Shown here: piece after piece, positions 1-64,000 of the stretch
Position numbering within the stretch: the first letter of the stretch is position 1
Layout of the letters: each line of letters begins with the position of its first letter
Source: Sellimonas caecigallum
Lineage (GTDB): Bacteria > Bacillota > Clostridia > Lachnospirales > Lachnospiraceae
Assembly (NCBI RefSeq): GCF_019754295.1
Contig: NZ_VIRV01000014.1
Location: 1-64,000 of the forward strand
DNA length: 64,000 bases
Direction of reading: 5' to 3'
Translations under genes and position numbers: made by a program
Notes under the pieces: generated by a model
Databases searched by the model: none
What the model was told of the DNA's origin: nothing
What the model saw: only the letters and a program-made list of their open reading frames with translations

Positions 1-73
1 GAATTTGCATATTATCTTTTGAATTTTCATACAGTTGTTTTAAGCAAATATAGGTAAAGTTGGTAGTGATGGT

Positions 74-1372
74 ATGTACAAATATAGGCGGATAGTCTGT
101 ATGTTTTTTACGTTAGCGGTTTGTTTGATTTGCACACAGTTTTGTTCAGTATATAGTTTGACGATAAAGGCTGAGGAGCAGTCTGGAAAAGCTACAGAGA
201 TGGATTCATCACTGCAGCTTTTTTCCCAGTCTGCAGTATTGTTAGACGGGGAAAGTGGACGTGTTTTATATGGGAAGGATGAAATGAAAGAACGTCCTAT
301 GGCCAGTACAACGAAGATCATGACATGTATTTTGGCATTGGAATTAGGAAATTCGAATGATATTGTGACTGTTTCGCAAAAAGCGGCATCCCAACCGGAA
401 GTACATTTGGGAATGAAAAACGGCGACTCGTTCTATTTGAATGATCTTCTTTTTTCGTTGATGCTCGAGTCCCACAATGATAGTGCCTGGGCAGTGGCAG
501 AACATATTGGGGACGGTAGTGTGGAGAAATTTACTGGTCTGATGAATAAAAAAGCAGAAGAAATCGGATGTGACAATACACACTTTGTAACACCAAATGG
601 ACTGGATGGCGAAGACGAGGGTGGCATCCATCGTACGACAGCAGAAGATCTTGCAAAAATTATGAGATATTGCATCATGGTTTCTCCCAAAAAAAAGGAG
701 TTTCTTAGTATTACCCAGACAAGATCAAAAGAAATTACAGATACTTCGGGGAAAAAGAAAGTGATCTGTCGAAACCACAATGCTTTTTTGGATATGATGG
801 ATGGAGCTTTGACAGGAAAAACCGGATTTACCGCAGACGCTGGCTATTGTTATGTAGGAGCGGTAAGAAAAGAGGAAAAAACATTGATCGTAGCATTACT
901 AGCCTGCGGATGGCCAAATAATAAAGGGTATAAATGGAAAGATATGAAAACATTAATACAGTATGGACTTAATAATTATACATATCGGTATTTCTGGCAA
1001 GAAGCGGAAGAAAACGAGACGATCCGCTTGTTGCAAGCCGGAAAACAGAAAACGGTATCTGAAGCCGCTGCCAAGAAAGAAAATTTGTATCAGGATGGAG
1101 TTACAAAGATATTTCTGGATATTACTTCAGAACAAAAAGAAAAAAGAATTCTGATGCGACCAGATGAAAAGATCAGTCTCCAGATCCACGAGAAAGAAAA
1201 GATGCATGCGCCTGTAAAAAGAGGGGATAAAGCCGGAAATGTGGAGATTTATCTGGGAGATCAGAAGCTTGATGAACAGGGGATTTATGTTGGGGAAGCA
1301 GTACCAAGAAAAACATTTCGATGGGTTTATCAAAATATTTGGAAAGAATTTTTATACGGATCAAAGGAATGA
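74..1372 (+). CDS. dacF: D-alanyl-D-alanine carboxypeptidase (penicillin-binding protein 5 family)
   Basis: Serine-type D,D-carboxypeptidase (peptidase S11) that trims the terminal D-Ala of peptidoglycan stem peptides outside the cell. The N-terminus (about residues 6-33) is a hydrophobic signal sequence. All three catalytic motifs are visible: STTK at residues 78-81 (nucleophile Ser78), SHN at 133-135 and KTG at 249-251. The C-terminal 130 residues fit the beta-rich PBP5_C domain with a basic, aromatic tail for membrane association. At 432 aa the length is normal for DacF/DacB-type proteins. The ribosome site is weak, and only 73 bases of upstream sequence are present, so the promoter lies at or beyond the window edge. 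The family is certain; the dacF symbol is by similarity. Confidence 0.93.
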   Translation: MYKYRRIVCMFFTLAVCLICTQFCSVYSLTIKAEEQSGKATEMDSSLQLFSQSAVLLDGESGRVLYGKDEMKERPMASTTKIMTCILALELGNSNDIVTVSQKAASQPEVHLGMKNGDSFYLNDLLFSLMLESHNDSAWAVAEHIGDGSVEKFTGLMNKKAEEIGCDNTHFVTPNGLDGEDEGGIHRTTAEDLAKIMRYCIMVSPKKKEFLSITQTRSKEITDTSGKKKVICRNHNAFLDMMDGALTGKTGFTADAGYCYVGAVRKEEKTLIVALLACGWPNNKGYKWKDMKTLIQYGLNNYTYRYFWQEAEENETIRLLQAGKQKTVSEAAAKKENLYQDGVTKIFLDITSEQKEKRILMRPDEKISLQIHEKEKMHAPVKRGDKAGNVEIYLGDQKLDEQGIYVGEAVPRKTFRWVYQNIWKEFLYGSKE

Positions 1373-1449
1373 AAAAATATAGGAAACAAGGTAGAAGTTA
1401 CTCAAAAAGAAGAGTATAATGAAGAAAGATAAATACAGAAAAAGAATGT

Positions 1450-1483
1450 GGGGACGTGTTCCAATAAGTCGGAACCTGTCCCC
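1450..1483. repeat. REP-like imperfect palindrome, left flank of the RAYT gene
   Basis: A 34-nt inverted repeat with 13-nt arms (GGGGACGTGTTCC and GGAACCTGTCCCC, two mismatches) around an 8-nt loop. It is a near copy of the palindrome at 2372-2405; the two bracket the transposase gene. REP-associated transposases are known to lie between such palindromes and to act on them. Confidence 0.85.
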
Positions 1484-1591
1484 TATATAAAAAAGTCTAT
1501 TATCAAATCAATATTTCTTAAAATTCTAAATTAAATCTATAATTCATGCAACATTTCACAAGAGATATAAGTACTAAAGGAGGAAAGTCTT

Positions 1592-2338
1592 TTGCCAAGA
1601 AGAAGTAGAAAACGTTCTTTGTCCGGTTTTTATCATGTCATTATTCGAGGGATTAATCAGGAGGATATCTTTGAGACAAACCGGGATAAAGAAAAAATAA
1701 TAAAATATATGAAAGATAAGAAGGAGGATTATGTAGAAATTTTCGCGTTTTGCATCATGAAAAATCATCTGCATCTACTGCTGCGCGGGGATTTGAAACA
1801 GATATCATTATTTATGAAAATGATAGAGACTTCTTACGCACTTTACTATAACAGAAAAAGAAAACGTTCAGGTTATGTCTTCCAGAATCGCTTTAAAAGT
1901 TTTCCGATTGAAGATAAAGAGTATCTTTGGCATTGTTGGCATTATATTCATTTAAATCCTGTAAAAGCAAAGATCGTCCAGACTCCAGAACAGTACTATT
2001 ACAGCAGTGCACGAGAATACAGGCTAGGCAGGAAAGGCCTTGTAAATCTTACGGCATTTGAAGAATACCAGAAAGATAAAATATACTATCCAGTTTCAAA
2101 ATTAACTCATAATCTGGAACAATCAATGGTCTATATAGATGATCTGGATGATGAGAAAGAAAAACAGAAACAACAGATTATGAAACGATGGGTAAAGAGT
2201 TATTTAAAAAATCATCCAGAATCCAATATATGGGAACTAAAAAATTTGCCGGTAGAAAAGGAAAAATTAATAGAAGAAGTATGGGATATGAATATCATGT
2301 CGAGGAAAGAATTTGTTCGAAGACTGGAACAATTCTGA
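1592..2338 (+). CDS. REP-associated tyrosine transposase (RAYT, Y1_Tnp / IS200-like)
   Basis: Single-strand DNA transposase of the HUH Y1 superfamily. Residues 1-20 carry the typical RAYT opening with a Phe-Tyr-His-Val segment, and the metal-binding HxH is seen as His59-Leu-His61. A tyrosine-rich stretch near residues 135-145 probably contains the catalytic Tyr. The C-terminal 80 residues are charged and helical, as in the helical extension of this family. The start is a TTG at 1592 preceded by a strong AAAGGAGG at 1576-1583. The gene stands alone between two 34-nt palindromes, is intact, and lacks any accessory genes. It is therefore a probable domesticated or single-copy RAYT rather than a classical insertion sequence. 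Confidence 0.9.
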   Translation: MPRRSRKRSLSGFYHVIIRGINQEDIFETNRDKEKIIKYMKDKKEDYVEIFAFCIMKNHLHLLLRGDLKQISLFMKMIETSYALYYNRKRKRSGYVFQNRFKSFPIEDKEYLWHCWHYIHLNPVKAKIVQTPEQYYYSSAREYRLGRKGLVNLTAFEEYQKDKIYYPVSKLTHNLEQSMVYIDDLDDEKEKQKQQIMKRWVKSYLKNHPESNIWELKNLPVEKEKLIEEVWDMNIMSRKEFVRRLEQF

Positions 2339-2371
2339 TAATAGCATATAAAAAAGAAGGCGTAGATATAA

Positions 2372-2405
2372 GGGGACGTGTTCCGACAAGCCGGAACACG
2401 TCCCC
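2372..2405. repeat. REP-like perfect palindrome, right flank of the RAYT gene
   Basis: A 34-nt perfect inverted repeat with 14-nt arms beginning GGGGACGTGTTCCG and a 6-nt loop (ACAAGC). It pairs with the copy at 1450-1483. It lies between the convergent RAYT and aminopeptidase genes, only 7 bases past the aminopeptidase stop. On the minus strand a T-rich run follows about 20 bases later, so it may also terminate transcription. Confidence 0.88.
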
Positions 2406-2411
2406 ATATAA

Positions 2412-4202
2412 TTAAATCTCACGTGTATATGTTTTCAGCCATTCTTTTTCGTCTTCTGTAAGATATGGAGAGATTTTTTCGTATACTTCTTTATGATAGT
2501 TGTTCAGCCATTCTCTTTCTGGTTTTGACAGATATTCTGGATCAATTCCATCCAGGTCGATTGGCGCGAATGTGATAGTTTCGAAGTACATGTACTGTCC
2601 GTATTTGTTTTTTGGACCTTTGCGTACGATAAATTCGTTTTCTGTACGGATTCCGAATTTGCCGTCTTCGTAGATGCCTGGTTCGTCTGTGATAACCATG
2701 CCTTCTTCCAGTTTGTGGTGTTCGTTTTTGCTTGGTACCACATACCAGCGGAAGCCTGTCGGCGGTTCATGGACATTTGCGAGATATCCTACACCGTGTC
2801 CTGTTCCGCACTGGTAATCCAATTCGAGTTCCCAGATTGGTTCTCTTGCGAGTACGTCGAGATTGTATCCGTAGCAGCCGTAGAGGAATTTGGCGCGTGA
2901 AAGATTCATCATAGCGCGTACAACTGCTGTGTAATATTTTTTCAGTTCGTCGCTTATAGAACCAAGTACAAAAGTACGGGTAATATCTGTGGATCCTTCA
3001 TAGTATCCGCCGCCTGTATCGTTCAGGAAGAGTGCGCCTTCTTTGAGCTGCACATCTGTTTCTTCAGAAGGAGAGTAGTGCATCATGGCAGCGTGGTCTG
3101 CAAAAGCACACAGAGGTTCGAAGCTGTCGCGGATGTATCCTTCCTGTTCTGCACGCAGACTTGTAAGTTTTTCAGCTGAGCTGAGCTCTGTAATGACTTC
3201 TTTGTCATAGCGTGTCTTGATCCAGTACATGAACTTTGTGATGGCAACGCCGTCTTTGATATGTGCTTTTTTAATATTTTCCAGTTCCACCGGATTCTTC
3301 ATGGCCTTCATGAGGATGGTCGGATTTGCACATTCCACTGTCTTGCAAGGAATGTTTTTGTAAAGTGCATAATTCATCTTCATCGGGTCGATCATCGCAA
3401 CATCATCGGCAGACAGTTTTTTGATATCTTCATAAATGTCATTGTACGGATGAAGTGTAACGTTTACTTTTGCAAATTCTGCAAGGATCTGATCATTCAG
3501 CTTTGTTTCGTCCACATAGAGATCCACGCTGTCCATTTTTACTACAGCGTAGGAGAGAAGAAGCGGGAAGAAATCGATATCATCTCCACGCACATTGAGG
3601 AGCCAGCAGACATCATCCAGAGAAGCGATAATGTGTGCAGTAGCGCCCTGTTCTTCCATTGCCTTACGTACACGTGCCAGTTTGGATGCAGAGCTTTCTC
3701 CGCTATATTTTTCTTCCAGGAAAAATGCCGGTTTATCAGAGAGAGGCGGACGGTCTTCCCATACTGCATCGATCAGATCTTCCGTATAATCAATTTTGAT
3801 GCCTTTTTTGGAAAGAGCTTCTTCGTACTCCTGGCCTTCGCCCATGGACAGTACACGGCCGTCAAATCCGACAGTACCGCCTTCCGGAACATAGGATGCC
3901 AGAAATTCTGTGACGGATGGAGTATCTCCTACAAACATTTTCATCAGACGCACACCGCTTCCTTCCAGCTCATGCTCAGCCTGGAAGAAATATCTTCCGT
4001 CTGTCCAAAGTCCGGCGTCATCCTTTCCGATCACGGCTGTTCCATAAGAACCGCTGAATCCTGTAATAAATTTTCTTGCCTTAAAATGTTCGCCAACGTA
4101 TTCGCTCTGATGGAAATCAGCAGTAGGAACAACGTATGCATCGATTCCTTTTTCTGCCATAAGAGAACGAAGTTTAGCAATCCTTTCAGCTACAACAGTC
4201 AT
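2412..4202 (-). CDS. pepP: Xaa-Pro aminopeptidase (aminopeptidase P, M24B family)
   Basis: Cytoplasmic dinuclear metallopeptidase that removes an N-terminal residue preceding proline. At 596 aa it is the long, three-domain form found in Clostridia, Bacteroidetes and eukaryotes, rather than the roughly 440-aa E. coli form. Two creatinase-like N-terminal domains (about 1-150 and 160-310) precede the pita-bread domain. The five metal ligands are visible as Asp395, Asp406, His469, Glu507 and Glu521, within the motifs NDTGGGY, STDITRT, GTGHGVG, TDEPGIY and RTENEF. A good ribosome site (AGGAGG on the minus strand near 4211) supports the start. The upstream neighbour is a peptide transporter, so the two probably serve peptide uptake and breakdown, although a terminator separates them. 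Confidence 0.95.
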   Translation of the reverse strand: MTVVAERIAKLRSLMAEKGIDAYVVPTADFHQSEYVGEHFKARKFITGFSGSYGTAVIGKDDAGLWTDGRYFFQAEHELEGSGVRLMKMFVGDTPSVTEFLASYVPEGGTVGFDGRVLSMGEGQEYEEALSKKGIKIDYTEDLIDAVWEDRPPLSDKPAFFLEEKYSGESSASKLARVRKAMEEQGATAHIIASLDDVCWLLNVRGDDIDFFPLLLSYAVVKMDSVDLYVDETKLNDQILAEFAKVNVTLHPYNDIYEDIKKLSADDVAMIDPMKMNYALYKNIPCKTVECANPTILMKAMKNPVELENIKKAHIKDGVAITKFMYWIKTRYDKEVITELSSAEKLTSLRAEQEGYIRDSFEPLCAFADHAAMMHYSPSEETDVQLKEGALFLNDTGGGYYEGSTDITRTFVLGSISDELKKYYTAVVRAMMNLSRAKFLYGCYGYNLDVLAREPIWELELDYQCGTGHGVGYLANVHEPPTGFRWYVVPSKNEHHKLEEGMVITDEPGIYEDGKFGIRTENEFIVRKGPKNKYGQYMYFETITFAPIDLDGIDPEYLSKPEREWLNNYHKEVYEKISPYLTEDEKEWLKTYTREI

Positions 4203-4311
4203 TGTTGCAAACCTCCTTTATGATGATAAGTTTTTATATAATACCCGCCTCTTTTAAATGAAAATATGTATGGCAGGTAATTATAAACAATAAAATATAA
4301 GAACCATCTTT

Positions 4312-4340
4312 ATTTTATCACTATTTCTACCAAAGTTCAA
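4312..4340 (-). promoter_or_regulatory. Sigma-A-type promoter for the aminopeptidase gene
   Basis: On the minus strand, TTGAAC (4340-4335) is followed after exactly 17 bases by TAAAAT (4317-4312). It lies about 110 bases upstream of the aminopeptidase start and just after the terminator of the transporter gene. Confidence 0.65.
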
Positions 4341-4369
4341 ACTTAAGTATATAAAATAAAGTAAAATTT

Positions 4370-4409
4370 TTGCAAAGAGAAAGAGACGGCTCTCAAGTGA
4401 GAACCGCCT
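4370..4409 (-). terminator. Rho-independent terminator of the peptide transporter gene
   Basis: Minus-strand hairpin GGTTCTC-ACTT-GAGAGCC, extended by flanking G/C pairs, followed by a T/C-rich tail. It lies 26-65 bases past the transporter stop. Confidence 0.7.
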
Positions 4410-4434
4410 CCAAAATAGATTAAACACTATAGGA

Positions 4435-5796
4435 TTATTCAGCTTTTTCCATTGCGTCAAGTTTACCGCTGCATGCCCAAAGGATGATACCAATGACAAT
4501 AACAACGACACCGACACCGCCGTAACCAACTGTGAAGTCGAGTGTAGAAATCCAGTCGTAGATCGGCGGATAAGCCTGCTGTGCAAGGAATACGGCGATT
4601 GGCCAGAATCCAAGCAGAAGTCCAAGTACCTTAGCAGGTGCCAGCTTGGAAATGAAAGAGTTTCCAAGTGGGGAGAAGATCATCTCACCTACGGACATCA
4701 ACAGACATACGAGAACGATCCAGAATACGGAGCACTGTCCATCGCCTGCGATGAAGTTAGCGATAACCATAACGATGTAAGCAAGACCTACAAGCATAAT
4801 ACCGATAGCTGTCTTCTTGAACATGCTCATGTCGCCCTGCGGTCTCTTAGCCATCTTAGCCCATACACCAGCGAGAACTGGTCCAAGGATGATACATGTA
4901 AGAGCGTTTACAGAGTCGAACCAAGCTGTCGGGATCTGGAAGCTTCCGATGTACCAGTTTGCCTTGTTCAGGAAAGATGAACCATCGCCCCATCCGAAGT
5001 AGTAGTATGCCGGCATGTAAGCCATGTACCAAGCCATCCAGAATACAGCGGAGAACAGAGTTACGAGAATGATAGCAAACATACGTTTCCAGTCTCCGGA
5101 TGTAAGTTTCTGAGACTTACCATCTTCTTTCTTACCAGCGCTTTCGAACTGTCTCTGGTCAGCCTTGAATGGTTTCTTACCAGCATCGCCGAGTGCCTTG
5201 GAGTTAGCAAGGAACCAGATAGCGTCGATGAACAGGAAGATCGCACATACAAGGAATACCTGGTTGAATGTTAAGTGGATCGGGCCAAGTCCTGTTGTTG
5301 CTGTGATAGCGATGAATGTTGTACCACAGAAAGAACCGATGTTTACGAAGGAATACTGGATAGAGAATGCTGCATCCAGTTCATCCTGATCGTGGAACAG
5401 AAGTCCGTTGATACCGGACAGGTTTCCTTTGAAGAATCCTGTACCAACAGATACAAGGATGATCATTGCCCAAACCATTCCAAGGGAATTAGCCTGCCAT
5501 GTGAATAAGTAACCGATACCCATCAGGATCATACCGAGAGGTACACAGATACGCGGGCTGAGCCAGTGGTCAGCGATGTATCCGCCGAAGATCGGTGTGA
5601 TGTAAGTAAATGCTACGAACTGAGCGGACATAAAAGAACCTTCAGAGTCTGAAAGTCCAAGACCGCCGGAAGCAGCTTCTGTAGCAATCCAGATGGCCAA
5701 CAGGTATTTCACTGTGTAGAATGCAAGACGCTCGAATGTGAAACCAAGCGCACATACATAAAAGCCAAATGGTCTACGCTTTTTTGCAGTTTCCAT
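4435..5796 (-). CDS. POT/PTR2-family proton-coupled oligopeptide transporter
   Basis: Inner-membrane major-facilitator transporter that imports di- and tripeptides with protons. The protein (453 aa) is hydrophobic throughout, with about 12-14 membrane segments. Near the N-terminus a Phe-Glu-Arg motif (residues 22-25) followed by FYTVKYLL matches the ExxER-type helix 1 signature of POT proteins. The segment FGGYIADHWLSPR (about residues 71-83) is the PTR2 family signature, and GxGFFKGNLSG (about 118-128) is the second one. A clear GGAGGG ribosome site precedes the ATG. The gene is monocistronic, with a terminator after it. Substrate preference cannot be read from the sequence. Confidence 0.9.
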   Translation of the reverse strand: METAKKRRPFGFYVCALGFTFERLAFYTVKYLLAIWIATEAASGGLGLSDSEGSFMSAQFVAFTYITPIFGGYIADHWLSPRICVPLGMILMGIGYLFTWQANSLGMVWAMIILVSVGTGFFKGNLSGINGLLFHDQDELDAAFSIQYSFVNIGSFCGTTFIAITATTGLGPIHLTFNQVFLVCAIFLFIDAIWFLANSKALGDAGKKPFKADQRQFESAGKKEDGKSQKLTSGDWKRMFAIILVTLFSAVFWMAWYMAYMPAYYYFGWGDGSSFLNKANWYIGSFQIPTAWFDSVNALTCIILGPVLAGVWAKMAKRPQGDMSMFKKTAIGIMLVGLAYIVMVIANFIAGDGQCSVFWIVLVCLLMSVGEMIFSPLGNSFISKLAPAKVLGLLLGFWPIAVFLAQQAYPPIYDWISTLDFTVGYGGVGVVVIVIGIILWACSGKLDAMEKAE

Positions 5797-6825
5797 AGTT
5801 TAAACCCTCCAATTTCTTTTTTGATTTCTCATACGTAAATCGTTAAAGCCTGATCCGCCGCAGAAAATGCGGGGACGTCCCCGGACCTTCTTTCCATCTT
5901 CATGCAGTAAAACAGAAACAAAAGTGTAAGGAACTGCCCGGATAATTCCGGAGTGTTCTTTCCTGATATAATAATATGTAAAAACCTCTCATATATGCCG
6001 GAACAGAAAAGAACGTTATGTAAAGGAAACATAAGACCGAAAAGAAACATTCCATCCGATATGGCCTAAACAGATACGATGATCTGTCAGGGAACTGACC
6101 ATAAAGGTGTCCGCCTATTCGAAAGAATAATCTGCATATCAACGGAAGGAACCAAAGCTCTTTTCTCAAAACATCTGGAAACCAAAAAAGAAAATCCGTA
6201 AACAGATGTGGAAACGTGATGACTGACTTTTACGAATGATCCGTTTTGGTTGCCCGGACGATTGATATCCGCTACCCGGAAAAAGGAGACGCTGCATTCA
6301 GTCTCCGTTCTGCCAAGATAAACCTGCCTCATGCAGACACAGTGGAAAGATGGAAAAAGCGATCCGGCTCTGCCAGAAAGATCTGCTCCTTCGGCTTCTG
6401 AAAGGAACAAAAAAATCTGTTCTTTTCCATACATCCAAAGTGTATAATATACAGATTCAGGACAACCATGTCATATTTGTTTTCGGGAATTTCCTTTATA
6501 CCAATCCCTGTAAAATGTATTTTAGCATAGTTTCCACTCGTGCACAATGTATTTTTCGTAACAAAGTATAAAATTATAAAATTTCTATAAAATAGAGGCA
6601 GAAAAGAATGCGGAAAATATAAAAGAAAAAGAAAAAATAGGTAAAAAGTGTGTAAAATTACAGAAAACAAATTCGTACGACAAAAACTTAACGCGATAAA
6701 GCAGTGAAAAAAGTTGATAAAAATTTCACATAAAGCTTGAAAATTTGACTTATAGAAACTATAATATAATTGGCTAAAATTTGGTTTAACTTTTAGTAAT
6801 ATATCACAAATGGAGGGCTAGGTTT
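5797..6825. other. Gene-poor intergenic region between divergent operons
   Basis: About 1,030 bases with no ORF that has a credible ribosome site, codon pattern or recognisable product. The region holds the divergent upstream sequences of the transporter (left) and the decarboxylase operon (right). It contains a 12-bp palindrome GGGGACGTCCCC at 5871-5882 and a weak hairpin near 6400-6425 (AAAGGAACA / TGTTCTTTT). The 6540-6800 part is very AT-rich. A decayed gene or a non-coding RNA cannot be excluded. Confidence 0.5.
6737..6765 (+). promoter_or_regulatory. Sigma-A-type promoter for the decarboxylase operon
   Basis: TTGAAA (6737-6742), 17-base spacer, TATAAT (6760-6765), about 60 bases before the first start codon and inside an AT-rich stretch. 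A second TATAAT overlaps at 6765-6770. Confidence 0.7.
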
Positions 6826-8265
6826 ATGAGTAACGAAGCAGTGAAAACGCCAGCAGCTTTGAGAGTGGAAAACTTACTGGATGCTGGAAGCTTTGTTGAA
6901 ATCGGCGGCGCCATGACCGCAAGGACAACGGATTTCAACATGCAGGAAAACAAGGTTCCAGGCGATGGAGTCATCACTGGATATGGAGTGATCGACGGCA
7001 ATCTTGTGTATGTGTACAGTCAGGACGCTTCTGTATTGAAAGGAGCGGTCGGAGAGATGCACGCGAGAAAGATCACATCTCTTTACGACATGGCGATGAA
7101 GATGGGAGCGCCGGTCATCGGACTGATCGACTGTGCAGGAATGAGACTTCAGGAATCGACAGATGCGATGCATGCTTTTGGAGAGATTTATGCGAAGCAG
7201 GCGGCAGCGTCCGGAGTAGTTCCGCAGATTACTGCCATCTTTGGAACATGCGGCGGCGGCCTTGCCCTGATACCAGGTCTTACGGACTTTACTTTTATGG
7301 AAGAAAAAAGTGCAAAGCTTTTTGTCAATTCCCCGAATGCGATCCCGGGCAACCGGATTGAGGCATGCGATACATCCTGCGCAGATTTCCAGGCAAAAGA
7401 GGCGGGAAATATTGATTTCCTCGGAAGCGAAGAGGAGATACTGGAAGGGATCAGAGAACTGGTATGCATGATCCCGGCAAACAATGAAGATAACGATACG
7501 TATGAAGAGTGCACAGATGATCTGAACAGGATCTGTGAAGGTATCGAAAACGGGGCGGATGACGCATCCCTTGTACTTTCTGTCATCGCGGACGGGCAGC
7601 AGTTCCTGGAAGTGAAAGCAGATTACGCAAAAGAAATGGTTATCGGATTTTTGAAACTCAATGGCATGACGGTAGGGGCAGTCGCAAACCGTTCCAAATG
7701 CTATGATGAAGAAGGAAATGAAGCAGAGACATTTGACCCGGCACTTTCCGCAAAAGGATGTAAAAAAGCGGAAAAATTTGTCAGATTCTGTGATGCCTTT
7801 GAAATCCCGGTACTTACTCTTACCGATGTAAATGGATTCCACGCATCCAAATGCGGAGAGAAGACTCTTGCAAGAGAAGCGGCGAAACTTGTCTATGCTT
7901 TTGCAGATGCAACCGTGCCAAAAGTCAATGTGGTAACAGGAAAAGCTTACGGAAGCGGATATATCATCATGAACAGCAAAGCGCTGGGAGCAGACATGGT
8001 CTACGCGTGGCCGCAGGCGGAGATCGGAACGATGGATGCAAAACTGGCGGCACAGATCATGTACGCAGATGCGGACGCTGAAACCATCAAGGAGAAAGCA
8101 GAGGCATACAGAACACTTCAGGAAAGCGCCCTTTCTGCAGCACAGAGAGGATATGTGGACACGATCATCAAGCCGGAAGATACAAGAAAATATGTCATCG
8201 GAGCTTTTGAGATGCTGTTTACAAAAAGAGAGGATCGCCCGGCAAAGAAACATGGGACAGTGTAG
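6826..8265 (+). CDS. mmdA: Acyl-CoA carboxyltransferase subunit (methylmalonyl-CoA decarboxylase alpha / 12S type)
   Basis: Carboxyltransferase of the crotonase-like two-domain type, which moves CO2 between an acyl-CoA and biotin. At 479 aa it is slightly shorter than the usual 510. Visible landmarks are the glycine-rich oxyanion-hole segment GTCGGGLALIPG (about residues 140-151) in the N-terminal half and TGKAYGSGYIIM (about 372-383) in the C-terminal half, both typical of this family. It is the first gene of a five-gene operon with a biotin carrier, a Na+-pump beta subunit and an OadG-type subunit, which points to a membrane decarboxylase rather than acetyl-CoA carboxylase. The acyl-CoA substrate is inferred; methylmalonyl-CoA is the best guess, with malonyl- or glutaconyl-CoA as alternatives. 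Start ATG follows GGAGGG. Confidence 0.85.
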   Translation: MSNEAVKTPAALRVENLLDAGSFVEIGGAMTARTTDFNMQENKVPGDGVITGYGVIDGNLVYVYSQDASVLKGAVGEMHARKITSLYDMAMKMGAPVIGLIDCAGMRLQESTDAMHAFGEIYAKQAAASGVVPQITAIFGTCGGGLALIPGLTDFTFMEEKSAKLFVNSPNAIPGNRIEACDTSCADFQAKEAGNIDFLGSEEEILEGIRELVCMIPANNEDNDTYEECTDDLNRICEGIENGADDASLVLSVIADGQQFLEVKADYAKEMVIGFLKLNGMTVGAVANRSKCYDEEGNEAETFDPALSAKGCKKAEKFVRFCDAFEIPVLTLTDVNGFHASKCGEKTLAREAAKLVYAFADATVPKVNVVTGKAYGSGYIIMNSKALGADMVYAWPQAEIGTMDAKLAAQIMYADADAETIKEKAEAYRTLQESALSAAQRGYVDTIIKPEDTRKYVIGAFEMLFTKREDRPAKKHGTV

Positions 8266-8279
8266 AGAGGTGAGGTAAG

Positions 8280-9068
8280 TTGAAGAAGAAAATTAGTTTA
8301 TTGGCAGCTATCCTCGTTCTTGCATTCAGTCTTGCCGGATGCAGCAGCAGTTCAGATTCCGCTGACTATAACAAAGAATTGTTAGTGCAGCAGGCGGATG
8401 CGATGATTTCCAACTTCTCTCAGATGAGCGAAGAAGATATGGAAACATTCAAAGACATGAGCGATCTTCAGCTGAATCTGACACTTATGCAGTCCGGATT
8501 CAAGATGGAAGCTGATAATTTTGTGACAATGATCGATGCATGGAACTCAGGTGTCGAGGAGTGCGGAGCGTATGTAAGTCACGAAGATTTTGAGGTTGAG
8601 GAAAGCGCAAAGAGCATCATGCTTGTCGCGGAAGCAAAATATGAAGACAGGAACGCGGAGATTACATTTGAGTTCACAAAAGATGAAGAAATGAAGAGCT
8701 TTACGGCAGCGGCTAAGTATTCCATGGGAGAGATCATGAAAAAAGCCGGGCTTAACACACTGCTCGGGATGGGTACCGTGTTCGCAGTGCTGATCTTTAT
8801 CTCTTTCATCATTTCCCTGTTCGGACTGATCGGAAAGAATGAGGAAAGGAAAGCAAAAGCGCTGAAAGCGGCTGAGGAAGCGGCTGAGGCGGAAGCAAAG
8901 AAAACGGAGACAATGACGGCAGAGGAAATGCCGGCGGATGATTTAACAGATGACCTTGAGCTGGTGGCAGTCATCAGCGCAGCCATCGCGGCAAGCGAAG
9001 GGACATCGACAGACGGGTTCGTTGTGCGTTCCATCAAAAAGAGAAGAAAAAACAGTCAGTGGAAATAG
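8280..9068 (+). CDS. OadG-family sodium pump decarboxylase gamma/delta subunit with lipoprotein N-terminus
   Basis: Small membrane subunit that assembles Na+-translocating decarboxylases. It starts at a TTG (8280) preceded by GAGGTGAGG. The N-terminus is a lipoprotein signal with lipobox LAGC at about residues 18-21. About 130 extracytoplasmic residues follow, then one membrane helix (about 163-183, ending LFGLIG). A charged Ala/Glu/Lys-rich linker and a short C-terminal segment with AVISAAIAA and VRSIKKR come last, as in OadG/MmdD. At 262 aa it is much longer than the classical 80-120 aa gamma subunit; the extra part is the lipoprotein ectodomain, of unknown role. It lies 14 bases after the carboxyltransferase gene. 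Confidence 0.8.
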   Translation: MKKKISLLAAILVLAFSLAGCSSSSDSADYNKELLVQQADAMISNFSQMSEEDMETFKDMSDLQLNLTLMQSGFKMEADNFVTMIDAWNSGVEECGAYVSHEDFEVEESAKSIMLVAEAKYEDRNAEITFEFTKDEEMKSFTAAAKYSMGEIMKKAGLNTLLGMGTVFAVLIFISFIISLFGLIGKNEERKAKALKAAEEAAEAEAKKTETMTAEEMPADDLTDDLELVAVISAAIAASEGTSTDGFVVRSIKKRRKNSQWK

Positions 9069-9080
9069 GAGGATGTTCAC

Positions 9081-9446
9081 ATGAAAAATTATACAATTAC
9101 AGTAAACGGAAACGTATATGATGTCACAGTAGAAGAAACAGGATCCCAGGCAGCGCCGGCGGCTCCGAAGGCAGCAGCGCCAAAAGCAGCCCCGAAAGCG
9201 GCACCGGCGCCGAAGAAAACAGCGGCAGCAGGAAGCATCCGTGTGGAAGCAGGAGCAGCAGGAAAAGTGTTCAAAATTGAGGCCAACGTAGGAACAAGCG
9301 TGAAGAAAGGCGATCCGGTCGTTATCATCGAAGCGATGAAGATGGAGATTCCGGTCGTTGCCCCGGAAGACGGAACAGTGGCAAGCATCGAGCTTGCGGT
9401 AGGAGATGCATGTGAGGCAGGAACACTGCTTGCAACATTAAACTAA
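9081..9446 (+). CDS. Biotin carboxyl carrier protein of the decarboxylase complex (1.3S-like)
   Basis: Carries the carboxylated biotin between the carboxyltransferases and the membrane beta subunit. Its layout is an N-terminal strand region (1-20), an Ala/Pro/Lys-rich flexible linker (22-50) and a biotinyl domain (52-121). The biotinylation site EAMKMEI places the modified lysine at residue 87. The length (121 aa) is normal for GcdC/MmdC-type carriers. The linker is unusually repetitive, coding mostly for Ala, Pro and Lys. It is translated from an AGGAGG site 12 bases after the previous gene, and is followed by the beta subunit after 29 bases. Confidence 0.93.
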   Translation: MKNYTITVNGNVYDVTVEETGSQAAPAAPKAAAPKAAPKAAPAPKKTAAAGSIRVEAGAAGKVFKIEANVGTSVKKGDPVVIIEAMKMEIPVVAPEDGTVASIELAVGDACEAGTLLATLN

Positions 9447-9475
9447 TGCGAATCACTGACAATGGAGGTTAGAAC

Positions 9476-10627
9476 ATGAGTTATATAACAGAGACGTTAG
9501 GGCGTCTTGTAGAGCAGACGGCATTTCTGAACCTGACGGTCGGGAACCTGATCATGATCGCAGTTGCATGTATCTTCCTGTATCTTGCGATCAACAGAGG
9601 ATTCGAACCGCTTCTTCTTGTTCCGATTGCTTTCGGGATGCTCCTCGTAAATATCTATCCGGACATCATGCTTGCCATGGAAGATGCGGCAAACGGAACC
9701 GGAGGACTTTTGTATTATTTCTATAAACTGGATGAATGGTCCATCCTTCCATCCTTGATTTTCATGGGTGTCGGGGCGATGACGGACTTCCGTCCTCTGA
9801 TCGCCAATCCGAAGAGTTTCCTTCTCGGTGCGGCAGCACAGTTCGGGATTTTCGCGGCCTACCTTGGAGCCATGGCCATGGGATTCTCCGATAAGGCAGC
9901 AGCGGCCATCGCTATCATCGGCGGTGCAGACGGGCCGACTTCCATCTTCCTTTGCGGGAAGCTTCAGCAGACAGCTCTTCTTGGGCCGATCGCGGTGGCG
10001 GCATATTCCTACATGGCCCTCGTGCCGATCATCCAGCCGCCGATCATGAAGCTTCTGACGACGGAAAAAGAACGGAAAGTGAAGATGGATCAGCTTCGCC
10101 CGGTATCCAAGCTGGAAGCGATCCTCTTCCCAATCATCGTTACGATCGTCGTATGTCTGATCCTTCCGACGACAGCACCGCTTGTAGGGATGCTGATGCT
10201 TGGCAACCTGTTCCGCGAATCCGGCGTCGTAAGACAGCTGACGGAGACCGCATCCAATGCCATGATGTACATTGTCGTCATCCTTCTCGGAACATCCGTC
10301 GGAGCAACGACAAGCGCGGAAGCATTCCTGAACTGGGATACGATCAAGATCGTCATCCTCGGACTGATTGCCTTTGCCTTCGGTACGGCGGCGGGTGTCC
10401 TGTTGGGAAAAGTCATGTGCTATGTGACAGGCGGAAAAGTAAACCCTCTGATCGGATCAGCAGGCGTATCCGCGGTTCCGATGGCGGCACGTGTGTCTCA
10501 GAAAGTCGGTGCGGAGGCAGATCCGACAAACTTCCTTTTGATGCATGCCATGGGTCCGAATGTGGCCGGAGTTATCGGTACGGCTGTTGTGGCAGGGACA
10601 TTTATGGCGATTTTCGGAGTACAATAA
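9476..10627 (+). CDS. Na+-translocating decarboxylase beta subunit
   Basis: Integral membrane protein (383 aa, about 9-11 helices) of the OadB/MmdB/GcdB family. It decarboxylates carboxybiotin and exports Na+. The conserved [12 protein letters not shown] segment (about residues 143-154), with its essential Asp in the re-entrant region, is present, as is the C-terminal [12 protein letters not shown] motif (about 359-370). Start ATG follows a GGAGG site. With the carrier and OadG subunits it forms the pump module shared by both carboxyltransferases of the operon. Confidence 0.95.
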
Positions 10628-10645
10628 ATCTAGGAGGACATTGAA

Positions 10646-12058
10646 ATGGCAGAACAAAAACCAATTAAAATAACCGAAACCATTCTGCGGGATGCGCATC
10701 AGTCACTGATCGCCACAAGGATGACGACAGAACAGATGATGCCGATCGTGGAGAAACTCGACAAAGTGGGATACCACTCCGTGGAATGCTGGGGAGGAGC
10801 CACGTTCGACGCGTCACTGCGTTTCTTAAAAGAAGATCCGTGGGACAGACTCCGCAAATTCCGCGATGGATTCAAAAACACAAAACTTCAGATGTTGTTC
10901 CGTGGACAGAATATCCTTGGATATCGTCCGTATGGAGATGACGTGGTAGAATATTTCGTACAGAAATCCGTGGCAAACGGCATTGATATCATTCGTATTT
11001 TTGACTGTCTGAATGATCTTAGAAATCTGAAAACAGCCGTAAAAGCAGCCAACAAAGAGAAGGCTCACGCACAGGTTGCGCTTTCCTATACCCTGGGAGA
11101 TGCCTATACGCTGGAATACTGGGTCCAGAAAGCAAAAGAGATTGAAGAGATGGGAGCGGATTCCATCTGTATCAAAGACATGGCAGGACTTCTTGTCCCG
11201 TACAGCGCCACAGAACTTGTCACAGCGCTGAAAGAAGCGACAAGCCTTCCGATCCAGCTGCATACACACTATACCTCCGGTGTGGCTTCCATGACCTATC
11301 TGAAAGCGGTGGAGGCAGGTGTGGATGTGATCGACACAGCAATGTCTCCGTTTGCCCTTGGCACATCACAGCCGGCGACGGAAGTGATGGTAGAGACACT
11401 GAAAGGGACACCGTACGATACAGGATTTGACCAGAATCTGCTGGCTGAGATTGCAGATTACTTCCGCCCTATCCGGGACAAAGCACTGGAAAGCGGACTC
11501 TTAAATCCGAAGAACCTCGGCGTCAATATCAAGACGCTCCTTTACCAGGTTCCAGGCGGAATGCTCTCCAACCTGACAAGCCAGTTAAAAGAACAGGGCG
11601 CAGAAGACAAGTTCTACGAAGTGCTGGAAGAAGTGCCAAGAGTGCGAAAAGACCTCGGAGAACCGCCGCTTGTTACCCCGTCTTCCCAAATCGTCGGAAC
11701 ACAGGCAGTGTTTAACGTGCTGATGGGAGAACGTTACAAAGTAGCGACGAAAGAGACAAAAGATATGCTGAAAGGAAAGTACGGCGCTACCGTCAAACCA
11801 TTCAACGAAGAGGTAAAGAAGAAATGTCTCGGAGATGAGATTGACGACTGTATCACATGCCGTCCGGCTGACCTGATTCCGGACGAACTGGAAACACTGG
11901 AAAACGAGATGAAGCAGTGGAAGCAGCAGGACGAAGATGTCCTGACATACGCGCTCTTCCCGCAGGTGGCAGTGGATTTCTTCAAATACCGCCAGGCACA
12001 GCAGACAAAAGTGGATGCTGCAGTGGCAGACACAGAGAACGGAAGCTACCCGGTGTAA
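10646..12058 (+). CDS. oadA: Oxaloacetate decarboxylase alpha / transcarboxylase 5S-type carboxyltransferase
   Basis: HMGL-like TIM-barrel carboxyltransferase that transfers CO2 between oxaloacetate and biotin. The family start ETILRDAHQS (residues 11-20) carries the metal-binding Asp16. A lysine in CIKDMAG (about 176-182) is the one carbamylated in this family, and LHTHYTSG (about 206-213) carries the two metal-binding histidines. At 470 aa the protein holds the barrel and the PYC_OADA domain but ends before a biotin domain, so it must use the separate carrier encoded upstream. It is the last gene of the operon, followed by a long terminator. A second carboxyltransferase in the same operon suggests a transcarboxylase-like linkage of oxaloacetate and acyl-CoA chemistry. 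Confidence 0.9.
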   Translation: MAEQKPIKITETILRDAHQSLIATRMTTEQMMPIVEKLDKVGYHSVECWGGATFDASLRFLKEDPWDRLRKFRDGFKNTKLQMLFRGQNILGYRPYGDDVVEYFVQKSVANGIDIIRIFDCLNDLRNLKTAVKAANKEKAHAQVALSYTLGDAYTLEYWVQKAKEIEEMGADSICIKDMAGLLVPYSATELVTALKEATSLPIQLHTHYTSGVASMTYLKAVEAGVDVIDTAMSPFALGTSQPATEVMVETLKGTPYDTGFDQNLLAEIADYFRPIRDKALESGLLNPKNLGVNIKTLLYQVPGGMLSNLTSQLKEQGAEDKFYEVLEEVPRVRKDLGEPPLVTPSSQIVGTQAVFNVLMGERYKVATKETKDMLKGKYGATVKPFNEEVKKKCLGDEIDDCITCRPADLIPDELETLENEMKQWKQQDEDVLTYALFPQVAVDFFKYRQAQQTKVDAAVADTENGSYPV

Positions 12059-12102
12059 TGTTAAACTGAAATAGAAAGCGGATCGTTAAGAAGCGAAAAT
12101 GC

Positions 12103-12160
12103 AATACCTTGACAGCGGTACACATTGACAAGATGTGTGTTCTGTCAGGGTATTTTTTTT
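12103..12160 (+). terminator. Rho-independent terminator of the decarboxylase operon
   Basis: Outer arms AATACC-TGACAG and CTGTCA-GGTATT enclose an inner ACACAT/ATGTGT hairpin, and eight T residues follow. It lies 45 bases after the last stop codon. Confidence 0.88.
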
Positions 12161-12289
12161 ATGCAATAAAAAAGATGGAAAATTTTACCATAAGAAAAAA
12201 TAATGAGTTGTAAAAAAGTTCCAGGAATAATGTTTGTATGAAAATTATGACAAAAAAATTTATTTCCAGATTTTTCTAACTATTTTGGG

Positions 12290-12318
12290 TTGCAAATAAA
12301 ATAGTTCAGTGATATTAT
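12290..12318 (+). promoter_or_regulatory. Sigma-A-type promoter for the envelope operon
   Basis: TTGCAA (12290-12295), 17-base spacer, TATTAT (12313-12318), just 33 bases before the Wzz-like start codon. Confidence 0.65.
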
Positions 12319-12350
12319 GGAGAAACACGCGTCAGGGAAGGAGAAGACAA

Positions 12351-13094
12351 ATGATAAATCAGCAGAATATCAATCATTCAGATGCAGAAGACATGAAAAT
12401 AGATATCGTTCACATCTATCACGCGGTTCTGGAAAAAGCATGGGCAATCATTCTTGGTATGGTGGTAGGGGGAAGCCTGATGTTTGGCTATACAAAAACG
12501 ATGCTGACACCAGAGTATCAGGCTAATGCGATGATCTATCTTCTTGGAGCGTCCACAAGTATCACATCCATGGCTGATATTCAAATCGGCTCTATTCTTA
12601 CAGTCGATTTTGAAACGATTGCGAGAAGCCGGCCTGTTGTAGAGCAAGTGATGGATACGATGGACCTGGAGCTGGATTACCAGACGGCAGCGGATATGCT
12701 GTCTATCCAGAATTTGCCGGATACACGTATATTGAGACTGACAGTGACAAATCCAGATCCGGAACTTGCAAAGAACATTGCAAATGAGTGGGCCACTATC
12801 ACATCTTCCAGAATCGCCGATATTATGAATACAGACAAACCGTCTATATTGGAGTGGGCAGTCACTCCGACATATCCGGTCACACCGAACACGGAAAAGA
12901 ATGTAAGCAACGGTGTTGTGCTGGGAGGAGCTCTTGTACTTGCTTTCATTGTCATTCGTTTTTGCCTGAACGATCGCATCCATACAGAAGAACAAATAGA
13001 AAAATGTCTGGGGCTTCCTGTGTTGTCCATCATCCCTGTGGAAAAGAAAAAGAGGATTCTAAGATATGAAAATCAGGGTAAGCCGCGGCGATAA
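12351..13094 (+). CDS. Wzz/CpsC-type polysaccharide co-polymerase (BY-kinase activator)
   Basis: Membrane protein that sets polysaccharide chain length and activates the partner tyrosine kinase. Two membrane helices (about residues 28-48 and 192-212) flank an extracytoplasmic domain, and a short cytoplasmic tail of about 35 residues follows, as in CapA/CpsC/YwqC proteins. The ATG at 12351 is chosen because GGAAGGAG lies 8-15 bases before it; an upstream in-frame extension to 12309 has no ribosome site. The downstream LCP gene overlaps its last 29 bases. The separate kinase gene lies two genes further on, so this is the split arrangement seen in Firmicutes. Confidence 0.85.
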   Translation: MINQQNINHSDAEDMKIDIVHIYHAVLEKAWAIILGMVVGGSLMFGYTKTMLTPEYQANAMIYLLGASTSITSMADIQIGSILTVDFETIARSRPVVEQVMDTMDLELDYQTAADMLSIQNLPDTRILRLTVTNPDPELAKNIANEWATITSSRIADIMNTDKPSILEWAVTPTYPVTPNTEKNVSNGVVLGGALVLAFIVIRFCLNDRIHTEEQIEKCLGLPVLSIIPVEKKKRILRYENQGKPRR

Positions 13095-14058
13095 AGCCGG
13101 GAGAAAAAAGCGGTGGCTGATAGTCTTTATTTTGTTTTCCCTTATTGCCGCAGGATTGGCAATAAGTGGGAAGGATGAGAAAAAAGAGACAAGTGGAAGA
13201 GACACACAGGGGCAGATTTTTTACTACAAAGGGAAAAAATATAGAAAAAACCCGGATATAGAAACCATACTGCTTCTTGGGATTGATGCAGAGACGGACA
13301 GTGAAAAGCCAAAAAATCCAGGAGAAAATGGTCAAAGTGACAGCATAAGCTTGTTTGTTTTAGATAAAGAGACAAAAAAGGGAACGATCCTTTTGATATC
13401 AAGAGATACGTTGGTAGAGCTCGAGATTTATGATATCCGGGGAGAAAAACTTACATCTGTACCGGGGCAGATAGCCATGCAGTACGCATACGGAGATGGA
13501 AAACAAAAAAGCTGCATGCTTGTGAAAAATAAAGTGTCCGAATTGCTGGGCGGTATAGAAATTGATTACTATGCGTCACTGCATTTGGAGGCTATTTCCA
13601 AGATGACAGAAGCGATTGGCGGCGTTCTTATTACCGTACCAGGAGACTACACGCAGATCAATCCAAAGTTTCGGAAAGGGAACCAGGTTTTGCTGGACGG
13701 CGGACTGGCGGAGCAATATGTACGGGGAAGGGATACCGGGCAGCTGGACAGCAATATAGAACGTATGGAACGGCAGGCTCAGTTTCTGGAAGCATTTATA
13801 AAGCAGGGCTCAGAAAAGATCGGTTCGTCGGAAGATACCATTGTCTATGAACAGCTGACATCCTGCGTTACGACAAATCTCGGATGGAGTGAAATTCAGC
13901 GTATAAAGGAATATGAGATCACGGAAGAGTATCTCGCACTGCCGGGAAATATAATTGAAAAAGATGGATATGCTCAGTTTATACCAGATGCAGAGCAGCT
14001 CCAGGAAATGATTTTTCAGTTATTTTATATAGAGGAACCTAAGGTAAACACAAAATGA
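13066..14058 (+). CDS. LytR-CpsA-Psr (LCP) family glycopolymer ligase
   Basis: Membrane-anchored phosphotransferase that attaches capsule or teichoic-type polymers to peptidoglycan. One N-terminal membrane helix (about residues 14-31) is followed by the LCP domain (about 75-250). Visible family features are GIDAETD near the start of the domain, SDSISLFVLD, the arginine-bearing segment LLISRDTLVE, and a late RGRD-x-ERMERQ stretch with conserved arginines. The length (330 aa) is ordinary. It overlaps the Wzz-like gene by 29 bases, so translation is probably coupled. The context says that it attaches the product of the same polysaccharide pathway. Confidence 0.85.
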   Translation: MKIRVSRGDKAGRKKRWLIVFILFSLIAAGLAISGKDEKKETSGRDTQGQIFYYKGKKYRKNPDIETILLLGIDAETDSEKPKNPGENGQSDSISLFVLDKETKKGTILLISRDTLVELEIYDIRGEKLTSVPGQIAMQYAYGDGKQKSCMLVKNKVSELLGGIEIDYYASLHLEAISKMTEAIGGVLITVPGDYTQINPKFRKGNQVLLDGGLAEQYVRGRDTGQLDSNIERMERQAQFLEAFIKQGSEKIGSSEDTIVYEQLTSCVTTNLGWSEIQRIKEYEITEEYLALPGNIIEKDGYAQFIPDAEQLQEMIFQLFYIEEPKVNTK

Positions 14059-14082
14059 ACAGACAGATAAGGAGAAGACAAA

Positions 14083-14760
14083 ATGTGTAAGGGAACAATG
14101 AAAGTAATCGCAGCATTAGTGGGAAGTATGTTTGTAGGATTGACTGCACATGCAGCGCCAAGTCCCGAGGCGTCGACCGTTGTTGGCAACGTCCCGGTCT
14201 ATGCAAAAGATGCAGACGGAAATGAGATAGAAGGACTCATGATCACATCAGAGATACCAGAGCAGTACATAGAAGCCGAAAACCAGATCAAATCTCAGAC
14301 TGGCTTTGCCGAGATCGTGGAAGCGCTTCAGTTGAAGGAATTGATAGGAGCAAAATCCACAGATGACATTGTGCTGATTGATTTGAAAGACGTTTCCGTA
14401 CCGGAGCATACCAAATTTCCAGTCACAATTTCATTCGAAGTACAGGGAGTGACAGAAAAAACCAGGGGTGTGATCCTTCACTACAATAAGACACAATGGG
14501 AAACCGTTCCTACGACAATGGGAGAAGGGACGATGACAGGAGTGTTTGAGAGTCTCTCCCCGGTAGCATTTGTGATTGACCGCACGACAGTAGAACCTTC
14601 AAGTAATGATGAAGAAAGTACGGTATCCAAAACAGATGGAGAAAATCCAAAGACAGGAGAGACATCGCATATCGGAATCATTGCTGCATTGCTTTTCTCC
14701 GGGGCAGTCGTTGTATTTATGGGTATACAGCAAATGAGAAAATGGAAGAAAAAACAGTAA
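14083..14760 (+). CDS. Sortase-anchored surface protein of unknown function
   Basis: Secreted, wall-anchored protein of 225 aa. An N-terminal signal peptide probably ends near Ala-His-Ala at residues 22-24. A central region of about 130 residues carries no family I recognise. A Ser/Thr/Glu-rich spacer precedes a C-terminal sorting signal: NPKTG at about residues 186-190, a hydrophobic helix, and a positively charged tail ending in KKK. NPKTG-type signals are common sortase substrates in Clostridia. Its place between an LCP gene and a BY-kinase gene, with 12-25 base gaps, suggests a role in envelope assembly. The sortase is not in this window. Confidence 0.7.
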   Translation: MCKGTMKVIAALVGSMFVGLTAHAAPSPEASTVVGNVPVYAKDADGNEIEGLMITSEIPEQYIEAENQIKSQTGFAEIVEALQLKELIGAKSTDDIVLIDLKDVSVPEHTKFPVTISFEVQGVTEKTRGVILHYNKTQWETVPTTMGEGTMTGVFESLSPVAFVIDRTTVEPSSNDEESTVSKTDGENPKTGETSHIGIIAALLFSGAVVVFMGIQQMRKWKKKQ

Positions 14761-14772
14761 AGGACAGACGAG

Positions 14773-15453
14773 ATGATCAAGATTGAACTTCAGGAAGAAA
14801 CGATGGAATATGCTCAGGAAGAAGCGGTAAAGACACTGCGGACGAATTTGCAGTTTTGTGGAAATGACAAGAAGAGTATTCTGATTACGAGCAGTATCCC
14901 AGAAGAAGGAAAGACGAGTATCGCGCTTCGGCTGGCAAAATCTCTCGCGGAAATACAGAAAAAAGTGCTGCTGTTGGATGCGGATCTGCGGAAATCTTCT
15001 TTACAGAAAAAAATGCGGATTGGAGATATCCCATTTGGACTGTCGCACTTTCTTTCCGGCCAATGTGGACTGTCGGAAGCTGTTGTGACAACAAATATCG
15101 CAGGATTTCATCTTTTGTTTGCCGGAGCAGGGGTTCCAAACGCGACGGAATTGTTGTCGCACCGGCATATGGAAGCTTTGATGGAACAGCTGAAGACAGT
15201 CTATGACTACATTATTATAGACAGCGCGCCGCTTGGATTGGTAATAGATGCAGCAATTTTAGCCAAATACTGCGACGGAGCCATCATTGTTGTCGAAGAA
15301 GGAAAGATACGGAGAAAGATGGTGCAAGATGTGAAAAAGAGACTGGAAAATTCCGGATGTGCTGTGCTGGGTACAGTTTTGAATAAAGTCTCACTGAAGA
15401 AACAGCACGGATACTATAAGAATGAGTACAAAAAATATAATTATGCCCCATAA
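14773..15453 (+). CDS. Bacterial tyrosine (BY) kinase, CpsD/YwqD type
   Basis: Cytoplasmic autokinase that partners the Wzz-like protein to control polysaccharide synthesis. The Walker A motif is atypical but complete (IPEEGKTS, about residues 41-48). Walker A' is LLLDADLRK (about 65-73) and Walker B is YIIIDSAP. The C-terminal tail is a tyrosine cluster (HGYYKNEYKKYNY), the usual autophosphorylation site. At 226 aa the length is typical of stand-alone CpsD. It is the last gene of the operon. No CpsB-type phosphatase sits beside it; one is present at 59.2 kb. Confidence 0.92.
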   Translation: MIKIELQEETMEYAQEEAVKTLRTNLQFCGNDKKSILITSSIPEEGKTSIALRLAKSLAEIQKKVLLLDADLRKSSLQKKMRIGDIPFGLSHFLSGQCGLSEAVVTTNIAGFHLLFAGAGVPNATELLSHRHMEALMEQLKTVYDYIIIDSAPLGLVIDAAILAKYCDGAIIVVEEGKIRRKMVQDVKKRLENSGCAVLGTVLNKVSLKKQHGYYKNEYKKYNYAP

Positions 15454-15542
15454 AATCATCCAGAAAGATAGGTTTTCCCAAAAAATACGATCAAATTGGC
15501 TGTCCACAAACCTGTCAACACGGCGAAGCTGCTGAGAATAAC

Positions 15543-15571
15543 TTGTAATTGTATTCAAATAAGAGTATAAT
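15543..15571 (+). promoter_or_regulatory. Sigma-A-type promoter for the RpiR-family regulator
   Basis: TTGTAA (15543-15548), 17-base spacer, TATAAT (15566-15571), 42 bases before the chosen start codon. Confidence 0.65.
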
Positions 15572-15613
15572 AAGTACGCTTAAAAGGGATTGAAAGTTAG
15601 AAGGAAGACAGAC

Positions 15614-16543
15614 ATGATAAGCGGAAAAAATGAGTTATTGGACAGAATTGAAAAGAAATATGACAAAATGAGTAAAAGCCAGAAGAAATTAGCTGATTTT
15701 ATTCGTTCATCGTATGAGAAGGCAGTGTTTATGACCGCGTCAAAATTAGGACAGGTAGTGGGCGTCAGTGAGTCGACAACCGTGCGTTTTGCCACACAGC
15801 TTGGATACAGCGGCTATCCGGAATTGCAGAAAGCACTGGAAGAGCTCGTCAGCAATCGCCTGAATTCGATACAGAGGATGGAAGTTACATATGGAAGGAT
15901 CAGCCAGTCAGAGATTCTGATGAGCGTCCTTCAGTCGGACATTGACAAAATCAAAATGACAATGGAACATATTGACCAAAATGCATTTGAACATGCGGTG
16001 GATATGATACTTGGCGCAAAGAAGATATATATTATAGGAATCAGGAGCTGTGCACCCCTCGCCAAATTTCTGGGATTTTATCTAAATCTTGTGTGCGACG
16101 ATGTCGTAAGTGTGGATACAAACAGTTCCAGCGAAATTTTCGAGCAACTTATAAGGATAGGGGGGGAGGATGTGATCATCGGCATCAGCTTCCCTCGATA
16201 TTCCATGCGGACATTGAAAGCACTGGAGTTTGCCAACAACAGAAGAGCAAAGATCATCACACTAACCGACAGCGTGCACTCGCCGATGACTCTTTATTCT
16301 TCCTGCAATCTGATTGCCAGAAGCGACATGGCATCCATTGTAGATTCTCTTGTGGCGCCTCTCAGTGTGATCAATGCACTTGTAGTTGCTCTGTGCATGA
16401 AAAAGCAGGGAGATGTCATTGCCACACTCGAAACACTTGAGACTATCTGGGACGAGTACCAGGTTTACAGCCGTGACGAACTCAACCAGGTAAGCGAAAG
16501 AGTCACACTGAGATTTCAGGAAGAAAGCACAGAAGGAAAGTAG
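15614..16543 (+). CDS. RpiR/MurR-family transcriptional regulator (HTH plus SIS domain)
   Basis: DNA-binding regulator that senses a phosphorylated sugar. The N-terminal RpiR helix-turn-helix covers about residues 5-80, with a recognition region around GVSESTTVRFATQLGY. The C-terminal SIS sugar-phosphate domain covers about 125-265, including IYIIGIRSCAPLA. The ATG at 15614 is preferred because AGAAGGAAG lies about 7 bases upstream; a TTG at 15590 has no properly spaced site. It has its own promoter and lies between envelope genes and a flavoprotein gene. The ligand is unknown; an amino-sugar or MurNAc phosphate would suit the neighbourhood, but that is inference. Confidence 0.88.
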   Translation: MISGKNELLDRIEKKYDKMSKSQKKLADFIRSSYEKAVFMTASKLGQVVGVSESTTVRFATQLGYSGYPELQKALEELVSNRLNSIQRMEVTYGRISQSEILMSVLQSDIDKIKMTMEHIDQNAFEHAVDMILGAKKIYIIGIRSCAPLAKFLGFYLNLVCDDVVSVDTNSSSEIFEQLIRIGGEDVIIGISFPRYSMRTLKALEFANNRRAKIITLTDSVHSPMTLYSSCNLIARSDMASIVDSLVAPLSVINALVVALCMKKQGDVIATLETLETIWDEYQVYSRDELNQVSERVTLRFQEESTEGK

Positions 16544-16553
16544 AGGAGAAAGC

Positions 16554-17789
16554 ATGGCGAAAGTATTGGTAATCGGCGGAGGAGCCGCGGGAATGATGGC
16601 TGCCATCTTTGCGGCTAGAAACGGACACGATGCCCATCTGTTTGAAAAGAATGAAAAGCTTGGAAAAAAGATTTATATAACCGGAAAAGGGAGATGCAAT
16701 CTGACCAATGCCTGCGATATGGAAGAACTGCTCGACTCTGTCGTGACGAATAAAAAATTTTTGTACAGCAGTTTTTACGGCTTTACAAACGAAGAGACCA
16801 TGGAGTTTTTCCAGTCTATAGGCCTGGAAATAAAGATAGAAAGAGGAAACAGGGTGTTCCCGGTATCGGATCATTCCTCGGATGTAATCCGGGTGTTGGA
16901 AAGGGAACTGCGCAGATTGAACGTAAAACTTTATTTGCGGGAAAAAGTGACATGGGTAGGGACGTCAGAAAACAGATTTTCTTACCTGAAACTGGAAAAT
17001 GGAGAGACTGTGAAAGGAGATGCCTGCATTATCGCAACCGGAGGCAATTCCTATCAGACAACAGGCTCAGACGGAGACGGATACCGTTTTGCGGAAGAAC
17101 TTGGCCACACAGTGACAGAGATCAGTCCGGCGCTTGTACCTGTCGAAATCAAAGAAGGATTTGTAAAAGAGCTTCAGGGACTTTCCTTGAGAAATGTGGA
17201 AATCTCTGTGCTGGATGACAGAAAAGAAGTATACAGAGAATTTGGAGAGATGCTGTTTACCCACTATGGGGTCAGCGGTCCCCTGATTTTAAGTGCGAGC
17301 TCTTTTGTGGGAAGCAGGCTGAAGAAAAAAACACTGAGACTCATCATCGACTTAAAACCGGCTCTGTCCTTTGAACAGTTGGACGCAAGAGTCCTCAGAG
17401 ACTTTGAGGAAAACAAAAACCGACAGTTCAAAAATGCGCTGGACAAACTGTTCCCGTCCAAACTGATACCTGTCATCGTGACCTTGAGCGGCATTTCTCC
17501 AGAGAAAAAGGTAAACGAGATTACCAAGGAAGAAAGGCATCGTCTTGTTTCCCTGATCAAAGGCATGGAAATGACAATGACAAAGCTGCGCGACTTCAAC
17601 GAAGCCATCATCACACAAGGCGGTGTAAGTGTAAAAGAGATCAATCCTGCCACCATGGAATCCAAAAAAGTGGGAGGGGTTTACTTCGCCGGGGAAGTCC
17701 TGGATCTGGATGCTGTGACAGGCGGTTTCAATCTGCAGATTGCCTGGTCTACCGGAAATGCGGCCGGCAGCAGCGTGTTTGATGAATAG
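16554..17789 (+). CDS. BaiN/HI0933-family FAD-dependent oxidoreductase
   Basis: Flavoprotein of the HI0933/YhiN family, 411 aa. The N-terminal Rossmann FAD motif GGGAAGMMAA lies at residues 8-17. The family signature GKKIYITGKGRCNLTN (about 37-52) follows, and the C-terminal FAD-contact segment with GGVSVKEI and AGEVLDLDAVTGGFNLQ is intact. Some homologues have been linked to bile-acid reduction (BaiN) and others to aminoacetone metabolism; the true substrate here is not known. It is 10 bases from the regulator and 29 bases from cmk. The flavoprotein-cmk order is, as far as I recall, common in Clostridia. Confidence 0.88.
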   Translation: MAKVLVIGGGAAGMMAAIFAARNGHDAHLFEKNEKLGKKIYITGKGRCNLTNACDMEELLDSVVTNKKFLYSSFYGFTNEETMEFFQSIGLEIKIERGNRVFPVSDHSSDVIRVLERELRRLNVKLYLREKVTWVGTSENRFSYLKLENGETVKGDACIIATGGNSYQTTGSDGDGYRFAEELGHTVTEISPALVPVEIKEGFVKELQGLSLRNVEISVLDDRKEVYREFGEMLFTHYGVSGPLILSASSFVGSRLKKKTLRLIIDLKPALSFEQLDARVLRDFEENKNRQFKNALDKLFPSKLIPVIVTLSGISPEKKVNEITKEERHRLVSLIKGMEMTMTKLRDFNEAIITQGGVSVKEINPATMESKKVGGVYFAGEVLDLDAVTGGFNLQIAWSTGNAAGSSVFDE

Positions 17790-17818
17790 AAAGTGAAAAA
17801 AAGGAGGAAACATGAATC

Positions 17819-18472
17819 ATGGGATATCAAATCGCAATAGATGGACCGGCCGGAGCCGGAAAAAGTACGATCGCTAAGCTGGTTGCAAAGAAAAAAGGGT
17901 TTGTGTATGTCGATACAGGGGCAATGTACAGAGGGTTGGCCATCCACTTTCTGAAAAAAGGGATCCAGCCTGATGAGACAGAAAAAATATGTAAGGCATG
18001 CGAAGACGCTGAAATTACCATCAAGTATCAGGACGGCAGGCAGCATATTTATCTGAACGGAGAAGATGTGACGAAAAAGCTGAGAGAAGAAGAGGTGGGA
18101 AATATGGCGTCCCTCACGTCAGGAATCCCGGCAGTAAGGGAAAAACTCCTCGATCTTCAGCGAGATTTGGCAGAAAAAGAGAATGTCGTCATGGATGGAC
18201 GTGACATCGGAACGAATGTATTGCCTCACGCAAATGTCAAGATATTTCTAACCGCCAGTGTTGACACGAGAGCGAAACGCCGCTACAATGAATTGGTAGA
18301 AAATGGTAAAAAATGTAATTATGAGCAGATTGCTGCCGATATTGAAGAAAGAGACCGAAGAGATATGACAAGGGAAGTGTCTCCGCTGTGCAAAGCCGAA
18401 GACGCCTTATTGATTGACAGTTCGGACATGACCATCGAAGAAGTTGTAGAGGCAGTAGTCGGATTGATATAA
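17819..18472 (+). CDS. cmk: Cytidylate kinase
   Basis: Phosphorylates CMP and dCMP with ATP in pyrimidine salvage and nucleotide recycling. The P-loop GPAGAGKST lies at residues 8-16. The CMP-binding region with GAMYRG (about 37-42) and the segment MDGRDIGTNVLP (about 124-135) are family hallmarks. At 217 aa the length is standard. ATG at 17819 is in frame, 11 bases after AAGGAGG. Another ATG at 17812 is better spaced but is out of frame with the gene. Confidence 0.96.
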   Translation: MGYQIAIDGPAGAGKSTIAKLVAKKKGFVYVDTGAMYRGLAIHFLKKGIQPDETEKICKACEDAEITIKYQDGRQHIYLNGEDVTKKLREEEVGNMASLTSGIPAVREKLLDLQRDLAEKENVVMDGRDIGTNVLPHANVKIFLTASVDTRAKRRYNELVENGKKCNYEQIAADIEERDRRDMTREVSPLCKAEDALLIDSSDMTIEEVVEAVVGLI

Positions 18473-18502
18473 GAAATACATGGCGTTATGGAGGAGATAG
18501 AC

Positions 18503-19948
18503 GTGCCTGGAAGGAAGAAAAAACACAAAAGAAGAAGTCTGGTGGGGATTATTTTCGTACTGATTCAGCTTATCGCATCTGTCGTGGCAGCTGTCCTGAT
18601 CGGAAACAGCAAGGTGATTCCTGCAAAATACTTTTTGGCAGGATGCTTTCTTCTTGCTGTACTGTTCTTGGTTGCGCTTTTGCTTCAGTTGATAAAAAGC
18701 AAAGTAGCACACGTGACGGGAATCATTTTCAGTATTTTGGTCTGCATTGCCATTTGCATTGGAGGATATTCCTTTTCCAAAGTGTACAGTGTTCTGACTG
18801 ATATAGGAGGAGCCGAGTATAAAACCGACAATATGATCGTTGTTGTGCGAAAAGATGATCCGGCAGAGACGATTCTGGATGCGGCAGATTACATTTTTGC
18901 TACGCAGAGTATCGCAGATCAAGAGAACAATGAGAAAATGCTGAAGAAACTTCGCACCGTAACGGGCAAAGAACTGACGACAAGGGAGTTTGGCACCATA
19001 TTTGAAGAAGCTCAGGCGCTTTTGGATGGAAAGATTGATGCGGCGATTTACAATGAAGCCTTTGATGAAGTCATTGAAGAGCAGATTTCCGGATACGGAG
19101 ATCAGGTTCGCATTCTTTATCAGTACGGTGTGGATACAAAGCTTAAAACAGTCAATCAGAGTGTCAAAGAGCCATTTAATGTATACATCAGCGGTATTGA
19201 TGTGTACGGACCTGTCTCCAAAACAAGCAGGAGCGACGTCAATATTATCGCAACGGTCAATCCAAATACAAAACAGGTTCTTTTGACGACGACCCCACGA
19301 GATTATTACGTGGAGATTCCAGGAGTGTCAAATGGACAGAAAGACAAGCTGACACATGCGGGTATCTACGGTGTGGATGCGTCCATGGCAACGCTTGCCA
19401 AGGTATACAACACGGAGATCAACTACTACGCGCGGGTCAACTTCACATCACTGATCAATATCGTCGACACAATAGGCGGAATTGATGTGAATTCGGAATA
19501 TGCTTTTGAAGCAGGCGGATATTCTTTCGTACAAGGTGTAAATCACATGGATGGAGAGATGGCTCTGGCTTTTTCAAGAGAGCGTCACAGTTTTGCAGGC
19601 GGCGACAACCAGAGGGGGAAAAATCAGGAAGCGGTGCTGACTGCAATCATCAACAAGATGCTCGAACCGTCCATGCTCACAAAGGCGATGGATATTTTGG
19701 ACACATTGGGCGAGAGTGTGCAGACGAATGTGCCGGACCGCCACCTTGCAAGCCTTGTGGAAATGCAGCTGAATTCCGGAGGAAACTGGAGTATCCTTAC
19801 GATGAGCGCTGTAGGAACGGGCGATGAGCAGGCATGCTATTCTACCGGAAGCCAGCTTCTTTATGTGATGCAGCCAAATGAGGTTTCCGTAAGAAGTATT
19901 TCAGATAAAATAAACAGGATCCTCGGGGGAGAGATCCTGACACAGTAA
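18503..19948 (+). CDS. LytR-CpsA-Psr (LCP) family protein with extended membrane N-terminus
   Basis: Second LCP-type glycopolymer ligase of the window, about 480 aa. The basic N-terminus is followed by about three hydrophobic helices (within about residues 10-105). An intermediate extracytoplasmic domain (about 105-220) follows, and then the LCP domain (about 225-400) with SDVNIIATVNP, TTPRDYYVEIPG, GIDVNSEYAF and FSRERHSF. The GTG at 18503 is preferred as the start, because GGAGGAG (18490-18496) lies just before it and would fall inside the coding sequence if the ATG at 18488 were used. The large N-terminal extension is typical of LCP proteins of Clostridia and differs from the compact LCP protein at 13.1 kb. 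Confidence 0.88.
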   Translation: MPGRKKKHKRRSLVGIIFVLIQLIASVVAAVLIGNSKVIPAKYFLAGCFLLAVLFLVALLLQLIKSKVAHVTGIIFSILVCIAICIGGYSFSKVYSVLTDIGGAEYKTDNMIVVVRKDDPAETILDAADYIFATQSIADQENNEKMLKKLRTVTGKELTTREFGTIFEEAQALLDGKIDAAIYNEAFDEVIEEQISGYGDQVRILYQYGVDTKLKTVNQSVKEPFNVYISGIDVYGPVSKTSRSDVNIIATVNPNTKQVLLTTTPRDYYVEIPGVSNGQKDKLTHAGIYGVDASMATLAKVYNTEINYYARVNFTSLINIVDTIGGIDVNSEYAFEAGGYSFVQGVNHMDGEMALAFSRERHSFAGGDNQRGKNQEAVLTAIINKMLEPSMLTKAMDILDTLGESVQTNVPDRHLASLVEMQLNSGGNWSILTMSAVGTGDEQACYSTGSQLLYVMQPNEVSVRSISDKINRILGGEILTQ

Positions 19949-19996
19949 AATATTTTTTGAGCAAACGAGAAACGAAAGAAAAGGATGATGAGATTT

Positions 19997-20692
19997 ATGA
20001 GGGACTTTGGGAAAACAATCAATTTTAATCTGGATGGCAGAAGTACAGTTCTGAACCGCGAGATGGAAGAAAGAGAGGAACGTACAGATTCGTTTGAGGA
20101 TTCCTTGCAGGATGGACTTGCAGGGGAAGAATATATTGACGATTTCAGTGAAAAACGTCAATACAATGAAAACAGAAAGAAGCTGATTGATGACAGTAAT
20201 TATTTGCGCTATATTGCAGAAATGCGCAAAGCAGACAGCGATCTTGCGCTGGCAAAGGCGGAGTCTGCAGAACTGATTCTGCAGATGAATAATTTTAAAA
20301 AGCATTATGAAGAATTTGAGAAACTTACCCATAGGCTGATCCGAAAAAATCAGTCGATATTTTCCGGAGATATGAAAAATCTGATCGAATTGTCGGAAGA
20401 TATCAAAAATGACAGCGAAACGTTATCGATGCGGATAGACGGAGAAATACAGAGACTTACAGATGAGCTTTCGCGTTCCATTGAAGGAAATGTCAAAGAG
20501 CTGTACACTGAGGAGTTGGAAAAGATTAACGAAGCGACAAGCGTTCTGTACGACTACAGTGAGAAAGTGAAAGGACAATATATCAGATTTCAGAAGCTGG
20601 AAAAATTGAAACTGGTTCTGTTTGTGCTGAGCAGTATTTCCTCGCCGATCGTATTGATACTGATGATTTTAGGCTATTTACATATAATTTAA
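19997..20692 (+). CDS. Tail-anchored coiled-coil protein of unknown function
   Basis: I do not recognise a family. The protein is about 231 aa, acidic and strongly helical. Residues 60-200 show heptad-like spacing of hydrophobics with many Glu/Lys residues, consistent with a long coiled coil. A single hydrophobic segment near the C-terminus (about 207-230, rich in Leu/Ile/Val) would anchor it with the bulk in the cytoplasm. The start at ATG 19997 is chosen because AAGG at 19981-19984 is too close to the ATGs at 19985 and 19988. It lies between an LCP gene and the capsule locus and is followed by a clear terminator, so it probably belongs to the LCP transcription unit. Confidence 0.6.
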   Translation: MRDFGKTINFNLDGRSTVLNREMEEREERTDSFEDSLQDGLAGEEYIDDFSEKRQYNENRKKLIDDSNYLRYIAEMRKADSDLALAKAESAELILQMNNFKKHYEEFEKLTHRLIRKNQSIFSGDMKNLIELSEDIKNDSETLSMRIDGEIQRLTDELSRSIEGNVKELYTEELEKINEATSVLYDYSEKVKGQYIRFQKLEKLKLVLFVLSSISSPIVLILMILGYLHII

Positions 20693-20698
20693 AGCAAG

Positions 20699-20747
20699 AA
20701 GAAAGCCGGGCTGTAGTAGGGTATACTGTGAGATCGGCTTTCTTTTT
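20699..20747 (+). terminator. Rho-independent terminator after the LCP unit
   Basis: Arms AAGAAAGCCG and CGGCTTTCTT around a 26-base loop, followed by a T run. It lies 6 bases after the preceding stop codon and separates it from the capsule locus. Confidence 0.85.
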
Positions 20748-20833
20748 CATTGCATGCATATGGCAGCACAGAAGAGATGCACTATGCAAAAGAGTAAAGG
20801 GGGAAGAATTTTCCCTGATTCGAGGTTATAAAT

Positions 20834-22720
20834 ATGAGCAGTTTCATTCAGAAGATTAATAAAAATAAAGAGGTCATTATAAGAGGAACAGGCCTTCTTT
20901 TGGTTGATGTATGTCTGATCGCTCTCTGCATGATCGGGGCTTTGTGGATCAGATTTGACTTCGACTACAAGAAGATCGAACCACTGTTTCTCCACTCTAT
21001 AGAAAAGTACATGTGGATCAACATCGTATGTACGGTTATTATAAATTACATTTTCAAACTGTACGCGAGTCTGTGGAGATTTGCAAGTGTGGAGGAATTG
21101 AAGAACGTAGTCTGCGCCGTTCTGGTTTCTTCTTTCCTTCAGCTTTGCGGGATGTCTATTTTCAACTACAAGACGCCAAGAAGCTACATTTTTATCTACA
21201 CATTGCTGCTTGCGGTGTTTATGATCGCCCCGAGGTTTTCCTACCGGTTTCTGCGGATCTCCTACCGCAAAAAAACTGCCGAAAAAGAGAGAAAGCCCAT
21301 CATCACGATGGTTGTGGGTGCAGGCGCGGCAGGGTATGTGCTCGTAAGGGAGATGAAAAACAGCAAACATCTGAGCAGGAAGATCCCTTGCATCATCGAT
21401 GATGACCCGCAAAAACAGGGAACTTATCTTCAGGGGATCCCGATTGTAGGGAAAAAAGAAGATATCGAAAAAATGGCAAAAAAATACAATATCGAGGAGA
21501 TCATCATAGCGATCCCGACAATCTCACAGGAGGAACGGAAAAAGCTTCTGGATATCTGCCAGAGGACGGCGTGCAAGATTAAAATGCTCCCGGGCATTTA
21601 CCAGATGGTAAACGACGAGATCGACATGTCCATGCTTCAGGAAGTAAAGATCGAAGACCTGCTTGGCAGAGACTCCATCGACCTTCGCATGGACGAGATT
21701 CAGGAATACATCGAAGGCAAAGTCATCCTTGTAACCGGAGGGGGAGGTTCCATCGGAAGCGAGATTTGCCGTCAGGTAGCTCTGCACAATCCAAAACAGC
21801 TGATCATTGTAGATAATTATGAGAACAATGCATATGCGATCCAGCTTGAACTGAAAAAGAAATATCCGGACCTGAATCTGGTAACGCTGATCGCCACGGT
21901 GCGTGAACGAGGACGTGTGGAAGAAATATTTAAGCAGTACCATCCGGACATCGTCTACCATGCGGCAGCGCACAAGCATGTGCCGCTGATGGAAGACAGC
22001 CCGAACGAGGCTGTCAAAAACAATGTCCTTGGTACATACAATGTGGCCGCGGCGGCGGACAAATACCATGCCGGAAAAATGGTTCTCATCTCCACAGACA
22101 AGGCGGTACGGCCGACAAATGTCATGGGGGCATCCAAACGGATCTGCGAACTGATCGTCGAGATGTTTTCACAGAAATCCCAGACAGAATATGCAGCGGT
22201 AAGGTTCGGAAATGTCCTTGGAAGCAACGGAAGTGTGATCCCTGTTTTCCAAAAACAAATCGAAGCAGGGGGGCCGGTTACCGTAACCCATCCGGAAATC
22301 ATCCGCTATTTCATGACGATCCAGGAAGCGGTCAACCTGGTGCTGCAGTGCGGAGCCTATGCAAGCGGCGGAGAAATCTTCATACTTGACATGGGAGAAC
22401 CGGTAAAAATCCTGGATATGGCAAGAAAGATGATCCGGCTTTCCGGATATGTTCCGGATCAGGACATCAAGATCGTCTTTACAGGACTTCGCCCTGGAGA
22501 AAAACTGTACGAAGAACTTCTGATCGACGAGAAAAATCTCGTCGGCACGAAAAACGACAGAATCTTCATCGCGCAGATGGATAAGACTGATCTGGAAAGT
22601 ATGTCCGTGCGAATCAAGAAGATGATCGAACACGCTTACGAGGAGACAAAGGATATTCAGGCAGACATAAAAGAAATTGTCCCTGAATATAAGGAACAGA
22701 AGAAGAACACTACGACCTAG
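20834..22720 (+). CDS. UDP-sugar 4,6-dehydratase, membrane-bound CapD/WbpM type
   Basis: First enzyme of deoxy-amino-sugar synthesis; it converts UDP-GlcNAc to a 4-keto-6-deoxy sugar at the membrane. Four hydrophobic helices fill residues 1-135. A first Rossmann-like domain (about 150-270) precedes the SDR domain, whose nucleotide motif GGGGSIGSE is at about residues 301-309. The catalytic stretch STDKAVRPTNVMGASKR has Met where most SDRs have Tyr, the SMK arrangement known from WbpM-type enzymes. At 628 aa the length is normal. It opens the capsule locus, and its end lies close to the priming transferase gene. Confidence 0.93.
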   Translation: MSSFIQKINKNKEVIIRGTGLLLVDVCLIALCMIGALWIRFDFDYKKIEPLFLHSIEKYMWINIVCTVIINYIFKLYASLWRFASVEELKNVVCAVLVSSFLQLCGMSIFNYKTPRSYIFIYTLLLAVFMIAPRFSYRFLRISYRKKTAEKERKPIITMVVGAGAAGYVLVREMKNSKHLSRKIPCIIDDDPQKQGTYLQGIPIVGKKEDIEKMAKKYNIEEIIIAIPTISQEERKKLLDICQRTACKIKMLPGIYQMVNDEIDMSMLQEVKIEDLLGRDSIDLRMDEIQEYIEGKVILVTGGGGSIGSEICRQVALHNPKQLIIVDNYENNAYAIQLELKKKYPDLNLVTLIATVRERGRVEEIFKQYHPDIVYHAAAHKHVPLMEDSPNEAVKNNVLGTYNVAAAADKYHAGKMVLISTDKAVRPTNVMGASKRICELIVEMFSQKSQTEYAAVRFGNVLGSNGSVIPVFQKQIEAGGPVTVTHPEIIRYFMTIQEAVNLVLQCGAYASGGEIFILDMGEPVKILDMARKMIRLSGYVPDQDIKIVFTGLRPGEKLYEELLIDEKNLVGTKNDRIFIAQMDKTDLESMSVRIKKMIEHAYEETKDIQADIKEIVPEYKEQKKNTTT

Positions 22721-22742
22721 GCGGAGGGAAAAGAAGAGCAGC

Positions 22743-23420
22743 ATGATGAAGAAGAATAAAGTGCGAAAAAGCAAAACAATTTATTATCCTGAATTTACCA
22801 GTTTTCAGAAACTCTATCTAAAACTGCAAAGAGGAGTAAGTTTTACAGCGGCGTTAGCCGGAAGTATTATCCTGATGCCGTTGTTTTTGTTTATCTGCAT
22901 CTGGATTCTCTTGGACAGTGGATGGCCGATATTCTTTGTACAGAAGCGGACGGGAAGATCTATGCCTGATGGAACGAGAAACTATTTTTCCATCTATAAA
23001 TTCCGTACAATGTACAAAGATACGCCGAAAGACATGCCGACACATATGCTGGAAAATCCGGATGCCTGCATCACAAAAGCAGGGAAATTTCTCCGGAAGA
23101 CCTCTCTGGACGAATTGCCTCAGCTATTTAATGCGCTGAAAGGAGACGTCAACCTGGTGGGACCAAGGCCGAGCCTCTACAATCAGTATGATCTGATGGA
23201 CGAGCGGGATAAATACGGGGCAAACTTTATTCGCCCGGGAATCACGGGACTTGCCCAGGTCATGGGAAGGGATGAACTTCCGATTCCGGTAAAAGCACGA
23301 TATGACGGCATCTATACCCAACATGTTGGACCAATAGCCGATCTTTTCTGTCTGATCCGGACAGTCAAGGTCGTGTTGAAAGAAGAAGGAATCGTAGAAG
23401 GAAAGCAAGGGGCAGAGTAA
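22743..23420 (+). CDS. Undecaprenyl-phosphate sugar phosphotransferase (priming PGT, WcaJ/EpsL type)
   Basis: Monotopic phosphoglycosyl transferase that starts the repeat unit by loading a sugar phosphate on undecaprenyl phosphate. A single hydrophobic re-entrant helix (about residues 27-52) is followed by the catalytic domain. That domain contains YKFRTM, the segment LRKTSLDELPQL with its catalytic Asp-Glu pair, and VGPRP. About 225 aa is normal for the small form. The ATG at 22743 or 22746 is preferred over an in-frame ATG at 22677 inside the previous gene, because GGAGGG sits at 22723-22728. With the upstream dehydratase, it suggests that the first sugar is a 6-deoxy-N-acetyl sugar. Confidence 0.92.
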   Translation: MMKKNKVRKSKTIYYPEFTSFQKLYLKLQRGVSFTAALAGSIILMPLFLFICIWILLDSGWPIFFVQKRTGRSMPDGTRNYFSIYKFRTMYKDTPKDMPTHMLENPDACITKAGKFLRKTSLDELPQLFNALKGDVNLVGPRPSLYNQYDLMDERDKYGANFIRPGITGLAQVMGRDELPIPVKARYDGIYTQHVGPIADLFCLIRTVKVVLKEEGIVEGKQGAE

Positions 23421-23512
23421 ACATACCCTCTCCATCAAAAAGAAAGACAAATCTATTAATAAAAAGGAAACAGCTTTTGCGTGATATTGTATTGACCTCT
23501 CAAAAGGAAGGC

Positions 23513-23540
23513 ATTGCAGAAATTAGAGTATATGATATAA
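23513..23540 (+). promoter_or_regulatory. Probable promoter for the glycosyltransferase operon
   Basis: TTGCAG (23513-23518), 16-base spacer, TATAAT (23535-23540), 65 bases before the first glycosyltransferase gene. It sits at the border where the base composition turns AT-rich. A TTGACC at 23491 is too far from this -10. Confidence 0.55.
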
Positions 23541-23604
23541 TTATATAGTTAGATAAATTATTTTAGGGGATAGGAAAAATATACGTAAGGGAGAAAAAAC
23601 AAGT

Positions 23605-24729
23605 ATGAAAAAGGTATTGTTTGTAGCGACAGTGGTACGTCTACATATTAATATGTTTCATAAGCCGTTTATCAAGTGGTTTCATGACCAGGGGTGGCAG
23701 GTTGATGTGGCGGCAAATAATGATTATGAAAACAAAGCAGAATGTGTTATTCCATATTGCGATCATTTTTACTGCCTTCCATTTGAAAGAAGCCCATTTA
23801 AGAAAGGAAATCTCGACGCTTATTTTCAGCTGAAAAAGCTTTTAGAAAAGGAAAACTATGATATTATCCATTGCCATACTCCAATGGGAAGTGTTATTAC
23901 ACGACTCGCGGCTGGAAAGACCAGAAAAAGGGGAACCAAGGTAATTTATACGGCACACGGTTTCCATTTTTTTAAGGGCGCTCCTATTGTAAACTGGCTT
24001 ATTTATTATCCTATTGAGAAAATTCTTGCCCGTCGAACAGATTTGCTTATTACCATGAATCAGGAAGATTACAAAAGGTCTCAGACTTTTAAAGCGAAGC
24101 GAACCGCACTTGTAAATGGTGTGGGGTTGGATCTAAATAAGTTTGTAGTGGCTTCTCCGGAAGAAAAACAGGAAGTTCGTCGTGCATTCAGATTGAACGA
24201 TGAAGATATATTTGCGGTATCTGTTGCACAGCTTATTAAGAGAAAAAATCATATAGTATTGATTCAGGCAGTAGAGAAGTTGAAGAATCCACATTTCCAT
24301 TTGTTTATCTGCGGAGATGGGATACAGGAGGCAGAGCTAAAGGTAAAAGCCAAAGAGCTTGGCGTAGAACATCAGATACATTTCCTTGGTTTTCGGAAAG
24401 ATGTATATAAAATCAGCAGTGCAGCGGATCTCTTTTTATTTGCATCCCTGCAGGAGGGCCTGCCAGTGGCGATAATGGAAGCTATGGCATGTGGTTTGCC
24501 GATTGTAGCGTCAAAAGTGCGGGGGAATTATGATTTAATTGATCAAGGAAGAGGTGGATATCTGGTAAACCCAATGAATGTGGATGGTTTTGTAAAAGCT
24601 ATTCATAAAATGACAGAAAATAAAAAAAGACTAGAGAGAATGAAACGGTATAATCTGAAGAAAGTCCAGAAGTATAGCATTGATGCTGTGGTGGAACAGA
24701 TGGCAGAATTATACCGGGGCATAATGTAA
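23605..24729 (+). CDS. Glycosyltransferase family 4 (EpsD-like)
   Basis: GT-B fold retaining glycosyltransferase acting on the lipid-linked repeat unit at the inner face of the membrane. The N-terminal GT4 acceptor domain has YTAHGFHFFKG at about residues 113-123. The C-terminal domain holds VAQLIKRKNH, HLFICGDG and the Glu-x7-Glu signature EGLPVAIMEAMACGLPIVAS (about 286-305). The opening MKKVLFVATVVRLHINMFHKP resembles EpsD of Bacillus biofilm loci. Good ribosome site GGGAG. Donor sugar not predictable. Confidence 0.9.
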   Translation: MKKVLFVATVVRLHINMFHKPFIKWFHDQGWQVDVAANNDYENKAECVIPYCDHFYCLPFERSPFKKGNLDAYFQLKKLLEKENYDIIHCHTPMGSVITRLAAGKTRKRGTKVIYTAHGFHFFKGAPIVNWLIYYPIEKILARRTDLLITMNQEDYKRSQTFKAKRTALVNGVGLDLNKFVVASPEEKQEVRRAFRLNDEDIFAVSVAQLIKRKNHIVLIQAVEKLKNPHFHLFICGDGIQEAELKVKAKELGVEHQIHFLGFRKDVYKISSAADLFLFASLQEGLPVAIMEAMACGLPIVASKVRGNYDLIDQGRGGYLVNPMNVDGFVKAIHKMTENKKRLERMKRYNLKKVQKYSIDAVVEQMAELYRGIM

Positions 24730-24745
24730 TATGAGGTATGGATAG

Positions 24746-25846
24746 ATGATTTTTCAATGGCAGTTATTTGTTTTACTAATCATAGTAGTAGCATTTGTTG
24801 AGACAACAGGACAATATAAAATTGTGAATTCTTACGGCATTTATGAAAAAAGATATGATTGGCTGCCAGTTCTCATAATAACGGTACCGCTGATTTATTT
24901 ATCAGGAACAAGATCAACTACACTTGTACATTTTGGTGATACTGCTGCATATTTATCAGGGTTTAGTGAAGCTCCAACTTCTTTGTCAACTTTATTTACG
25001 CGTGTTACAGAGGATTCAAAAGATATAGGATTTTTAGTATTTACTACTGTTGTTAAAAGCATAATCGGCGATAGGGAGATAGTGTACTTAACATTAATTG
25101 CAACGATATCTCTTACATGTGTTATGTATACTTATAAAAAGTATTCTTGTAATTTTGCTATTTCTGTGTTCCTTTTCATTGTGTCATCTGATTACCTTCA
25201 ATGGACATACAATGGAATACGTCAGTTTATTCCAGTGTCAATACTATTTGCATGTGCGGGTTTATTTATTAAAAAGAAGTATGTTCCACTAATCATTTTA
25301 ATATTGCTTTTATCCACCATTCATGCTTCTACTTTGCTGATGCTACCTATGATATTTATTGTTCAGGGAAAGCCGTGGAATAAGAAAACGATGCTGTTTG
25401 CAGTCGCTGTTGTAGTTGCAATTGCATTTGTTGATCAGTTTACTGATTTGATAACAACGTTTATGGAAAATTCGCAGTATAGTGGCGAGGTTGATCAGTA
25501 CCTGAGTACAGAGGGCACAAGTATTCAACGAGTTATGGTTTATTCATTGCCGGCTATTTTGTCTTTGATTTTCAAGAAACGTATTGAGCAGGTTAAAAAT
25601 CCTTTAATCAATTTGGCTTCCAATATGTCATTGATAGCGGCACTTTGCTATGTGTTGTCTGCGTTTACAAGCGGACAATTTTTAGGGCGGATCCCTATAT
25701 TTTTTTCGTTATATAACTATATTTTAATCCCATGGATCATACAGCAGTACTTTACGAAGAATTCAGTTAGAATTATTTATATTTGTATGATTGGAGCATA
25801 TATGATTTTCTACTATTATCAAGTGCATATAACATGGGGATTATAA
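24746..25846 (+). CDS. EpsG-family oligosaccharide polymerase (Wzy-like)
   Basis: Polytopic membrane protein (366 aa, about 9-11 helices) that probably polymerises repeat units outside the membrane. The N-terminal part has the EpsG-type pattern of an SGTRS motif after the second helix, followed by a GDTAAYL segment (about residues 53-72), which matches the conserved Arg and Asp-Thr-x-x-Tyr region of the family. Being the only candidate polymerase in the locus supports the call. Wzy proteins diverge strongly, so sequence evidence is limited. Confidence 0.75.
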   Translation: MIFQWQLFVLLIIVVAFVETTGQYKIVNSYGIYEKRYDWLPVLIITVPLIYLSGTRSTTLVHFGDTAAYLSGFSEAPTSLSTLFTRVTEDSKDIGFLVFTTVVKSIIGDREIVYLTLIATISLTCVMYTYKKYSCNFAISVFLFIVSSDYLQWTYNGIRQFIPVSILFACAGLFIKKKYVPLIILILLLSTIHASTLLMLPMIFIVQGKPWNKKTMLFAVAVVVAIAFVDQFTDLITTFMENSQYSGEVDQYLSTEGTSIQRVMVYSLPAILSLIFKKRIEQVKNPLINLASNMSLIAALCYVLSAFTSGQFLGRIPIFFSLYNYILIPWIIQQYFTKNSVRIIYICMIGAYMIFYYYQVHITWGL

Positions 25847-25858
25847 GGGGAAATATTT

Positions 25859-26911
25859 ATGGCGAGTTTAATTTCAATAATAATACCGATATATAATTCA
25901 GCCAGTTATTTGGGAAAATGCCTAGATAGTATATTATCACAGACATATGCAGATTTTGAAGCTATCTGTATTGATGATAATTCTACAGACAATTCGCTGG
26001 AGATTTTGCAAAAGTATTCAGAAAAGGATGCTCGTATAAAGGTAATCCATAAGAAAAATGAGGGCGTGTCTTTAGCAAGAAATGTTGGATTGGATGTTGC
26101 GCAAGGCGAGTTCTTGCTTTTTGTAGACAGCGATGATTGGATTGAAAAGTGCACTTGTGAAATCGCAATTCAAAAGATACTTCAGGAAGAGGCCGATGTT
26201 ATAATATGGCCATATGTTAGAGAGCGAGGAAACGAGAGTAAAAAGAAAGTGATTTTTAATCACGATACTATTTTCGATCAAACCAGTATTCAAGAAAAAC
26301 TTCATAGAAGAATGATTGGCATTATAGATCAAGAATTGGAACAGCCTGAAAATGCAGATGCATTATGTACTGTTTGGGGGAAACTATACCGAAGGAGCAT
26401 AGTTGAAGAAAATCATCTTAGATTTTATGATATTCGGAAAATCGGAAGCTATGAAGATGGATTGTTTAATTTGCAGTATTTCCAGTATGCAAATAAGGCA
26501 ATATATGTAAATCAATATTTTTATCATTACCGTAGAACAAACGCTTTTTCTATTACTGAAGTATACAATTCAGATTTAAATAGGCAGTGGGAAAGTCTTT
26601 TTAAAATAATGGCAGATTATATTGCGGATTATAATTTGAATGAAAAATATGTACAAGCATTAAAAAATCGGATCTCTTTAAGTTTAATACCGCTGGGAAT
26701 AAATGAAATCTCTCAGAAAGGTTTAGTGAAGAATAAGATAGTCGGCATAAAAAGAATAATCTGCAGTAAGGGATATAAATCAGCTATCAAAACACTAGAT
26801 ATAAAATTTATGCCATTTCACTGGAAGATATTCTTTATGGCGGCAAAAGCAAAGAATGCATTTGCTGTATTTGTTCTGCTTAGTATAGTGCAAAGGATTA
26901 GAGGAAAATAG
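25859..26911 (+). CDS. Glycosyltransferase family 2
   Basis: GT-A fold glycosyltransferase, 350 aa. The N-terminal domain opens with ISIIIPIYNSASYL. It has the nucleotide-binding Asp pair in IDDNSTDNS (about residues 39-47) and a DSDD metal site (about 89-92). A long C-terminal part of about 230 residues is probably an acceptor region with amphipathic helices. It starts 12 bases after the polymerase gene, with a GGGG-containing ribosome site. Donor and acceptor cannot be read from sequence. Confidence 0.88.
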   Translation: MASLISIIIPIYNSASYLGKCLDSILSQTYADFEAICIDDNSTDNSLEILQKYSEKDARIKVIHKKNEGVSLARNVGLDVAQGEFLLFVDSDDWIEKCTCEIAIQKILQEEADVIIWPYVRERGNESKKKVIFNHDTIFDQTSIQEKLHRRMIGIIDQELEQPENADALCTVWGKLYRRSIVEENHLRFYDIRKIGSYEDGLFNLQYFQYANKAIYVNQYFYHYRRTNAFSITEVYNSDLNRQWESLFKIMADYIADYNLNEKYVQALKNRISLSLIPLGINEISQKGLVKNKIVGIKRIICSKGYKSAIKTLDIKFMPFHWKIFFMAAKAKNAFAVFVLLSIVQRIRGK

Positions 26912-26912
26912 A

Positions 26913-27737
26913 ATGGATTGTTCAAAAAAAGTATCAATTATAATGGGTATTTATAATTGTGAATCTACGTTAAATGACTCTATAAAATCAATTATAAATC
27001 AGACATACTCAAATTGGGAATTTATTATTTGTGACGATGGATCAACTGACGATTCGTTTCAGATTGCAAAGAGTTTTGAAGAATCAGATCCTAAAAGGTT
27101 TAAAGTAATTAGAAATAGTAAAAATAGAGGACTAAATGCAACATTAAACCGATGCTTGAAGATTGCAGATGGAGATTATGTGGCAAGAATGGATGGCGAT
27201 GATTTATGTGATCCTGTACGGTTTCAAAAAGAGGTTGATTTTCTTAATTCCCATCCAGAATATGCTATTGTTAGTACGTACATGACTACGTTCGATGAAG
27301 GTGGAGAATGGGGCTGTATTAAAACGCTTGAATATCCTCAAGTGAAGGATTTCCCAATACATGTACCGATGTTTTGTCATGCGGCTTGTATGATTAGGCG
27401 AGAAGCTTTTCTAGACGTACAGGGATATACAGAAGATAAAAGACTATTAAGAGTAGAAGATTATCACTTATGGTACAAATTCTATGCCAAGGGATATAAA
27501 GGATATAATATCCAAGAAGCTTTATATAAAATGCGAGATGATCGGAATGCGCTTCACAGACGAACTGCTCAGGCAAGATTCAATGGTATATATGCAGCAT
27601 TCGTTGGATTCAAAATGGTTCATATTCCAAAATGGATGTATGTCTATGCTATAAAAAATGCAGTAATTGAAATTATTAAGATAATTATTCCGGATTCAAT
27701 GTATGATTTCTTTCATAAAAAAAGGTTAGGACAATGA
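26913..27737 (+). CDS. Glycosyltransferase family 2
   Basis: Compact GT-A glycosyltransferase, 274 aa. It opens with VSIIMGIYNCE and has CDDGSTDDS at about residues 39-47 and the DxD-type metal site RMDGDDL at about 91-97. A later RVEDYHLW segment (about 178-185) supplies the ED-Y type catalytic base typical of inverting GT2 enzymes. Its start lies 2 bases after the previous stop, and its stop overlaps the next start by 4 bases (ATGA), so the three genes are translationally coupled. Confidence 0.9.
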   Translation: MDCSKKVSIIMGIYNCESTLNDSIKSIINQTYSNWEFIICDDGSTDDSFQIAKSFEESDPKRFKVIRNSKNRGLNATLNRCLKIADGDYVARMDGDDLCDPVRFQKEVDFLNSHPEYAIVSTYMTTFDEGGEWGCIKTLEYPQVKDFPIHVPMFCHAACMIRREAFLDVQGYTEDKRLLRVEDYHLWYKFYAKGYKGYNIQEALYKMRDDRNALHRRTAQARFNGIYAAFVGFKMVHIPKWMYVYAIKNAVIEIIKIIIPDSMYDFFHKKRLGQ

Positions 27738-28855
27738 CAAAAGTTTTATTTTTGATTCCCAATCTGGGAAGTGGAGGAGCAGAAAAAGTACTTGTAAATT
27801 TAGTGAATTATATGGATTCTAATGCATTCGACATAACAGTTATGGCTCTTTATAACGAGGGGGTTAATAAAACGGAACTGGCTGAGCATATTCGATATAG
27901 ATATTGTTTTGAATCATCCTTTATCGGGGTGGCTCATGTGCTAAAACTATTTTCTCCGGAAAGATTATTTACTAAATTTATTAATGAAAAATATGACATT
28001 GTTATTTCATATTTAGAAGGTCAGACGGCCAGAATTATAGCGGGATGCAAAAGCCAGGCTAGTAAAAAGGTGTGTTGGATTCATCGCACAATGACAACTA
28101 TGGAAGATGCTGCAAGATTATTTCGGAGTAAAAAAGAGGCGGTGAAATGTTACAGTAGTTTCGATGCAATTGTATCGGTTTCTCAAGATGTTCAGAAGTC
28201 GTTTATGAGATTATTCCCTTTAGAAGAGAGGGGCAAAGTATTATATAATACCAACGAAAGCAATTTTATTTTGCAGGAAGCAACTGAGTGTATAGATAAA
28301 CCTAGCCTTTTTAAAGAGAATGAAATAAAAATTTGTGCTGTTGGAAGTTTGATTCCAGTGAAAGGGTTTGAAAGATTAATAAAAATTCATATAAAATTAC
28401 GAATAGAAGGATATCCAGTTCATACTTACATTTTAGGAGAGGGAAGTGAAAAGAATAATCTTATTAATCTTATACAAAAAAATGGAATGTCCGACAGTAT
28501 TACGTTATTAGGATATCAAAAAAATCCATATAAGTATATGAAACATTGTGATTTATTTGTATGTTCATCATATTCAGAGGGGCTTTCAACGGCTGTAACT
28601 GAGGCATTAATCTTAGGAATTCCCGTAATTACAACCAAGGTATCAGGAATGGAAGAATTACTTGGAAGTAAAAATGAATATGGGATAATTGTAGAAAATG
28701 ATGATATATCACTATATAATGCCCTGAAGTGTATACTCAAGGATAAAGACTTATTGAATTATTATCGTGGACAGGCACGGATACGTGGAAAAAAATTTGA
28801 AACACAAAAAACTGTGAGGGAAATAGAACAATTTTTTGTTAGTCTGATGGAGTAA
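27734..28855 (+). CDS. Glycosyltransferase family 4
   Basis: GT-B glycosyltransferase, 373 aa. The N-terminal signature IPNLGSGGAEKVLVNL (about residues 8-23) is the classic GT4 glycine-rich loop. The C-terminal domain carries VGSLIPVKGFERLI and the Glu-x7-Glu motif EGLSTAVTEALILGIPVI (about 280-297). It overlaps the preceding gene by 4 bases. Very AT-rich, as its neighbours are. Confidence 0.9.
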   Translation: MTKVLFLIPNLGSGGAEKVLVNLVNYMDSNAFDITVMALYNEGVNKTELAEHIRYRYCFESSFIGVAHVLKLFSPERLFTKFINEKYDIVISYLEGQTARIIAGCKSQASKKVCWIHRTMTTMEDAARLFRSKKEAVKCYSSFDAIVSVSQDVQKSFMRLFPLEERGKVLYNTNESNFILQEATECIDKPSLFKENEIKICAVGSLIPVKGFERLIKIHIKLRIEGYPVHTYILGEGSEKNNLINLIQKNGMSDSITLLGYQKNPYKYMKHCDLFVCSSYSEGLSTAVTEALILGIPVITTKVSGMEELLGSKNEYGIIVENDDISLYNALKCILKDKDLLNYYRGQARIRGKKFETQKTVREIEQFFVSLME

Positions 28856-28864
28856 TGATATTAA

Positions 28865-29533
28865 ATGCAAATACTGAGTAAAGTGAAGAAGATATGGGTA
28901 CAATGTAATCCGTTGGCAAAAATTAGAAAAAGGAGTATGAGAAAACAATTACATAATAAAAATATTACGTTTTTATGTCCGAATTGTATTGGAGGTATCC
29001 TATTTCATGATTTAGGACTGCGCTTTATGTCCCCAACTGTAAATTTAATGATGACACAAACAGACTTTGTAAAGTTTGTTCTTAATATGGAATGTTATCT
29101 TAATGAAAAATTTGTATTTTATACGGATCCAGAATATAGTTGTCCTTGTGCACATTTAGGTGATATAGATGTACATTTTACACATTATCATACGGAACAG
29201 GAGGCGGAAAATAAGTGGAAAGACAGGATTAAGCGTATACAAAAAGAAAATATATTTATTTTCCTTGAAGAACGGGATGGTTTGACAAAAGAAGAGATTT
29301 TGAAATTATGTACATTGAAAGTTAAAGGTATTGTAGTATTTACTGCAAATGAATACGAAGATATTCCGTATGCGGTTTTTTTAAAGAAATATCAAAAACA
29401 AGGAGAGGTTGGTAATATTTTAAAAAGATCGATAATCAATGATTCAAGGGAATATGAGCGTTATTTTGATTTTGTAAAATGGTTTAATGATGCTAATGGA
29501 AGCGATTATGATATTTCAACATTTGTGCGTTAA
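28865..29533 (+). CDS. DUF1919 family exopolysaccharide protein
   Basis: Belongs, by my recognition of the opening NITFLCPNCIGGILFHDLGLR (about residues 30-50), to the DUF1919 family, whose members sit in capsule loci of many bacteria. The biochemical role is not established; a transferase acting on the repeat unit has been assumed for the family. Length 222 aa; no signal peptide or membrane helix, so it is cytoplasmic. Conserved-looking Cys pairs (CPNC, CPC) and a central ITVHF-like HFTHYHTEQEA segment are visible. It lies within the glycosyltransferase operon, 9 bases after the previous gene. Confidence 0.75.
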   Translation: MQILSKVKKIWVQCNPLAKIRKRSMRKQLHNKNITFLCPNCIGGILFHDLGLRFMSPTVNLMMTQTDFVKFVLNMECYLNEKFVFYTDPEYSCPCAHLGDIDVHFTHYHTEQEAENKWKDRIKRIQKENIFIFLEERDGLTKEEILKLCTLKVKGIVVFTANEYEDIPYAVFLKKYQKQGEVGNILKRSIINDSREYERYFDFVKWFNDANGSDYDISTFVR

Positions 29534-29551
29534 TAGGTTAAGAGGATGCTT

Positions 29552-30538
29552 ATGATAGATATAGATTATTCTGTAATAATTAGAACAACAGGGAAGGCTC
29601 ATGAAAAATATCAGGGGCTTTTGGATTCGATTAAGAGATTGAAGCCATTACCTAAAGAAGTGATTGTTGTCTTACCGGAAGGATTTGATGTTCCAAATGA
29701 AAATTTAGGGTATGAAACTTTTTATTTTTCGCCTAAAGGGATGGTTATTCAAAGACTAACTGGTATAAGAAAATGCAAAAGTAAATATGCCTTAATTTGT
29801 GATGATGATGTGATGTTTGATGAAAATTTTGTACAGAAATTGTATCGCCCCATCGAAAAAGGGCTTTGTAAAATCTCTATTGCACCGTTGTATTCTTTTC
29901 TACCGCGAAGGGGATTTAATACGATCCTATGTACACTTATGGCAAATGCAGTTCCTACACTGTTTCATCAAAGACGATATATTACGGTGTTACGGTCAAC
30001 AGGATATTCATACAACCGTCATTTAGATCGTAAAAATACAAAATATTATGTGACTCAATCAGCCCCCTGGACTTGTTTTTTTGGAGAAGTACAGACAATA
30101 CGTGATATAAAACTCGAAGATGAAAAATGGTTGGATATGCATGGATATTCGGCTATGGATGATCAGACTATGTTTTATAAAGCGTGGTTGCAAGGAGAAA
30201 AAACAGTGACTGTATCGGACGCTTATTATATCCATTTAGACGCGAAGACCTCGCGGAAGAATAACAGGAATCCGGTTTTCTATTCTTGTGGATTTAACAG
30301 GGTCGTTTTTTGGCATAGATTTATATACAATCAGGAGAAAAATAGAATAAAAAAGGGCTGGGCCTTCGTTTGCTTTAAATATTACTTACTTTGGCTGCTT
30401 CTTTTTGATGTATTTGATGTGTTAAGAAAAAGATTATCGTTAGAAGAATTTAAGGTTAAAAGGAGTGGTTACAGAGAGGGATGGAAGTATTTAGAAACCT
30501 TGGAATATAAAAATTTACCAGCTATATTAAAACATTAA
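29552..30538 (+). CDS. Putative GT-A glycosyltransferase
   Basis: Glycosyltransferase-like protein of about 328 aa. The N-terminus YSVIIRTTGK and the ICDDDVMFDE segment (about residues 88-97) fit a GT-A fold with an acidic metal site. A hydrophobic, Trp/Leu-rich stretch near residues 278-295 may attach it to the membrane. ATG at 29552 is preferred to the ATG at 29546, because AAGAGG abuts the latter. It is more divergent from standard GT2 than its neighbours, so donor class is uncertain. Confidence 0.7.
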   Translation: MIDIDYSVIIRTTGKAHEKYQGLLDSIKRLKPLPKEVIVVLPEGFDVPNENLGYETFYFSPKGMVIQRLTGIRKCKSKYALICDDDVMFDENFVQKLYRPIEKGLCKISIAPLYSFLPRRGFNTILCTLMANAVPTLFHQRRYITVLRSTGYSYNRHLDRKNTKYYVTQSAPWTCFFGEVQTIRDIKLEDEKWLDMHGYSAMDDQTMFYKAWLQGEKTVTVSDAYYIHLDAKTSRKNNRNPVFYSCGFNRVVFWHRFIYNQEKNRIKKGWAFVCFKYYLLWLLLFDVFDVLRKRLSLEEFKVKRSGYREGWKYLETLEYKNLPAILKH

Positions 30539-30585
30539 TGTAAAGACTTGATTGAGGGTTTAATGTTAAGGTGGGGTAAAACAGT

Positions 30586-31557
30586 ATGGATTTGATTAGT
30601 GTTATTGTTACTTGCTATAATGGTGAGAAGTATATTAAAGATTGTTTGGAAAGTATTTGCAGACAGACGTATAAGAATTTGCAGATTATTATTGTTGACG
30701 ATGGGTCACAAGATAAAAGCTGGAGTATTATTCAACAGTATGCGTCAAAAGATACTCGTATAACTGCAATATCGAAAAAAAATGGAGGAGTTTCTTCGGC
30801 TAGAAATTGTGGGTTGAAATGTGCAAGAGGAAAATATATTTCTTTTATTGATGGCGACGATACAATAGAGCCTGACATGTATGAATTCCTTATGCAATAT
30901 ATTATGCGGTATAAAGTGAGTATAGTACATTGTGCTTACAATAGAGTTGAACAGGACAGAACAATTCCCGTTAACGGAACTGGGAAAATATACGTTCAAA
31001 ATCGAGAAGAAGCATTAAAATGTGTGATATTAGGCGAAATTTTTGTGGGGAGTCTGTGTAATAAGCTGTTTAACCGAGAACTGTTTAATGGAATATATTT
31101 TGATGAATCGCTGAAGATCAATGAAGATATTTTAGTAGCATATTATCTATTTAATAAGGCGGAAAAGTCAGTATATATAGATGTGCCAAAGTATAATTAC
31201 ATTATTCATAAGAGTTCGGCTTGCAATACAGAGAGTGTAATAAAAAAGGGTAAGGACACTGTTAAGGTCGCCGGGATTATTTATAATGATTGTTTAAATA
31301 CGCCAATGGAATCATGGGCACGAGAAAGATTGGTAAATATGCTGATTTTTCAATATAGAACAACCTCTAAGTATTCAAGAGAATCAAAGAAGAAAATAAA
31401 GAATATAAGCGGAGATATTTGGAAGATGTATCGAGCAGGGACAAACTGGAGTCAAAGAATAAAAATTAATGTATATCTTCTACATTATGTCCCTTTTTTA
31501 TATAAGATTCTATATCAGGTAAATGACAAATTAAGAAAACCGAATTGGGATGTTTGA
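30586..31557 (+). CDS. Glycosyltransferase family 2
   Basis: GT-A glycosyltransferase, 323 aa. It has LISVIVTCYNGEKYI at the N-terminus, VDDGSQDKS (about residues 37-45) and the metal site FIDGDD (about 88-93). A later NEDILVAYYLF segment (about 179-189) supplies the usual catalytic acidic residue. The last base of its TGA stop is the first base of the next ATG, so the two genes are coupled. Confidence 0.9.
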   Translation: MDLISVIVTCYNGEKYIKDCLESICRQTYKNLQIIIVDDGSQDKSWSIIQQYASKDTRITAISKKNGGVSSARNCGLKCARGKYISFIDGDDTIEPDMYEFLMQYIMRYKVSIVHCAYNRVEQDRTIPVNGTGKIYVQNREEALKCVILGEIFVGSLCNKLFNRELFNGIYFDESLKINEDILVAYYLFNKAEKSVYIDVPKYNYIIHKSSACNTESVIKKGKDTVKVAGIIYNDCLNTPMESWARERLVNMLIFQYRTTSKYSRESKKKIKNISGDIWKMYRAGTNWSQRIKINVYLLHYVPFLYKILYQVNDKLRKPNWDV

Positions 31558-32531
31558 TGATGGATAAAGAGAAACTCAGTATTATAGTTCCTGTCTATAA
31601 AGTGGAACAATATTTAGATGAATGTATAAAATCTCTAGTTAATCAAAGTTATAAAAATATAGAAATTATTTTGATTGATGATGGTTCTCCTGATCGGAGT
31701 GGAGAAATTTGTGATGATTGGGCGCGTAATGACAACCGTATATATGTTATTCATAAAAGCAATGAAGGGGCTGCAAAGGCAAGAAATGAAGGTCTTAGGA
31801 TTGCTAGTGGTAAATATATAGGATTTGTAGATAGCGATGATTATGCTTCTCCATATATGTTTGAAACGCTAATTCATTTAATGAGCTCTTATCATTGCGA
31901 TATAGCAGAATGTGGTTTCTGTAAAACGGATACTAGCCATTTGAAATTCGACAAAAATATAATTGATATGCCTAAGATTGTTGATTCTGAGACTGCATTA
32001 AAATATCATATACAGGATAAATTATTTAAACAGACTATATGGAATAAAGTGTATAATAAATCTGTAATTGTTCCGTTTACAGAAGGTAAATATATTGATG
32101 ATGAATTTTGGGTGTATCAGGTAATCGGAAAAAGTAAACGATTAATTTCTGTTAATGCTAAAATGTATGCATATAGGCAACAGGAGCAAAGTGTGATGCA
32201 TGCAGGATATTCATTGAAAAGACTTGATGCATTGGAAGCAAAAAAAAGGCGGTGCGAATATATTAATATTAATTTTCCATCTTTAGATATAGAAGCAAGG
32301 AACAGTTTATTTTTCAGTTGTGTTTATCAATATCAGATGGTCTTAAAATATCTATCTGGAAAAGATAAAAAAGACGCAATTTGCATTATTATGAAGTATG
32401 TGAAAGAATCTCAAATAAAAATGAAAGATTTAAGCATAGTACCATGGAAACAAAAAATATGGGGGATTTTGCTAAAGATATCTTTTAGTGGAACATGCAG
32501 GATTAGAAATATATTACATTATGGATTTTAG
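31557..32531 (+). CDS. Glycosyltransferase family 2
   Basis: GT-A glycosyltransferase, about 324 aa. Motifs: LSIIVPVYKVEQYL, IDDGSPDRS (about residues 36-44) and FVDSDDY (about 87-93). The YIDDEFWVYQV segment carries the catalytic acidic pair. ATG at 31557 overlaps the previous stop; upstream in-frame codons from 31545 have no ribosome site. Closely similar in layout to the gene at 37169, as expected from duplication and divergence in capsule loci. Confidence 0.9.
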   Translation: MMDKEKLSIIVPVYKVEQYLDECIKSLVNQSYKNIEIILIDDGSPDRSGEICDDWARNDNRIYVIHKSNEGAAKARNEGLRIASGKYIGFVDSDDYASPYMFETLIHLMSSYHCDIAECGFCKTDTSHLKFDKNIIDMPKIVDSETALKYHIQDKLFKQTIWNKVYNKSVIVPFTEGKYIDDEFWVYQVIGKSKRLISVNAKMYAYRQQEQSVMHAGYSLKRLDALEAKKRRCEYININFPSLDIEARNSLFFSCVYQYQMVLKYLSGKDKKDAICIIMKYVKESQIKMKDLSIVPWKQKIWGILLKISFSGTCRIRNILHYGF

Positions 32532-32548
32532 TGACTTGAGGGAATAAG

Positions 32549-33436
32549 ATGAAAGTTACAGTTTTTACACCTACATATAATAGGGCCTATATTTTAGAAA
32601 GGTTGTATAATTCATTAAAACGACAGACTCTTTACGATTTTGAATGGCTTGTACTTGATGATGGATCGACAGATTCTACAAGTCGGTTGTTTGAAAAATG
32701 GAAAAAGGAAAAATTACCTTTTAACATAGTTTACTATAAAAAAGACAATGGAGGTAAATGCAGGGCAATAAATTGGGGGCTCCAATATGCCAGAGGAGAG
32801 TTGTTTTTAGTTGTGGATTCAGATGATTATTTGTCAGAGGATGCAATAGAAAAGATTGCAGAGTGGTCAAACACAATTAAAGAAAAAGAACAGTTTTGTG
32901 GATTTGCTGGGAATTGGAGTTACGGAGGTAGAGAATCTGAGAATCCTTTATTTGATGTCAAATATAAAGACTGCACATTTTTGGATCGTTATCCAAGAAA
33001 AGAAAATGACTTTTTTTTTATAGGACACGACCGTGCGTGGATCTTTTATACAGAAGTCCATAGAAAATATTTATACCCTGTATTTCCAGACGAAAAGTTT
33101 ATGACTGAAGCGGTTGTTTGGAATCGGATGGCAAAAGATGGGTTAAAGATTCGGTGTTTTAATGATGTTATTTATTATTGTGAGCATCAAGAAGATGGAT
33201 TGACTAATTCTAGCAGGAGCAATTTCCTTAATAATCCAAAAGGGTATGGCTTGTGGTTGTCTGAAAGAAGTAAAATCTTAAAAGAATCCTATAGACAGAG
33301 ATTGAGGATGTATTATTCATTTGCTTGCGATTTAGAAGGAAAAACATGTAAAGACATTGCGACATTTATTAATACATCGTATTTCTTAATTTTATTATGC
33401 CGTTTTATCCATAATGTTTTGAAGAAAATGAAATAA
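32549..33436 (+). CDS. Glycosyltransferase family 2
   Basis: GT-A glycosyltransferase, 295 aa. Motifs: VTVFTPTYNRAYIL at the N-terminus, LDDGSTDST (about residues 36-44), then VVDSDDYL (about 89-96). The segment KFMTEAVVWNRMA (about 188-200) matches the acidic acceptor-base region. The opening TYNRA type differs from the VYxxE type of its neighbours, suggesting another donor or linkage. Small 17-base gap to the previous gene. Confidence 0.9.
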   Translation: MKVTVFTPTYNRAYILERLYNSLKRQTLYDFEWLVLDDGSTDSTSRLFEKWKKEKLPFNIVYYKKDNGGKCRAINWGLQYARGELFLVVDSDDYLSEDAIEKIAEWSNTIKEKEQFCGFAGNWSYGGRESENPLFDVKYKDCTFLDRYPRKENDFFFIGHDRAWIFYTEVHRKYLYPVFPDEKFMTEAVVWNRMAKDGLKIRCFNDVIYYCEHQEDGLTNSSRSNFLNNPKGYGLWLSERSKILKESYRQRLRMYYSFACDLEGKTCKDIATFINTSYFLILLCRFIHNVLKKMK

Positions 33437-33458
33437 GTTATGAAAGCAACAGACAGTG

Positions 33459-34460
33459 ATGATGAAGATATGTTTTATAATTCCATACTTTGGTACATTA
33501 CCTAATTATTTTCCACTTTTTTTAAAATCATGTAACTACAATCCAGGCATAGACTGGCTGATTTTTAGTGACGATGTCAACGAATATAGCTATCCATCAA
33601 ATGTACATAAGGTTACTATGTCATTTTCAGAGATTCAAGAGAAAATCCGTGAGAAATTTGATTTTGAGATAAGACTGAAAGCACCTTATAAACTGTGTGA
33701 CTATAAAGTTGCATATGGATTTATATTTGAAGAATATTTAAAGCCGTATGATTTCTGGGGATATTGTGATATTGATCTTATATTTGGAAATATTCGCAAG
33801 TTTATACCTGAATCAATATTGGAGCAATATGATAAAATAGGGCATCTAGGACATTTTTCTTTATATAAAAATTCATTTGATAATAATACCATATTCATGG
33901 AACATGTTGGAGGAAGAAAAAGGTATAAGGAAGTTTTTTCAACAGACAGAGTATGCGTATTTGATGAGTGGGACGAAGTAAGCATAAACGATATTTTTTT
34001 AAGAAAAGGGAAAAAAATATATTTAAAAACAATTTGGGCAGATATATATCCTTTTGATAGTTATATGAGAATGGTGGAATACGATACCGATTTGAGGTTA
34101 AGTATAAAAGGAAATGAGAATTGCTTTTTTTATTGGAATAATGGCATACTATTTGCAAAATGGAAAACCTTTCTTAAACAAGATGAAAAAGAAGTTATGT
34201 ATGTTCATTTGCAAAAGAGAAAGATGAGTATGGAAAATAACCTTGTTTACGCCAAATCTTTTTATGTTTTTCCAGATAAATTTCTAGATGGGAATAAGAA
34301 TGTAAAATATCAGTATTTTATTAGTTGTACTTTGCGGAAAATATTCAATATAAAAAAAGCTATTCATGGATATTATACACTAAGATATTGGCTGATAAAA
34401 ACAACAAGTCCATTGCGACATAAAATAAAGAACTATGCGACAAAACAAGTAGGTGATTAA
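33459..34460 (+). CDS. DUF6625-type putative glycosyltransferase
   Basis: Protein of about 333 aa opening ICFIIPYFGTLPNYFPLFL. A YCDIDLIFGN segment (about residues 105-114) supplies a DxD-type metal site, and a late YVHLQKRKM segment (about 247-255) carries a histidine commonly seen in capsular transferases of this kind. I assign it to the DUF6625 group by these features; its donor is unknown. Start ATG at 33459 or 33462 has only a weak ribosome site. The next gene starts across its stop codon. Confidence 0.72.
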   Translation: MMKICFIIPYFGTLPNYFPLFLKSCNYNPGIDWLIFSDDVNEYSYPSNVHKVTMSFSEIQEKIREKFDFEIRLKAPYKLCDYKVAYGFIFEEYLKPYDFWGYCDIDLIFGNIRKFIPESILEQYDKIGHLGHFSLYKNSFDNNTIFMEHVGGRKRYKEVFSTDRVCVFDEWDEVSINDIFLRKGKKIYLKTIWADIYPFDSYMRMVEYDTDLRLSIKGNENCFFYWNNGILFAKWKTFLKQDEKEVMYVHLQKRKMSMENNLVYAKSFYVFPDKFLDGNKNVKYQYFISCTLRKIFNIKKAIHGYYTLRYWLIKTTSPLRHKIKNYATKQVGD

Positions 34461-34461
34461 A

Positions 34462-35619
34462 ATGAAAAACGTTAAGTTGTATACACATAGTGGAAGTGAA
34501 AATCATGGGTGTGAAGCAATTGTAAGGGCAACGGCACAATTGTTGCCTTATAATCTGGATTTGTATTCTTTGTCACCGGAAGAAGATAAAAAATATCTTA
34601 TTAATGAAAAAATAAATATTATCCGAGATAAAGTAGTCGAATTGCAGAAGCCTACATTGAAATATTACCTTTCGGCTGTGGAAATAAAATCGAGACATAC
34701 GACTATACTCAGTACTAGATTTCGAAGGCCAGCATTGTTTTCAGATGTGCAAAAGGATGATCTGTTCCTTTCTATAGGGGGAGATAATTACTGTTATGCT
34801 GGTACAGAGGTCTTAGGAGATATTAATTATTTATTGCATAAAAAGGGCGCCAAAACCGTTCTCTGGGGGTGTTCAATTGATCCGGATGTTTTAAAGAAAA
34901 ATGTAGTTGAAGATCTGAATAGATATAATTTAATCACGGTAAGAGAAAGTCTAACCTATGAAGCTTTGCAACAAAAAGGAATAAAAAATTTGATTTTATG
35001 TTCTGACCCAGCTTTTACTTTGCGGATAGAGGAGACAACATTGCCAGAGGGGTGCGTTCCAGAAAAAATGGTGGGCATTAATGTCAGTCCATTGGTTGAA
35101 CAATGTGGGGAAGATACGTTGGTTATTGATAATTATATAAAATTAGTTAAATATATCTTAACTGAGACAGATTTTTCTGTGATATTAATCCCACATGTCG
35201 TTTGGGATTATAGTGATGACAGAAAGAGCCTTAACAAACTTATGGAGAAATTTAAAGATTCAGGTAGAGTTTATATGATTCCCGACTGTAATTGTATGCA
35301 GTTAAAAGGTTATATTTCAAAATGCAGGTTTTTTGTAGGGGCAAGGACACATGCCACAATAGCGGCATATTCTACAGAGGTTCCTACACTTGTAGTTGGA
35401 TATTCTATAAAGGCAAGAGGAATAGCTAAAGATATTTTTGGAACAGACGAGAATTATGTAATCTCAGCGCAAAACTTTGGAACGGAGAATGATCTTAAGA
35501 ATGCTTTTGTATGGTGCTTGGATCGGGAGAAGGAAATTAAAAATCATTTGAAAAGAATAATGCCTGCTTATTGTAATAAGGCATATTTGGCAGCTGATGC
35601 TTTAGAAAAACTTATTTAG
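34462..35619 (+). CDS. Polysaccharide pyruvyl transferase family protein (WcaK/CsaB-like)
   Basis: Transfers pyruvate from phosphoenolpyruvate as a ketal to a sugar of the repeat unit. It has about 385 aa with a Rossmann-like start VKLYTHSGSENHGCEAIV (about residues 3-20). A conserved LSIGGDNYCY (about 102-111) and a C-terminal VGARTHATIAAYS segment (about 292-304) carry the conserved Arg and His. ATG at 34462 has AGGTGAT just before it; the earlier GTG at 34453 is not needed. It is one gene away from the flippase and near the FrhB-like gene, a common trio in such loci. Confidence 0.88.
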   Translation: MKNVKLYTHSGSENHGCEAIVRATAQLLPYNLDLYSLSPEEDKKYLINEKINIIRDKVVELQKPTLKYYLSAVEIKSRHTTILSTRFRRPALFSDVQKDDLFLSIGGDNYCYAGTEVLGDINYLLHKKGAKTVLWGCSIDPDVLKKNVVEDLNRYNLITVRESLTYEALQQKGIKNLILCSDPAFTLRIEETTLPEGCVPEKMVGINVSPLVEQCGEDTLVIDNYIKLVKYILTETDFSVILIPHVVWDYSDDRKSLNKLMEKFKDSGRVYMIPDCNCMQLKGYISKCRFFVGARTHATIAAYSTEVPTLVVGYSIKARGIAKDIFGTDENYVISAQNFGTENDLKNAFVWCLDREKEIKNHLKRIMPAYCNKAYLAADALEKLI

Positions 35620-35622
35620 GAG

Positions 35623-37158
35623 ATGCCTAGAAAGATGAAAGTAAATCAATTACGTGCTGGTGTTGTAATGACCTACTTGAATATTGGTTTGGGAAGCCTT
35701 ATTCCGATTATTTATACTCCAATTATGCTGAGAATACTAGGGCAGGCAGAATATGGATTATATAGCCTTGCCAATTCTGTAGTTGGCTATCTGTCATTAT
35801 TGACCTTTGGGCTAGGGAGTACTATTGTTCGTTATGTAGCTAAATATAGAGCAGAGGGGGATAAAGATGGAGAAGAGAAAGCGATAGGGCTTTTTATTGT
35901 AATGTATTGCTTTCTGGCAATTTTAGTATTAATTGGAGGAGCTGTTATTTCATGCAATGTAGAACCTATTTTTCATAGAGGGCTGTCAAAAGCGGAAATT
36001 GAAAAAATTGCTGTTTTGGTTCAAATAATGGCATTTAATACAGCTATATCTTTTCCGATTAGCGTATTTGGAAGTATAATCATGGCCCATGAACAATATA
36101 TATATCGGCAAGCAGTTAATATCTTGTCAACAGTAGCTGTTCCTTGTGTGAATATTGTTGTGTTATATATGGGCTTAGGATCTATTGGCTTGTCGATTGT
36201 TAGCACTGCGTTGCAGTTTTTAATGTTGCCATTAAATGCAGGATATTGTTTTAAAGTTCTTAAAATAAAACCGCAATTTAAACATCTTCCGATTACATTA
36301 ATTAAAGAACTGGTAAGATTTTCTTTTTTTGTATTTGTTGGCTCGATTGTCGATATGCTATTTTGGGCAACTGATAAAGTTATTTTAGGTATGTTTACAA
36401 GTACAGCAGTTGTTGCAGTGTATAACATAGGAGTTACATTTAACACTATGATGACAAGTATTTCAACAGCTTTCTCAGGTGTTTTAACACCTAAAATAAC
36501 GGTTATGGTTACAAAACATGCTCAGCCAGAACAACTTACAGAATTATTTATTCGTATTGGAAGATTACAATATCTTATAATTGCCTTGGCTTTATCAGGA
36601 TTTATTGTTTTTGGGCGTGAGTTTATATTGTTATGGGCTGGGCCTAGATATGAGCAGGCGTATTATATTGCGATAATTACGTTAATTCCGCTATCAATTC
36701 CGTTGATACAAAATACGGGGTTGAGTATTGTAATTGCTCAGAATAAGCATCAGTTTAGAAGTATTGTTTACTTAATTATTGCTATTGTTAATGTTATGAG
36801 TACATATTGTGTTGTTCCATATTTAGGAGGGGTAGGGGCTGCACTTTGTTCTGCTATTTCTTATATTATAGGACAAGGAGTGATTATGAATATTTACTAT
36901 TATAAAGTGACTATGATTAATATTCCTCTCTTTTGGAAAAATATTATTTTATTGACCATTATTCCATTCATAATGACAATAGCTGGACTTTGTGTTTTTT
37001 ACTATTTTAAATTGAATTCATGGTTAATTTTATTTAGTGCAATTATTATTTATTCCTTGCTTTACATTTTGCTTATGTTTAAATTTTCCATGAATTCTTA
37101 TGAAAAAGATATAATATGGAAACCACTATCGAAAATAATATTTAAGGGGAGGAAATAG
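35623..37158 (+). CDS. wzx: Oligosaccharide flippase (Wzx, MOP superfamily)
   Basis: Moves the undecaprenyl-linked repeat unit across the membrane. A 511-aa protein with about 14 hydrophobic helices. The N-terminal RILGQAEYGLYSLANSVVGYL (about residues 34-54) is the typical Wzx/RfbX signature. AGGAG directly abuts the ATG at 35623, so the ATG at 35635 (four codons later) may be the real start. It is the only flippase in the locus, supporting a Wzx/Wzy-type pathway. Confidence 0.92.
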   Translation: MPRKMKVNQLRAGVVMTYLNIGLGSLIPIIYTPIMLRILGQAEYGLYSLANSVVGYLSLLTFGLGSTIVRYVAKYRAEGDKDGEEKAIGLFIVMYCFLAILVLIGGAVISCNVEPIFHRGLSKAEIEKIAVLVQIMAFNTAISFPISVFGSIIMAHEQYIYRQAVNILSTVAVPCVNIVVLYMGLGSIGLSIVSTALQFLMLPLNAGYCFKVLKIKPQFKHLPITLIKELVRFSFFVFVGSIVDMLFWATDKVILGMFTSTAVVAVYNIGVTFNTMMTSISTAFSGVLTPKITVMVTKHAQPEQLTELFIRIGRLQYLIIALALSGFIVFGREFILLWAGPRYEQAYYIAIITLIPLSIPLIQNTGLSIVIAQNKHQFRSIVYLIIAIVNVMSTYCVVPYLGGVGAALCSAISYIIGQGVIMNIYYYKVTMINIPLFWKNIILLTIIPFIMTIAGLCVFYYFKLNSWLILFSAIIIYSLLYILLMFKFSMNSYEKDIIWKPLSKIIFKGRK

Positions 37159-37168
37159 ACAAGAAAAA

Positions 37169-38146
37169 ATGAAAGATGAGTTAGTCAGTATTATAGTTCC
37201 AGTATACAACACTGAAAACTATATAGATATATGCGTCAAATCGATTGTTAATCAGACTTATAGCAATATAGAGATTATATTGGTGGATGATGGTAGTACA
37301 GATGCCAGTGCTAAATTATGTGATGATTGGTCGATAAAAGATAAGAGAATTACTGTATTACATCAAAAGAATTCTGGAGTATCTGCCGCAAGAAATAGCG
37401 GTATAGAGTATGCTTCTGGAAAATGGATTATGTTTGTAGATGCAGATGACATTATTGATCATGAATTAATGGATGATCTTGTAAAAACAGTAATTGAAAT
37501 GGGTGTTAAAACATCGTTATGTGGCTATAGACGATTTATTGACGAAGAACAGTTGCATTTTGATCTCAAAATAGAAAAAAGCAATAAGTTATTGATTTCG
37601 ACAGACCAAATTAAAAATATACGACAAGGATATTTTGGCTGGGGCATATTATTTGATAAAGAAATTTTAGATACAAACCATTTAAGATTTGATCCAGAAT
37701 TGAAAAATCTTGAGGATGTTTATTTTTTATCAATATATTCCATGTTTATTGAAAATGTAGGCTATATCAAGAAACAGAGTTATTATTATCGGATTACTGC
37801 GGGTTCAATTACCAGTAAGTGCGTGGATGCTAAATGGCAGATAAATTCGTGGAATAAGCTCTTGACTTCATTTGGAGAATATTTGTTGGATAATCATTTA
37901 AATGCCAGACAATATCAAAATGTTTTGGCAATGAGAAGACATTGTATAAATAATTTGTGGGCTGAATGTTTAAATGCAAATTTGGGATATAAAGAGAGCA
38001 TAAAGCTGATGAAAAATTTTAAAAGGGTTCCATTTCAAACAAGTAAAAGGCTCAGTGGTATGATTCTATATTTGGCCGAATTTGTACACGGAAGAATACC
38101 TGTGCTTGAGTTTTTATTATATAGTTTGGTATTAAGGCGAAAATAG
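37169..38146 (+). CDS. Glycosyltransferase family 2
   Basis: GT-A glycosyltransferase, 325 aa. Motifs: VSIIVPVYNTENYI at the N-terminus, VDDGSTDAS (about residues 38-46) and FVDADD (about 89-94). The NLEDVYFLSIY segment (about 182-192) holds the acidic catalytic pair. Last of the strongly AT-rich run of transferase genes. Confidence 0.9.
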   Translation: MKDELVSIIVPVYNTENYIDICVKSIVNQTYSNIEIILVDDGSTDASAKLCDDWSIKDKRITVLHQKNSGVSAARNSGIEYASGKWIMFVDADDIIDHELMDDLVKTVIEMGVKTSLCGYRRFIDEEQLHFDLKIEKSNKLLISTDQIKNIRQGYFGWGILFDKEILDTNHLRFDPELKNLEDVYFLSIYSMFIENVGYIKKQSYYYRITAGSITSKCVDAKWQINSWNKLLTSFGEYLLDNHLNARQYQNVLAMRRHCINNLWAECLNANLGYKESIKLMKNFKRVPFQTSKRLSGMILYLAEFVHGRIPVLEFLLYSLVLRRK

Positions 38147-38187
38147 ATTCATAATAAAAAGAGGGCGTTATAAGGGAGGAATTTAAT

Positions 38188-39411
38188 TTGAGAAGTAATT
38201 ATTGCGTTTTTAAAATGGATTCTAGGTCTAGAAAAAAAGGAAATAAATGTAATACTTTTCAAATTCCGCGAAATTGTACAGGCTGCCATGCCTGCGTGAG
38301 TATATGTCCGAAAAAATGTATATTAATGCAAGATGCCGGAGAAGGTTTTCTTTTCCCCATAATTGATACTGAAGAATGTATTCATTGTAATCAATGTGAG
38401 AGAGTCTGTCCGATATTGCAGGACGAGTCCCAAAGTTCAAATACACAGACATTTGCAATAAAGAGTAAAGAGGAAGATGAAAGGAGAAATAGTACATCCG
38501 GAGGAGTATTTCCGCTTCTGGCGGAACAGGTTTTGGATAAAGAAGGAGTTGTGTTTGGAGCAGCATACGACGAAAATTTTGCAGTTAAGCATATTGCTGT
38601 TACCGATCATACTAAACTTCCTCTTCTTCAAGGTGCAAAGTACGTACAGAGTACTATTGGAAACTGTTTTATAGAAGCAGAGAGGGAGTTAAAATCCGGA
38701 CGGCAGGTTCTTTTTTCAGGAACTCCGTGCCAGTGTGCCGGTTTAAAATCTTTTCTAAAAAAAGACTATGCTAATCTGATTACTGTAGATCTGATCTGTC
38801 ATGGTGTGCCGTCTCCTAAGCTATGGCAGGATTATATTGATTACCGCTCTGCAAGAGAAAATAATGGAAAACGCCCGCTAAGAATAAATATGCGATCCAA
38901 GGTAAGCGGTTGGAGCAGATACGGATATTCTACGGAATTTGATTATGGCCATGGAAAGATTACTCAAATACATAATAGTCAAGATCTGTTTATGAAAGCT
39001 TTTGTAGGAAATATATGTTTACGTACTTCTTGTAGTAAATGTAAAGCAAAAGGTGTAGAGCGCTGTACAGATTTTACCCTTGGAGATTACTGGGGCATAT
39101 GGAATCAACACCCGGAGTTTGATGACAATAAAGGAACAAGTGTGGTGTTTGTTCGTTCTCGTAAAGGAATGGCTTTATTAGAGCAGATTCAGGACAAAAT
39201 GGAGTGCTTGAAAGTTGATGTAGAGGATGCCTATAGAGAAAATGGCAACTTGGTAAATTCCTCTCAAGTTCATGAAAGAAGAGAAGACTTCCTTGCACAG
39301 GTAACGCCAGACAATTTTGAAGAACTGGTAAGAAAATATTTCCCCAAGGATTCGGAAAAGAGCCTGGGATTATTGTGGAGGATTAAAAGAAAACTGGACA
39401 GACTGTTTTGA
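38188..39411 (+). CDS. FrhB-like Fe-S protein (coenzyme F420 hydrogenase beta-subunit family) of the capsule locus
   Basis: Ferredoxin-type protein of 407 aa. Two 4Fe-4S motifs are visible near the N-terminus: CTGCHACVSICPKKC (about residues 30-44) and CIHCNQCERVCP (about 63-74). A C-terminal FrhB_FdhB domain follows, with SGTPCQCAG and a later Cys-rich LRTSCSKCKAKG. Despite the name, F420 use is not implied; such proteins often sit beside pyruvyl transferases in polysaccharide loci, with an unknown redox role. The start is a TTG at 38188, supported by GGGAGGA 7 bases upstream. Confidence 0.85.
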   Translation: MRSNYCVFKMDSRSRKKGNKCNTFQIPRNCTGCHACVSICPKKCILMQDAGEGFLFPIIDTEECIHCNQCERVCPILQDESQSSNTQTFAIKSKEEDERRNSTSGGVFPLLAEQVLDKEGVVFGAAYDENFAVKHIAVTDHTKLPLLQGAKYVQSTIGNCFIEAERELKSGRQVLFSGTPCQCAGLKSFLKKDYANLITVDLICHGVPSPKLWQDYIDYRSARENNGKRPLRINMRSKVSGWSRYGYSTEFDYGHGKITQIHNSQDLFMKAFVGNICLRTSCSKCKAKGVERCTDFTLGDYWGIWNQHPEFDDNKGTSVVFVRSRKGMALLEQIQDKMECLKVDVEDAYRENGNLVNSSQVHERREDFLAQVTPDNFEELVRKYFPKDSEKSLGLLWRIKRKLDRLF

Positions 39412-39424
39412 GTGAGGTTATGTA

Positions 39425-40312
39425 ATGAAAAATGCAGTTAAGAAAGCAGCTAAAAAGTTGCTATATGGGCCTTTGTCCCCTATAGCTTTATCTGCCTTTA
39501 GCCTAATATCGGATCTAGAATATCGATATTTTAATAGTAAATGGAAAAAGCAAGGTTGGAAGAAACCAGATCAGGACGAGATTAACTTTGTATGCGAGAA
39601 TGTAACAGTGATTTACAAATCATTTGAGCGTCAGAAGATGGCAAAGCGCTTGTATGAAAATTTACAAAGTTATTATCCAGGGATACGAGTAATTATAGCA
39701 GATGACAGTTCTGCACCTTTGGATTTGAAAGGGGATTCTCTTGAAGTTCTCCAGCTTCCATTTAATAGCGGCCTCAGCTATGGATTAAATCGTGCTCTGG
39801 AAAAAGTTCAAACGCCTTATGTCATGCGGATGGATGACGATGAACTTCTGACCGTTCGGACATGCCTGGGAAAACAGATACAGTTCCTCGAAGCTCATCC
39901 GGAAATAGATTTGGTTGGCTTTTGTACTTTGACAGCTATTCGATGTATGAATCCGGACAAAGAGGTAACCAAATTTACTTGCTTTAGTATGAAGGGAGCG
40001 CCAAAGCAGCTTCGTATTCCTCATATGACACAGATCGATGGAAATCATTTTGTGATGGGGAAAGTGCCAAACCTTTATGTTGCCAGAACAGATAAGGTAA
40101 GAGGGGTTGGCTGGGATGATAATATCAGGATGTTGGATCATCAGGATTTCTTCTGGCGGGCAGCGGGAAATATGGTTTCTGTTATTGCTCTGGGAACAGC
40201 GGTATTTCACTATCATAATCCTTTCCAACGACAATATCAGAAATACAGACAGGATGTGGAAAAGGACAGAGAATATATATCACAAAAGAGAATAGGTAAG
40301 TTACAAAAGTAG
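39425..40312 (+). CDS. GT-A type glycosyltransferase (GT2-like)
   Basis: Glycosyltransferase of 295 aa. The first 55 residues have no clear motif and may be an amphipathic membrane-associated stretch. The catalytic part follows: NVTVIYKSFERQKM, IADDSSAPLD (about residues 100-109), RMDDDELLTV (about 137-146) with a DDD metal site, and MLDHQDFFWRA (about 237-247). It ends the capsule operon. Base composition here is closer to the chromosome average than in the genes before it. Confidence 0.8.
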   Translation: MKNAVKKAAKKLLYGPLSPIALSAFSLISDLEYRYFNSKWKKQGWKKPDQDEINFVCENVTVIYKSFERQKMAKRLYENLQSYYPGIRVIIADDSSAPLDLKGDSLEVLQLPFNSGLSYGLNRALEKVQTPYVMRMDDDELLTVRTCLGKQIQFLEAHPEIDLVGFCTLTAIRCMNPDKEVTKFTCFSMKGAPKQLRIPHMTQIDGNHFVMGKVPNLYVARTDKVRGVGWDDNIRMLDHQDFFWRAAGNMVSVIALGTAVFHYHNPFQRQYQKYRQDVEKDREYISQKRIGKLQK

Positions 40313-40503
40313 AAGAGAGTTCCTGCATACAATATTCAGTACACAGTATGCACGAACGCGGTTTGCCAGTAGATTACGGGGAAAATTCGGCAAGATGTTA
40401 GAAAATCTTTATCATATGTAATCCATGGAATGACGAATGACATGCAGATATAAAAGGACAACTTTACAGATAATTACAAATGCACAAAGCGAGGAGGAGT
40501 GAA

Positions 40504-41238
40504 ATGTATACAAATATTATTATTAAAGTCATAGAATACAATTCCTTGACAATACTTGCTTTTAATATATTGGCTATAGTGTGTAATTACCTATATGGGA
40601 AAGCGAAGCATCGCAAAAAGGGGAAAAAGGTAAGAATTATATCTCTGTTTATGGGAATCGCTTTTTTCACTATAGTGTGCAACAGTATCGGATATGAATT
40701 AGGACGTCGACAAACGATAAATCTTATCCTGGTTTTTAATCTGCTTTGTATCTTAGCAATTATTCTAACGGCAGGTATATATATTGGTGCAGAAAAAGAT
40801 GCAAAATACGGGGTCATGCGTTTTTTTGGTACATTTATGTGTGGTTACATGATATGCAGAATTATATTTTATATAATGAATCGTCAGTCAATTAGTGTAA
40901 TTATTTCATCGCTTGCTTTAATCATTTTTGGATTATATAGAATATATTTTATGACAGAAGAGAGTTTAATATTGCGTTTTCGAAAATACAGGAAAGAACT
41001 CCATGAAGAAATGGAAGAATTCGATAAAGAACTAGAAGAAAAAGCTCAGAAAAGGATAGAAACTATGCCGGATTATAATGAGAGCAATAAAAAAGCGAAA
41101 GACGAGATTGACTGTGGCTTTACGTATGACGGAGAGTTTGTATTTGTTACCAAGGCATTTGTTGATGTATATATGTCCCCAGATGGAAGATATTTTAAGC
41201 GTGGATTTGGCGGGAAATTATATGAAGTTTTTAAATAA
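40504..41238 (+). CDS. Membrane protein of unknown function
   Basis: No family recognised. About 244 aa. Five or so hydrophobic helices fill residues 10-150, followed by a charged helical region (about 155-205, Glu/Lys-rich) and a short C-terminal beta-like domain ending FGGKLYEVFK. The topology suggests a cytoplasmic C-terminus. ATG at 40504 has GGAGGAG 4-10 bases upstream; the in-frame ATG at 40480 lacks one. It stands alone between the capsule locus and the next hypothetical gene. Confidence 0.6.
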   Translation: MYTNIIIKVIEYNSLTILAFNILAIVCNYLYGKAKHRKKGKKVRIISLFMGIAFFTIVCNSIGYELGRRQTINLILVFNLLCILAIILTAGIYIGAEKDAKYGVMRFFGTFMCGYMICRIIFYIMNRQSISVIISSLALIIFGLYRIYFMTEESLILRFRKYRKELHEEMEEFDKELEEKAQKRIETMPDYNESNKKAKDEIDCGFTYDGEFVFVTKAFVDVYMSPDGRYFKRGFGGKLYEVFK

Positions 41239-41314
41239 TGCTTCAGGCAGTATAAAACAGCTCGGGAATTTATGATAAAATCATAGTATTAAAAAAAAAC
41301 GGAGGACGAAAGAG

Positions 41315-41860
41315 ATGACGTTATCACAGGAAGATGGACAGTTATATTATAAGCTTTGGATGCCGCTGCTTGATTTCGTAAACAGAACATATGGGGTAAA
41401 CAAAAAATTGAAAAGTATGGCGGAAGCAAAAAATCTGGATCCTGTAGAAGTAAAAGAAGTTGCAAATAAACTTTGGTCAGAGATAGCGATCATAGACCGG
41501 TACATAAAAGAAAACCCGGAACTCCCGCAGGAACATAAGGACATTATTCAGGGGTGGAAACGGAGGATCCAGGGAAAGTTTATCATGGAACGGCATCTGA
41601 AAAAGGGTACAATCTTTATATCCATGGAGGATGAACAAGTATACCAGGTCAGCGGTATTATATCGAGCTGGGAAGAAATGTTTTACGGGGCGCCGATGCC
41701 TCTGATAGTCGAGGCAACGTTTATTCCATTCCGTGATGTGATCATATCAGACGGACTTGTTATGCCATACAACATCATGATCGGAGGCGGAATGAAACGG
41801 ACGCTTAAGGATGTGTATATGGCTGCGAAAAAGAGTGGACAGATCCATCGTTCTCTTTGA
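41315..41860 (+). CDS. Conserved-looking hypothetical protein
   Basis: No family recognised. A 181-aa protein without signal peptide or membrane helices. The N-terminal half is helical and charged; the C-terminal half (about residues 95-170) is rich in beta-type residues with an IMIGGGMKRTLKDVY segment. Good ribosome site (GGAGGACGAAAG) and normal codon use support a real gene. It precedes the small precursor-like ORF at 41936 by 75 bases, so the two could share a transcript. Confidence 0.6.
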   Translation: MTLSQEDGQLYYKLWMPLLDFVNRTYGVNKKLKSMAEAKNLDPVEVKEVANKLWSEIAIIDRYIKENPELPQEHKDIIQGWKRRIQGKFIMERHLKKGTIFISMEDEQVYQVSGIISSWEEMFYGAPMPLIVEATFIPFRDVIISDGLVMPYNIMIGGGMKRTLKDVYMAAKKSGQIHRSL

Positions 41861-41935
41861 GAGTGACATTGAGTAAGAAAAACATAAGAAATTACAGGTC
41901 AAAGGGCCTTTTCTTGATTTGGGAGGCGGGATAGA

Positions 41936-42094
41936 ATGAAAAAGAAATGGAAAGAGCCTGAAATTTTGGTACAGAAATTTGTTCCAAATGAATATGTGTC
42001 GGCATGTGGAATTTTAGGAGATGGGTCAACGGGGCGAAGGAATGTGTGCGTGAAATCGATAAGTCCCCATGGGGATATCATTATCATTTCATAG
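41936..42094 (+). CDS. Small ORF, candidate RiPP precursor sharing a leader with the 54.3-kb precursor
   Basis: A 52-codon ORF with a GGGAGGCGGG ribosome site 6-15 bases upstream. Its first 28 residues align without gaps to those of the 132-aa precursor candidate at 54315. Shared positions are Met1, Lys2, Pro8, Phe15, then Asn-Glu-Tyr-Val at 18-21, Ala23-Cys24-Gly25 and Gly28. The remaining 24 residues are unlike the other protein and include one further Cys (residue 38), several Gly/Ser and a C-terminal Ile run. No modification enzymes adjoin it, so it may be an orphan precursor served in trans, or a member of a widespread small-protein family with another role. Confidence 0.55.
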   Translation: MKKKWKEPEILVQKFVPNEYVSACGILGDGSTGRRNVCVKSISPHGDIIIIS

Positions 42095-42167
42095 ACGTCA
42101 CGAATCATTCCTGATAGTATTTTTGACCTATAGTTTAACGTTAAATTTACCCATTTACATACCTTTG

Positions 42168-42205
42168 GGCTGCAATGATTGACCGCTTGGCTGATCATTG
42201 CAGCC
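42168..42205. terminator. Inverted repeat, possible terminator between convergent units
   Basis: Perfect 12-bp arms GGCTGCAATGAT and ATCATTGCAGCC around a 14-base loop. It lies between the small plus-strand ORF and the minus-strand rsgI stop, as expected of a shared terminator, but it lacks a strong T run on either side. Confidence 0.5.
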
Positions 42206-42293
42206 TCTTGACCTTTCAGGGGGAAAAGCTGTGGAGCGGCGTACGCTCCATGCGCAACATACACCGCTATGAGCTGACAACCCGTGGAAACAG

Positions 42294-43145
42294 CTAGTCT
42301 TCATAACTGCTGTTTCCATCAGTATCTGCTTCATAACCAGAATCATTGCTGTTGTCATTTCCGTAATTTGAATTACCGCTATTATCGTTTTGATAATTAG
42401 AATCGTTGTTGGAGGAAGAAGGCTGCTGTACCGGCTGAGAAGAAGGAGTCTCAGGTTGGGGCTTGTCGGATGGTGTGTCTTCGGCCGGTTCAGGTGTATC
42501 CGGAGCAGGGATAGTAATTGTCTGAGGCTCCGTAAGTGTTTGTTCAGCGTCGTCATCAGGAAGTTCCGCCACAATTTCTATAGTAATGGACTTATCTTTC
42601 AGATAGTTATTTAAATAAGTCTGCAGTTCCTCTTCTGTTTGTGAATTCCAATCTTTATTTTCCGAATCAGCCAAAAGCAGGATTTGTCCGCCTTCAGAAA
42701 GGAAATCTTTTTGTATTGCCAGAGCTGTAAGCTCGGAAGTAACAGTTTCTTTGTCTTTTCCTTTATACTCATAGCCGTCTATAAGCGTCTTACCGTCCGA
42801 ATTTCGTCCGCTCAGATCTAATACACGTCCGGAACGGCTAAGTGTGAGTTCTATTTCCGGATTGATCTGCATCTGAACGGTTCCGTATGGTCGGAAGATG
42901 TATTGATATTCATATACGCCGAATACGAGCAGGGAAATGCAGGCTGCCATGCTGGCAGCAAATGTGATAATGTGACGGTGCTGCCGTTTCTTCTCGTCGG
43001 GATATTTTAGAGGAATAATGTTGGTAACGACATCTCCGGTCTGGTAACCGTGGTTAGCAGCTTTTATGAAACGTCCGTCATCGGACAGAAGGACCGCATA
43101 TGCACTGTGAACTTCCATTACTAGATAAGATGTATCTTTTTTCAT
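42294..43145 (-). CDS. rsgI: RsgI-type anti-sigma factor
   Basis: Membrane anti-sigma factor that holds SigI until an outside signal releases it. A cytoplasmic RsgI N-terminal domain (about residues 1-50) binds the sigma factor. One membrane helix (about 58-80) precedes an extracytoplasmic domain containing an Asn-Pro at residues 95-96 (codons at 42863-42858), inside QINPEIEL. In RsgI proteins this Asn-Pro is the known self-cleavage site. A Pro/Ser/Gln-rich linker and an Asn/Ser/Tyr/Asp-rich tail follow. The start at ATG 43145 is chosen because GGAG lies 6 bases before it, inside the codons that would follow the upstream ATG at 43157. It is 37 bases downstream of sigI. Confidence 0.88.
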   Translation of the reverse strand: MKKDTSYLVMEVHSAYAVLLSDDGRFIKAANHGYQTGDVVTNIIPLKYPDEKKRQHRHIITFAASMAACISLLVFGVYEYQYIFRPYGTVQMQINPEIELTLSRSGRVLDLSGRNSDGKTLIDGYEYKGKDKETVTSELTALAIQKDFLSEGGQILLLADSENKDWNSQTEEELQTYLNNYLKDKSITIEIVAELPDDDAEQTLTEPQTITIPAPDTPEPAEDTPSDKPQPETPSSQPVQQPSSSNNDSNYQNDNSGNSNYGNDNSNDSGYEADTDGNSSYED

Positions 43146-43182
43146 TTTTGACTCCATTTCTGTTATGGTTCATCGGTTTTTG

Positions 43183-43899
43183 TTAAGGGGACAGATGATA
43201 GAGATGTCCGCGGATGATTTCATATCCATTAGTAAATGCAAGCAAAATTGCAATCAGATATTTCCGGTGCCTTTCTATTGTTTTTTTATCTACTCCAGAG
43301 TGTTGTACAAGAGCTGTTATCGGAAGTTTTTTTGTATGTAGCATCTCATTAAGAAGATCCGGATTTTGTTTTGCGGCGGACAGGACTTTTTCACAGGCCT
43401 GTAAAGTTCGCTTCTGCCTTGGACAGTTGTCTGCCACCTCAGAAAAAGAAATTCCAAACGTAAGAAGCTGTCTTTCGAATTCTTCGATTTCTTCTTTTGC
43501 TGCGGCACGCTGGTGTGTCATTTCGATTTCATTTTTAGGATCCTCCAGATGGTCGATTTTCAGAGTATCTTCTTCGTCGTCCTGCAAAGGCTCGTGGAGG
43601 GAAACTACTTTTGCATGCCGCTTTTCTTTTCTGTAATAATCGATCAGCCGGTTGCGTATACCACGGGATGCAAATGCGAGAAAAGCTCCTCGCTTCCTTT
43701 CATAATTTAAAATCGCTTCGTAAAAGGCAAGCATCACGATGCTTAGTTCTTCGTCCTGCCCTTCGATGGGGGTCCGTTTAATGAATTTTATTGTTTCAGC
43801 ACGGATAAACCCCATATACTGACGAATCAAAGCATCTGCCACTTCTGGATCTGTCTTGGCAGTGTATACTTGATCAGCAAGATCATGCAGTTCATTCAT
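43183..43899 (-). CDS. sigI: RNA polymerase sigma factor SigI
   Basis: Alternative sigma-70-family factor of the SigI group, 238 aa. The N-terminal region has a sigma region 2-like core (about residues 25-95) with QDEELSIVMLAFYEAILNYE and FLAFASRGIRNRLIDYYRKE. A C-terminal SigI-specific region follows, with a helix-turn-helix-like stretch around ALVQHSGVDKKTIERHRKYL (about 203-222). The start has AGGAGG well placed. It is transcribed with rsgI. Upstream lies the motif ACCC-N20-CGTATTCTA, identical to the one before the divergent lipoprotein gene, which fits autoregulation by SigI. Confidence 0.92.
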   Translation of the reverse strand: MNELHDLADQVYTAKTDPEVADALIRQYMGFIRAETIKFIKRTPIEGQDEELSIVMLAFYEAILNYERKRGAFLAFASRGIRNRLIDYYRKEKRHAKVVSLHEPLQDDEEDTLKIDHLEDPKNEIEMTHQRAAAKEEIEEFERQLLTFGISFSEVADNCPRQKRTLQACEKVLSAAKQNPDLLNEMLHTKKLPITALVQHSGVDKKTIERHRKYLIAILLAFTNGYEIIRGHLYHLSP

Positions 43900-43920
43900 G
43901 AGTAATATCCTCCTATATTA

Positions 43921-43953
43921 TAGAATACGAACTGGAATTTTTATTTTTAGGGT
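43921..43953 (-). promoter_or_regulatory. Putative SigI-dependent promoter of sigI-rsgI
   Basis: On the minus strand, ACCC (43953-43950), 20 bases, then CGTATTCTA (43929-43921). It lies 22 bases before the sigI start. The same elements at the same spacing occur before the divergent operon. Known SigI promoters use an ACCCCC-like -35 and a CGAA-like -10, so the -35 half agrees and the -10 half differs in part. Confidence 0.65.
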
Positions 43954-44100
43954 CAAAACTAAAATATTACACCCATTATATTTTTTCTTTGTTAAAAGCA
44001 GGTAATATATATGTTAAACATAGGTAAAATGTAAGACACGAAAAAAATTATCTATTATAATAAATGCAGCGGAAAAAAATATAAAAAAATTTTTGTTTCA

Positions 44101-44133
44101 ACCCCGTTTTCCGGATTTTGCTTACGTATTCTA
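44101..44133 (+). promoter_or_regulatory. Putative SigI-dependent promoter of the lipoprotein-VTC-CotH operon
   Basis: ACCC (44101-44104), followed by C to give ACCCC; 20-base spacer; CGTATTCTA (44125-44133), 46 bases before the lipoprotein start. A-rich tracts lie just upstream, as seen in several SigI promoters. It matches the minus-strand sigI promoter base for base at both elements. Confidence 0.65.
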
Positions 44134-44179
44134 AATCATAATCAAAAACAAAATCAAAAGAGTAAAGGAGAAATGAATT

Positions 44180-45115
44180 ATGAAGAAAAAACATTGTATT
44201 ACGGTGCTTGCAGCAGTATTGACAGTTGGGCTTATGGGAGGAATCCTTGCAGGATGCGGAAGTAGGAGACAGGTGCAGGAACCGCAGAAACAACAGAGCC
44301 AGACAAATGAAAAGAGCGGAGTTATCTGTCTTAAAGTAAATCCGGAAATTGCAGTGTCTTATGATGAAAACGGAATGGTAACAAAAGTAGAGGGAAGAAA
44401 CGATGACGGGAAGAAAGTGATTGCCCAATATGAAGGATATGAAGGAAAGGCATGCAGAGATGTCATCAGTGAACTTGTAGCGAAGATCAACGATGCCGGC
44501 TATTTCGTAGAAGAAACAGATCAGGAGAAAAAACAGATCACACTTGAAATAGAAGCCGGATCCTATCTTCCGGGAGATGATTTTCTGAAAAATATTGTGG
44601 CTGGCGTTCAGGAATATACAGCTTCCAAACAGTTGCCGAATTCAGTAGCCGTAGAAGGGGAAAGCAACTATGGATGGACAAATTACGGTGATACAGATTA
44701 TGGCCCGGATAATGACGGAGTGACAGACTATAATGATACAGATTACGGCCCGAATAATGACGGAGTGACAGACTATAATGATACAGACTACGGCCCGAAT
44801 AATGACGGAGTGACAGACTATAATGATACAGATTACGGCCCGAATAATGACGGAGTGACAGACTATAATGATACGGATTACGGCCCAAACAATGATGGTG
44901 TGACGGATTATAATGATACAGACTATGGTACAAATAGTGATGGTGTGACAGATTACAGTGCTCCGGCACAAAATCCGGCTCCGTCAACACCTGCACCATC
45001 AACTGGCGGAGATTCTGGATATGACGATGGAAATTCCGGATATGACGGCGGAAACTCCGGATATGATGATGGAAATTCCGGATATGACGGCGGAGATTCC
45101 GGATATGATGATTAA
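44180..45115 (+). CDS. Lipoprotein with RsgI-like extracytoplasmic domain and acidic tandem repeats
   Basis: Exported lipoprotein of 311 aa; lipobox LAGC puts the lipidated Cys at residue 26. Residues 46-150 match the extracytoplasmic domain of the neighbouring RsgI: VNPEI against INPEI, then GRNDDGKKVI against GRNSDGKTLI. The match includes the Asn-Pro (54-55) used by RsgI for self-cleavage. Six 15-residue repeats (about 172-261) with the pattern TDYGPNNDGVTDYND follow. A Pro-rich joint and a Gly/Asn/Ser-Tyr-Asp tail come last. The repeats resemble calcium-binding loops. It has no sigma-binding domain, so it is not itself an anti-sigma factor. It is the first gene of an operon with VTC, DUF4956 and CotH genes. 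Confidence 0.8.
   Translation: MKKKHCITVLAAVLTVGLMGGILAGCGSRRQVQEPQKQQSQTNEKSGVICLKVNPEIAVSYDENGMVTKVEGRNDDGKKVIAQYEGYEGKACRDVISELVAKINDAGYFVEETDQEKKQITLEIEAGSYLPGDDFLKNIVAGVQEYTASKQLPNSVAVEGESNYGWTNYGDTDYGPDNDGVTDYNDTDYGPNNDGVTDYNDTDYGPNNDGVTDYNDTDYGPNNDGVTDYNDTDYGPNNDGVTDYNDTDYGTNSDGVTDYSAPAQNPAPSTPAPSTGGDSGYDDGNSGYDGGNSGYDDGNSGYDGGDSGYDD
44693..44962 (+). repeat. Six tandem 45-bp coding repeats
   Basis: Six in-frame copies of a 45-bp unit (15 codons) inside the lipoprotein gene. The middle copies are almost identical at the DNA level, while the first and last have drifted. Such homogeneity suggests recent expansion or ongoing recombination, and copy number probably varies between strains. 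Confidence 0.92.
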
Positions 45116-45800
45116 AAAAACACAAAGCATATTCAGACATGAATTAAAACATGTGATTACCCCGGCAGAAGACAGGTTGCTTTCAGAACGTCTCGGCAGG
45201 CTGTTCCCCCGCGACAGCCATGCCGGGAAGAGGGGAGTATATAATGTGAACAGCCTGTATTTTGATACGCCTAACGACAAAGCTCTTGTTGAAAAAATTG
45301 CAGGGGTAAGCAGCAGGGAGAAATTTCGGTTGAGATACTACGGAGAAGATCTGACTTTTTTAAGGTTAGAAAAAAAGATAAAAAAAGGCGGGTTATGTTC
45401 AAAACGGAGCGCCAATCTCACTTATGAACAGGCGGCAAGCTTGCTTGCGGGGGAAATTGCATTTCTTCTCGAGAGCGAAGATCCTCTTTTGATTGAGCTG
45501 TACAGCAAGATGAAAGGGGAACTCCTGAGACCAAAAACGATCGTAAGATACGAAAGAGAAGCATTTACATATATGCCGGGCAACGTGCGCATCACATTAG
45601 ATCGGAAGCTTCATACAGGGCTTTACAACCTGGATTTTTTGAATACCAAAAGACGGTATATAGCTGCTGCGCCGGGCCACACTGTACTTGAAGTAAAATA
45701 TGATGCTTTTTTACCGGATATTGTAAAGATGTCGGTGCAGATGCCGGATAGAAAGACAGGGGCATACTCCAAATATGCGGTGTGCCGAAAATATGATTGA
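45108..45800 (+). CDS. VTC-domain protein (polyphosphate polymerase-like)
   Basis: Member of the VTC branch of the triphosphate tunnel metalloenzymes, about 230 aa, without membrane helices. Tunnel-type basic and acidic strands are visible: FRHELKHVI near the start, NSLYFDTP, FRLRYYG, RLEKKIKKGG, KTIVRYEREAF, RITLDRKL, and LEVKYD near the end. In yeast, VTC proteins make polyphosphate from ATP; the activity of the bacterial forms is less certain. Start ATG 45105 or 45108 overlaps the lipoprotein stop, so translation is coupled; longer in-frame extensions run through the repeat DNA and are not credible. Confidence 0.85.
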   Translation: MIKKTQSIFRHELKHVITPAEDRLLSERLGRLFPRDSHAGKRGVYNVNSLYFDTPNDKALVEKIAGVSSREKFRLRYYGEDLTFLRLEKKIKKGGLCSKRSANLTYEQAASLLAGEIAFLLESEDPLLIELYSKMKGELLRPKTIVRYEREAFTYMPGNVRITLDRKLHTGLYNLDFLNTKRRYIAAAPGHTVLEVKYDAFLPDIVKMSVQMPDRKTGAYSKYAVCRKYD

Positions 45801-45818
45801 CGAAAGGTAAATAAGAGT

Positions 45819-46490
45819 ATGACATTTCAGGATATCTTTAAATCCAGTTTTTTGGAACATGCAAACGCAGTACCGATTCTGGATATGACGTTGGCCCTTA
45901 TCCTCGCATTTGCTCTTGGGCTGTTCATTTTCTTTATATATAAAAAAAGTTACTGTGGACTGATGTATTCCGCTTCTTTTGGAGTGACGCTCATAGCGCT
46001 TACATTGATCACAACCCTTTTGATTCTGGCTGTGACAAGCAATATCGTACTTTCACTTGGTATGGTAGGTGCACTTTCAATTGTCAGATTCCGGACTGCG
46101 ATTAAGGAGCCGATGGATATCGCGTTCCTTTTTTGGAGCATTGCGGCGGGGATTGTTTTGGCGGCAGGTTTTCTGCCTCTTGCGGTATTTGGCAGCATGT
46201 TCATTGGAATTATACTTCTGGTATTTTCAGGAAGAAAAAATCTGGAGCGTCCTTATATCTTGGTAGTACATTGTCAGACAGACTCCCAGGAAAAAGAGGT
46301 GGAGCAGTATGTTAAAAGTCATGTAAAAGGACTTAAGCTGAAAAGCAAATCTGTATCGCCTGGGTGTATTGAATTAAATTATGAAGTACGTTTTAAAGAA
46401 GGGGAGTCGTCCTTCGTCAATGCAGTTGCTGAAATTGAAGGTGTGACGCAGACAGTACTTGTTTCTTACAATGGAGATTATATGGGGTAG
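45819..46490 (+). CDS. DUF4956 membrane protein
   Basis: Polytopic membrane protein of 223 aa with about four helices in residues 20-140 and a cytoplasmic ferredoxin-like C-terminal domain of about 80 residues. The motif GMVGALSIVRFRTAIKEP (about residues 76-93) is the characteristic core of the DUF4956 family, which regularly accompanies VTC-domain and CotH genes. Function unknown; a role in moving or sensing polyphosphate has been suggested by this association only. It lies 18 bases after the VTC gene. Confidence 0.85.
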   Translation: MTFQDIFKSSFLEHANAVPILDMTLALILAFALGLFIFFIYKKSYCGLMYSASFGVTLIALTLITTLLILAVTSNIVLSLGMVGALSIVRFRTAIKEPMDIAFLFWSIAAGIVLAAGFLPLAVFGSMFIGIILLVFSGRKNLERPYILVVHCQTDSQEKEVEQYVKSHVKGLKLKSKSVSPGCIELNYEVRFKEGESSFVNAVAEIEGVTQTVLVSYNGDYMG

Positions 46491-46495
46491 CAAAT

Positions 46496-47899
46496 ATGCT
46501 GAAGCATAGATATATTGATATTATCTGTATCAGTACTGCTGTTGCAGCTTGCATTCTCACAGTTTTGTTTTTGTGCGGAGAAAGGTTGGGGATACGTCCG
46601 GCAAGTTCTGTACCAGATTACGCATCGCGTCTTTTTGATAACAGCTATGTACATTTGATTGATATAAAAATCAATGATTGGGAAAGATTTCTCGAAACGG
46701 CGTCAGAGGAAGAGTATACAGAATGTGATGTAGAGATTGACGGGGAATTATTTTCTTCCATCGGATTGCGTGCCAAAGGAAACAATTCTCTTAGACTTGT
46801 AGAAGAATATGGGCTGGATCGGTATAGCCTGAAGTTGGAATTTGACCATTTTCAGGATGGCAATACATATTATGGGCTGGACAAGTTCTCGTTGGATTCG
46901 TCATATCAGGATAATAGCTATATGAAAAATTACCTGGCTTATGACATGATGGCATATATGGGAGTGCCTGCGCCTTTGTGCAGCTATACAGAAGTAACAG
47001 TGAATGGAAAAGCTTGGGGGTTGTTTTTGGTGGTGGAAGAGCCGGAAGAGGCTTTCGCCAGACGTAATTATGGGACGGATCACGGTCAGCTTTACAAGCC
47101 GGACTACCGTTCTTTGGAAGAAGAAAATCGAGATGTGGCACTGCAATATATATCAGATGATCCGGCAGATTACGATAATATTTTTCGCAATGCAAAATTC
47201 AATGTAAAAGAAGAGGATAAAAAAAGATTGATCCAGTCATTGCGGACTCTGTCAGAAGGTAAGGATCTGGAGCTGGCAGTAAATGTGGATGAAGTGTTTC
47301 GCTATTTTGTCGTGCAGGTGTTTGTTGTAAACCTGGACAGCTATCTGGGACGTACAGGACACAATTATTTTCTGTACGAAAAAGACGGACTGATCAGTAT
47401 GCTTCCCTGGGACTACAATCTTGCGTTTGCCACCTACTCTCTAGGGATGCCGAATCCAATCAATGACGCAGAGCTTTATGTCAACTATCCGATCGATACT
47501 CCCGGATCCGGAGAGATTATGATGAACCGGCCCCTATATCATAATCTTATGAAACAAGACAAATATTTTTCAAAGTATCATACTTATTTTAGTGACTTTA
47601 TCAAGGGATATTTTGAAAATGGACGTTTTGAAAAAAAGATTGCCAGTACAATAAAGATGATTGCCCCGTATGTGAAAAAAGATGCGACAGCGTTCTGCTC
47701 TTATGAGGATTTTCTAACCGGGGCAGAGACCATTGGAAAATTTTGCTTACTTCGTGCAGAAAGTGTCAGAGCACAGCTGGAAGGAAAGATTCCATCCACC
47801 ATACGAGGGCAGCAGAAAGATACGGAAAGCCGCGTAGATGCGTCGGACATCTGGCTGCCGGATATGGGAGAAATTGCGGATTTAGAGAAAGGCATGTAA
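46496..47899 (+). CDS. CotH-family kinase-like protein
   Basis: Secreted or membrane-anchored protein of 467 aa with an N-terminal hydrophobic helix (about residues 9-28). The CotH domain (about 75-380) has the expected landmarks: LRAKGNNSL, YSLKLEFDHF, GLDKFSLDSSYQDNSYMKN, the EVTVNGKAWGLFLVVEE region, and the metal-binding LPWDYNLAF with its Asp-x-Asn. CotH of Bacillus is a spore-coat kinase; extracellular homologues in vegetative cells are common in Clostridia. It starts 5 bases after the DUF4956 gene and ends the operon. Confidence 0.88.
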   Translation: MLKHRYIDIICISTAVAACILTVLFLCGERLGIRPASSVPDYASRLFDNSYVHLIDIKINDWERFLETASEEEYTECDVEIDGELFSSIGLRAKGNNSLRLVEEYGLDRYSLKLEFDHFQDGNTYYGLDKFSLDSSYQDNSYMKNYLAYDMMAYMGVPAPLCSYTEVTVNGKAWGLFLVVEEPEEAFARRNYGTDHGQLYKPDYRSLEEENRDVALQYISDDPADYDNIFRNAKFNVKEEDKKRLIQSLRTLSEGKDLELAVNVDEVFRYFVVQVFVVNLDSYLGRTGHNYFLYEKDGLISMLPWDYNLAFATYSLGMPNPINDAELYVNYPIDTPGSGEIMMNRPLYHNLMKQDKYFSKYHTYFSDFIKGYFENGRFEKKIASTIKMIAPYVKKDATAFCSYEDFLTGAETIGKFCLLRAESVRAQLEGKIPSTIRGQQKDTESRVDASDIWLPDMGEIADLEKGM

Positions 47900-48022
47900 T
47901 TTCGCCATTCAATAAAAGATAGAAATTATGACGTATTATAGTGAAAGCTATAAAAAAAGAAGACGAGATTCACAGTCAAACTGGATTCCTGATTTTCAGA
48001 AAAATGAATACTTCAACAATGC

Positions 48023-48071
48023 AAAACCTTATCGATTTTCGGGTTGATTCCGAAAACCGGTAAGGTTTTTT
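48023..48071 (+). terminator. Rho-independent terminator of the CotH operon
   Basis: Long hairpin with arms AAAACCTTATCGATTTTCGG and CCGAAAACCGGTAAGGTTTT and a 7-base loop, ending in a T run. The 312-base gap from 47900 to 48211 otherwise holds only a 39-codon ORF without a good ribosome site. Confidence 0.88.
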
Positions 48072-48154
48072 ATTGATGAATAGCTCTATCTGTCTGTCGG
48101 GTAAGCTATATTATTAAAAAGACCATTGATTAATGGGATAATGGAAATTGATAA

Positions 48155-48613
<459 letters not shown>

Positions 48614-48630
48614 GAATCAATAAAGCTGCC

Positions 48631-48659
48631 TTGACACGTGTTTTGATATTTGCTAGTAT
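48631..48659 (+). promoter_or_regulatory. Probable promoter for the metallophosphoesterase gene
   Basis: Consensus TTGACA (48631-48636), 17-base spacer, TAGTAT (48654-48659). A better -10 sequence (TATAAT, 48657-48662) lies at a 20-base spacing. It is 50 bases before the start codon. Confidence 0.6.
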
Positions 48660-48710
48660 AATCTCGATTTGGGAAAAAGTTTCTTTAATAAAACAGGAAG
48701 AAAGGGTTTT

Positions 48711-49601
48711 ATGAAAAGAAATCATGGGAAAAAATCAAGACATATTCTAATGATAATCATTCTTTTGCTTGTATGCATCGCAGCATATATCGGCATCGAT
48801 ATATGGAAATCTTCAAATGCACTTATTGTAAGAAAATACGCGGTTTCTTTGGAAAACTGTAAAACTGCAATCAGAGCTGTCGTCATTTCAGACCTTCATA
48901 ATCATTCATTTGGCGCTCAAAATAAGAAATTGGTGGAAATGATATCACAACAGAATCCGGACTTGATACTGATGGCCGGAGATATGCTAAACGAGGATTC
49001 CAAATCTTCAGAAGTCCCGGTTGCCCTTGTGCGGGAACTGGCACAGATAGCTCCAGTGTTTTATGGACTGGGCAACCACGAAATCGCGTATATGGAAGAC
49101 GCCCCTGTGGATTTGTCTGAGGAGCTGACACAGGCCGGTGCAATTGTACTTGACAAAAAATTTGTGGATGTGAAAATACAGGGAGAAAACATACGGATTG
49201 GTGGCCTGTATGACTATGCATTTGGAAACAATGGGGACAATGACGCCATGGCAGCGCCGCAGGATATCAAAGATTTTCTGACAGAGTTTGGGCAGACAGA
49301 GGATGTGAAGATCATGATTTCCCATCGCCCGGACAGCTTTATTTTCGGGGATGCAAGCACTGTGTGGGATGTGGATCTGGTTGTGAGCGGCCATAATCAT
49401 GGCGGACAGATTGTCATTCCGTTTTTGGGAGGACTCTACGGCGGCGATCAAGGGTGGTTTCCTGAATATATCCATGGAATTTATGAAAAAGATCAGCTGC
49501 AGCTTTTTGTGACAAGCGGTCTCGGAAGCGAAAAACAGATTCTTCCAAGAATGAACAATCGTCCCGAAGTGGCTTTGTTGGAGATAAAGCCGGAAAAATA
49601 G
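48711..49601 (+). CDS. Membrane-anchored metallophosphoesterase (YaeI-like calcineurin superfamily)
   Basis: Binuclear metal phosphoesterase of about 296 aa with one N-terminal membrane helix (about residues 13-32), so the catalytic domain is outside. The five family motifs are visible: ISDLHNH, AGDMLNED, GLGNHE, MISHRPD and VSGHNHGGQ. The best relatives are YaeI/YkuE-type proteins, some of which act on lipid-linked phosphates. ATG 48711 has AGGAAGAAAGGG before it. It has its own promoter and is followed 33 bases later by the RiPP cluster with no obvious terminator between. Confidence 0.9.
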   Translation: MKRNHGKKSRHILMIIILLLVCIAAYIGIDIWKSSNALIVRKYAVSLENCKTAIRAVVISDLHNHSFGAQNKKLVEMISQQNPDLILMAGDMLNEDSKSSEVPVALVRELAQIAPVFYGLGNHEIAYMEDAPVDLSEELTQAGAIVLDKKFVDVKIQGENIRIGGLYDYAFGNNGDNDAMAAPQDIKDFLTEFGQTEDVKIMISHRPDSFIFGDASTVWDVDLVVSGHNHGGQIVIPFLGGLYGGDQGWFPEYIHGIYEKDQLQLFVTSGLGSEKQILPRMNNRPEVALLEIKPEK

Positions 49602-49634
49602 ACAAGAATCAAAAGAGAAGAGTGGGGATACAAG

Positions 49635-49910
49635 ATGAAGATAAGAGAAAATCTTATGCTGTGCCGGCTGGGAGAAGAATTCGTGATTGTTTTTGCAGAT
49701 AAAAAAGGCGACAGTCCTCGTGATCCTATAGTGCTGAATCAGATGGAATCAGTGTTTTGGAAAATGTTCCGAAAAGGAATGACGCCAGACGCAATCAGGC
49801 GGCAGATCCAGGAGGAGTACGATGTGGAACCGGATGTTTTGGAGGCAGACTGGGAGGAATTCCTGGAAAAATTAAGGGCAAACAAAATGCTGGATGAAAT
49901 AGACTCATAA
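49635..49910 (+). CDS. PqqD-like RiPP recognition element protein (first copy)
   Basis: Stand-alone PqqD-fold protein of 91 aa, the type that binds a RiPP leader peptide and presents the precursor to its modification enzyme. Two beta strands, a hairpin with VLNQMESVFWKMF (about residues 33-45) and three helices match the family, including the DAIRRQIQEEYDV segment. It opens the cluster and lies 27 bases before the regulator. It differs clearly from the second copy at 53877. Confidence 0.82.
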   Translation: MKIRENLMLCRLGEEFVIVFADKKGDSPRDPIVLNQMESVFWKMFRKGMTPDAIRRQIQEEYDVEPDVLEADWEEFLEKLRANKMLDEIDS

Positions 49911-49937
49911 GTTGTTTGGCACGGGAGGAATCGCAGT

Positions 49938-52289
49938 ATGGGGTTAAATGATACAGTGAGAGTAGACAAAACTGGGCCGGTTGAGGAGATGATCGAACGT
50001 TCGGCTGTAATTTGCCTGTATGGAATATCAGGTATCGGAAAGAAAACATTAGTACGGATGATGCTGGAAAAACATTCCGAAGTGTATCCGCTCATTTGTT
50101 CCATGGAAGACTTGTCTCCGGTTCCGCGGGAGGAGAGGCAGGGAAAAGCATGTACATGGTACCTTGTAAGGCCTCTGGAGGAACGTCCGTATCCGGGGCT
50201 AAATGAAAAATTCTGGGATTTTTTGCGGAAAGTGCCTCGGGAAGACAAAGTTATCCTGGCGACAGGAGGGAAGCTGCCGGAGGAGCTGCTTGAATTTTTC
50301 TGGAACGGAGTGATGGATATTGTCTATCCAAATACATTCTGGTTTACGAGAACAGAGACATATCGCTATATCAAAGCACAGAAAAGCAGGCTGGACTGCG
50401 AGCAGGCCTACCGCTTTACCGGAGGGTGGGCAGGATGCCTTGCCCTGATGGTAAGGATATTGCGGCAGTATCCGGACAGATGGTCAACAAAGGAACTTTG
50501 GAGCCGATATGAAATCCGGCAGTATATCCGGAAGCAAATTCTGGATCGTCTCCCGGAAGACGAGAAAAAGCTGCTGCAGGAGAGGGCCGCTTTTCCGAGA
50601 CTGGATCGTGAGCTTGTAAGTCTTCTATGGGAGGATGCACAGGAAGAGCTGGAGGAGAATCTGTTTGTCCGGGGGATCATGGTTTTTGTTCCGGAACAGA
50701 AGTACTGGTACATTCAGCCCATCATCCGCCTGGAAATTCCTGCCGTCATTGATGAAAAGAGATGCCAAAAGGCAATCTGGTGGTATGAAAAGAAAGGATA
50801 TGCTGCGGAGGCCATAGAATGCTGCCTGAGGATGAAAGATCAGGCCAGACTGAGGGAATGCCTGATACGAAATTTCACAAAGGTTCCCTTTTTGCCATAT
50901 TTGCCGAAGCTCGATGTGGGCAGACCGGATACTCCGGAATTATTTTATATTCGGTGGATGGAAGTATTCTTTCGCCAGGATACCGCGGAGATGCGAAAAT
51001 GGTATAAAAGAGCAGAAGCATGTCTGAAGTGGGCGGAAAGAACGGGCAGACAGCGGGAGATGTGGAAAGAAGTATTTTTCAACATCGCATACACCAACCC
51101 GGAGATTTCTATGGATGAATGGATGGGTTTACTGGAAAAGCTGATAGATCCGGGAAAGCCGATCCGCCTCTACGATATGCCAGGGGAAGCAGTCTCTTGG
51201 CTTAGTGGTCTTAGAGATCTCTCTGAATTGTTCTCCAAATCGAAAGAGCAGGAATCCCATTACAGAAAAGTGTGGTTTGCTTGCCTTTCAGAGGAAAATA
51301 GGCTCGGATACGAAATCGCCCGCACAGAATACTTGTATCAGACAGATCAGATCGCAAGGGAACCTGAAAGAGCGCTGAACCTTCTGCCTTTACAGTCTTC
51401 CTGGAAGATTCGTGTAGGCATCCTCTTTTTGATGTATCTCTTTGTGGAGGGATCCAGGGAAAAAGGCATCATCTCAGAAAAAATGGGACCATTGCTGGAA
51501 TCTCTGAAACACGAGGAGGATGAAATCTGCCGCTACAACTCCATGTCATTGTACTATCTGGCAGAAGCCCGGGCAGGAGAAAAGGAACATCTTGTTCGCT
51601 GGTTTCGGGATACCGGCGGAGAGATTGTAAATAAAGCAGGAAAAACAAAACTGCATCTGATGGCTGCCGTCAAAGTGCATCTCTTTCTGGGAAACTATGA
51701 TGCGGCAAGAAAGGCGTTGGACTTATTTTTGCCTTATGTGGAAAAAAACAAGATATGGAAGTACTGGGCGGAAGCTCTCTTTCAAAGGGCGCTCGTTGAA
51801 AAAGAACTAGGAAGCGACACGGCAGCTATGCGGTACCTTGCCGAGTCCTTTCGGATCGCGGAGCCATTCCGATATGTCTATATTTATATCGGATATGGAA
51901 AGAAAGGAGAAAAGCTTCTTTGTGACTACAGGGAATGGGTGGAGGCTGGAACAGTCACTGTGCAGAAAAGAAAAAAGAAGTATTACTACCGCAACGTCAA
52001 GACGATGCCGCTCCTTGACTGGCTGGACTTTATTATAAGAAAAGCAGGGAAAAATCAAGGGAAATATCTCGAGGAGCGCATGGGCGGAAAGCGGCAGGAA
52101 GTTCTGACGGAAACAGAGAAACTCATTTTTCAATACCTGGATCGCGGATACAGCAATTCTGAAATCGCGGAAAAGATGAATGTAAAGATTACGACAGTAA
52201 AGAGCCATATTTATAATATCTACAAAAAACTAGGGGTGTCCACCAGAGCACAGGCTTTGAGCATTGGAAAGGAACGGGAAATATATTAA
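49938..52289 (+). CDS. MalT-like LuxR-family regulator (STAND-type ATPase)
   Basis: Large transcriptional regulator of 783 aa. An N-terminal NTPase domain has a Walker A GISGIGKKT at about residues 31-39. A winged-helix-like region (about 190-280) is followed by a long helical TPR-like region (about 290-650). A C-terminal LuxR helix-turn-helix (about 715-775) holds LTETEKLIFQYLDRGYSNSE and TTVKSHIYNIYKKLGV. This matches the MalT/STAND layout, in which an inducer and ATP trigger oligomerisation. Standing between the two PqqD genes, it is the likely pathway regulator; its signal is unknown. A terminator directly follows. Confidence 0.88.
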   Translation: MGLNDTVRVDKTGPVEEMIERSAVICLYGISGIGKKTLVRMMLEKHSEVYPLICSMEDLSPVPREERQGKACTWYLVRPLEERPYPGLNEKFWDFLRKVPREDKVILATGGKLPEELLEFFWNGVMDIVYPNTFWFTRTETYRYIKAQKSRLDCEQAYRFTGGWAGCLALMVRILRQYPDRWSTKELWSRYEIRQYIRKQILDRLPEDEKKLLQERAAFPRLDRELVSLLWEDAQEELEENLFVRGIMVFVPEQKYWYIQPIIRLEIPAVIDEKRCQKAIWWYEKKGYAAEAIECCLRMKDQARLRECLIRNFTKVPFLPYLPKLDVGRPDTPELFYIRWMEVFFRQDTAEMRKWYKRAEACLKWAERTGRQREMWKEVFFNIAYTNPEISMDEWMGLLEKLIDPGKPIRLYDMPGEAVSWLSGLRDLSELFSKSKEQESHYRKVWFACLSEENRLGYEIARTEYLYQTDQIAREPERALNLLPLQSSWKIRVGILFLMYLFVEGSREKGIISEKMGPLLESLKHEEDEICRYNSMSLYYLAEARAGEKEHLVRWFRDTGGEIVNKAGKTKLHLMAAVKVHLFLGNYDAARKALDLFLPYVEKNKIWKYWAEALFQRALVEKELGSDTAAMRYLAESFRIAEPFRYVYIYIGYGKKGEKLLCDYREWVEAGTVTVQKRKKKYYYRNVKTMPLLDWLDFIIRKAGKNQGKYLEERMGGKRQEVLTETEKLIFQYLDRGYSNSEIAEKMNVKITTVKSHIYNIYKKLGVSTRAQALSIGKEREIY

Positions 52290-52296
52290 AAATTAT

Positions 52297-52340
52297 GAGA
52301 GATTTCTCATACTTAAGTATGAGGAGCCTCTCTTTTTTTT
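52297..52340 (+). terminator. Rho-independent terminator after the LuxR regulator
   Basis: Hairpin arms GAGAG-CTCATACTTAAG and CTTAAGTATGAG-CTCTC overlap at a self-complementary centre, followed by eight T residues, 8 bases after the stop codon. Confidence 0.85.
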
Positions 52341-52484
52341 GCGCTAAAATTTTCTATATTTCAGGAAGTCGGAGGCAAAGCAATGAAACTCCGGCTTCGA
52401 TTTATTTCTGGATGTTTTTGGAAAATATTTCCACAACAGATAAAAACAAGGCAGAACAAGAAAGACGGAAAAGAGTGGTGCAAT

Positions 52485-53738
52485 ATGGAAAAAGAGATGA
52501 AAAACAGAAAATTTCTCGAAGCGCTTCGCTTGTATCTTGCAGGACAGAAGGCGAATTGGAATGAGACATGGACAGAAGGCGAATGGATAGAGTTTTTTAA
52601 ACTGTGTGAGGAGCAGCAAGTACTCCCAATGATATACGATACAGTGTATACTTGTCCGGCTTTCCAGACGCTGCAGCAAGGGACAGTTCAGATGATCAAA
52701 AGCCGTATGCTCCGGAAAGTGATGATCCAGACAATGAAGACAGAAGAATTCCTTGTTCTGTATAGAAAACTTGCAGATCAGAGAGTGACCCCGCTTGTGG
52801 TCAAAGGGATCATCTGCCGGAATCTGTATCGGGATCCGGATTATCGGACTTCCAGCGATGAAGATCTGCTTATCCCAAGAGAGCAGTTTTCGAAATGTCA
52901 TGAAATCTTTACGGAAAATGGCCTGCTTTGCCCAAATTCAGAGGAAAATATTTGGGAAGCCGGAGAAGTACCTTATGTAAAAAAGAATTCCGCCCTTTAT
53001 ATCGAATTACATAAAGAACTTTTCCCATCGGAATCGGATGCATATGGCGATTTCAACTCCGTGTTTGATGAAGTATTTGAAAAGAAAATGTCATGCCAGA
53101 TCAACGGTATGGAAGTATTTACTTTAAGTCCGACAGACCACCTTTTATATTTGCTTCTGCATGCATTTAAACACTTTTTGCACAGCGGCTTTGGTATCCG
53201 CCAGGTATGCGATATCGTGATGTTTGCCAATACATATGGTTCTCAGATTGACTGGGAGGAAGTACTGGAGAAATGCAGAAGATTTCATGGTGATCTCTTT
53301 GCCGCCTCTTTGTTCGATATAGGGGAAAAAGAGCTGGATTTTGACAGAGAAAAGGCCTGCTATCCGGAAAGTTGGATATCTCTGGAAGCAGATGGAAAAG
53401 ACCTTCTGGAGGATCTGTTGGACGCAGGTGTGTTTGGAGACGCTACCATGAGCAGAAAGCACAGCAGCAATATGACGCTTCAGGCGGTAACCGAAGATAA
53501 AAAAGGACAGACTGCAAAAGCTTCTCTCATGCATTCCCTTTTTCCAGAAAGAGAATATATGGAACGGACTTATACATATATAAAGAGACATCCATTCCTT
53601 CTGCCTGTGGCATGGGTACAGCGCATATTCCATTATATCAGGGAGACGGGAAAAATAAGTGAGAACAGCGCTATCGAATCAGTCCAGATAGGAAACAAAA
53701 GAATAGGACTGCTGAAGAAATATAAGATCATACAGTGA
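52485..53738 (+). CDS. Nucleotidyltransferase family protein (NTP_transf_5)
   Basis: About 417 aa, soluble, helical. The catalytic region is seen as VVKGIICRNLYRDPDYRTSS followed at once by DEDLLIP (about residues 105-131), where the Asp-x-Asp pattern and preceding Lys-Gly match the NTP_transf_5 family. A second conserved part is the HLLYLLLHAFKHF segment (about 220-232). Such proteins are known from some RiPP loci, including lasso clusters of Bacilli, but their substrate is unclear. The start at ATG 52485 excludes a longer extension through the upstream terminator region. It lies between the regulator and the precursor unit. Confidence 0.75.
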   Translation: MEKEMKNRKFLEALRLYLAGQKANWNETWTEGEWIEFFKLCEEQQVLPMIYDTVYTCPAFQTLQQGTVQMIKSRMLRKVMIQTMKTEEFLVLYRKLADQRVTPLVVKGIICRNLYRDPDYRTSSDEDLLIPREQFSKCHEIFTENGLLCPNSEENIWEAGEVPYVKKNSALYIELHKELFPSESDAYGDFNSVFDEVFEKKMSCQINGMEVFTLSPTDHLLYLLLHAFKHFLHSGFGIRQVCDIVMFANTYGSQIDWEEVLEKCRRFHGDLFAASLFDIGEKELDFDREKACYPESWISLEADGKDLLEDLLDAGVFGDATMSRKHSSNMTLQAVTEDKKGQTAKASLMHSLFPEREYMERTYTYIKRHPFLLPVAWVQRIFHYIRETGKISENSAIESVQIGNKRIGLLKKYKIIQ

Positions 53739-53803
53739 TCTTCATCTCGGCTCTTCATTTTTCTCCAAAGTTTTGTGAGGGAGGAATTGGAAACCATATC
53801 TTG

Positions 53804-53832
53804 TTGACGATTCGCTCAGAACCAATTATAAT
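53804..53832 (+). promoter_or_regulatory. Strong sigma-A-type promoter for the second PqqD gene
   Basis: TTGACG (53804-53809), 17-base spacer, TATAAT (53827-53832), 44 bases before the start codon. One of the best promoter matches in the window. Confidence 0.78.
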
Positions 53833-53876
53833 AAAAACAGTTAGGACAAATGACACAAAGCAGGAGTACATAACAG

Positions 53877-54164
53877 ATGAGGATTGTAAAAGAGTTCATT
53901 ATGCGCACCGTCGCAGGGGAGACGATTCTTGTACCGACTGGAGCTACGGCGGAAGAGTTTAACGGGATGCTGACTTTGACGGAGACAGCCAAGGTCATCT
54001 GGGAAAATTTGGAGAAAGTAGACAGCCTGGATGAGATGGTGCATGTGCTGACAGAGCAGTATGAGGTTGATGAGAAGACCGCAAAGCAGGATACGGCGGC
54101 ACTTATCTCCGAATTGCTGCGTATCGGTTTCATCGAATGCACAAAAGAAGACAGAACATGGTAA
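53877..54164 (+). CDS. PqqD-like RiPP recognition element protein (second copy)
   Basis: Stand-alone PqqD-fold protein of 95 aa. The strand GETILVPTGATAEEFNGM, then LTLTETAKVIWENLEKVDSL (about residues 33-51) and the helical LTEQYEVDEKTAKQD, fit the family closely. It directly precedes the precursor candidate (150 bases) and has its own strong promoter, so it is the likely leader-binding partner of the radical SAM enzyme. ATG at 53877 follows AGGAG by 10 bases. Confidence 0.88.
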   Translation: MRIVKEFIMRTVAGETILVPTGATAEEFNGMLTLTETAKVIWENLEKVDSLDEMVHVLTEQYEVDEKTAKQDTAALISELLRIGFIECTKEDRTW

Positions 54165-54216
54165 CTTCAGGTATGTGGAGAGGAAAAGAAAACGATGAAA
54201 TCAGCATTGAAAAAGC

Positions 54217-54245
54217 TTGACTTCTTCGTGTACTAAGAGTATAGT
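54217..54245 (+). promoter_or_regulatory. Promoter directly upstream of the RiPP precursor candidate
   Basis: TTGACT (54217-54222), 17-base spacer, TATAGT (54240-54245), 70 bases before the precursor start. With the terminator behind the gene, it would allow a short, abundant precursor mRNA. Confidence 0.68.
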
Positions 54246-54314
54246 TAAAAAGTAATAGATGTAAAAAAAGAGGTTTTACAATAGAAAGTTTTCAAAGACA
54301 AGGAGTGGAAGATT

Positions 54315-54713
54315 ATGAAAAGAGAGTATGTAAGGCCAATGATGAGAGGGGAAGTATTTGCGGCGAACGAGTATGTTGCTGCATGTGGTGACAGCGGAGT
54401 TGTATATAACTTTGAATGTAATGCTGGGAAGCGGAGAAACAGTTATAATGTGTATTTTGCAGATGGTACGCCTTATGCATCGTCAAATGACGACGAAGAG
54501 TATTATTCTAGATTCACAGGATATCATCCATGTTATGAAACACATAAGGCAGAATCGGACAGTGGCTTTAGAGACGGATATATGTATCTTCAGGATTGGT
54601 GGGGGGATAATACAGGGGAGCGTATTGATGTAGTAATTTGGACAGAATATGGAAGAAATGTACATTGTACAACAAATCTTGATGAGGATAAATGGGAAAC
54701 AGCCAAATCTTGA
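54315..54713 (+). CDS. Candidate RiPP precursor peptide, Cys/aromatic-rich
   Basis: A 132-aa protein with a strong ribosome site (AAGGAGTGGAAG). A leader of about 24 residues ends in ANEYVAACG, matching the small ORF at 41936. The rest is hydrophilic and unusually rich in Tyr, Trp, Gly, Asp and Asn, with Cys at residues 24, 35, 73 and 118. It has no signal peptide or membrane helix. Between a PqqD gene and a radical SAM/SPASM gene, and flanked by its own promoter and terminator, it is the natural substrate of the cluster. The core is long for a RiPP, so trimming or several modified sites are possible. The modification type cannot be told from sequence. Confidence 0.72.
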   Translation: MKREYVRPMMRGEVFAANEYVAACGDSGVVYNFECNAGKRRNSYNVYFADGTPYASSNDDEEYYSRFTGYHPCYETHKAESDSGFRDGYMYLQDWWGDNTGERIDVVIWTEYGRNVHCTTNLDEDKWETAKS

Positions 54714-54730
54714 TAAATACATAATAAATG

Positions 54731-54759
54731 ATAGACCGGAACGTGTTCCGGTCTATTTT
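54731..54759 (+). terminator. Terminator or attenuator between precursor and enzyme genes
   Basis: Near-perfect hairpin with 12-bp arms ATAGACCGGAAC and GTTCCGGTCTAT, a 2-base gap and a short T run. It lies 17 bases after the precursor stop. Such a placement commonly keeps precursor mRNA far above enzyme mRNA. Confidence 0.82.
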
Positions 54760-54812
54760 CAGTTAAGGATTACACTGAAACTGGAAGCAACAACAATAGG
54801 AGGACTACAGAT

Positions 54813-55937
54813 ATGGATCTGATGGAAGATACAACGACTGTGGAGCGGATGCTGCTGGATCAGGCCAGACGGACAAGGACTCCCGCCAACGGGAGTATTG
54901 AGCTTCTGCCTCTTTGCAACATGAATTGCGACATGTGCTATGTCCGATTAAGCAGGGAGGAGATGGAGCAAAAAGGGAGGATGCGCACTGCGGATGAGTG
55001 GCTGGAGATCGGACGCCAGATGCAAAAAAGCGGCGTGCTGTTTCTCCTTTTGACAGGCGGAGAACCGCTGCTGTTCCCGGAGTTCAAAAAAGTGTATCTT
55101 GGACTGCGGAAGATGGGAATGATCCTTACGGTCAATACCAACGGAACTTTGATAGACGAGGAATGGGCGGCGTTTTTTGGCGCCTATCGGCCAAGGCGGA
55201 TCAATATCACGCTGTACGGGACGGAGGAGGAGACATACCGGGATCTCTGCCATTATCCAGGCGGATTTGAAAAGACCATTCGGGCGATTCGCCTCCTGCG
55301 GGAACATGGGGTGGATGTAAAAGTGGGCGGAAGCCTGACAAAAGAGAATGCGAAAGACCTGGATAAGATTCTGGATATGGAAGAGGAACTTCAGGTCCCG
55401 GTACGGATCGACACATATATGATGCCTGCAGAGCGGGAGCGGAGCGCACCGTTCGATATGCAGGCGCGTCTCAATCCGGAAGATGCGGCCAGAGCAAGGG
55501 TTCATGCTTTGAAGCGAGAGATGGGGCCGGAGCTGTTTCCTCAGTATGTGCGGCAGTCCATCGAGCAGGCGGAGAGGGAGCAGACGGAACCGGGGGCTCC
55601 GAGACCTGTAACGTGCATGGCAGGCCGGTGTTCGTTTACCATCAACTGGCAGGGAGAGATGCGCCCGTGCGTCATTATGACGGAACCGGCGGTTTCCGTG
55701 TTTGAGGTAGGATTTGAAAAAGCATGGCAGTATATCGTGGAAGAAACTGACAAGATTTTTTTAAATTCCAGATGCAGTGTATGCCGGCTCAGACATTTGT
55801 GCAGAACGTGCGCGGCTGCAGCTCTTCTTGAGGAAGGAAGTTATGGCAGTGTGCCGGAGTATTTATGCCGCTATGCGGAAGAGTCGCTGCGGCTTTTGAA
55901 AATGGAACAGGAGGAAATGGAAGATGGAGAGGACTGA
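54813..55937 (+). CDS. Radical SAM/SPASM peptide-modifying enzyme
   Basis: Radical SAM enzyme of 374 aa. The SAM-binding 4Fe-4S motif CNMNCDMC gives Cys35, Cys39 and Cys42 (CxxxCxxC), followed by a glycine-rich LTGGEPLL (about residues 75-82). The C-terminal SPASM domain shows a CMAGRCSFTINWQGEMRPC segment (about 269-287), then CSVCRLRHLCRTC and a last Cys near 355, enough for two further clusters. There is no built-in PqqD domain, so it should depend on the separate PqqD protein. Candidate chemistries are thioether or carbon-carbon cross-links on the precursor. A GGAGG ribosome site precedes the ATG. Confidence 0.92.
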   Translation: MDLMEDTTTVERMLLDQARRTRTPANGSIELLPLCNMNCDMCYVRLSREEMEQKGRMRTADEWLEIGRQMQKSGVLFLLLTGGEPLLFPEFKKVYLGLRKMGMILTVNTNGTLIDEEWAAFFGAYRPRRINITLYGTEEETYRDLCHYPGGFEKTIRAIRLLREHGVDVKVGGSLTKENAKDLDKILDMEEELQVPVRIDTYMMPAERERSAPFDMQARLNPEDAARARVHALKREMGPELFPQYVRQSIEQAEREQTEPGAPRPVTCMAGRCSFTINWQGEMRPCVIMTEPAVSVFEVGFEKAWQYIVEETDKIFLNSRCSVCRLRHLCRTCAAAALLEEGSYGSVPEYLCRYAEESLRLLKMEQEEMEDGED

Positions 55938-56781
55938 GACATTTCAGATTGGCGATTTTTGCTTTCAGATTCGGTATCCGAAGGAGATTACTCCTCCGCC
56001 GAATTTCATGCTGTTTCGGAAAGAGGGGGCAGCTCCGGAGTACGAATACGAGATCCAAATCCGTTCTGATTTTCCAAAGGCCGCAGGACGGCAGACGGCG
56101 ATGAGGCCGGATCTGGCCGTATTTACAGATGGGAACCGGGAGATGCGGTTCATCGGAGTGAAAGGTACGGAGGGATATTATGCCTGCTATGAGGAGACGA
56201 CGGACAGATCGGCCCGGATTTATCTGGATCCGGCTCGCCTGGGAGGGCTGAATATCGATCCGGTGTTCTCTTCCCTGCTGGCGCTGGAGAGGCGGCTGAT
56301 TTTGAGAGACAGCCTGATCCTCCACTGTGCCTATGTGGAATATAAGGGAAAGGCCATCCTTTTTTCCGCCCCGTCGGAGACAGGAAAAACTACCCAGGCC
56401 AACCTGTGGGAAAAGTACCGGGGAAGCCGGACGGTCAACGGGGATCGGGGACTGCTCACGAGAAAAGGAAATGAATGGATCGTGCAGGGGTGGCCGGTGT
56501 GCGGTACATCCGAAATCTGTGAGAATAAGACGATGCCGGTCCGGTCCATCGTCATGCTGGAGCAGGCGAAGGAAGATCACGCAAGACTGCTCGCAAAAGG
56601 GGAGGCATTCTCCCTGCTCTACAGACAGATTACTATCAATCGGTGGAATACGCAGGCCCATATGTACGCCATGGATTTGATCGAAGACGTGCTGTCCCAC
56701 ATTCCGGTATATCAGCTTGGGTGTACGATATCCCGGCATGCGGTAGACTGTCTGGATGATGCAATGCATCTGTCATGTTGA
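55924..56781 (+). CDS. HprK-like P-loop protein of the RiPP cluster
   Basis: A 285-aa protein overlapping the radical SAM gene by 14 bases. The second half carries an HPr-kinase-like P-loop, SAPSETGKTT at about residues 148-157, then NGDRGLL (about 173-179) and GWPVCGTSEI (about 190-199). This is the layout of the small HprK-related proteins known from RiPP loci, including kinases of paeninodin-type lasso clusters. The N-terminal 120 residues are unassigned. It may phosphorylate the peptide or supply energy; which is unknown. Coupled translation with the radical SAM gene implies a stable partnership. Confidence 0.78.
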   Translation: MERTETFQIGDFCFQIRYPKEITPPPNFMLFRKEGAAPEYEYEIQIRSDFPKAAGRQTAMRPDLAVFTDGNREMRFIGVKGTEGYYACYEETTDRSARIYLDPARLGGLNIDPVFSSLLALERRLILRDSLILHCAYVEYKGKAILFSAPSETGKTTQANLWEKYRGSRTVNGDRGLLTRKGNEWIVQGWPVCGTSEICENKTMPVRSIVMLEQAKEDHARLLAKGEAFSLLYRQITINRWNTQAHMYAMDLIEDVLSHIPVYQLGCTISRHAVDCLDDAMHLSC

Positions 56782-56846
56782 CATTCGTGATGATAGAACG
56801 TATACTAGTCTCGTAATTTTATTTTGAACAGCAAAGTGAGGGACTT

Positions 56847-58634
56847 ATGCAGGAAGAAGAAAAAGAGCAGAAGTCCCCGTCTTTCGAATCGCTGGACATT
56901 TTGATTTCCAGGTGGAAAGACGGGACTTTTTCAGAGATTATAGACGACTGGAAGTGGATTTTCAGTTACAGCGCAAGGTACAAGGGGGCTATTGCGTTTT
57001 ATACGTTTCTCGGGATTTTCAGCACGTCCATGGGACTTGTCAGCAGCGTGGCCAGCAAATATATGATCGATATCATTACCGGCCACGAGATGAGCAAGCT
57101 TTGGGTCATGGTCCTGATCATGGTGGGAAGTTCCGCTTTCAGTCTGCTGTTTAGCAGTATTATCAACCGAATTTCCGCAAAGCTCAGTATCGATATCAAC
57201 AACGACATTCAGGCGGACATTTTTGACAAGATCGTCGATGCAGACTGGCTTTCCTTGAATCAGTATTCGAATGGGGATATTCTCAACCGATTTAACGGAG
57301 ATATCGGGACAGTCAGCAGCAATGCCATAAGCTGGCTTCCGACGATCCTCATCGCCATATACAATTTCATCGCTACGTTTTTCGTGATTCTCCATTACGA
57401 CTGGATCATGGCTGTGATCGCGCTTGGAAGTGCGCCGTTCATGCTTTTGATGTCCCGGTTTACTATTAAGAAGCAGAGAGATTACAGCAAGAAGGTACGG
57501 GAGATGAGCAGTGATTTGACGACTTTTGAGGTGGAAGCTTTTTACAATTTTGATACCATCAAGTCTTTTGGCGTGGCGGATCATTACAGCAAAAAGATGC
57601 GCTGGTGGCAGAGAAAATTCCGGGACATCAGCCTGAAATACAATCTGTTTACCATCAAGACGAATATTTTCCTGTCCATCCTCGGTATGATCGTACAGTT
57701 TACGGCGTTTGGCTATTGTCTGTTTCGGCTTTGGACCAACGACATCACTTACGGGACGATGACGCTGTTTTTGCAGCAGAGGAGCAATCTTTCATCCGCT
57801 TTCAATAAAGTCGTTTCGATTATTCCGTCTTTCCTGAACAGCTCGGTATCGGCACACCGGATCCGTGAGCTGGTAGAGCTTCCAAAGGAAGTTCATATTC
57901 CGGAAAGCGGAAGTATGGATCAGTATGTGGAGGATGGGTTTGAGATTTCCATGCAAAACGTGAACTTTTCCTATGTGGATGGTGCGAAAGTCATCACGGA
58001 TTCCGCCTTTAAAGCTTCTCCGGGAGAGATCGTAGCTTTGGTTGGTCCGTCAGGAGAGGGGAAGACGACGATGATCCGTCTCATCCTTGGACTGATCCGC
58101 CCGCAGGAGGGAGAAGTCGATATGGTGGCGGCCAACGGATCCAGGATCCGGATGAATGCGGAGACAAGACATCTGTTTGCCTACGTGCCGCAGGGAAACA
58201 CCATTATATCCGGAACCATTGCGGAGAATATGCGTCTTGTGAAGGAAGACGCAACGGACGAAGAAATTGTGGAAGCGCTGAAGATCGCGTGTGCGTGGGA
58301 TTTCGTGGAAAAGCTTCCGGATACGATCAACGCAAATCTGGGAGAGAGGGGCCGCGGACTTTCCGAAGGACAGGCCCAGCGGATTGCCATTGCAAGAGCA
58401 GTGCTCCGGGATGCGCCGATCCTTTTGTTGGATGAGGCTACGTCGGCTCTTGATGTGACGACAGAGAGAACGGTACTGCGAAATATCGTAAAACAGCATC
58501 CGAACAAAACATGTATCGTGACGACGCACAGGCCGAGTGTTCTGAATCTTTGCCAGAGAGTTTACCGTGTTATGGAGACAAAGGTTACAGAGCTGAGTGA
58601 AGAAGAATCAAGCCGTATGGCCATGGATTTTTAA
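56847..58634 (+). CDS. ABC exporter (fused permease and ATPase)
   Basis: Type IV ABC exporter half-transporter of 595 aa, expected to work as a dimer. Six membrane helices span about residues 45-330. The ATPase domain follows with Walker A GPSGEGKTT (about 404-412), the signature LSEGQAQRIAIARA (about 507-520), Walker B ILLLDEATSALD (about 527-538) and the switch histidine in VTTHRPS. There is no N-terminal C39 peptidase domain, so leader removal must be done by another enzyme, probably the S26 peptidase encoded next. It is expected to export the modified peptide. Confidence 0.92.
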   Translation: MQEEEKEQKSPSFESLDILISRWKDGTFSEIIDDWKWIFSYSARYKGAIAFYTFLGIFSTSMGLVSSVASKYMIDIITGHEMSKLWVMVLIMVGSSAFSLLFSSIINRISAKLSIDINNDIQADIFDKIVDADWLSLNQYSNGDILNRFNGDIGTVSSNAISWLPTILIAIYNFIATFFVILHYDWIMAVIALGSAPFMLLMSRFTIKKQRDYSKKVREMSSDLTTFEVEAFYNFDTIKSFGVADHYSKKMRWWQRKFRDISLKYNLFTIKTNIFLSILGMIVQFTAFGYCLFRLWTNDITYGTMTLFLQQRSNLSSAFNKVVSIIPSFLNSSVSAHRIRELVELPKEVHIPESGSMDQYVEDGFEISMQNVNFSYVDGAKVITDSAFKASPGEIVALVGPSGEGKTTMIRLILGLIRPQEGEVDMVAANGSRIRMNAETRHLFAYVPQGNTIISGTIAENMRLVKEDATDEEIVEALKIACAWDFVEKLPDTINANLGERGRGLSEGQAQRIAIARAVLRDAPILLLDEATSALDVTTERTVLRNIVKQHPNKTCIVTTHRPSVLNLCQRVYRVMETKVTELSEEESSRMAMDF

Positions 58635-58644
58635 AGGAGCAGAA

Positions 58645-59106
58645 ATGATGGAGACAAAGATTGTCGACACAAGGGAATATGTATCTGTACTTCGGGAGCT
58701 GGCGGAGACAGGGAAGGTCGTTTCTATGCAGATTGCAGGGAGCAGTATGGCTCCCTTTCTCATTCACCGGAGGGATTTCATTTTCTTTACAAGGCCGGAC
58801 CGGGAACTAAAGCGCGGAGACATGGTGTTCTATCAGCGTAAAGACGGGCGGTATGTGATGCATCGGATTTACAGAAAAACGCCCGAAGGATATTATATGA
58901 TAGGGGACGGACAGACGGAGATCGAAGGGCCGCTGGACAGGAATCAGATTTTTGCCCGTGTCATTAAAGTAAAGCGAAAAGGGAAAACGATGGAGGCGGG
59001 AAATTTCTGGTGGGAATTTTTCGAACATGTATGGATTCGAGTGATTCCGCTGCGCAGGATTCTTTTGTCCATATACAGTATCAAAAACAGGATGAAGTTC
59101 GGATAA
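58645..59106 (+). CDS. S26-family signal-peptidase-like protease (ER-type Ser/His)
   Basis: About 153 aa. The catalytic serine sits in IAGSSMAPFL (about residues 26-35), and the dyad partner is probably His in RYVMHRIYR (about 67-75), as in the ER/SipW type, rather than the lysine of ordinary bacterial signal peptidases. The conserved GDGQTEIEG (about 84-92) completes box E. There is no N-terminal membrane helix; a basic amphipathic C-terminus may touch the membrane. ATG 58645 has AAAGGAG upstream. Next to the exporter that lacks a peptidase domain, it is the likely leader-removing protease. Confidence 0.8.
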   Translation: MMETKIVDTREYVSVLRELAETGKVVSMQIAGSSMAPFLIHRRDFIFFTRPDRELKRGDMVFYQRKDGRYVMHRIYRKTPEGYYMIGDGQTEIEGPLDRNQIFARVIKVKRKGKTMEAGNFWWEFFEHVWIRVIPLRRILLSIYSIKNRMKFG

Positions 59107-59126
59107 AAAATGGTAGAAAGTGCAGG

Positions 59127-59156
59127 TTGTTACAGGCGGCAATTCTGTGATATAAT
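59127..59156 (+). promoter_or_regulatory. Probable promoter for the second capsule-control operon
   Basis: TTGTTA (59127-59132), 18-base spacer, TATAAT (59151-59156), 43 bases before the phosphatase start. Confidence 0.6.
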
Positions 59157-59198
59157 AGGAAACGATTGAATAAAAGAAAGCAGAACAAGGAAGATGAC

Positions 59199-59960
59199 AT
59201 GATAGATATACACACACACATTCTGCCAGGGCTGGACGACGGCGCACAGGATTTATACGATACAATTGAGATGGCGGTTATGGCATATGAGAGTGGTACG
59301 ACGGATATCGTTGCCACACCCCACTGCAATATTCCGGGAATCTTTGAAAATTACTTCGGAATCCGCTATGCGGAAGCGTTTCGCTCGGCGAAAAGGGTTC
59401 TTGAGAAAGAGCAGATCCCCATCAATCTCATGCCTGGGATGGAAGTGTTTGCTACATCGGATCTTCCGCGGCTTTTATCGGACGGAAAGATCATGACGAT
59501 CAATCGGACAAAGTATGTTTTGATGGAGTTTGATTTTGAGGAGGATCCGGATTTCACTTTTTATATCCTGGAAAGGACATTGGATGTCGGGGCAAGGCCT
59601 ATCGTCGCCCATGCGGAACGGTATCGCTTTGTACAGGGCGATCCAAAGATTGTTGAAAAGTGGCGTGAGATGGGGATCCGTATTCAGGTCAATAAAGGAA
59701 GCTTTCTTGGCAGGTTCGGGAGCCGGGCCCGGCATACGGCTTACTTCCTCCTGGACCATGGCCAGATCACGTCTATAGCAAGCGACGCCCACGGGGTAGA
59801 GAGAAGGACGACGGATATGGCGGAGGTATATGATTTGCTTTTGGAAAATTATCCTGAGAAATATCTGGATTTGCTGTTTCAGATCAATCCCAGACTGATT
59901 TGCGCAGGGCAGAATACGAAACGGTTTAGCGGAACGATGCATAAAAGAGAGAAAATGTAG
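59199..59960 (+). CDS. CpsB/YwqE-type tyrosine-protein phosphatase (PHP domain)
   Basis: Manganese-dependent phosphatase that removes phosphate from BY-kinases. The PHP metal motifs are visible: DIHTHILPGLDDG (residues 3-15), VATPHCN (about 46-52), EFDFEED, AHAERYRF (about 135-142) and IASDAHG (about 191-197). About 253 aa is typical. The ATG at 59199 follows AAGGAAG; the earlier ATG at 59166 has no site. It heads an operon with two fused Wzz-kinases, its probable substrates, and may serve the kinase at 14.8 kb as well. Confidence 0.94.
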   Translation: MIDIHTHILPGLDDGAQDLYDTIEMAVMAYESGTTDIVATPHCNIPGIFENYFGIRYAEAFRSAKRVLEKEQIPINLMPGMEVFATSDLPRLLSDGKIMTINRTKYVLMEFDFEEDPDFTFYILERTLDVGARPIVAHAERYRFVQGDPKIVEKWREMGIRIQVNKGSFLGRFGSRARHTAYFLLDHGQITSIASDAHGVERRTTDMAEVYDLLLENYPEKYLDLLFQINPRLICAGQNTKRFSGTMHKREKM

Positions 59961-59975
59961 CAGGGAGCAGAAGAC

Positions 59976-60845
59976 ATGAGAAAAGTAAGGTTAGCAGTTG
60001 TGGTTTTGTTTGTATTGTCGCTGATTGGATTGGGCGGTTATATTGTTTTTGACAAGATTACCCGGGATACGACGCCGCCGGTCATGAGCTGCGACTCGGA
60101 AAGCATTACGGTCAGTGTGGAGGCGGACGAAAAGGAACTTCTGAAAGGAGTCAGTGCACGGGATAACAAGGATGGAGATCTCACGGATTCTGTGCGGATC
60201 GCATCTATGTCCCGATTTACAGAAAATGGCAAGAGGACCATTCGATACGTAGTATTTGATTCGTCTAACAATGCGGCGGAGATCAGCAGAGAAGTCCAGT
60301 ATACGGACTATACTCCTCCGCAGATACAGCTAAGCAAGGCACTTCGTTATAAGGAGGAAGACCTGAAAGAGCTGGATATGGGGGCAGGAATGACGGCCAC
60401 GGATTGTCTGGATGGGGATATTACGAACAAGATACGTGCAGGTTTAAATGATGACGTCTATATCGATGGCCCAGGCACATATGCGCTTACAGCGCAGGTA
60501 AGCAACAGCGCAGGAGATACATGTGTCGTTCCGCTGGAGCTTACCGTCGTAGATTCGGAAAACCGGGATGAAGGCCTGAGGTATTATCCGATGCTTTCTC
60601 AGTATATCGTTTACACAAAGAAAGGACAGAAGATCGATCCGGCTTCTTATCTTCAAGGACTGGAACATAACGGAACAGGATATTTCTTTGGGGACAGAGG
60701 ACTTAGCGATGCGGACGCCGGGGATGTGTCTGTAAATGATCAGACGGATTACAACACTCCGGGGACATATACAGTGGAATATACATATACTTCCAAAGAC
60801 GGCATCACAGGAACGACTAAATTGACGGTAGTAGTGGAGGAGTAA
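59976..60845 (+). CDS. Surface protein with DUF5011/cadherin-like Ig domains
   Basis: Membrane-anchored extracellular protein of 289 aa. An N-terminal helix (about residues 7-27) precedes two Ig-like domains of the DUF5011 kind, each opening with a TPP motif: DTTPPVMS (about 33-40) and YTPPQIQLS (about 111-119). Each shows a DGD-type calcium-loop pattern (NKDGDLTD, CLDGDITN). A third region (about 190-289) is beta-rich with a similar closing strand. Located between the phosphatase and the kinases, with 4-15 base gaps, it probably forms the outer part of the capsule machinery or senses its product. Confidence 0.78.
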   Translation: MRKVRLAVVVLFVLSLIGLGGYIVFDKITRDTTPPVMSCDSESITVSVEADEKELLKGVSARDNKDGDLTDSVRIASMSRFTENGKRTIRYVVFDSSNNAAEISREVQYTDYTPPQIQLSKALRYKEEDLKELDMGAGMTATDCLDGDITNKIRAGLNDDVYIDGPGTYALTAQVSNSAGDTCVVPLELTVVDSENRDEGLRYYPMLSQYIVYTKKGQKIDPASYLQGLEHNGTGYFFGDRGLSDADAGDVSVNDQTDYNTPGTYTVEYTYTSKDGITGTTKLTVVVEE

Positions 60846-60849
60846 AGTC

Positions 60850-62310
60850 ATGGAAAAGAATGCGAATGACAATATAACCCAATATTGGAATGAAAACAAA
60901 CTGGAGCCGGTCACGCTGATTCATGATATCCTTGTGAACTGGTGGGTTATTCTGCTTGGAGCGATAACGGCTGCTATGATTGCGTTCGTGGCATCCAATA
61001 TGCTGTATGTTCCGCAGTACACTACATCTGCAACGTTTGCGGCAGTGTCCAGAAGTGGCGCCGGATCCTATTCATCACTCGGGAATGCAAACAGTATGGC
61101 GGAGACTTTTGGAAAGATTATAAAGAGTTCTTCCATGCAGAAGATCCTTCAGAAAGAGCTTGGGAAAAATGAGATTGATGCGGATATTCAGACTTCCCTT
61201 GTAGGGGAGACAAACCTTCTGGAACTTCGGGTTACTTCTTCTTCCCCAAGAGAGGCCTTTGATGTGATCAACACGATTATGGAGCATTATTCGGATATTT
61301 CCTATTATTCTCTTGGAAGTGCGATTTTGGAACCGCTGCAGGAACCGGGAATTCCGCTTTCCCCGACCAATCCGTTAAATGCAAACTCTATGAGTAAAAA
61401 AGCATTTCTGGGTGCGGGTGTTCTTCTCGTCCTTTTGTTTGCAGTTCTTTCTTATCTGAAAGACACAGTCAAGAGAGAAGATGAGGTGGAAAGCAAACTG
61501 GATGCAAAAAGCCTTGGCGCGATTCCATTTGAATATAAGTATAAATCAATTTCCGATCTGATCCACAGAAAAAAAGAGGGACTGTTGATCAACAACCCAT
61601 TGGCAGGATTCGACTTTGTGGAAAGTAATAAAAAGATGGCGTCTCGTGTAGAGTACCAGATGGAAGAAAGCAAAGCGAAAGTGCTTGTCGTGACCAGTGT
61701 ATCTGAGAATGAAGGAAAATCTACGGCTGCCGCGAATCTGGCCATTACTCTGGCAGAAAAATCAGGCAGGGTGGTCATCATAGACGGGGACCTCAGACGA
61801 CCATCTCAGTTCCTGCTTCTCGGGAAACGGGTACCGGAAGAAAAAGAGCTGGGCGAATATCTGAAAGGAAATCTTCAGATGAGGGACGTTTTGATGGAAA
61901 GTAATTTCCCGGGACTGATCTATATAGGCGGTAAGAACTGCTATTCGTCTTCCACAGAACTTGTTCAGAACGGAAAACTGGAAGAACTGATCAAACAGCT
62001 GCGCAGTCAGGTAGATTACATCATCATTGACAGCCCTCCGGCGGGGATTATCGGAGACTCAGAAATCTATGCTTCCTATGCGGACGCAGTGATGCTCGTA
62101 TCAAGGCAGAATTATATTTTGGCAGAAGACATCAACGATACGCTTGACCGGTTCCGTGATTTGAAATGCCGTGTGATTGGGGTTGTATTAAACGGTGTGA
62201 TGACATTCGGCGGTTTTACAAGTGCAGCAGTGGGCAAGTACAGCAAATATGGATATGGTAGATATGGAAAATATGCAAAATACACGAAAATGCACCGGAA
62301 TGGAGAATAA
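60850..62310 (+). CDS. Fused Wzz/BY-kinase (polysaccharide co-polymerase and tyrosine autokinase), first copy
   Basis: Membrane tyrosine autokinase of 486 aa. Two helices (about residues 30-50 and 180-200) flank the Wzz-type extracytoplasmic domain, with PLSPTNPLNANS before the second. The kinase domain has a non-standard Walker A VSENEGKST (about 283-291), Walker A' VVIIDGDLRRPS and Walker B YIIIDSPP. The C-terminal tail GKYSKYGYGRYGKYAKY is the autophosphorylation cluster. Wzz and kinase are one protein here, whereas the 12-15 kb locus has them split. Confidence 0.92.
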   Translation: MEKNANDNITQYWNENKLEPVTLIHDILVNWWVILLGAITAAMIAFVASNMLYVPQYTTSATFAAVSRSGAGSYSSLGNANSMAETFGKIIKSSSMQKILQKELGKNEIDADIQTSLVGETNLLELRVTSSSPREAFDVINTIMEHYSDISYYSLGSAILEPLQEPGIPLSPTNPLNANSMSKKAFLGAGVLLVLLFAVLSYLKDTVKREDEVESKLDAKSLGAIPFEYKYKSISDLIHRKKEGLLINNPLAGFDFVESNKKMASRVEYQMEESKAKVLVVTSVSENEGKSTAAANLAITLAEKSGRVVIIDGDLRRPSQFLLLGKRVPEEKELGEYLKGNLQMRDVLMESNFPGLIYIGGKNCYSSSTELVQNGKLEELIKQLRSQVDYIIIDSPPAGIIGDSEIYASYADAVMLVSRQNYILAEDINDTLDRFRDLKCRVIGVVLNGVMTFGGFTSAAVGKYSKYGYGRYGKYAKYTKMHRNGE

Positions 62311-62316
62311 GACGAA

Positions 62317-63804
62317 ATGAGTGAAAGAAGCGAATTGACAGAGAATGAAAAAATCAGTGAAGCGGAAAAAATTGATATTGTCAGTGTGATTTCCGACTTC
62401 TTATATGGAATAAAAAGACTATGGTTTCTGATGATCATTCTGATCGTGGGATTTGCGGCCTATTCCTATTTTTCCACTAGCGTTTCTTATGTGCCGCAGT
62501 ATGTTGCGTCTGCTACGATGACAGTCACAACACCAACCGGAGGCGGAGGGTATGTTGATGCGAATTCCGCCGCGCAGATGGCGGAAGTATTTCCGTATAT
62601 ACTTGAAAGCGGAGCACTGCAGGAAGTGGTGGCCCAGGAGATGGGGGTAGATGCAATCCAGGGATCTATCAATGTCACTGCAGAGGAAGGAACAAATCTT
62701 CTGACTATCTCTGTAACCTCCGGAAATGCGCAGATGGCGTATGACACATTGCAGCAAGTCATTGAATCGTATCCGCAGGTCGCAGAATTTGTCCTTGGGG
62801 AGACAAAGCTGGAAGTCCTGGATGAGACAGGGGTGCCGAAAGATACACAAAAGCAGACAGTGATCCGTGGATCTTACAAAAGAGGTGCTTTGAAAGGTGC
62901 CATTGTCGCTTTTGTGATTTTATGTATCTATGTACTGAGCAGAAGAACGGTAAAATCCAAAGATAGGCTGAAACAGTATATCAATCTTCCGGATATGGGC
63001 AGCATCCCCTTCATAAAAGCGAAGAAAAGACGGAAGAACAGAAAAAATGCGGAACTTTCTCTCCTAAATGAACGCATCCCGTCACATTACACGGAATCTA
63101 TACGTAAACTGCGGCTTAGAGTTCTAAAAGAAATGGAAGATCAGAATCTGAAGACGCTTCTTGTGACAAGTTCAGTGCCGGGCGAAGGGAAAACCACTCT
63201 GGCTGTTAATTTGGCCGTCTCTCTTGCAAAACAGGGGAAAAAAGTGATTTTGGTAGACTGTGATCCACGTAATCCTTCTGTTGCAGCTTTGATGGGAGAA
63301 GAAAAGGAACACCCGGGAATCGGAGAAGTCCTGAGGGGCAATGTTTCGTTGACAGAAGCATTGACGAAGGTGGATCTCCCGGAGGGAACAATGCTTGTCC
63401 TTTTCGGAGGAAAGCCAAGGCAGGCGGATGCCTCCCTTCTTGGAAAGAAAGAGATGAGGAAACTTTTAAGTACAATGTCCAAAAGTGCGGACTATGTCAT
63501 TCTTGACACGGCGCCGGCGGAATTGCTGGCCGATGCCGCTATGTTGGCGAGACATGTTGACGCAGCGCTCTACGTGGTAAGATACAATTATACAAAACTA
63601 TCTAAAATTAGAAGCGGTATCCAGACACTGAATATGAGCAGTCTTCATATGCTGGGTTATGTTTTTAACGGCGATTTAAGTGAAAAAGGAAAACGATACG
63701 GCTACGGATATGGTGGATATGGCTATGGATATCGTCATTACGGATATTATGGGCAGAGAAAAGGTAAGAAAGAAGATAAGTCAGGCCGTGTTATAAAAGA
63801 ATAA
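62317..63804 (+). CDS. Fused Wzz/BY-kinase, second copy
   Basis: A 495-aa paralogue of the preceding protein, 6 bases after it. Two membrane helices (about residues 31-50 and 190-210) enclose the Wzz-type domain. Walker A SVPGEGKTT (about 286-294) is closer to the consensus than in the first copy; Walker A' is VILVDCDPRNPS and Walker B is YVILDTAP. The tail is rich in Tyr and Gly (YGYGYGGYGYGYRHYGYYG). Two fused kinases in tandem suggest hetero-oligomers or a division of labour. A terminator closes the operon. Confidence 0.92.
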   Translation: MSERSELTENEKISEAEKIDIVSVISDFLYGIKRLWFLMIILIVGFAAYSYFSTSVSYVPQYVASATMTVTTPTGGGGYVDANSAAQMAEVFPYILESGALQEVVAQEMGVDAIQGSINVTAEEGTNLLTISVTSGNAQMAYDTLQQVIESYPQVAEFVLGETKLEVLDETGVPKDTQKQTVIRGSYKRGALKGAIVAFVILCIYVLSRRTVKSKDRLKQYINLPDMGSIPFIKAKKRRKNRKNAELSLLNERIPSHYTESIRKLRLRVLKEMEDQNLKTLLVTSSVPGEGKTTLAVNLAVSLAKQGKKVILVDCDPRNPSVAALMGEEKEHPGIGEVLRGNVSLTEALTKVDLPEGTMLVLFGGKPRQADASLLGKKEMRKLLSTMSKSADYVILDTAPAELLADAAMLARHVDAALYVVRYNYTKLSKIRSGIQTLNMSSLHMLGYVFNGDLSEKGKRYGYGYGGYGYGYRHYGYYGQRKGKKEDKSGRVIKE

Positions 63805-63820
63805 GGAGCAGTATGAATAG

Positions 63821-63853
63821 AAGACGTCGAGTTTTGAAACTCGACGTCTTTTT
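63821..63853 (+). terminator. Rho-independent terminator of the capsule-control operon
   Basis: Perfect 14-bp arms AAGACGTCGAGTTT and AAACTCGACGTCTT with a 2-base gap and a following T run, 16 bases after the stop codon. Confidence 0.92.
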
Positions 63854-63983
63854 GTGTCCATTGTTTTGCTCTTGAAACAGATCTTCTTTTTAAAATCAAT
63901 AACCGGCATTGTGAAGTGATAAAAATGACAAAAAAGTGGTAAAAAAGAGTCATCCAATATATGGAAAATATGGAAAATGTTGG

Positions 63984-63989
63984 TTGACA
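63984..63989 (+). promoter_or_regulatory. -35 element of a promoter running off the window
   Basis: Consensus TTGACA lies 11 bases from the window end; the matching -10 box would fall just outside. It suggests that a new plus-strand unit begins here. Confidence 0.4.
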
Positions 63990-64000
63990 AAAATATAGGG

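Follow-up and report, generated by a model that had tools for sequence, protein, structure and literature searches.

Two divergent promoter motifs in the 64,000-nucleotide stretch of Sellimonas caecigallum DNA analysed here (the window) are very probably both promoters of the alternative sigma factor SigI, whose regulon would consist of its own operon and a second operon headed by a lipoprotein with the SEAL domain of the anti-sigma factor RsgI, as judged from sequence comparison and a structure model. The arrangement is most likely a closed, autoregulated SigI-RsgI circuit, closed and dedicated because no further targets are evident in this genome, and its output would be a look-alike of the RsgI ectodomain together with a VTC/DUF4956/CotH module. 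SigI has known roles in heat and wall stress in Bacillus and in polysaccharide sensing in cellulolytic clostridia. In the present case, a gut-commensal SigI is given a specific recognition sequence and a regulon that is small and open to testing, and an uncharacterised VTC-DUF4956-CotH module is linked to an envelope-sensing sigma factor. The presence of a self-cleaving SEAL domain in a protein unable to signal inward also raises the question of what SEAL cleavage is for outside anti-sigma factors.

A SigI-RsgI pair and two matching predicted promoters

The locus contains the following features, with positions given in the window.

42294..43157, minus strand: rsgI, membrane anti-sigma factor with RsgI_N, hydrophobic segment, SEAL/RsgI_M domain and acidic low-complexity tail
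42858..42863, minus strand: codons of the predicted Asn99-Pro100 self-cleavage site of RsgI, assigned by sequence; site conserved in orthologues
43183..43899, minus strand: sigI, alternative sigma factor SigI (238 aa), assigned by NCBIfam SigI models and alignment to SigI structures
43921..43953, minus strand: predicted SigI-type promoter of sigI-rsgI, -35 ACCCTAAAAA (A-tract), -10 CGTATTCTA; conserved in orthologues
44101..44133, plus strand: predicted SigI-type promoter of the lipoprotein operon, -35 ACCCCGTTTT (T-tract), -10 CGTATTCTA; found in 53/53 orthologous loci
44180..45115, plus strand: SEAL lipoprotein with a signal peptide and lipobox LAGC26, RsgI_M/SEAL domain with N54-P55, repeats DTDYGPNNDGVTDYN and tail (NSGYDDG)n
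44339..44344, plus strand: codons of the predicted Asn54-Pro55 self-cleavage site of the lipoprotein; [IV]NPE[IVM] in 53/53
45105..45800, plus strand: VTC-domain protein, polyphosphate-polymerase-like (profile match 8.9e-34)
45819..46490, plus strand: DUF4956 membrane protein (profile match 4.8e-11)
46496..47899, plus strand: CotH-family kinase-like protein (profile match 1.6e-61; structure match 5jd9, 4.7e-13)

The sigma factor matches the NCBIfam SigI models with a best E of 1.6e-51, with scores that do not reach the curated cut-offs set for the individual SigI equivalog models. It possesses both sigma-70 region 2 and the SigI-specific C-terminal domain that define the family, and some 210 of its residues align with the C. 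thermocellum structures of SigI6 and SigI1. The histidine with which SigI6 contacts the minor groove (H171, in PKHRDS) is glutamine in this SigI and in its whole subfamily (P[RK]QxRT), so reading of the -35 element must differ in details from the solved structures. Among distant SigI proteins both His and Gln occur at this position, which is therefore not a strict family mark. The adjacent rsgI encodes an RsgI_M domain (4.3e-23) with an INP site, a hydrophobic segment at approximately residues 63-83 and an RsgI_N domain at 4.9e-5 (23.6 bits, just under the 25-bit cut-off), and thereby combines RsgI_N, one TM helix and RsgI_M with Asn-Pro as an RsgI-type anti-sigma factor does.

A sequence-only reading of the window had reported two copies of ACCC-N20-CGTATTCTA ahead of the two operons. 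Both copies are indeed present, with identical elements and spacers of exactly 20 bases: the sigI copy (43953-43921, minus strand) reads ACCC-TAAAAATAAAAATTCCAGTT-CGTATTCTA and the lipoprotein copy (44101-44133, plus strand) reads ACCC-CGTTTTCCGGATTTTGCTTA-CGTATTCTA. They are the 2 matches to this pattern in 64 kb, against 0.00 expected from 100 dinucleotide shuffles, and a second 13-base match would arise in this interval with a naive probability of ~6e-6. A feature overlooked in that reading, and also conserved in relatives, is that ACCC is followed by an A-run (TAAAAA) in the sigI copy and by a T-run (CGTTTT) in the lipoprotein copy. The whole-genome search that it had proposed added no further full copy anywhere in the 2.67 Mb with the patterns applied, whose strictness may have let degenerate targets elsewhere escape. 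ACCC-N17..23-CGTATTC matches 5 times, and only the window pair among these also fits ACCC-N19..21-CGTAWNCT. A wider regulon in this genome was rejected, as a looser pattern returned 3 off-locus matches against 3 in a reversed-pattern control.

Published SigI promoters have the pattern ACCCCC--AA-N15-CGAA in Bacillales, and CCCYYAAA with CGWA for SigI3 of C. thermocellum (PMC4711584). SigI reads the A-tract through its C-terminal domain, by way of the minor groove, and the W of CGWA adds to specificity (PMC10575876; PMC6056542). The window motifs match these patterns in elements and distance. The sigI copy has CCC followed by an A-tract in its -35 element (ACCCTAAAAA), and the -10 element is CGTA at SigI spacing (ACCC-N20/21-CGTA, versus N21 in the Bacillales consensus), whereas the lipoprotein promoter has a T-tract in place of the A-tract. 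As a guess, the glutamine at the SigI6 His171 position may go with tolerance of T-tracts. The system as a whole resembles SigI-RsgI of Bacillus subtilis and Clostridium thermocellum in its SigI family, in an RsgI with SEAL domain and Asn-Pro site, and in a sigI promoter combining an ACCCCC or CCC-A-tract -35 with a CGWA -10. It differs from them in an RsgI that bears an acidic disordered tail and no carbohydrate-binding module, in an output that is a SEAL lipoprotein operon rather than cellulosomal genes, and in the CGTATnCTA -10, the T-tract of the lipoprotein -35 and the Gln that replaces the A-tract-reading His.

Conservation of the motif across relatives and gene orders

The sequence-only reading had named absence of the motif upstream of sigI orthologues as evidence against its proposal. 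Orthologues were compared from named genomes (Mediterraneibacter, Merdimonas, Claveliimonas, Flavonifractor, Faecalibacterium, Gemmiger, Ruminococcus and others) and from the source family. By a fixed strict pattern, the motif lies upstream of sigI in 66/73 loci and upstream of the lipoprotein gene in 53/53, counts that take in close relatives and are not independent events; the expectation is 0.005 per region, with the rest of the same loci as background. Several of the 7 sigI regions missed by the strict pattern hold the motif with one small deviation. These counts and the match to published patterns support, on comparative evidence, the proposal that the motif is the recognition sequence of this SigI and that the lipoprotein-VTC-DUF4956-CotH operon belongs to its regulon.

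The motif that recurs upstream of both genes is ACCCCG-(A/T)4-N-CGTAT-N-CTA, with a consensus of (A/G)CCCCG-(A or T)4 ... CGTAT-N-CTA and 20-21 bases from ACCC to CGTA. Both elements are conserved and the mid-spacer carries little information; the conservation score of the CGTA tetrad is artificially raised by bases that the search pattern itself had fixed. In lipoprotein promoters the -35 element has the T-tract in 80/80 occurrences and is thus a conserved variant. In sigI promoters it is mostly ACCCCGAAAA, and an A-run prevails, with a T-tract in many members of the subfamily too.

With REARRANGEMENTS as natural tests, the motif is seen to persist across divergent, colinear and unlinked operon arrangements. 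The sigI-rsgI and lipoprotein operons are divergent in a Mediterraneibacter-like group, while most other lineages have a colinear sigI-rsgI-lipoprotein order, often followed by vtc-duf4956-cotH; there the SigI motif still lies between rsgI and the lipoprotein gene, often in at least two tandem copies. The motif is carried by a lipoprotein-vtc-duf4956-cotH operon that lies on a separate contig in Scatomonas merdavium (L179), and by the lipoprotein gene of genome G433, located on a different contig from sigI. In genome G003 (L177) and a Faecalibacterium locus (L081) the gene behind the motif encodes a secreted PepSY-like protein whose tail is rich in Asp, Trp and Arg, and the motif is absent from VTC-DUF4956 pairs that have no lipoprotein.

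One lipoprotein gene is preceded by four near-identical SigI-type promoters in tandem, ~105-115 bases apart (L204, 6406-6732). The PepSY-like protein of L177 (4462-4980), which has a SigI-type motif and a tail of DDDDRWDD repeats, comes from a genome whose sigI locus is without vtc-duf4956-cotH. In L207 (7243-7974), an in-frame TAG interrupts sigI while both promoters and rsgI look intact, and the gene may be a pseudogene, a sequencing error or a case of recoding.

Strong matches to the SigI subfamily (E < 1e-60; next best 5e-39) and to the lipoprotein family (E < 1e-41; next best 2e-14) fall in the same 7 genomes among 291 spread over class Clostridia. Six of the 7 were new to the analysis, and the motif can be recognised in all twelve of their sigI and lipoprotein upstream regions, in one of them with CGAA and in a few with minor departures of other kinds. 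Beyond the sigI loci, a scan of 19 genomes gave off-locus matches at control level (5 versus 4 for the reversed pattern). The scan of 22 other genomes gave 6 against 0. Four of the 6 precede an unlinked operon of lipoprotein-vtc-duf4956-cotH, a second sigI-rsgI-lipoprotein locus (two cases) and the gene of a secreted PepSY-like protein whose tail is poly-Asp/Trp/Arg.

A lipid-anchored SEAL domain and its operon

The lipoprotein contains an RsgI_M domain (2e-14; 54.7 bits against a 25.3-bit cut-off) that the sequence-only reading had overlooked. Lipobox-like motifs are found in 52/53 family members, including LAGC26 within the signal peptide here, and the alignment shows no variation at C1, N29, P30 and E31 of the mature core. 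The lipoprotein RsgI_M domains form one clade (99/99; 53 rows) apart from RsgI's own, in a tree from a short alignment that does not resolve the deep order; from their separation it follows that the copy is old. In the AF2 model of the lipoprotein core (pLDDT 82), Asn-Pro lies between strands 1 and 2, as in the periplasmic SEAL domains of RsgI. These domains are also the model's only strong structural matches, namely 8t9n (Z 14.2, 2.2 A over 106 residues) and five others (8hdj, 8hep, 8her, 8heq and 8u9o; Z 8.3-10), the next unrelated chain scoring 4.7. Sequence and predicted fold show that this lipid-anchored protein is an old copy of the self-cleaving SEAL domain on the extracellular side of RsgI, cleavage itself being predicted. 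Unlike RsgI SEAL proteins, it is anchored outside and has no cytoplasmic sigma-binding part, and hence its cleavage cannot itself signal inward.

Several colinear lipoproteins carry an added PepSY domain, and RsgI and the lipoprotein alike terminate in acidic low-complexity tails. At 44690-44950 of the window, DTDYGPNNDGVTDYN is encoded by 45-base repeats that are nearly perfect and likely to vary in copy number between strains.

Downstream, the probable start codon of the VTC gene overlaps the end of the lipoprotein gene. A sequence search of the VTC protein against solved structures gave no significant match. The same three families stand side by side in the cotH-PPP(VTC)-DUF4956 accessory set of Gram-positive Pel clusters (PMC7112168), whereas the module here is coupled to SigI/RsgI and a SEAL lipoprotein. 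In the literature searched, which left out three central papers on RsgI/SEAL autoproteolysis, no SigI regulon of this content was found, nor any paper with SigI and CotH, VTC or DUF4956 as a regulon. A short resolvase-like ORF, probably a truncated recombinase, follows soon after the CotH gene (48158-48586 of the window).

A proposed circuit and competing explanations

In characterised systems, RsgI holds SigI until its SEAL domain has cleaved itself, and SigI is then released by the site-2 protease RseP and a Clp protease (PMC12203970). By analogy, RsgI here presumably works likewise. Its SEAL domain would cut itself at Asn-Pro, with the halves staying joined until something acts on the outer part; the site-2 protease and Clp would then release SigI. 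Once freed from membrane RsgI, SigI would transcribe sigI-rsgI, in what would be positive autoregulation, along with the divergent lipoprotein-VTC-DUF4956-CotH operon, whose last three products may act on or with the lipoprotein. The lipoprotein itself would most likely meet the same ligand or modifying enzyme as the outer part of RsgI. Making it would both answer the stress and compete with RsgI, perhaps damping the signal; such competition or feedback is put forward tentatively, the remaining expectation going to a structural or substrate role. Equally tentative is the broader proposal that, in several families of gut Clostridia, the main conserved target of SigI is a lipid-anchored mimic of RsgI's self-cleaving ectodomain, by which the system may tune itself through a sensor decoy.

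A serious contender, if still short of probable, is a role for the lipoprotein as effector or substrate scaffold, its acidic tail being modified by CotH as a kinase with the help of VTC/DUF4956, while RsgI, having the same domain and kind of tail, would sense the state of this machine. The frequent proximity of vtc-duf4956-cotH is consistent with such a role, as are Ser/Thr/Tyr residues in acidic context in the tails of many species and the agreement of RsgI and lipoprotein tail styles across loci. This agreement, however, follows phylogeny. Within-locus co-evolution of tails was rejected, as resemblance is 0.09 within the same locus versus 0.10-0.12 between loci with SigI >75% identical; since close relatives show at least as much, it cannot serve as independent evidence. 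Furthermore, several loci have a lipoprotein gene with the SigI motif and no vtc/duf4956/cotH, some of those genomes having no VTC at all, and in many species the tails are nearly pure Asp/Trp/Arg with few phosphorylatable residues.

It is unlikely, though worth weighing, that the tails serve a polyanion defence in which, together with VTC polyphosphate, they bind cations such as Ca2+ or cationic antimicrobial peptides, the RsgI tail sensing these and SigI raising an anionic surface protein. Acidic tails occur both on the lipoproteins and on alternative targets that have no SEAL domain, and a VTC domain is encoded in the operon; against this, the tails range from Asp/Trp-rich to Thr-Asp-Tyr-Gly repeats, and both binding and VTC activity are putative.

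Control of both operons by another regulator, with CGTAT-N-CT as a sigma-A -10 element and ACCCCG(A/T)4 as an activator site, is decidedly improbable. In relatives the -10 element is CGTATACT, which resembles the sigma-A -10 hexamer in that it contains TATACT, one base off TATAAT. As in SigI promoters, however, the best-conserved tetrad takes in the CG ahead of TA, and the bases that directly follow CGTA are variable. ACCC and an A-tract at this distance are the published SigI -35 element (PMC4711584), and the motif's gene pair travels with the SigI subfamily in 7/7 genomes. A chance resemblance of two AT-rich intergenic segments, in favour of which nothing was found, is refuted by motif conservation, with the shuffle result also against it, and has a negligible probability. 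ECF promoters have a shorter element spacing than the 22 bases that an ECF-type reading of the lipoprotein promoter (AAC...CGTA) would entail, and this reading was rejected as too long.

A second RsgI_M protein with an INP site is encoded on contig C7 of the same genome (L126, 5612-7224). It was considered as the partner of a second SigI and rejected, as the sigma factor preceding it is ECF-like instead. With that sigma factor it makes up another sigma/SEAL anti-sigma pair, and it is also preceded by a small secreted protein with DTDNNGICDN repeats of calcium-binding appearance.
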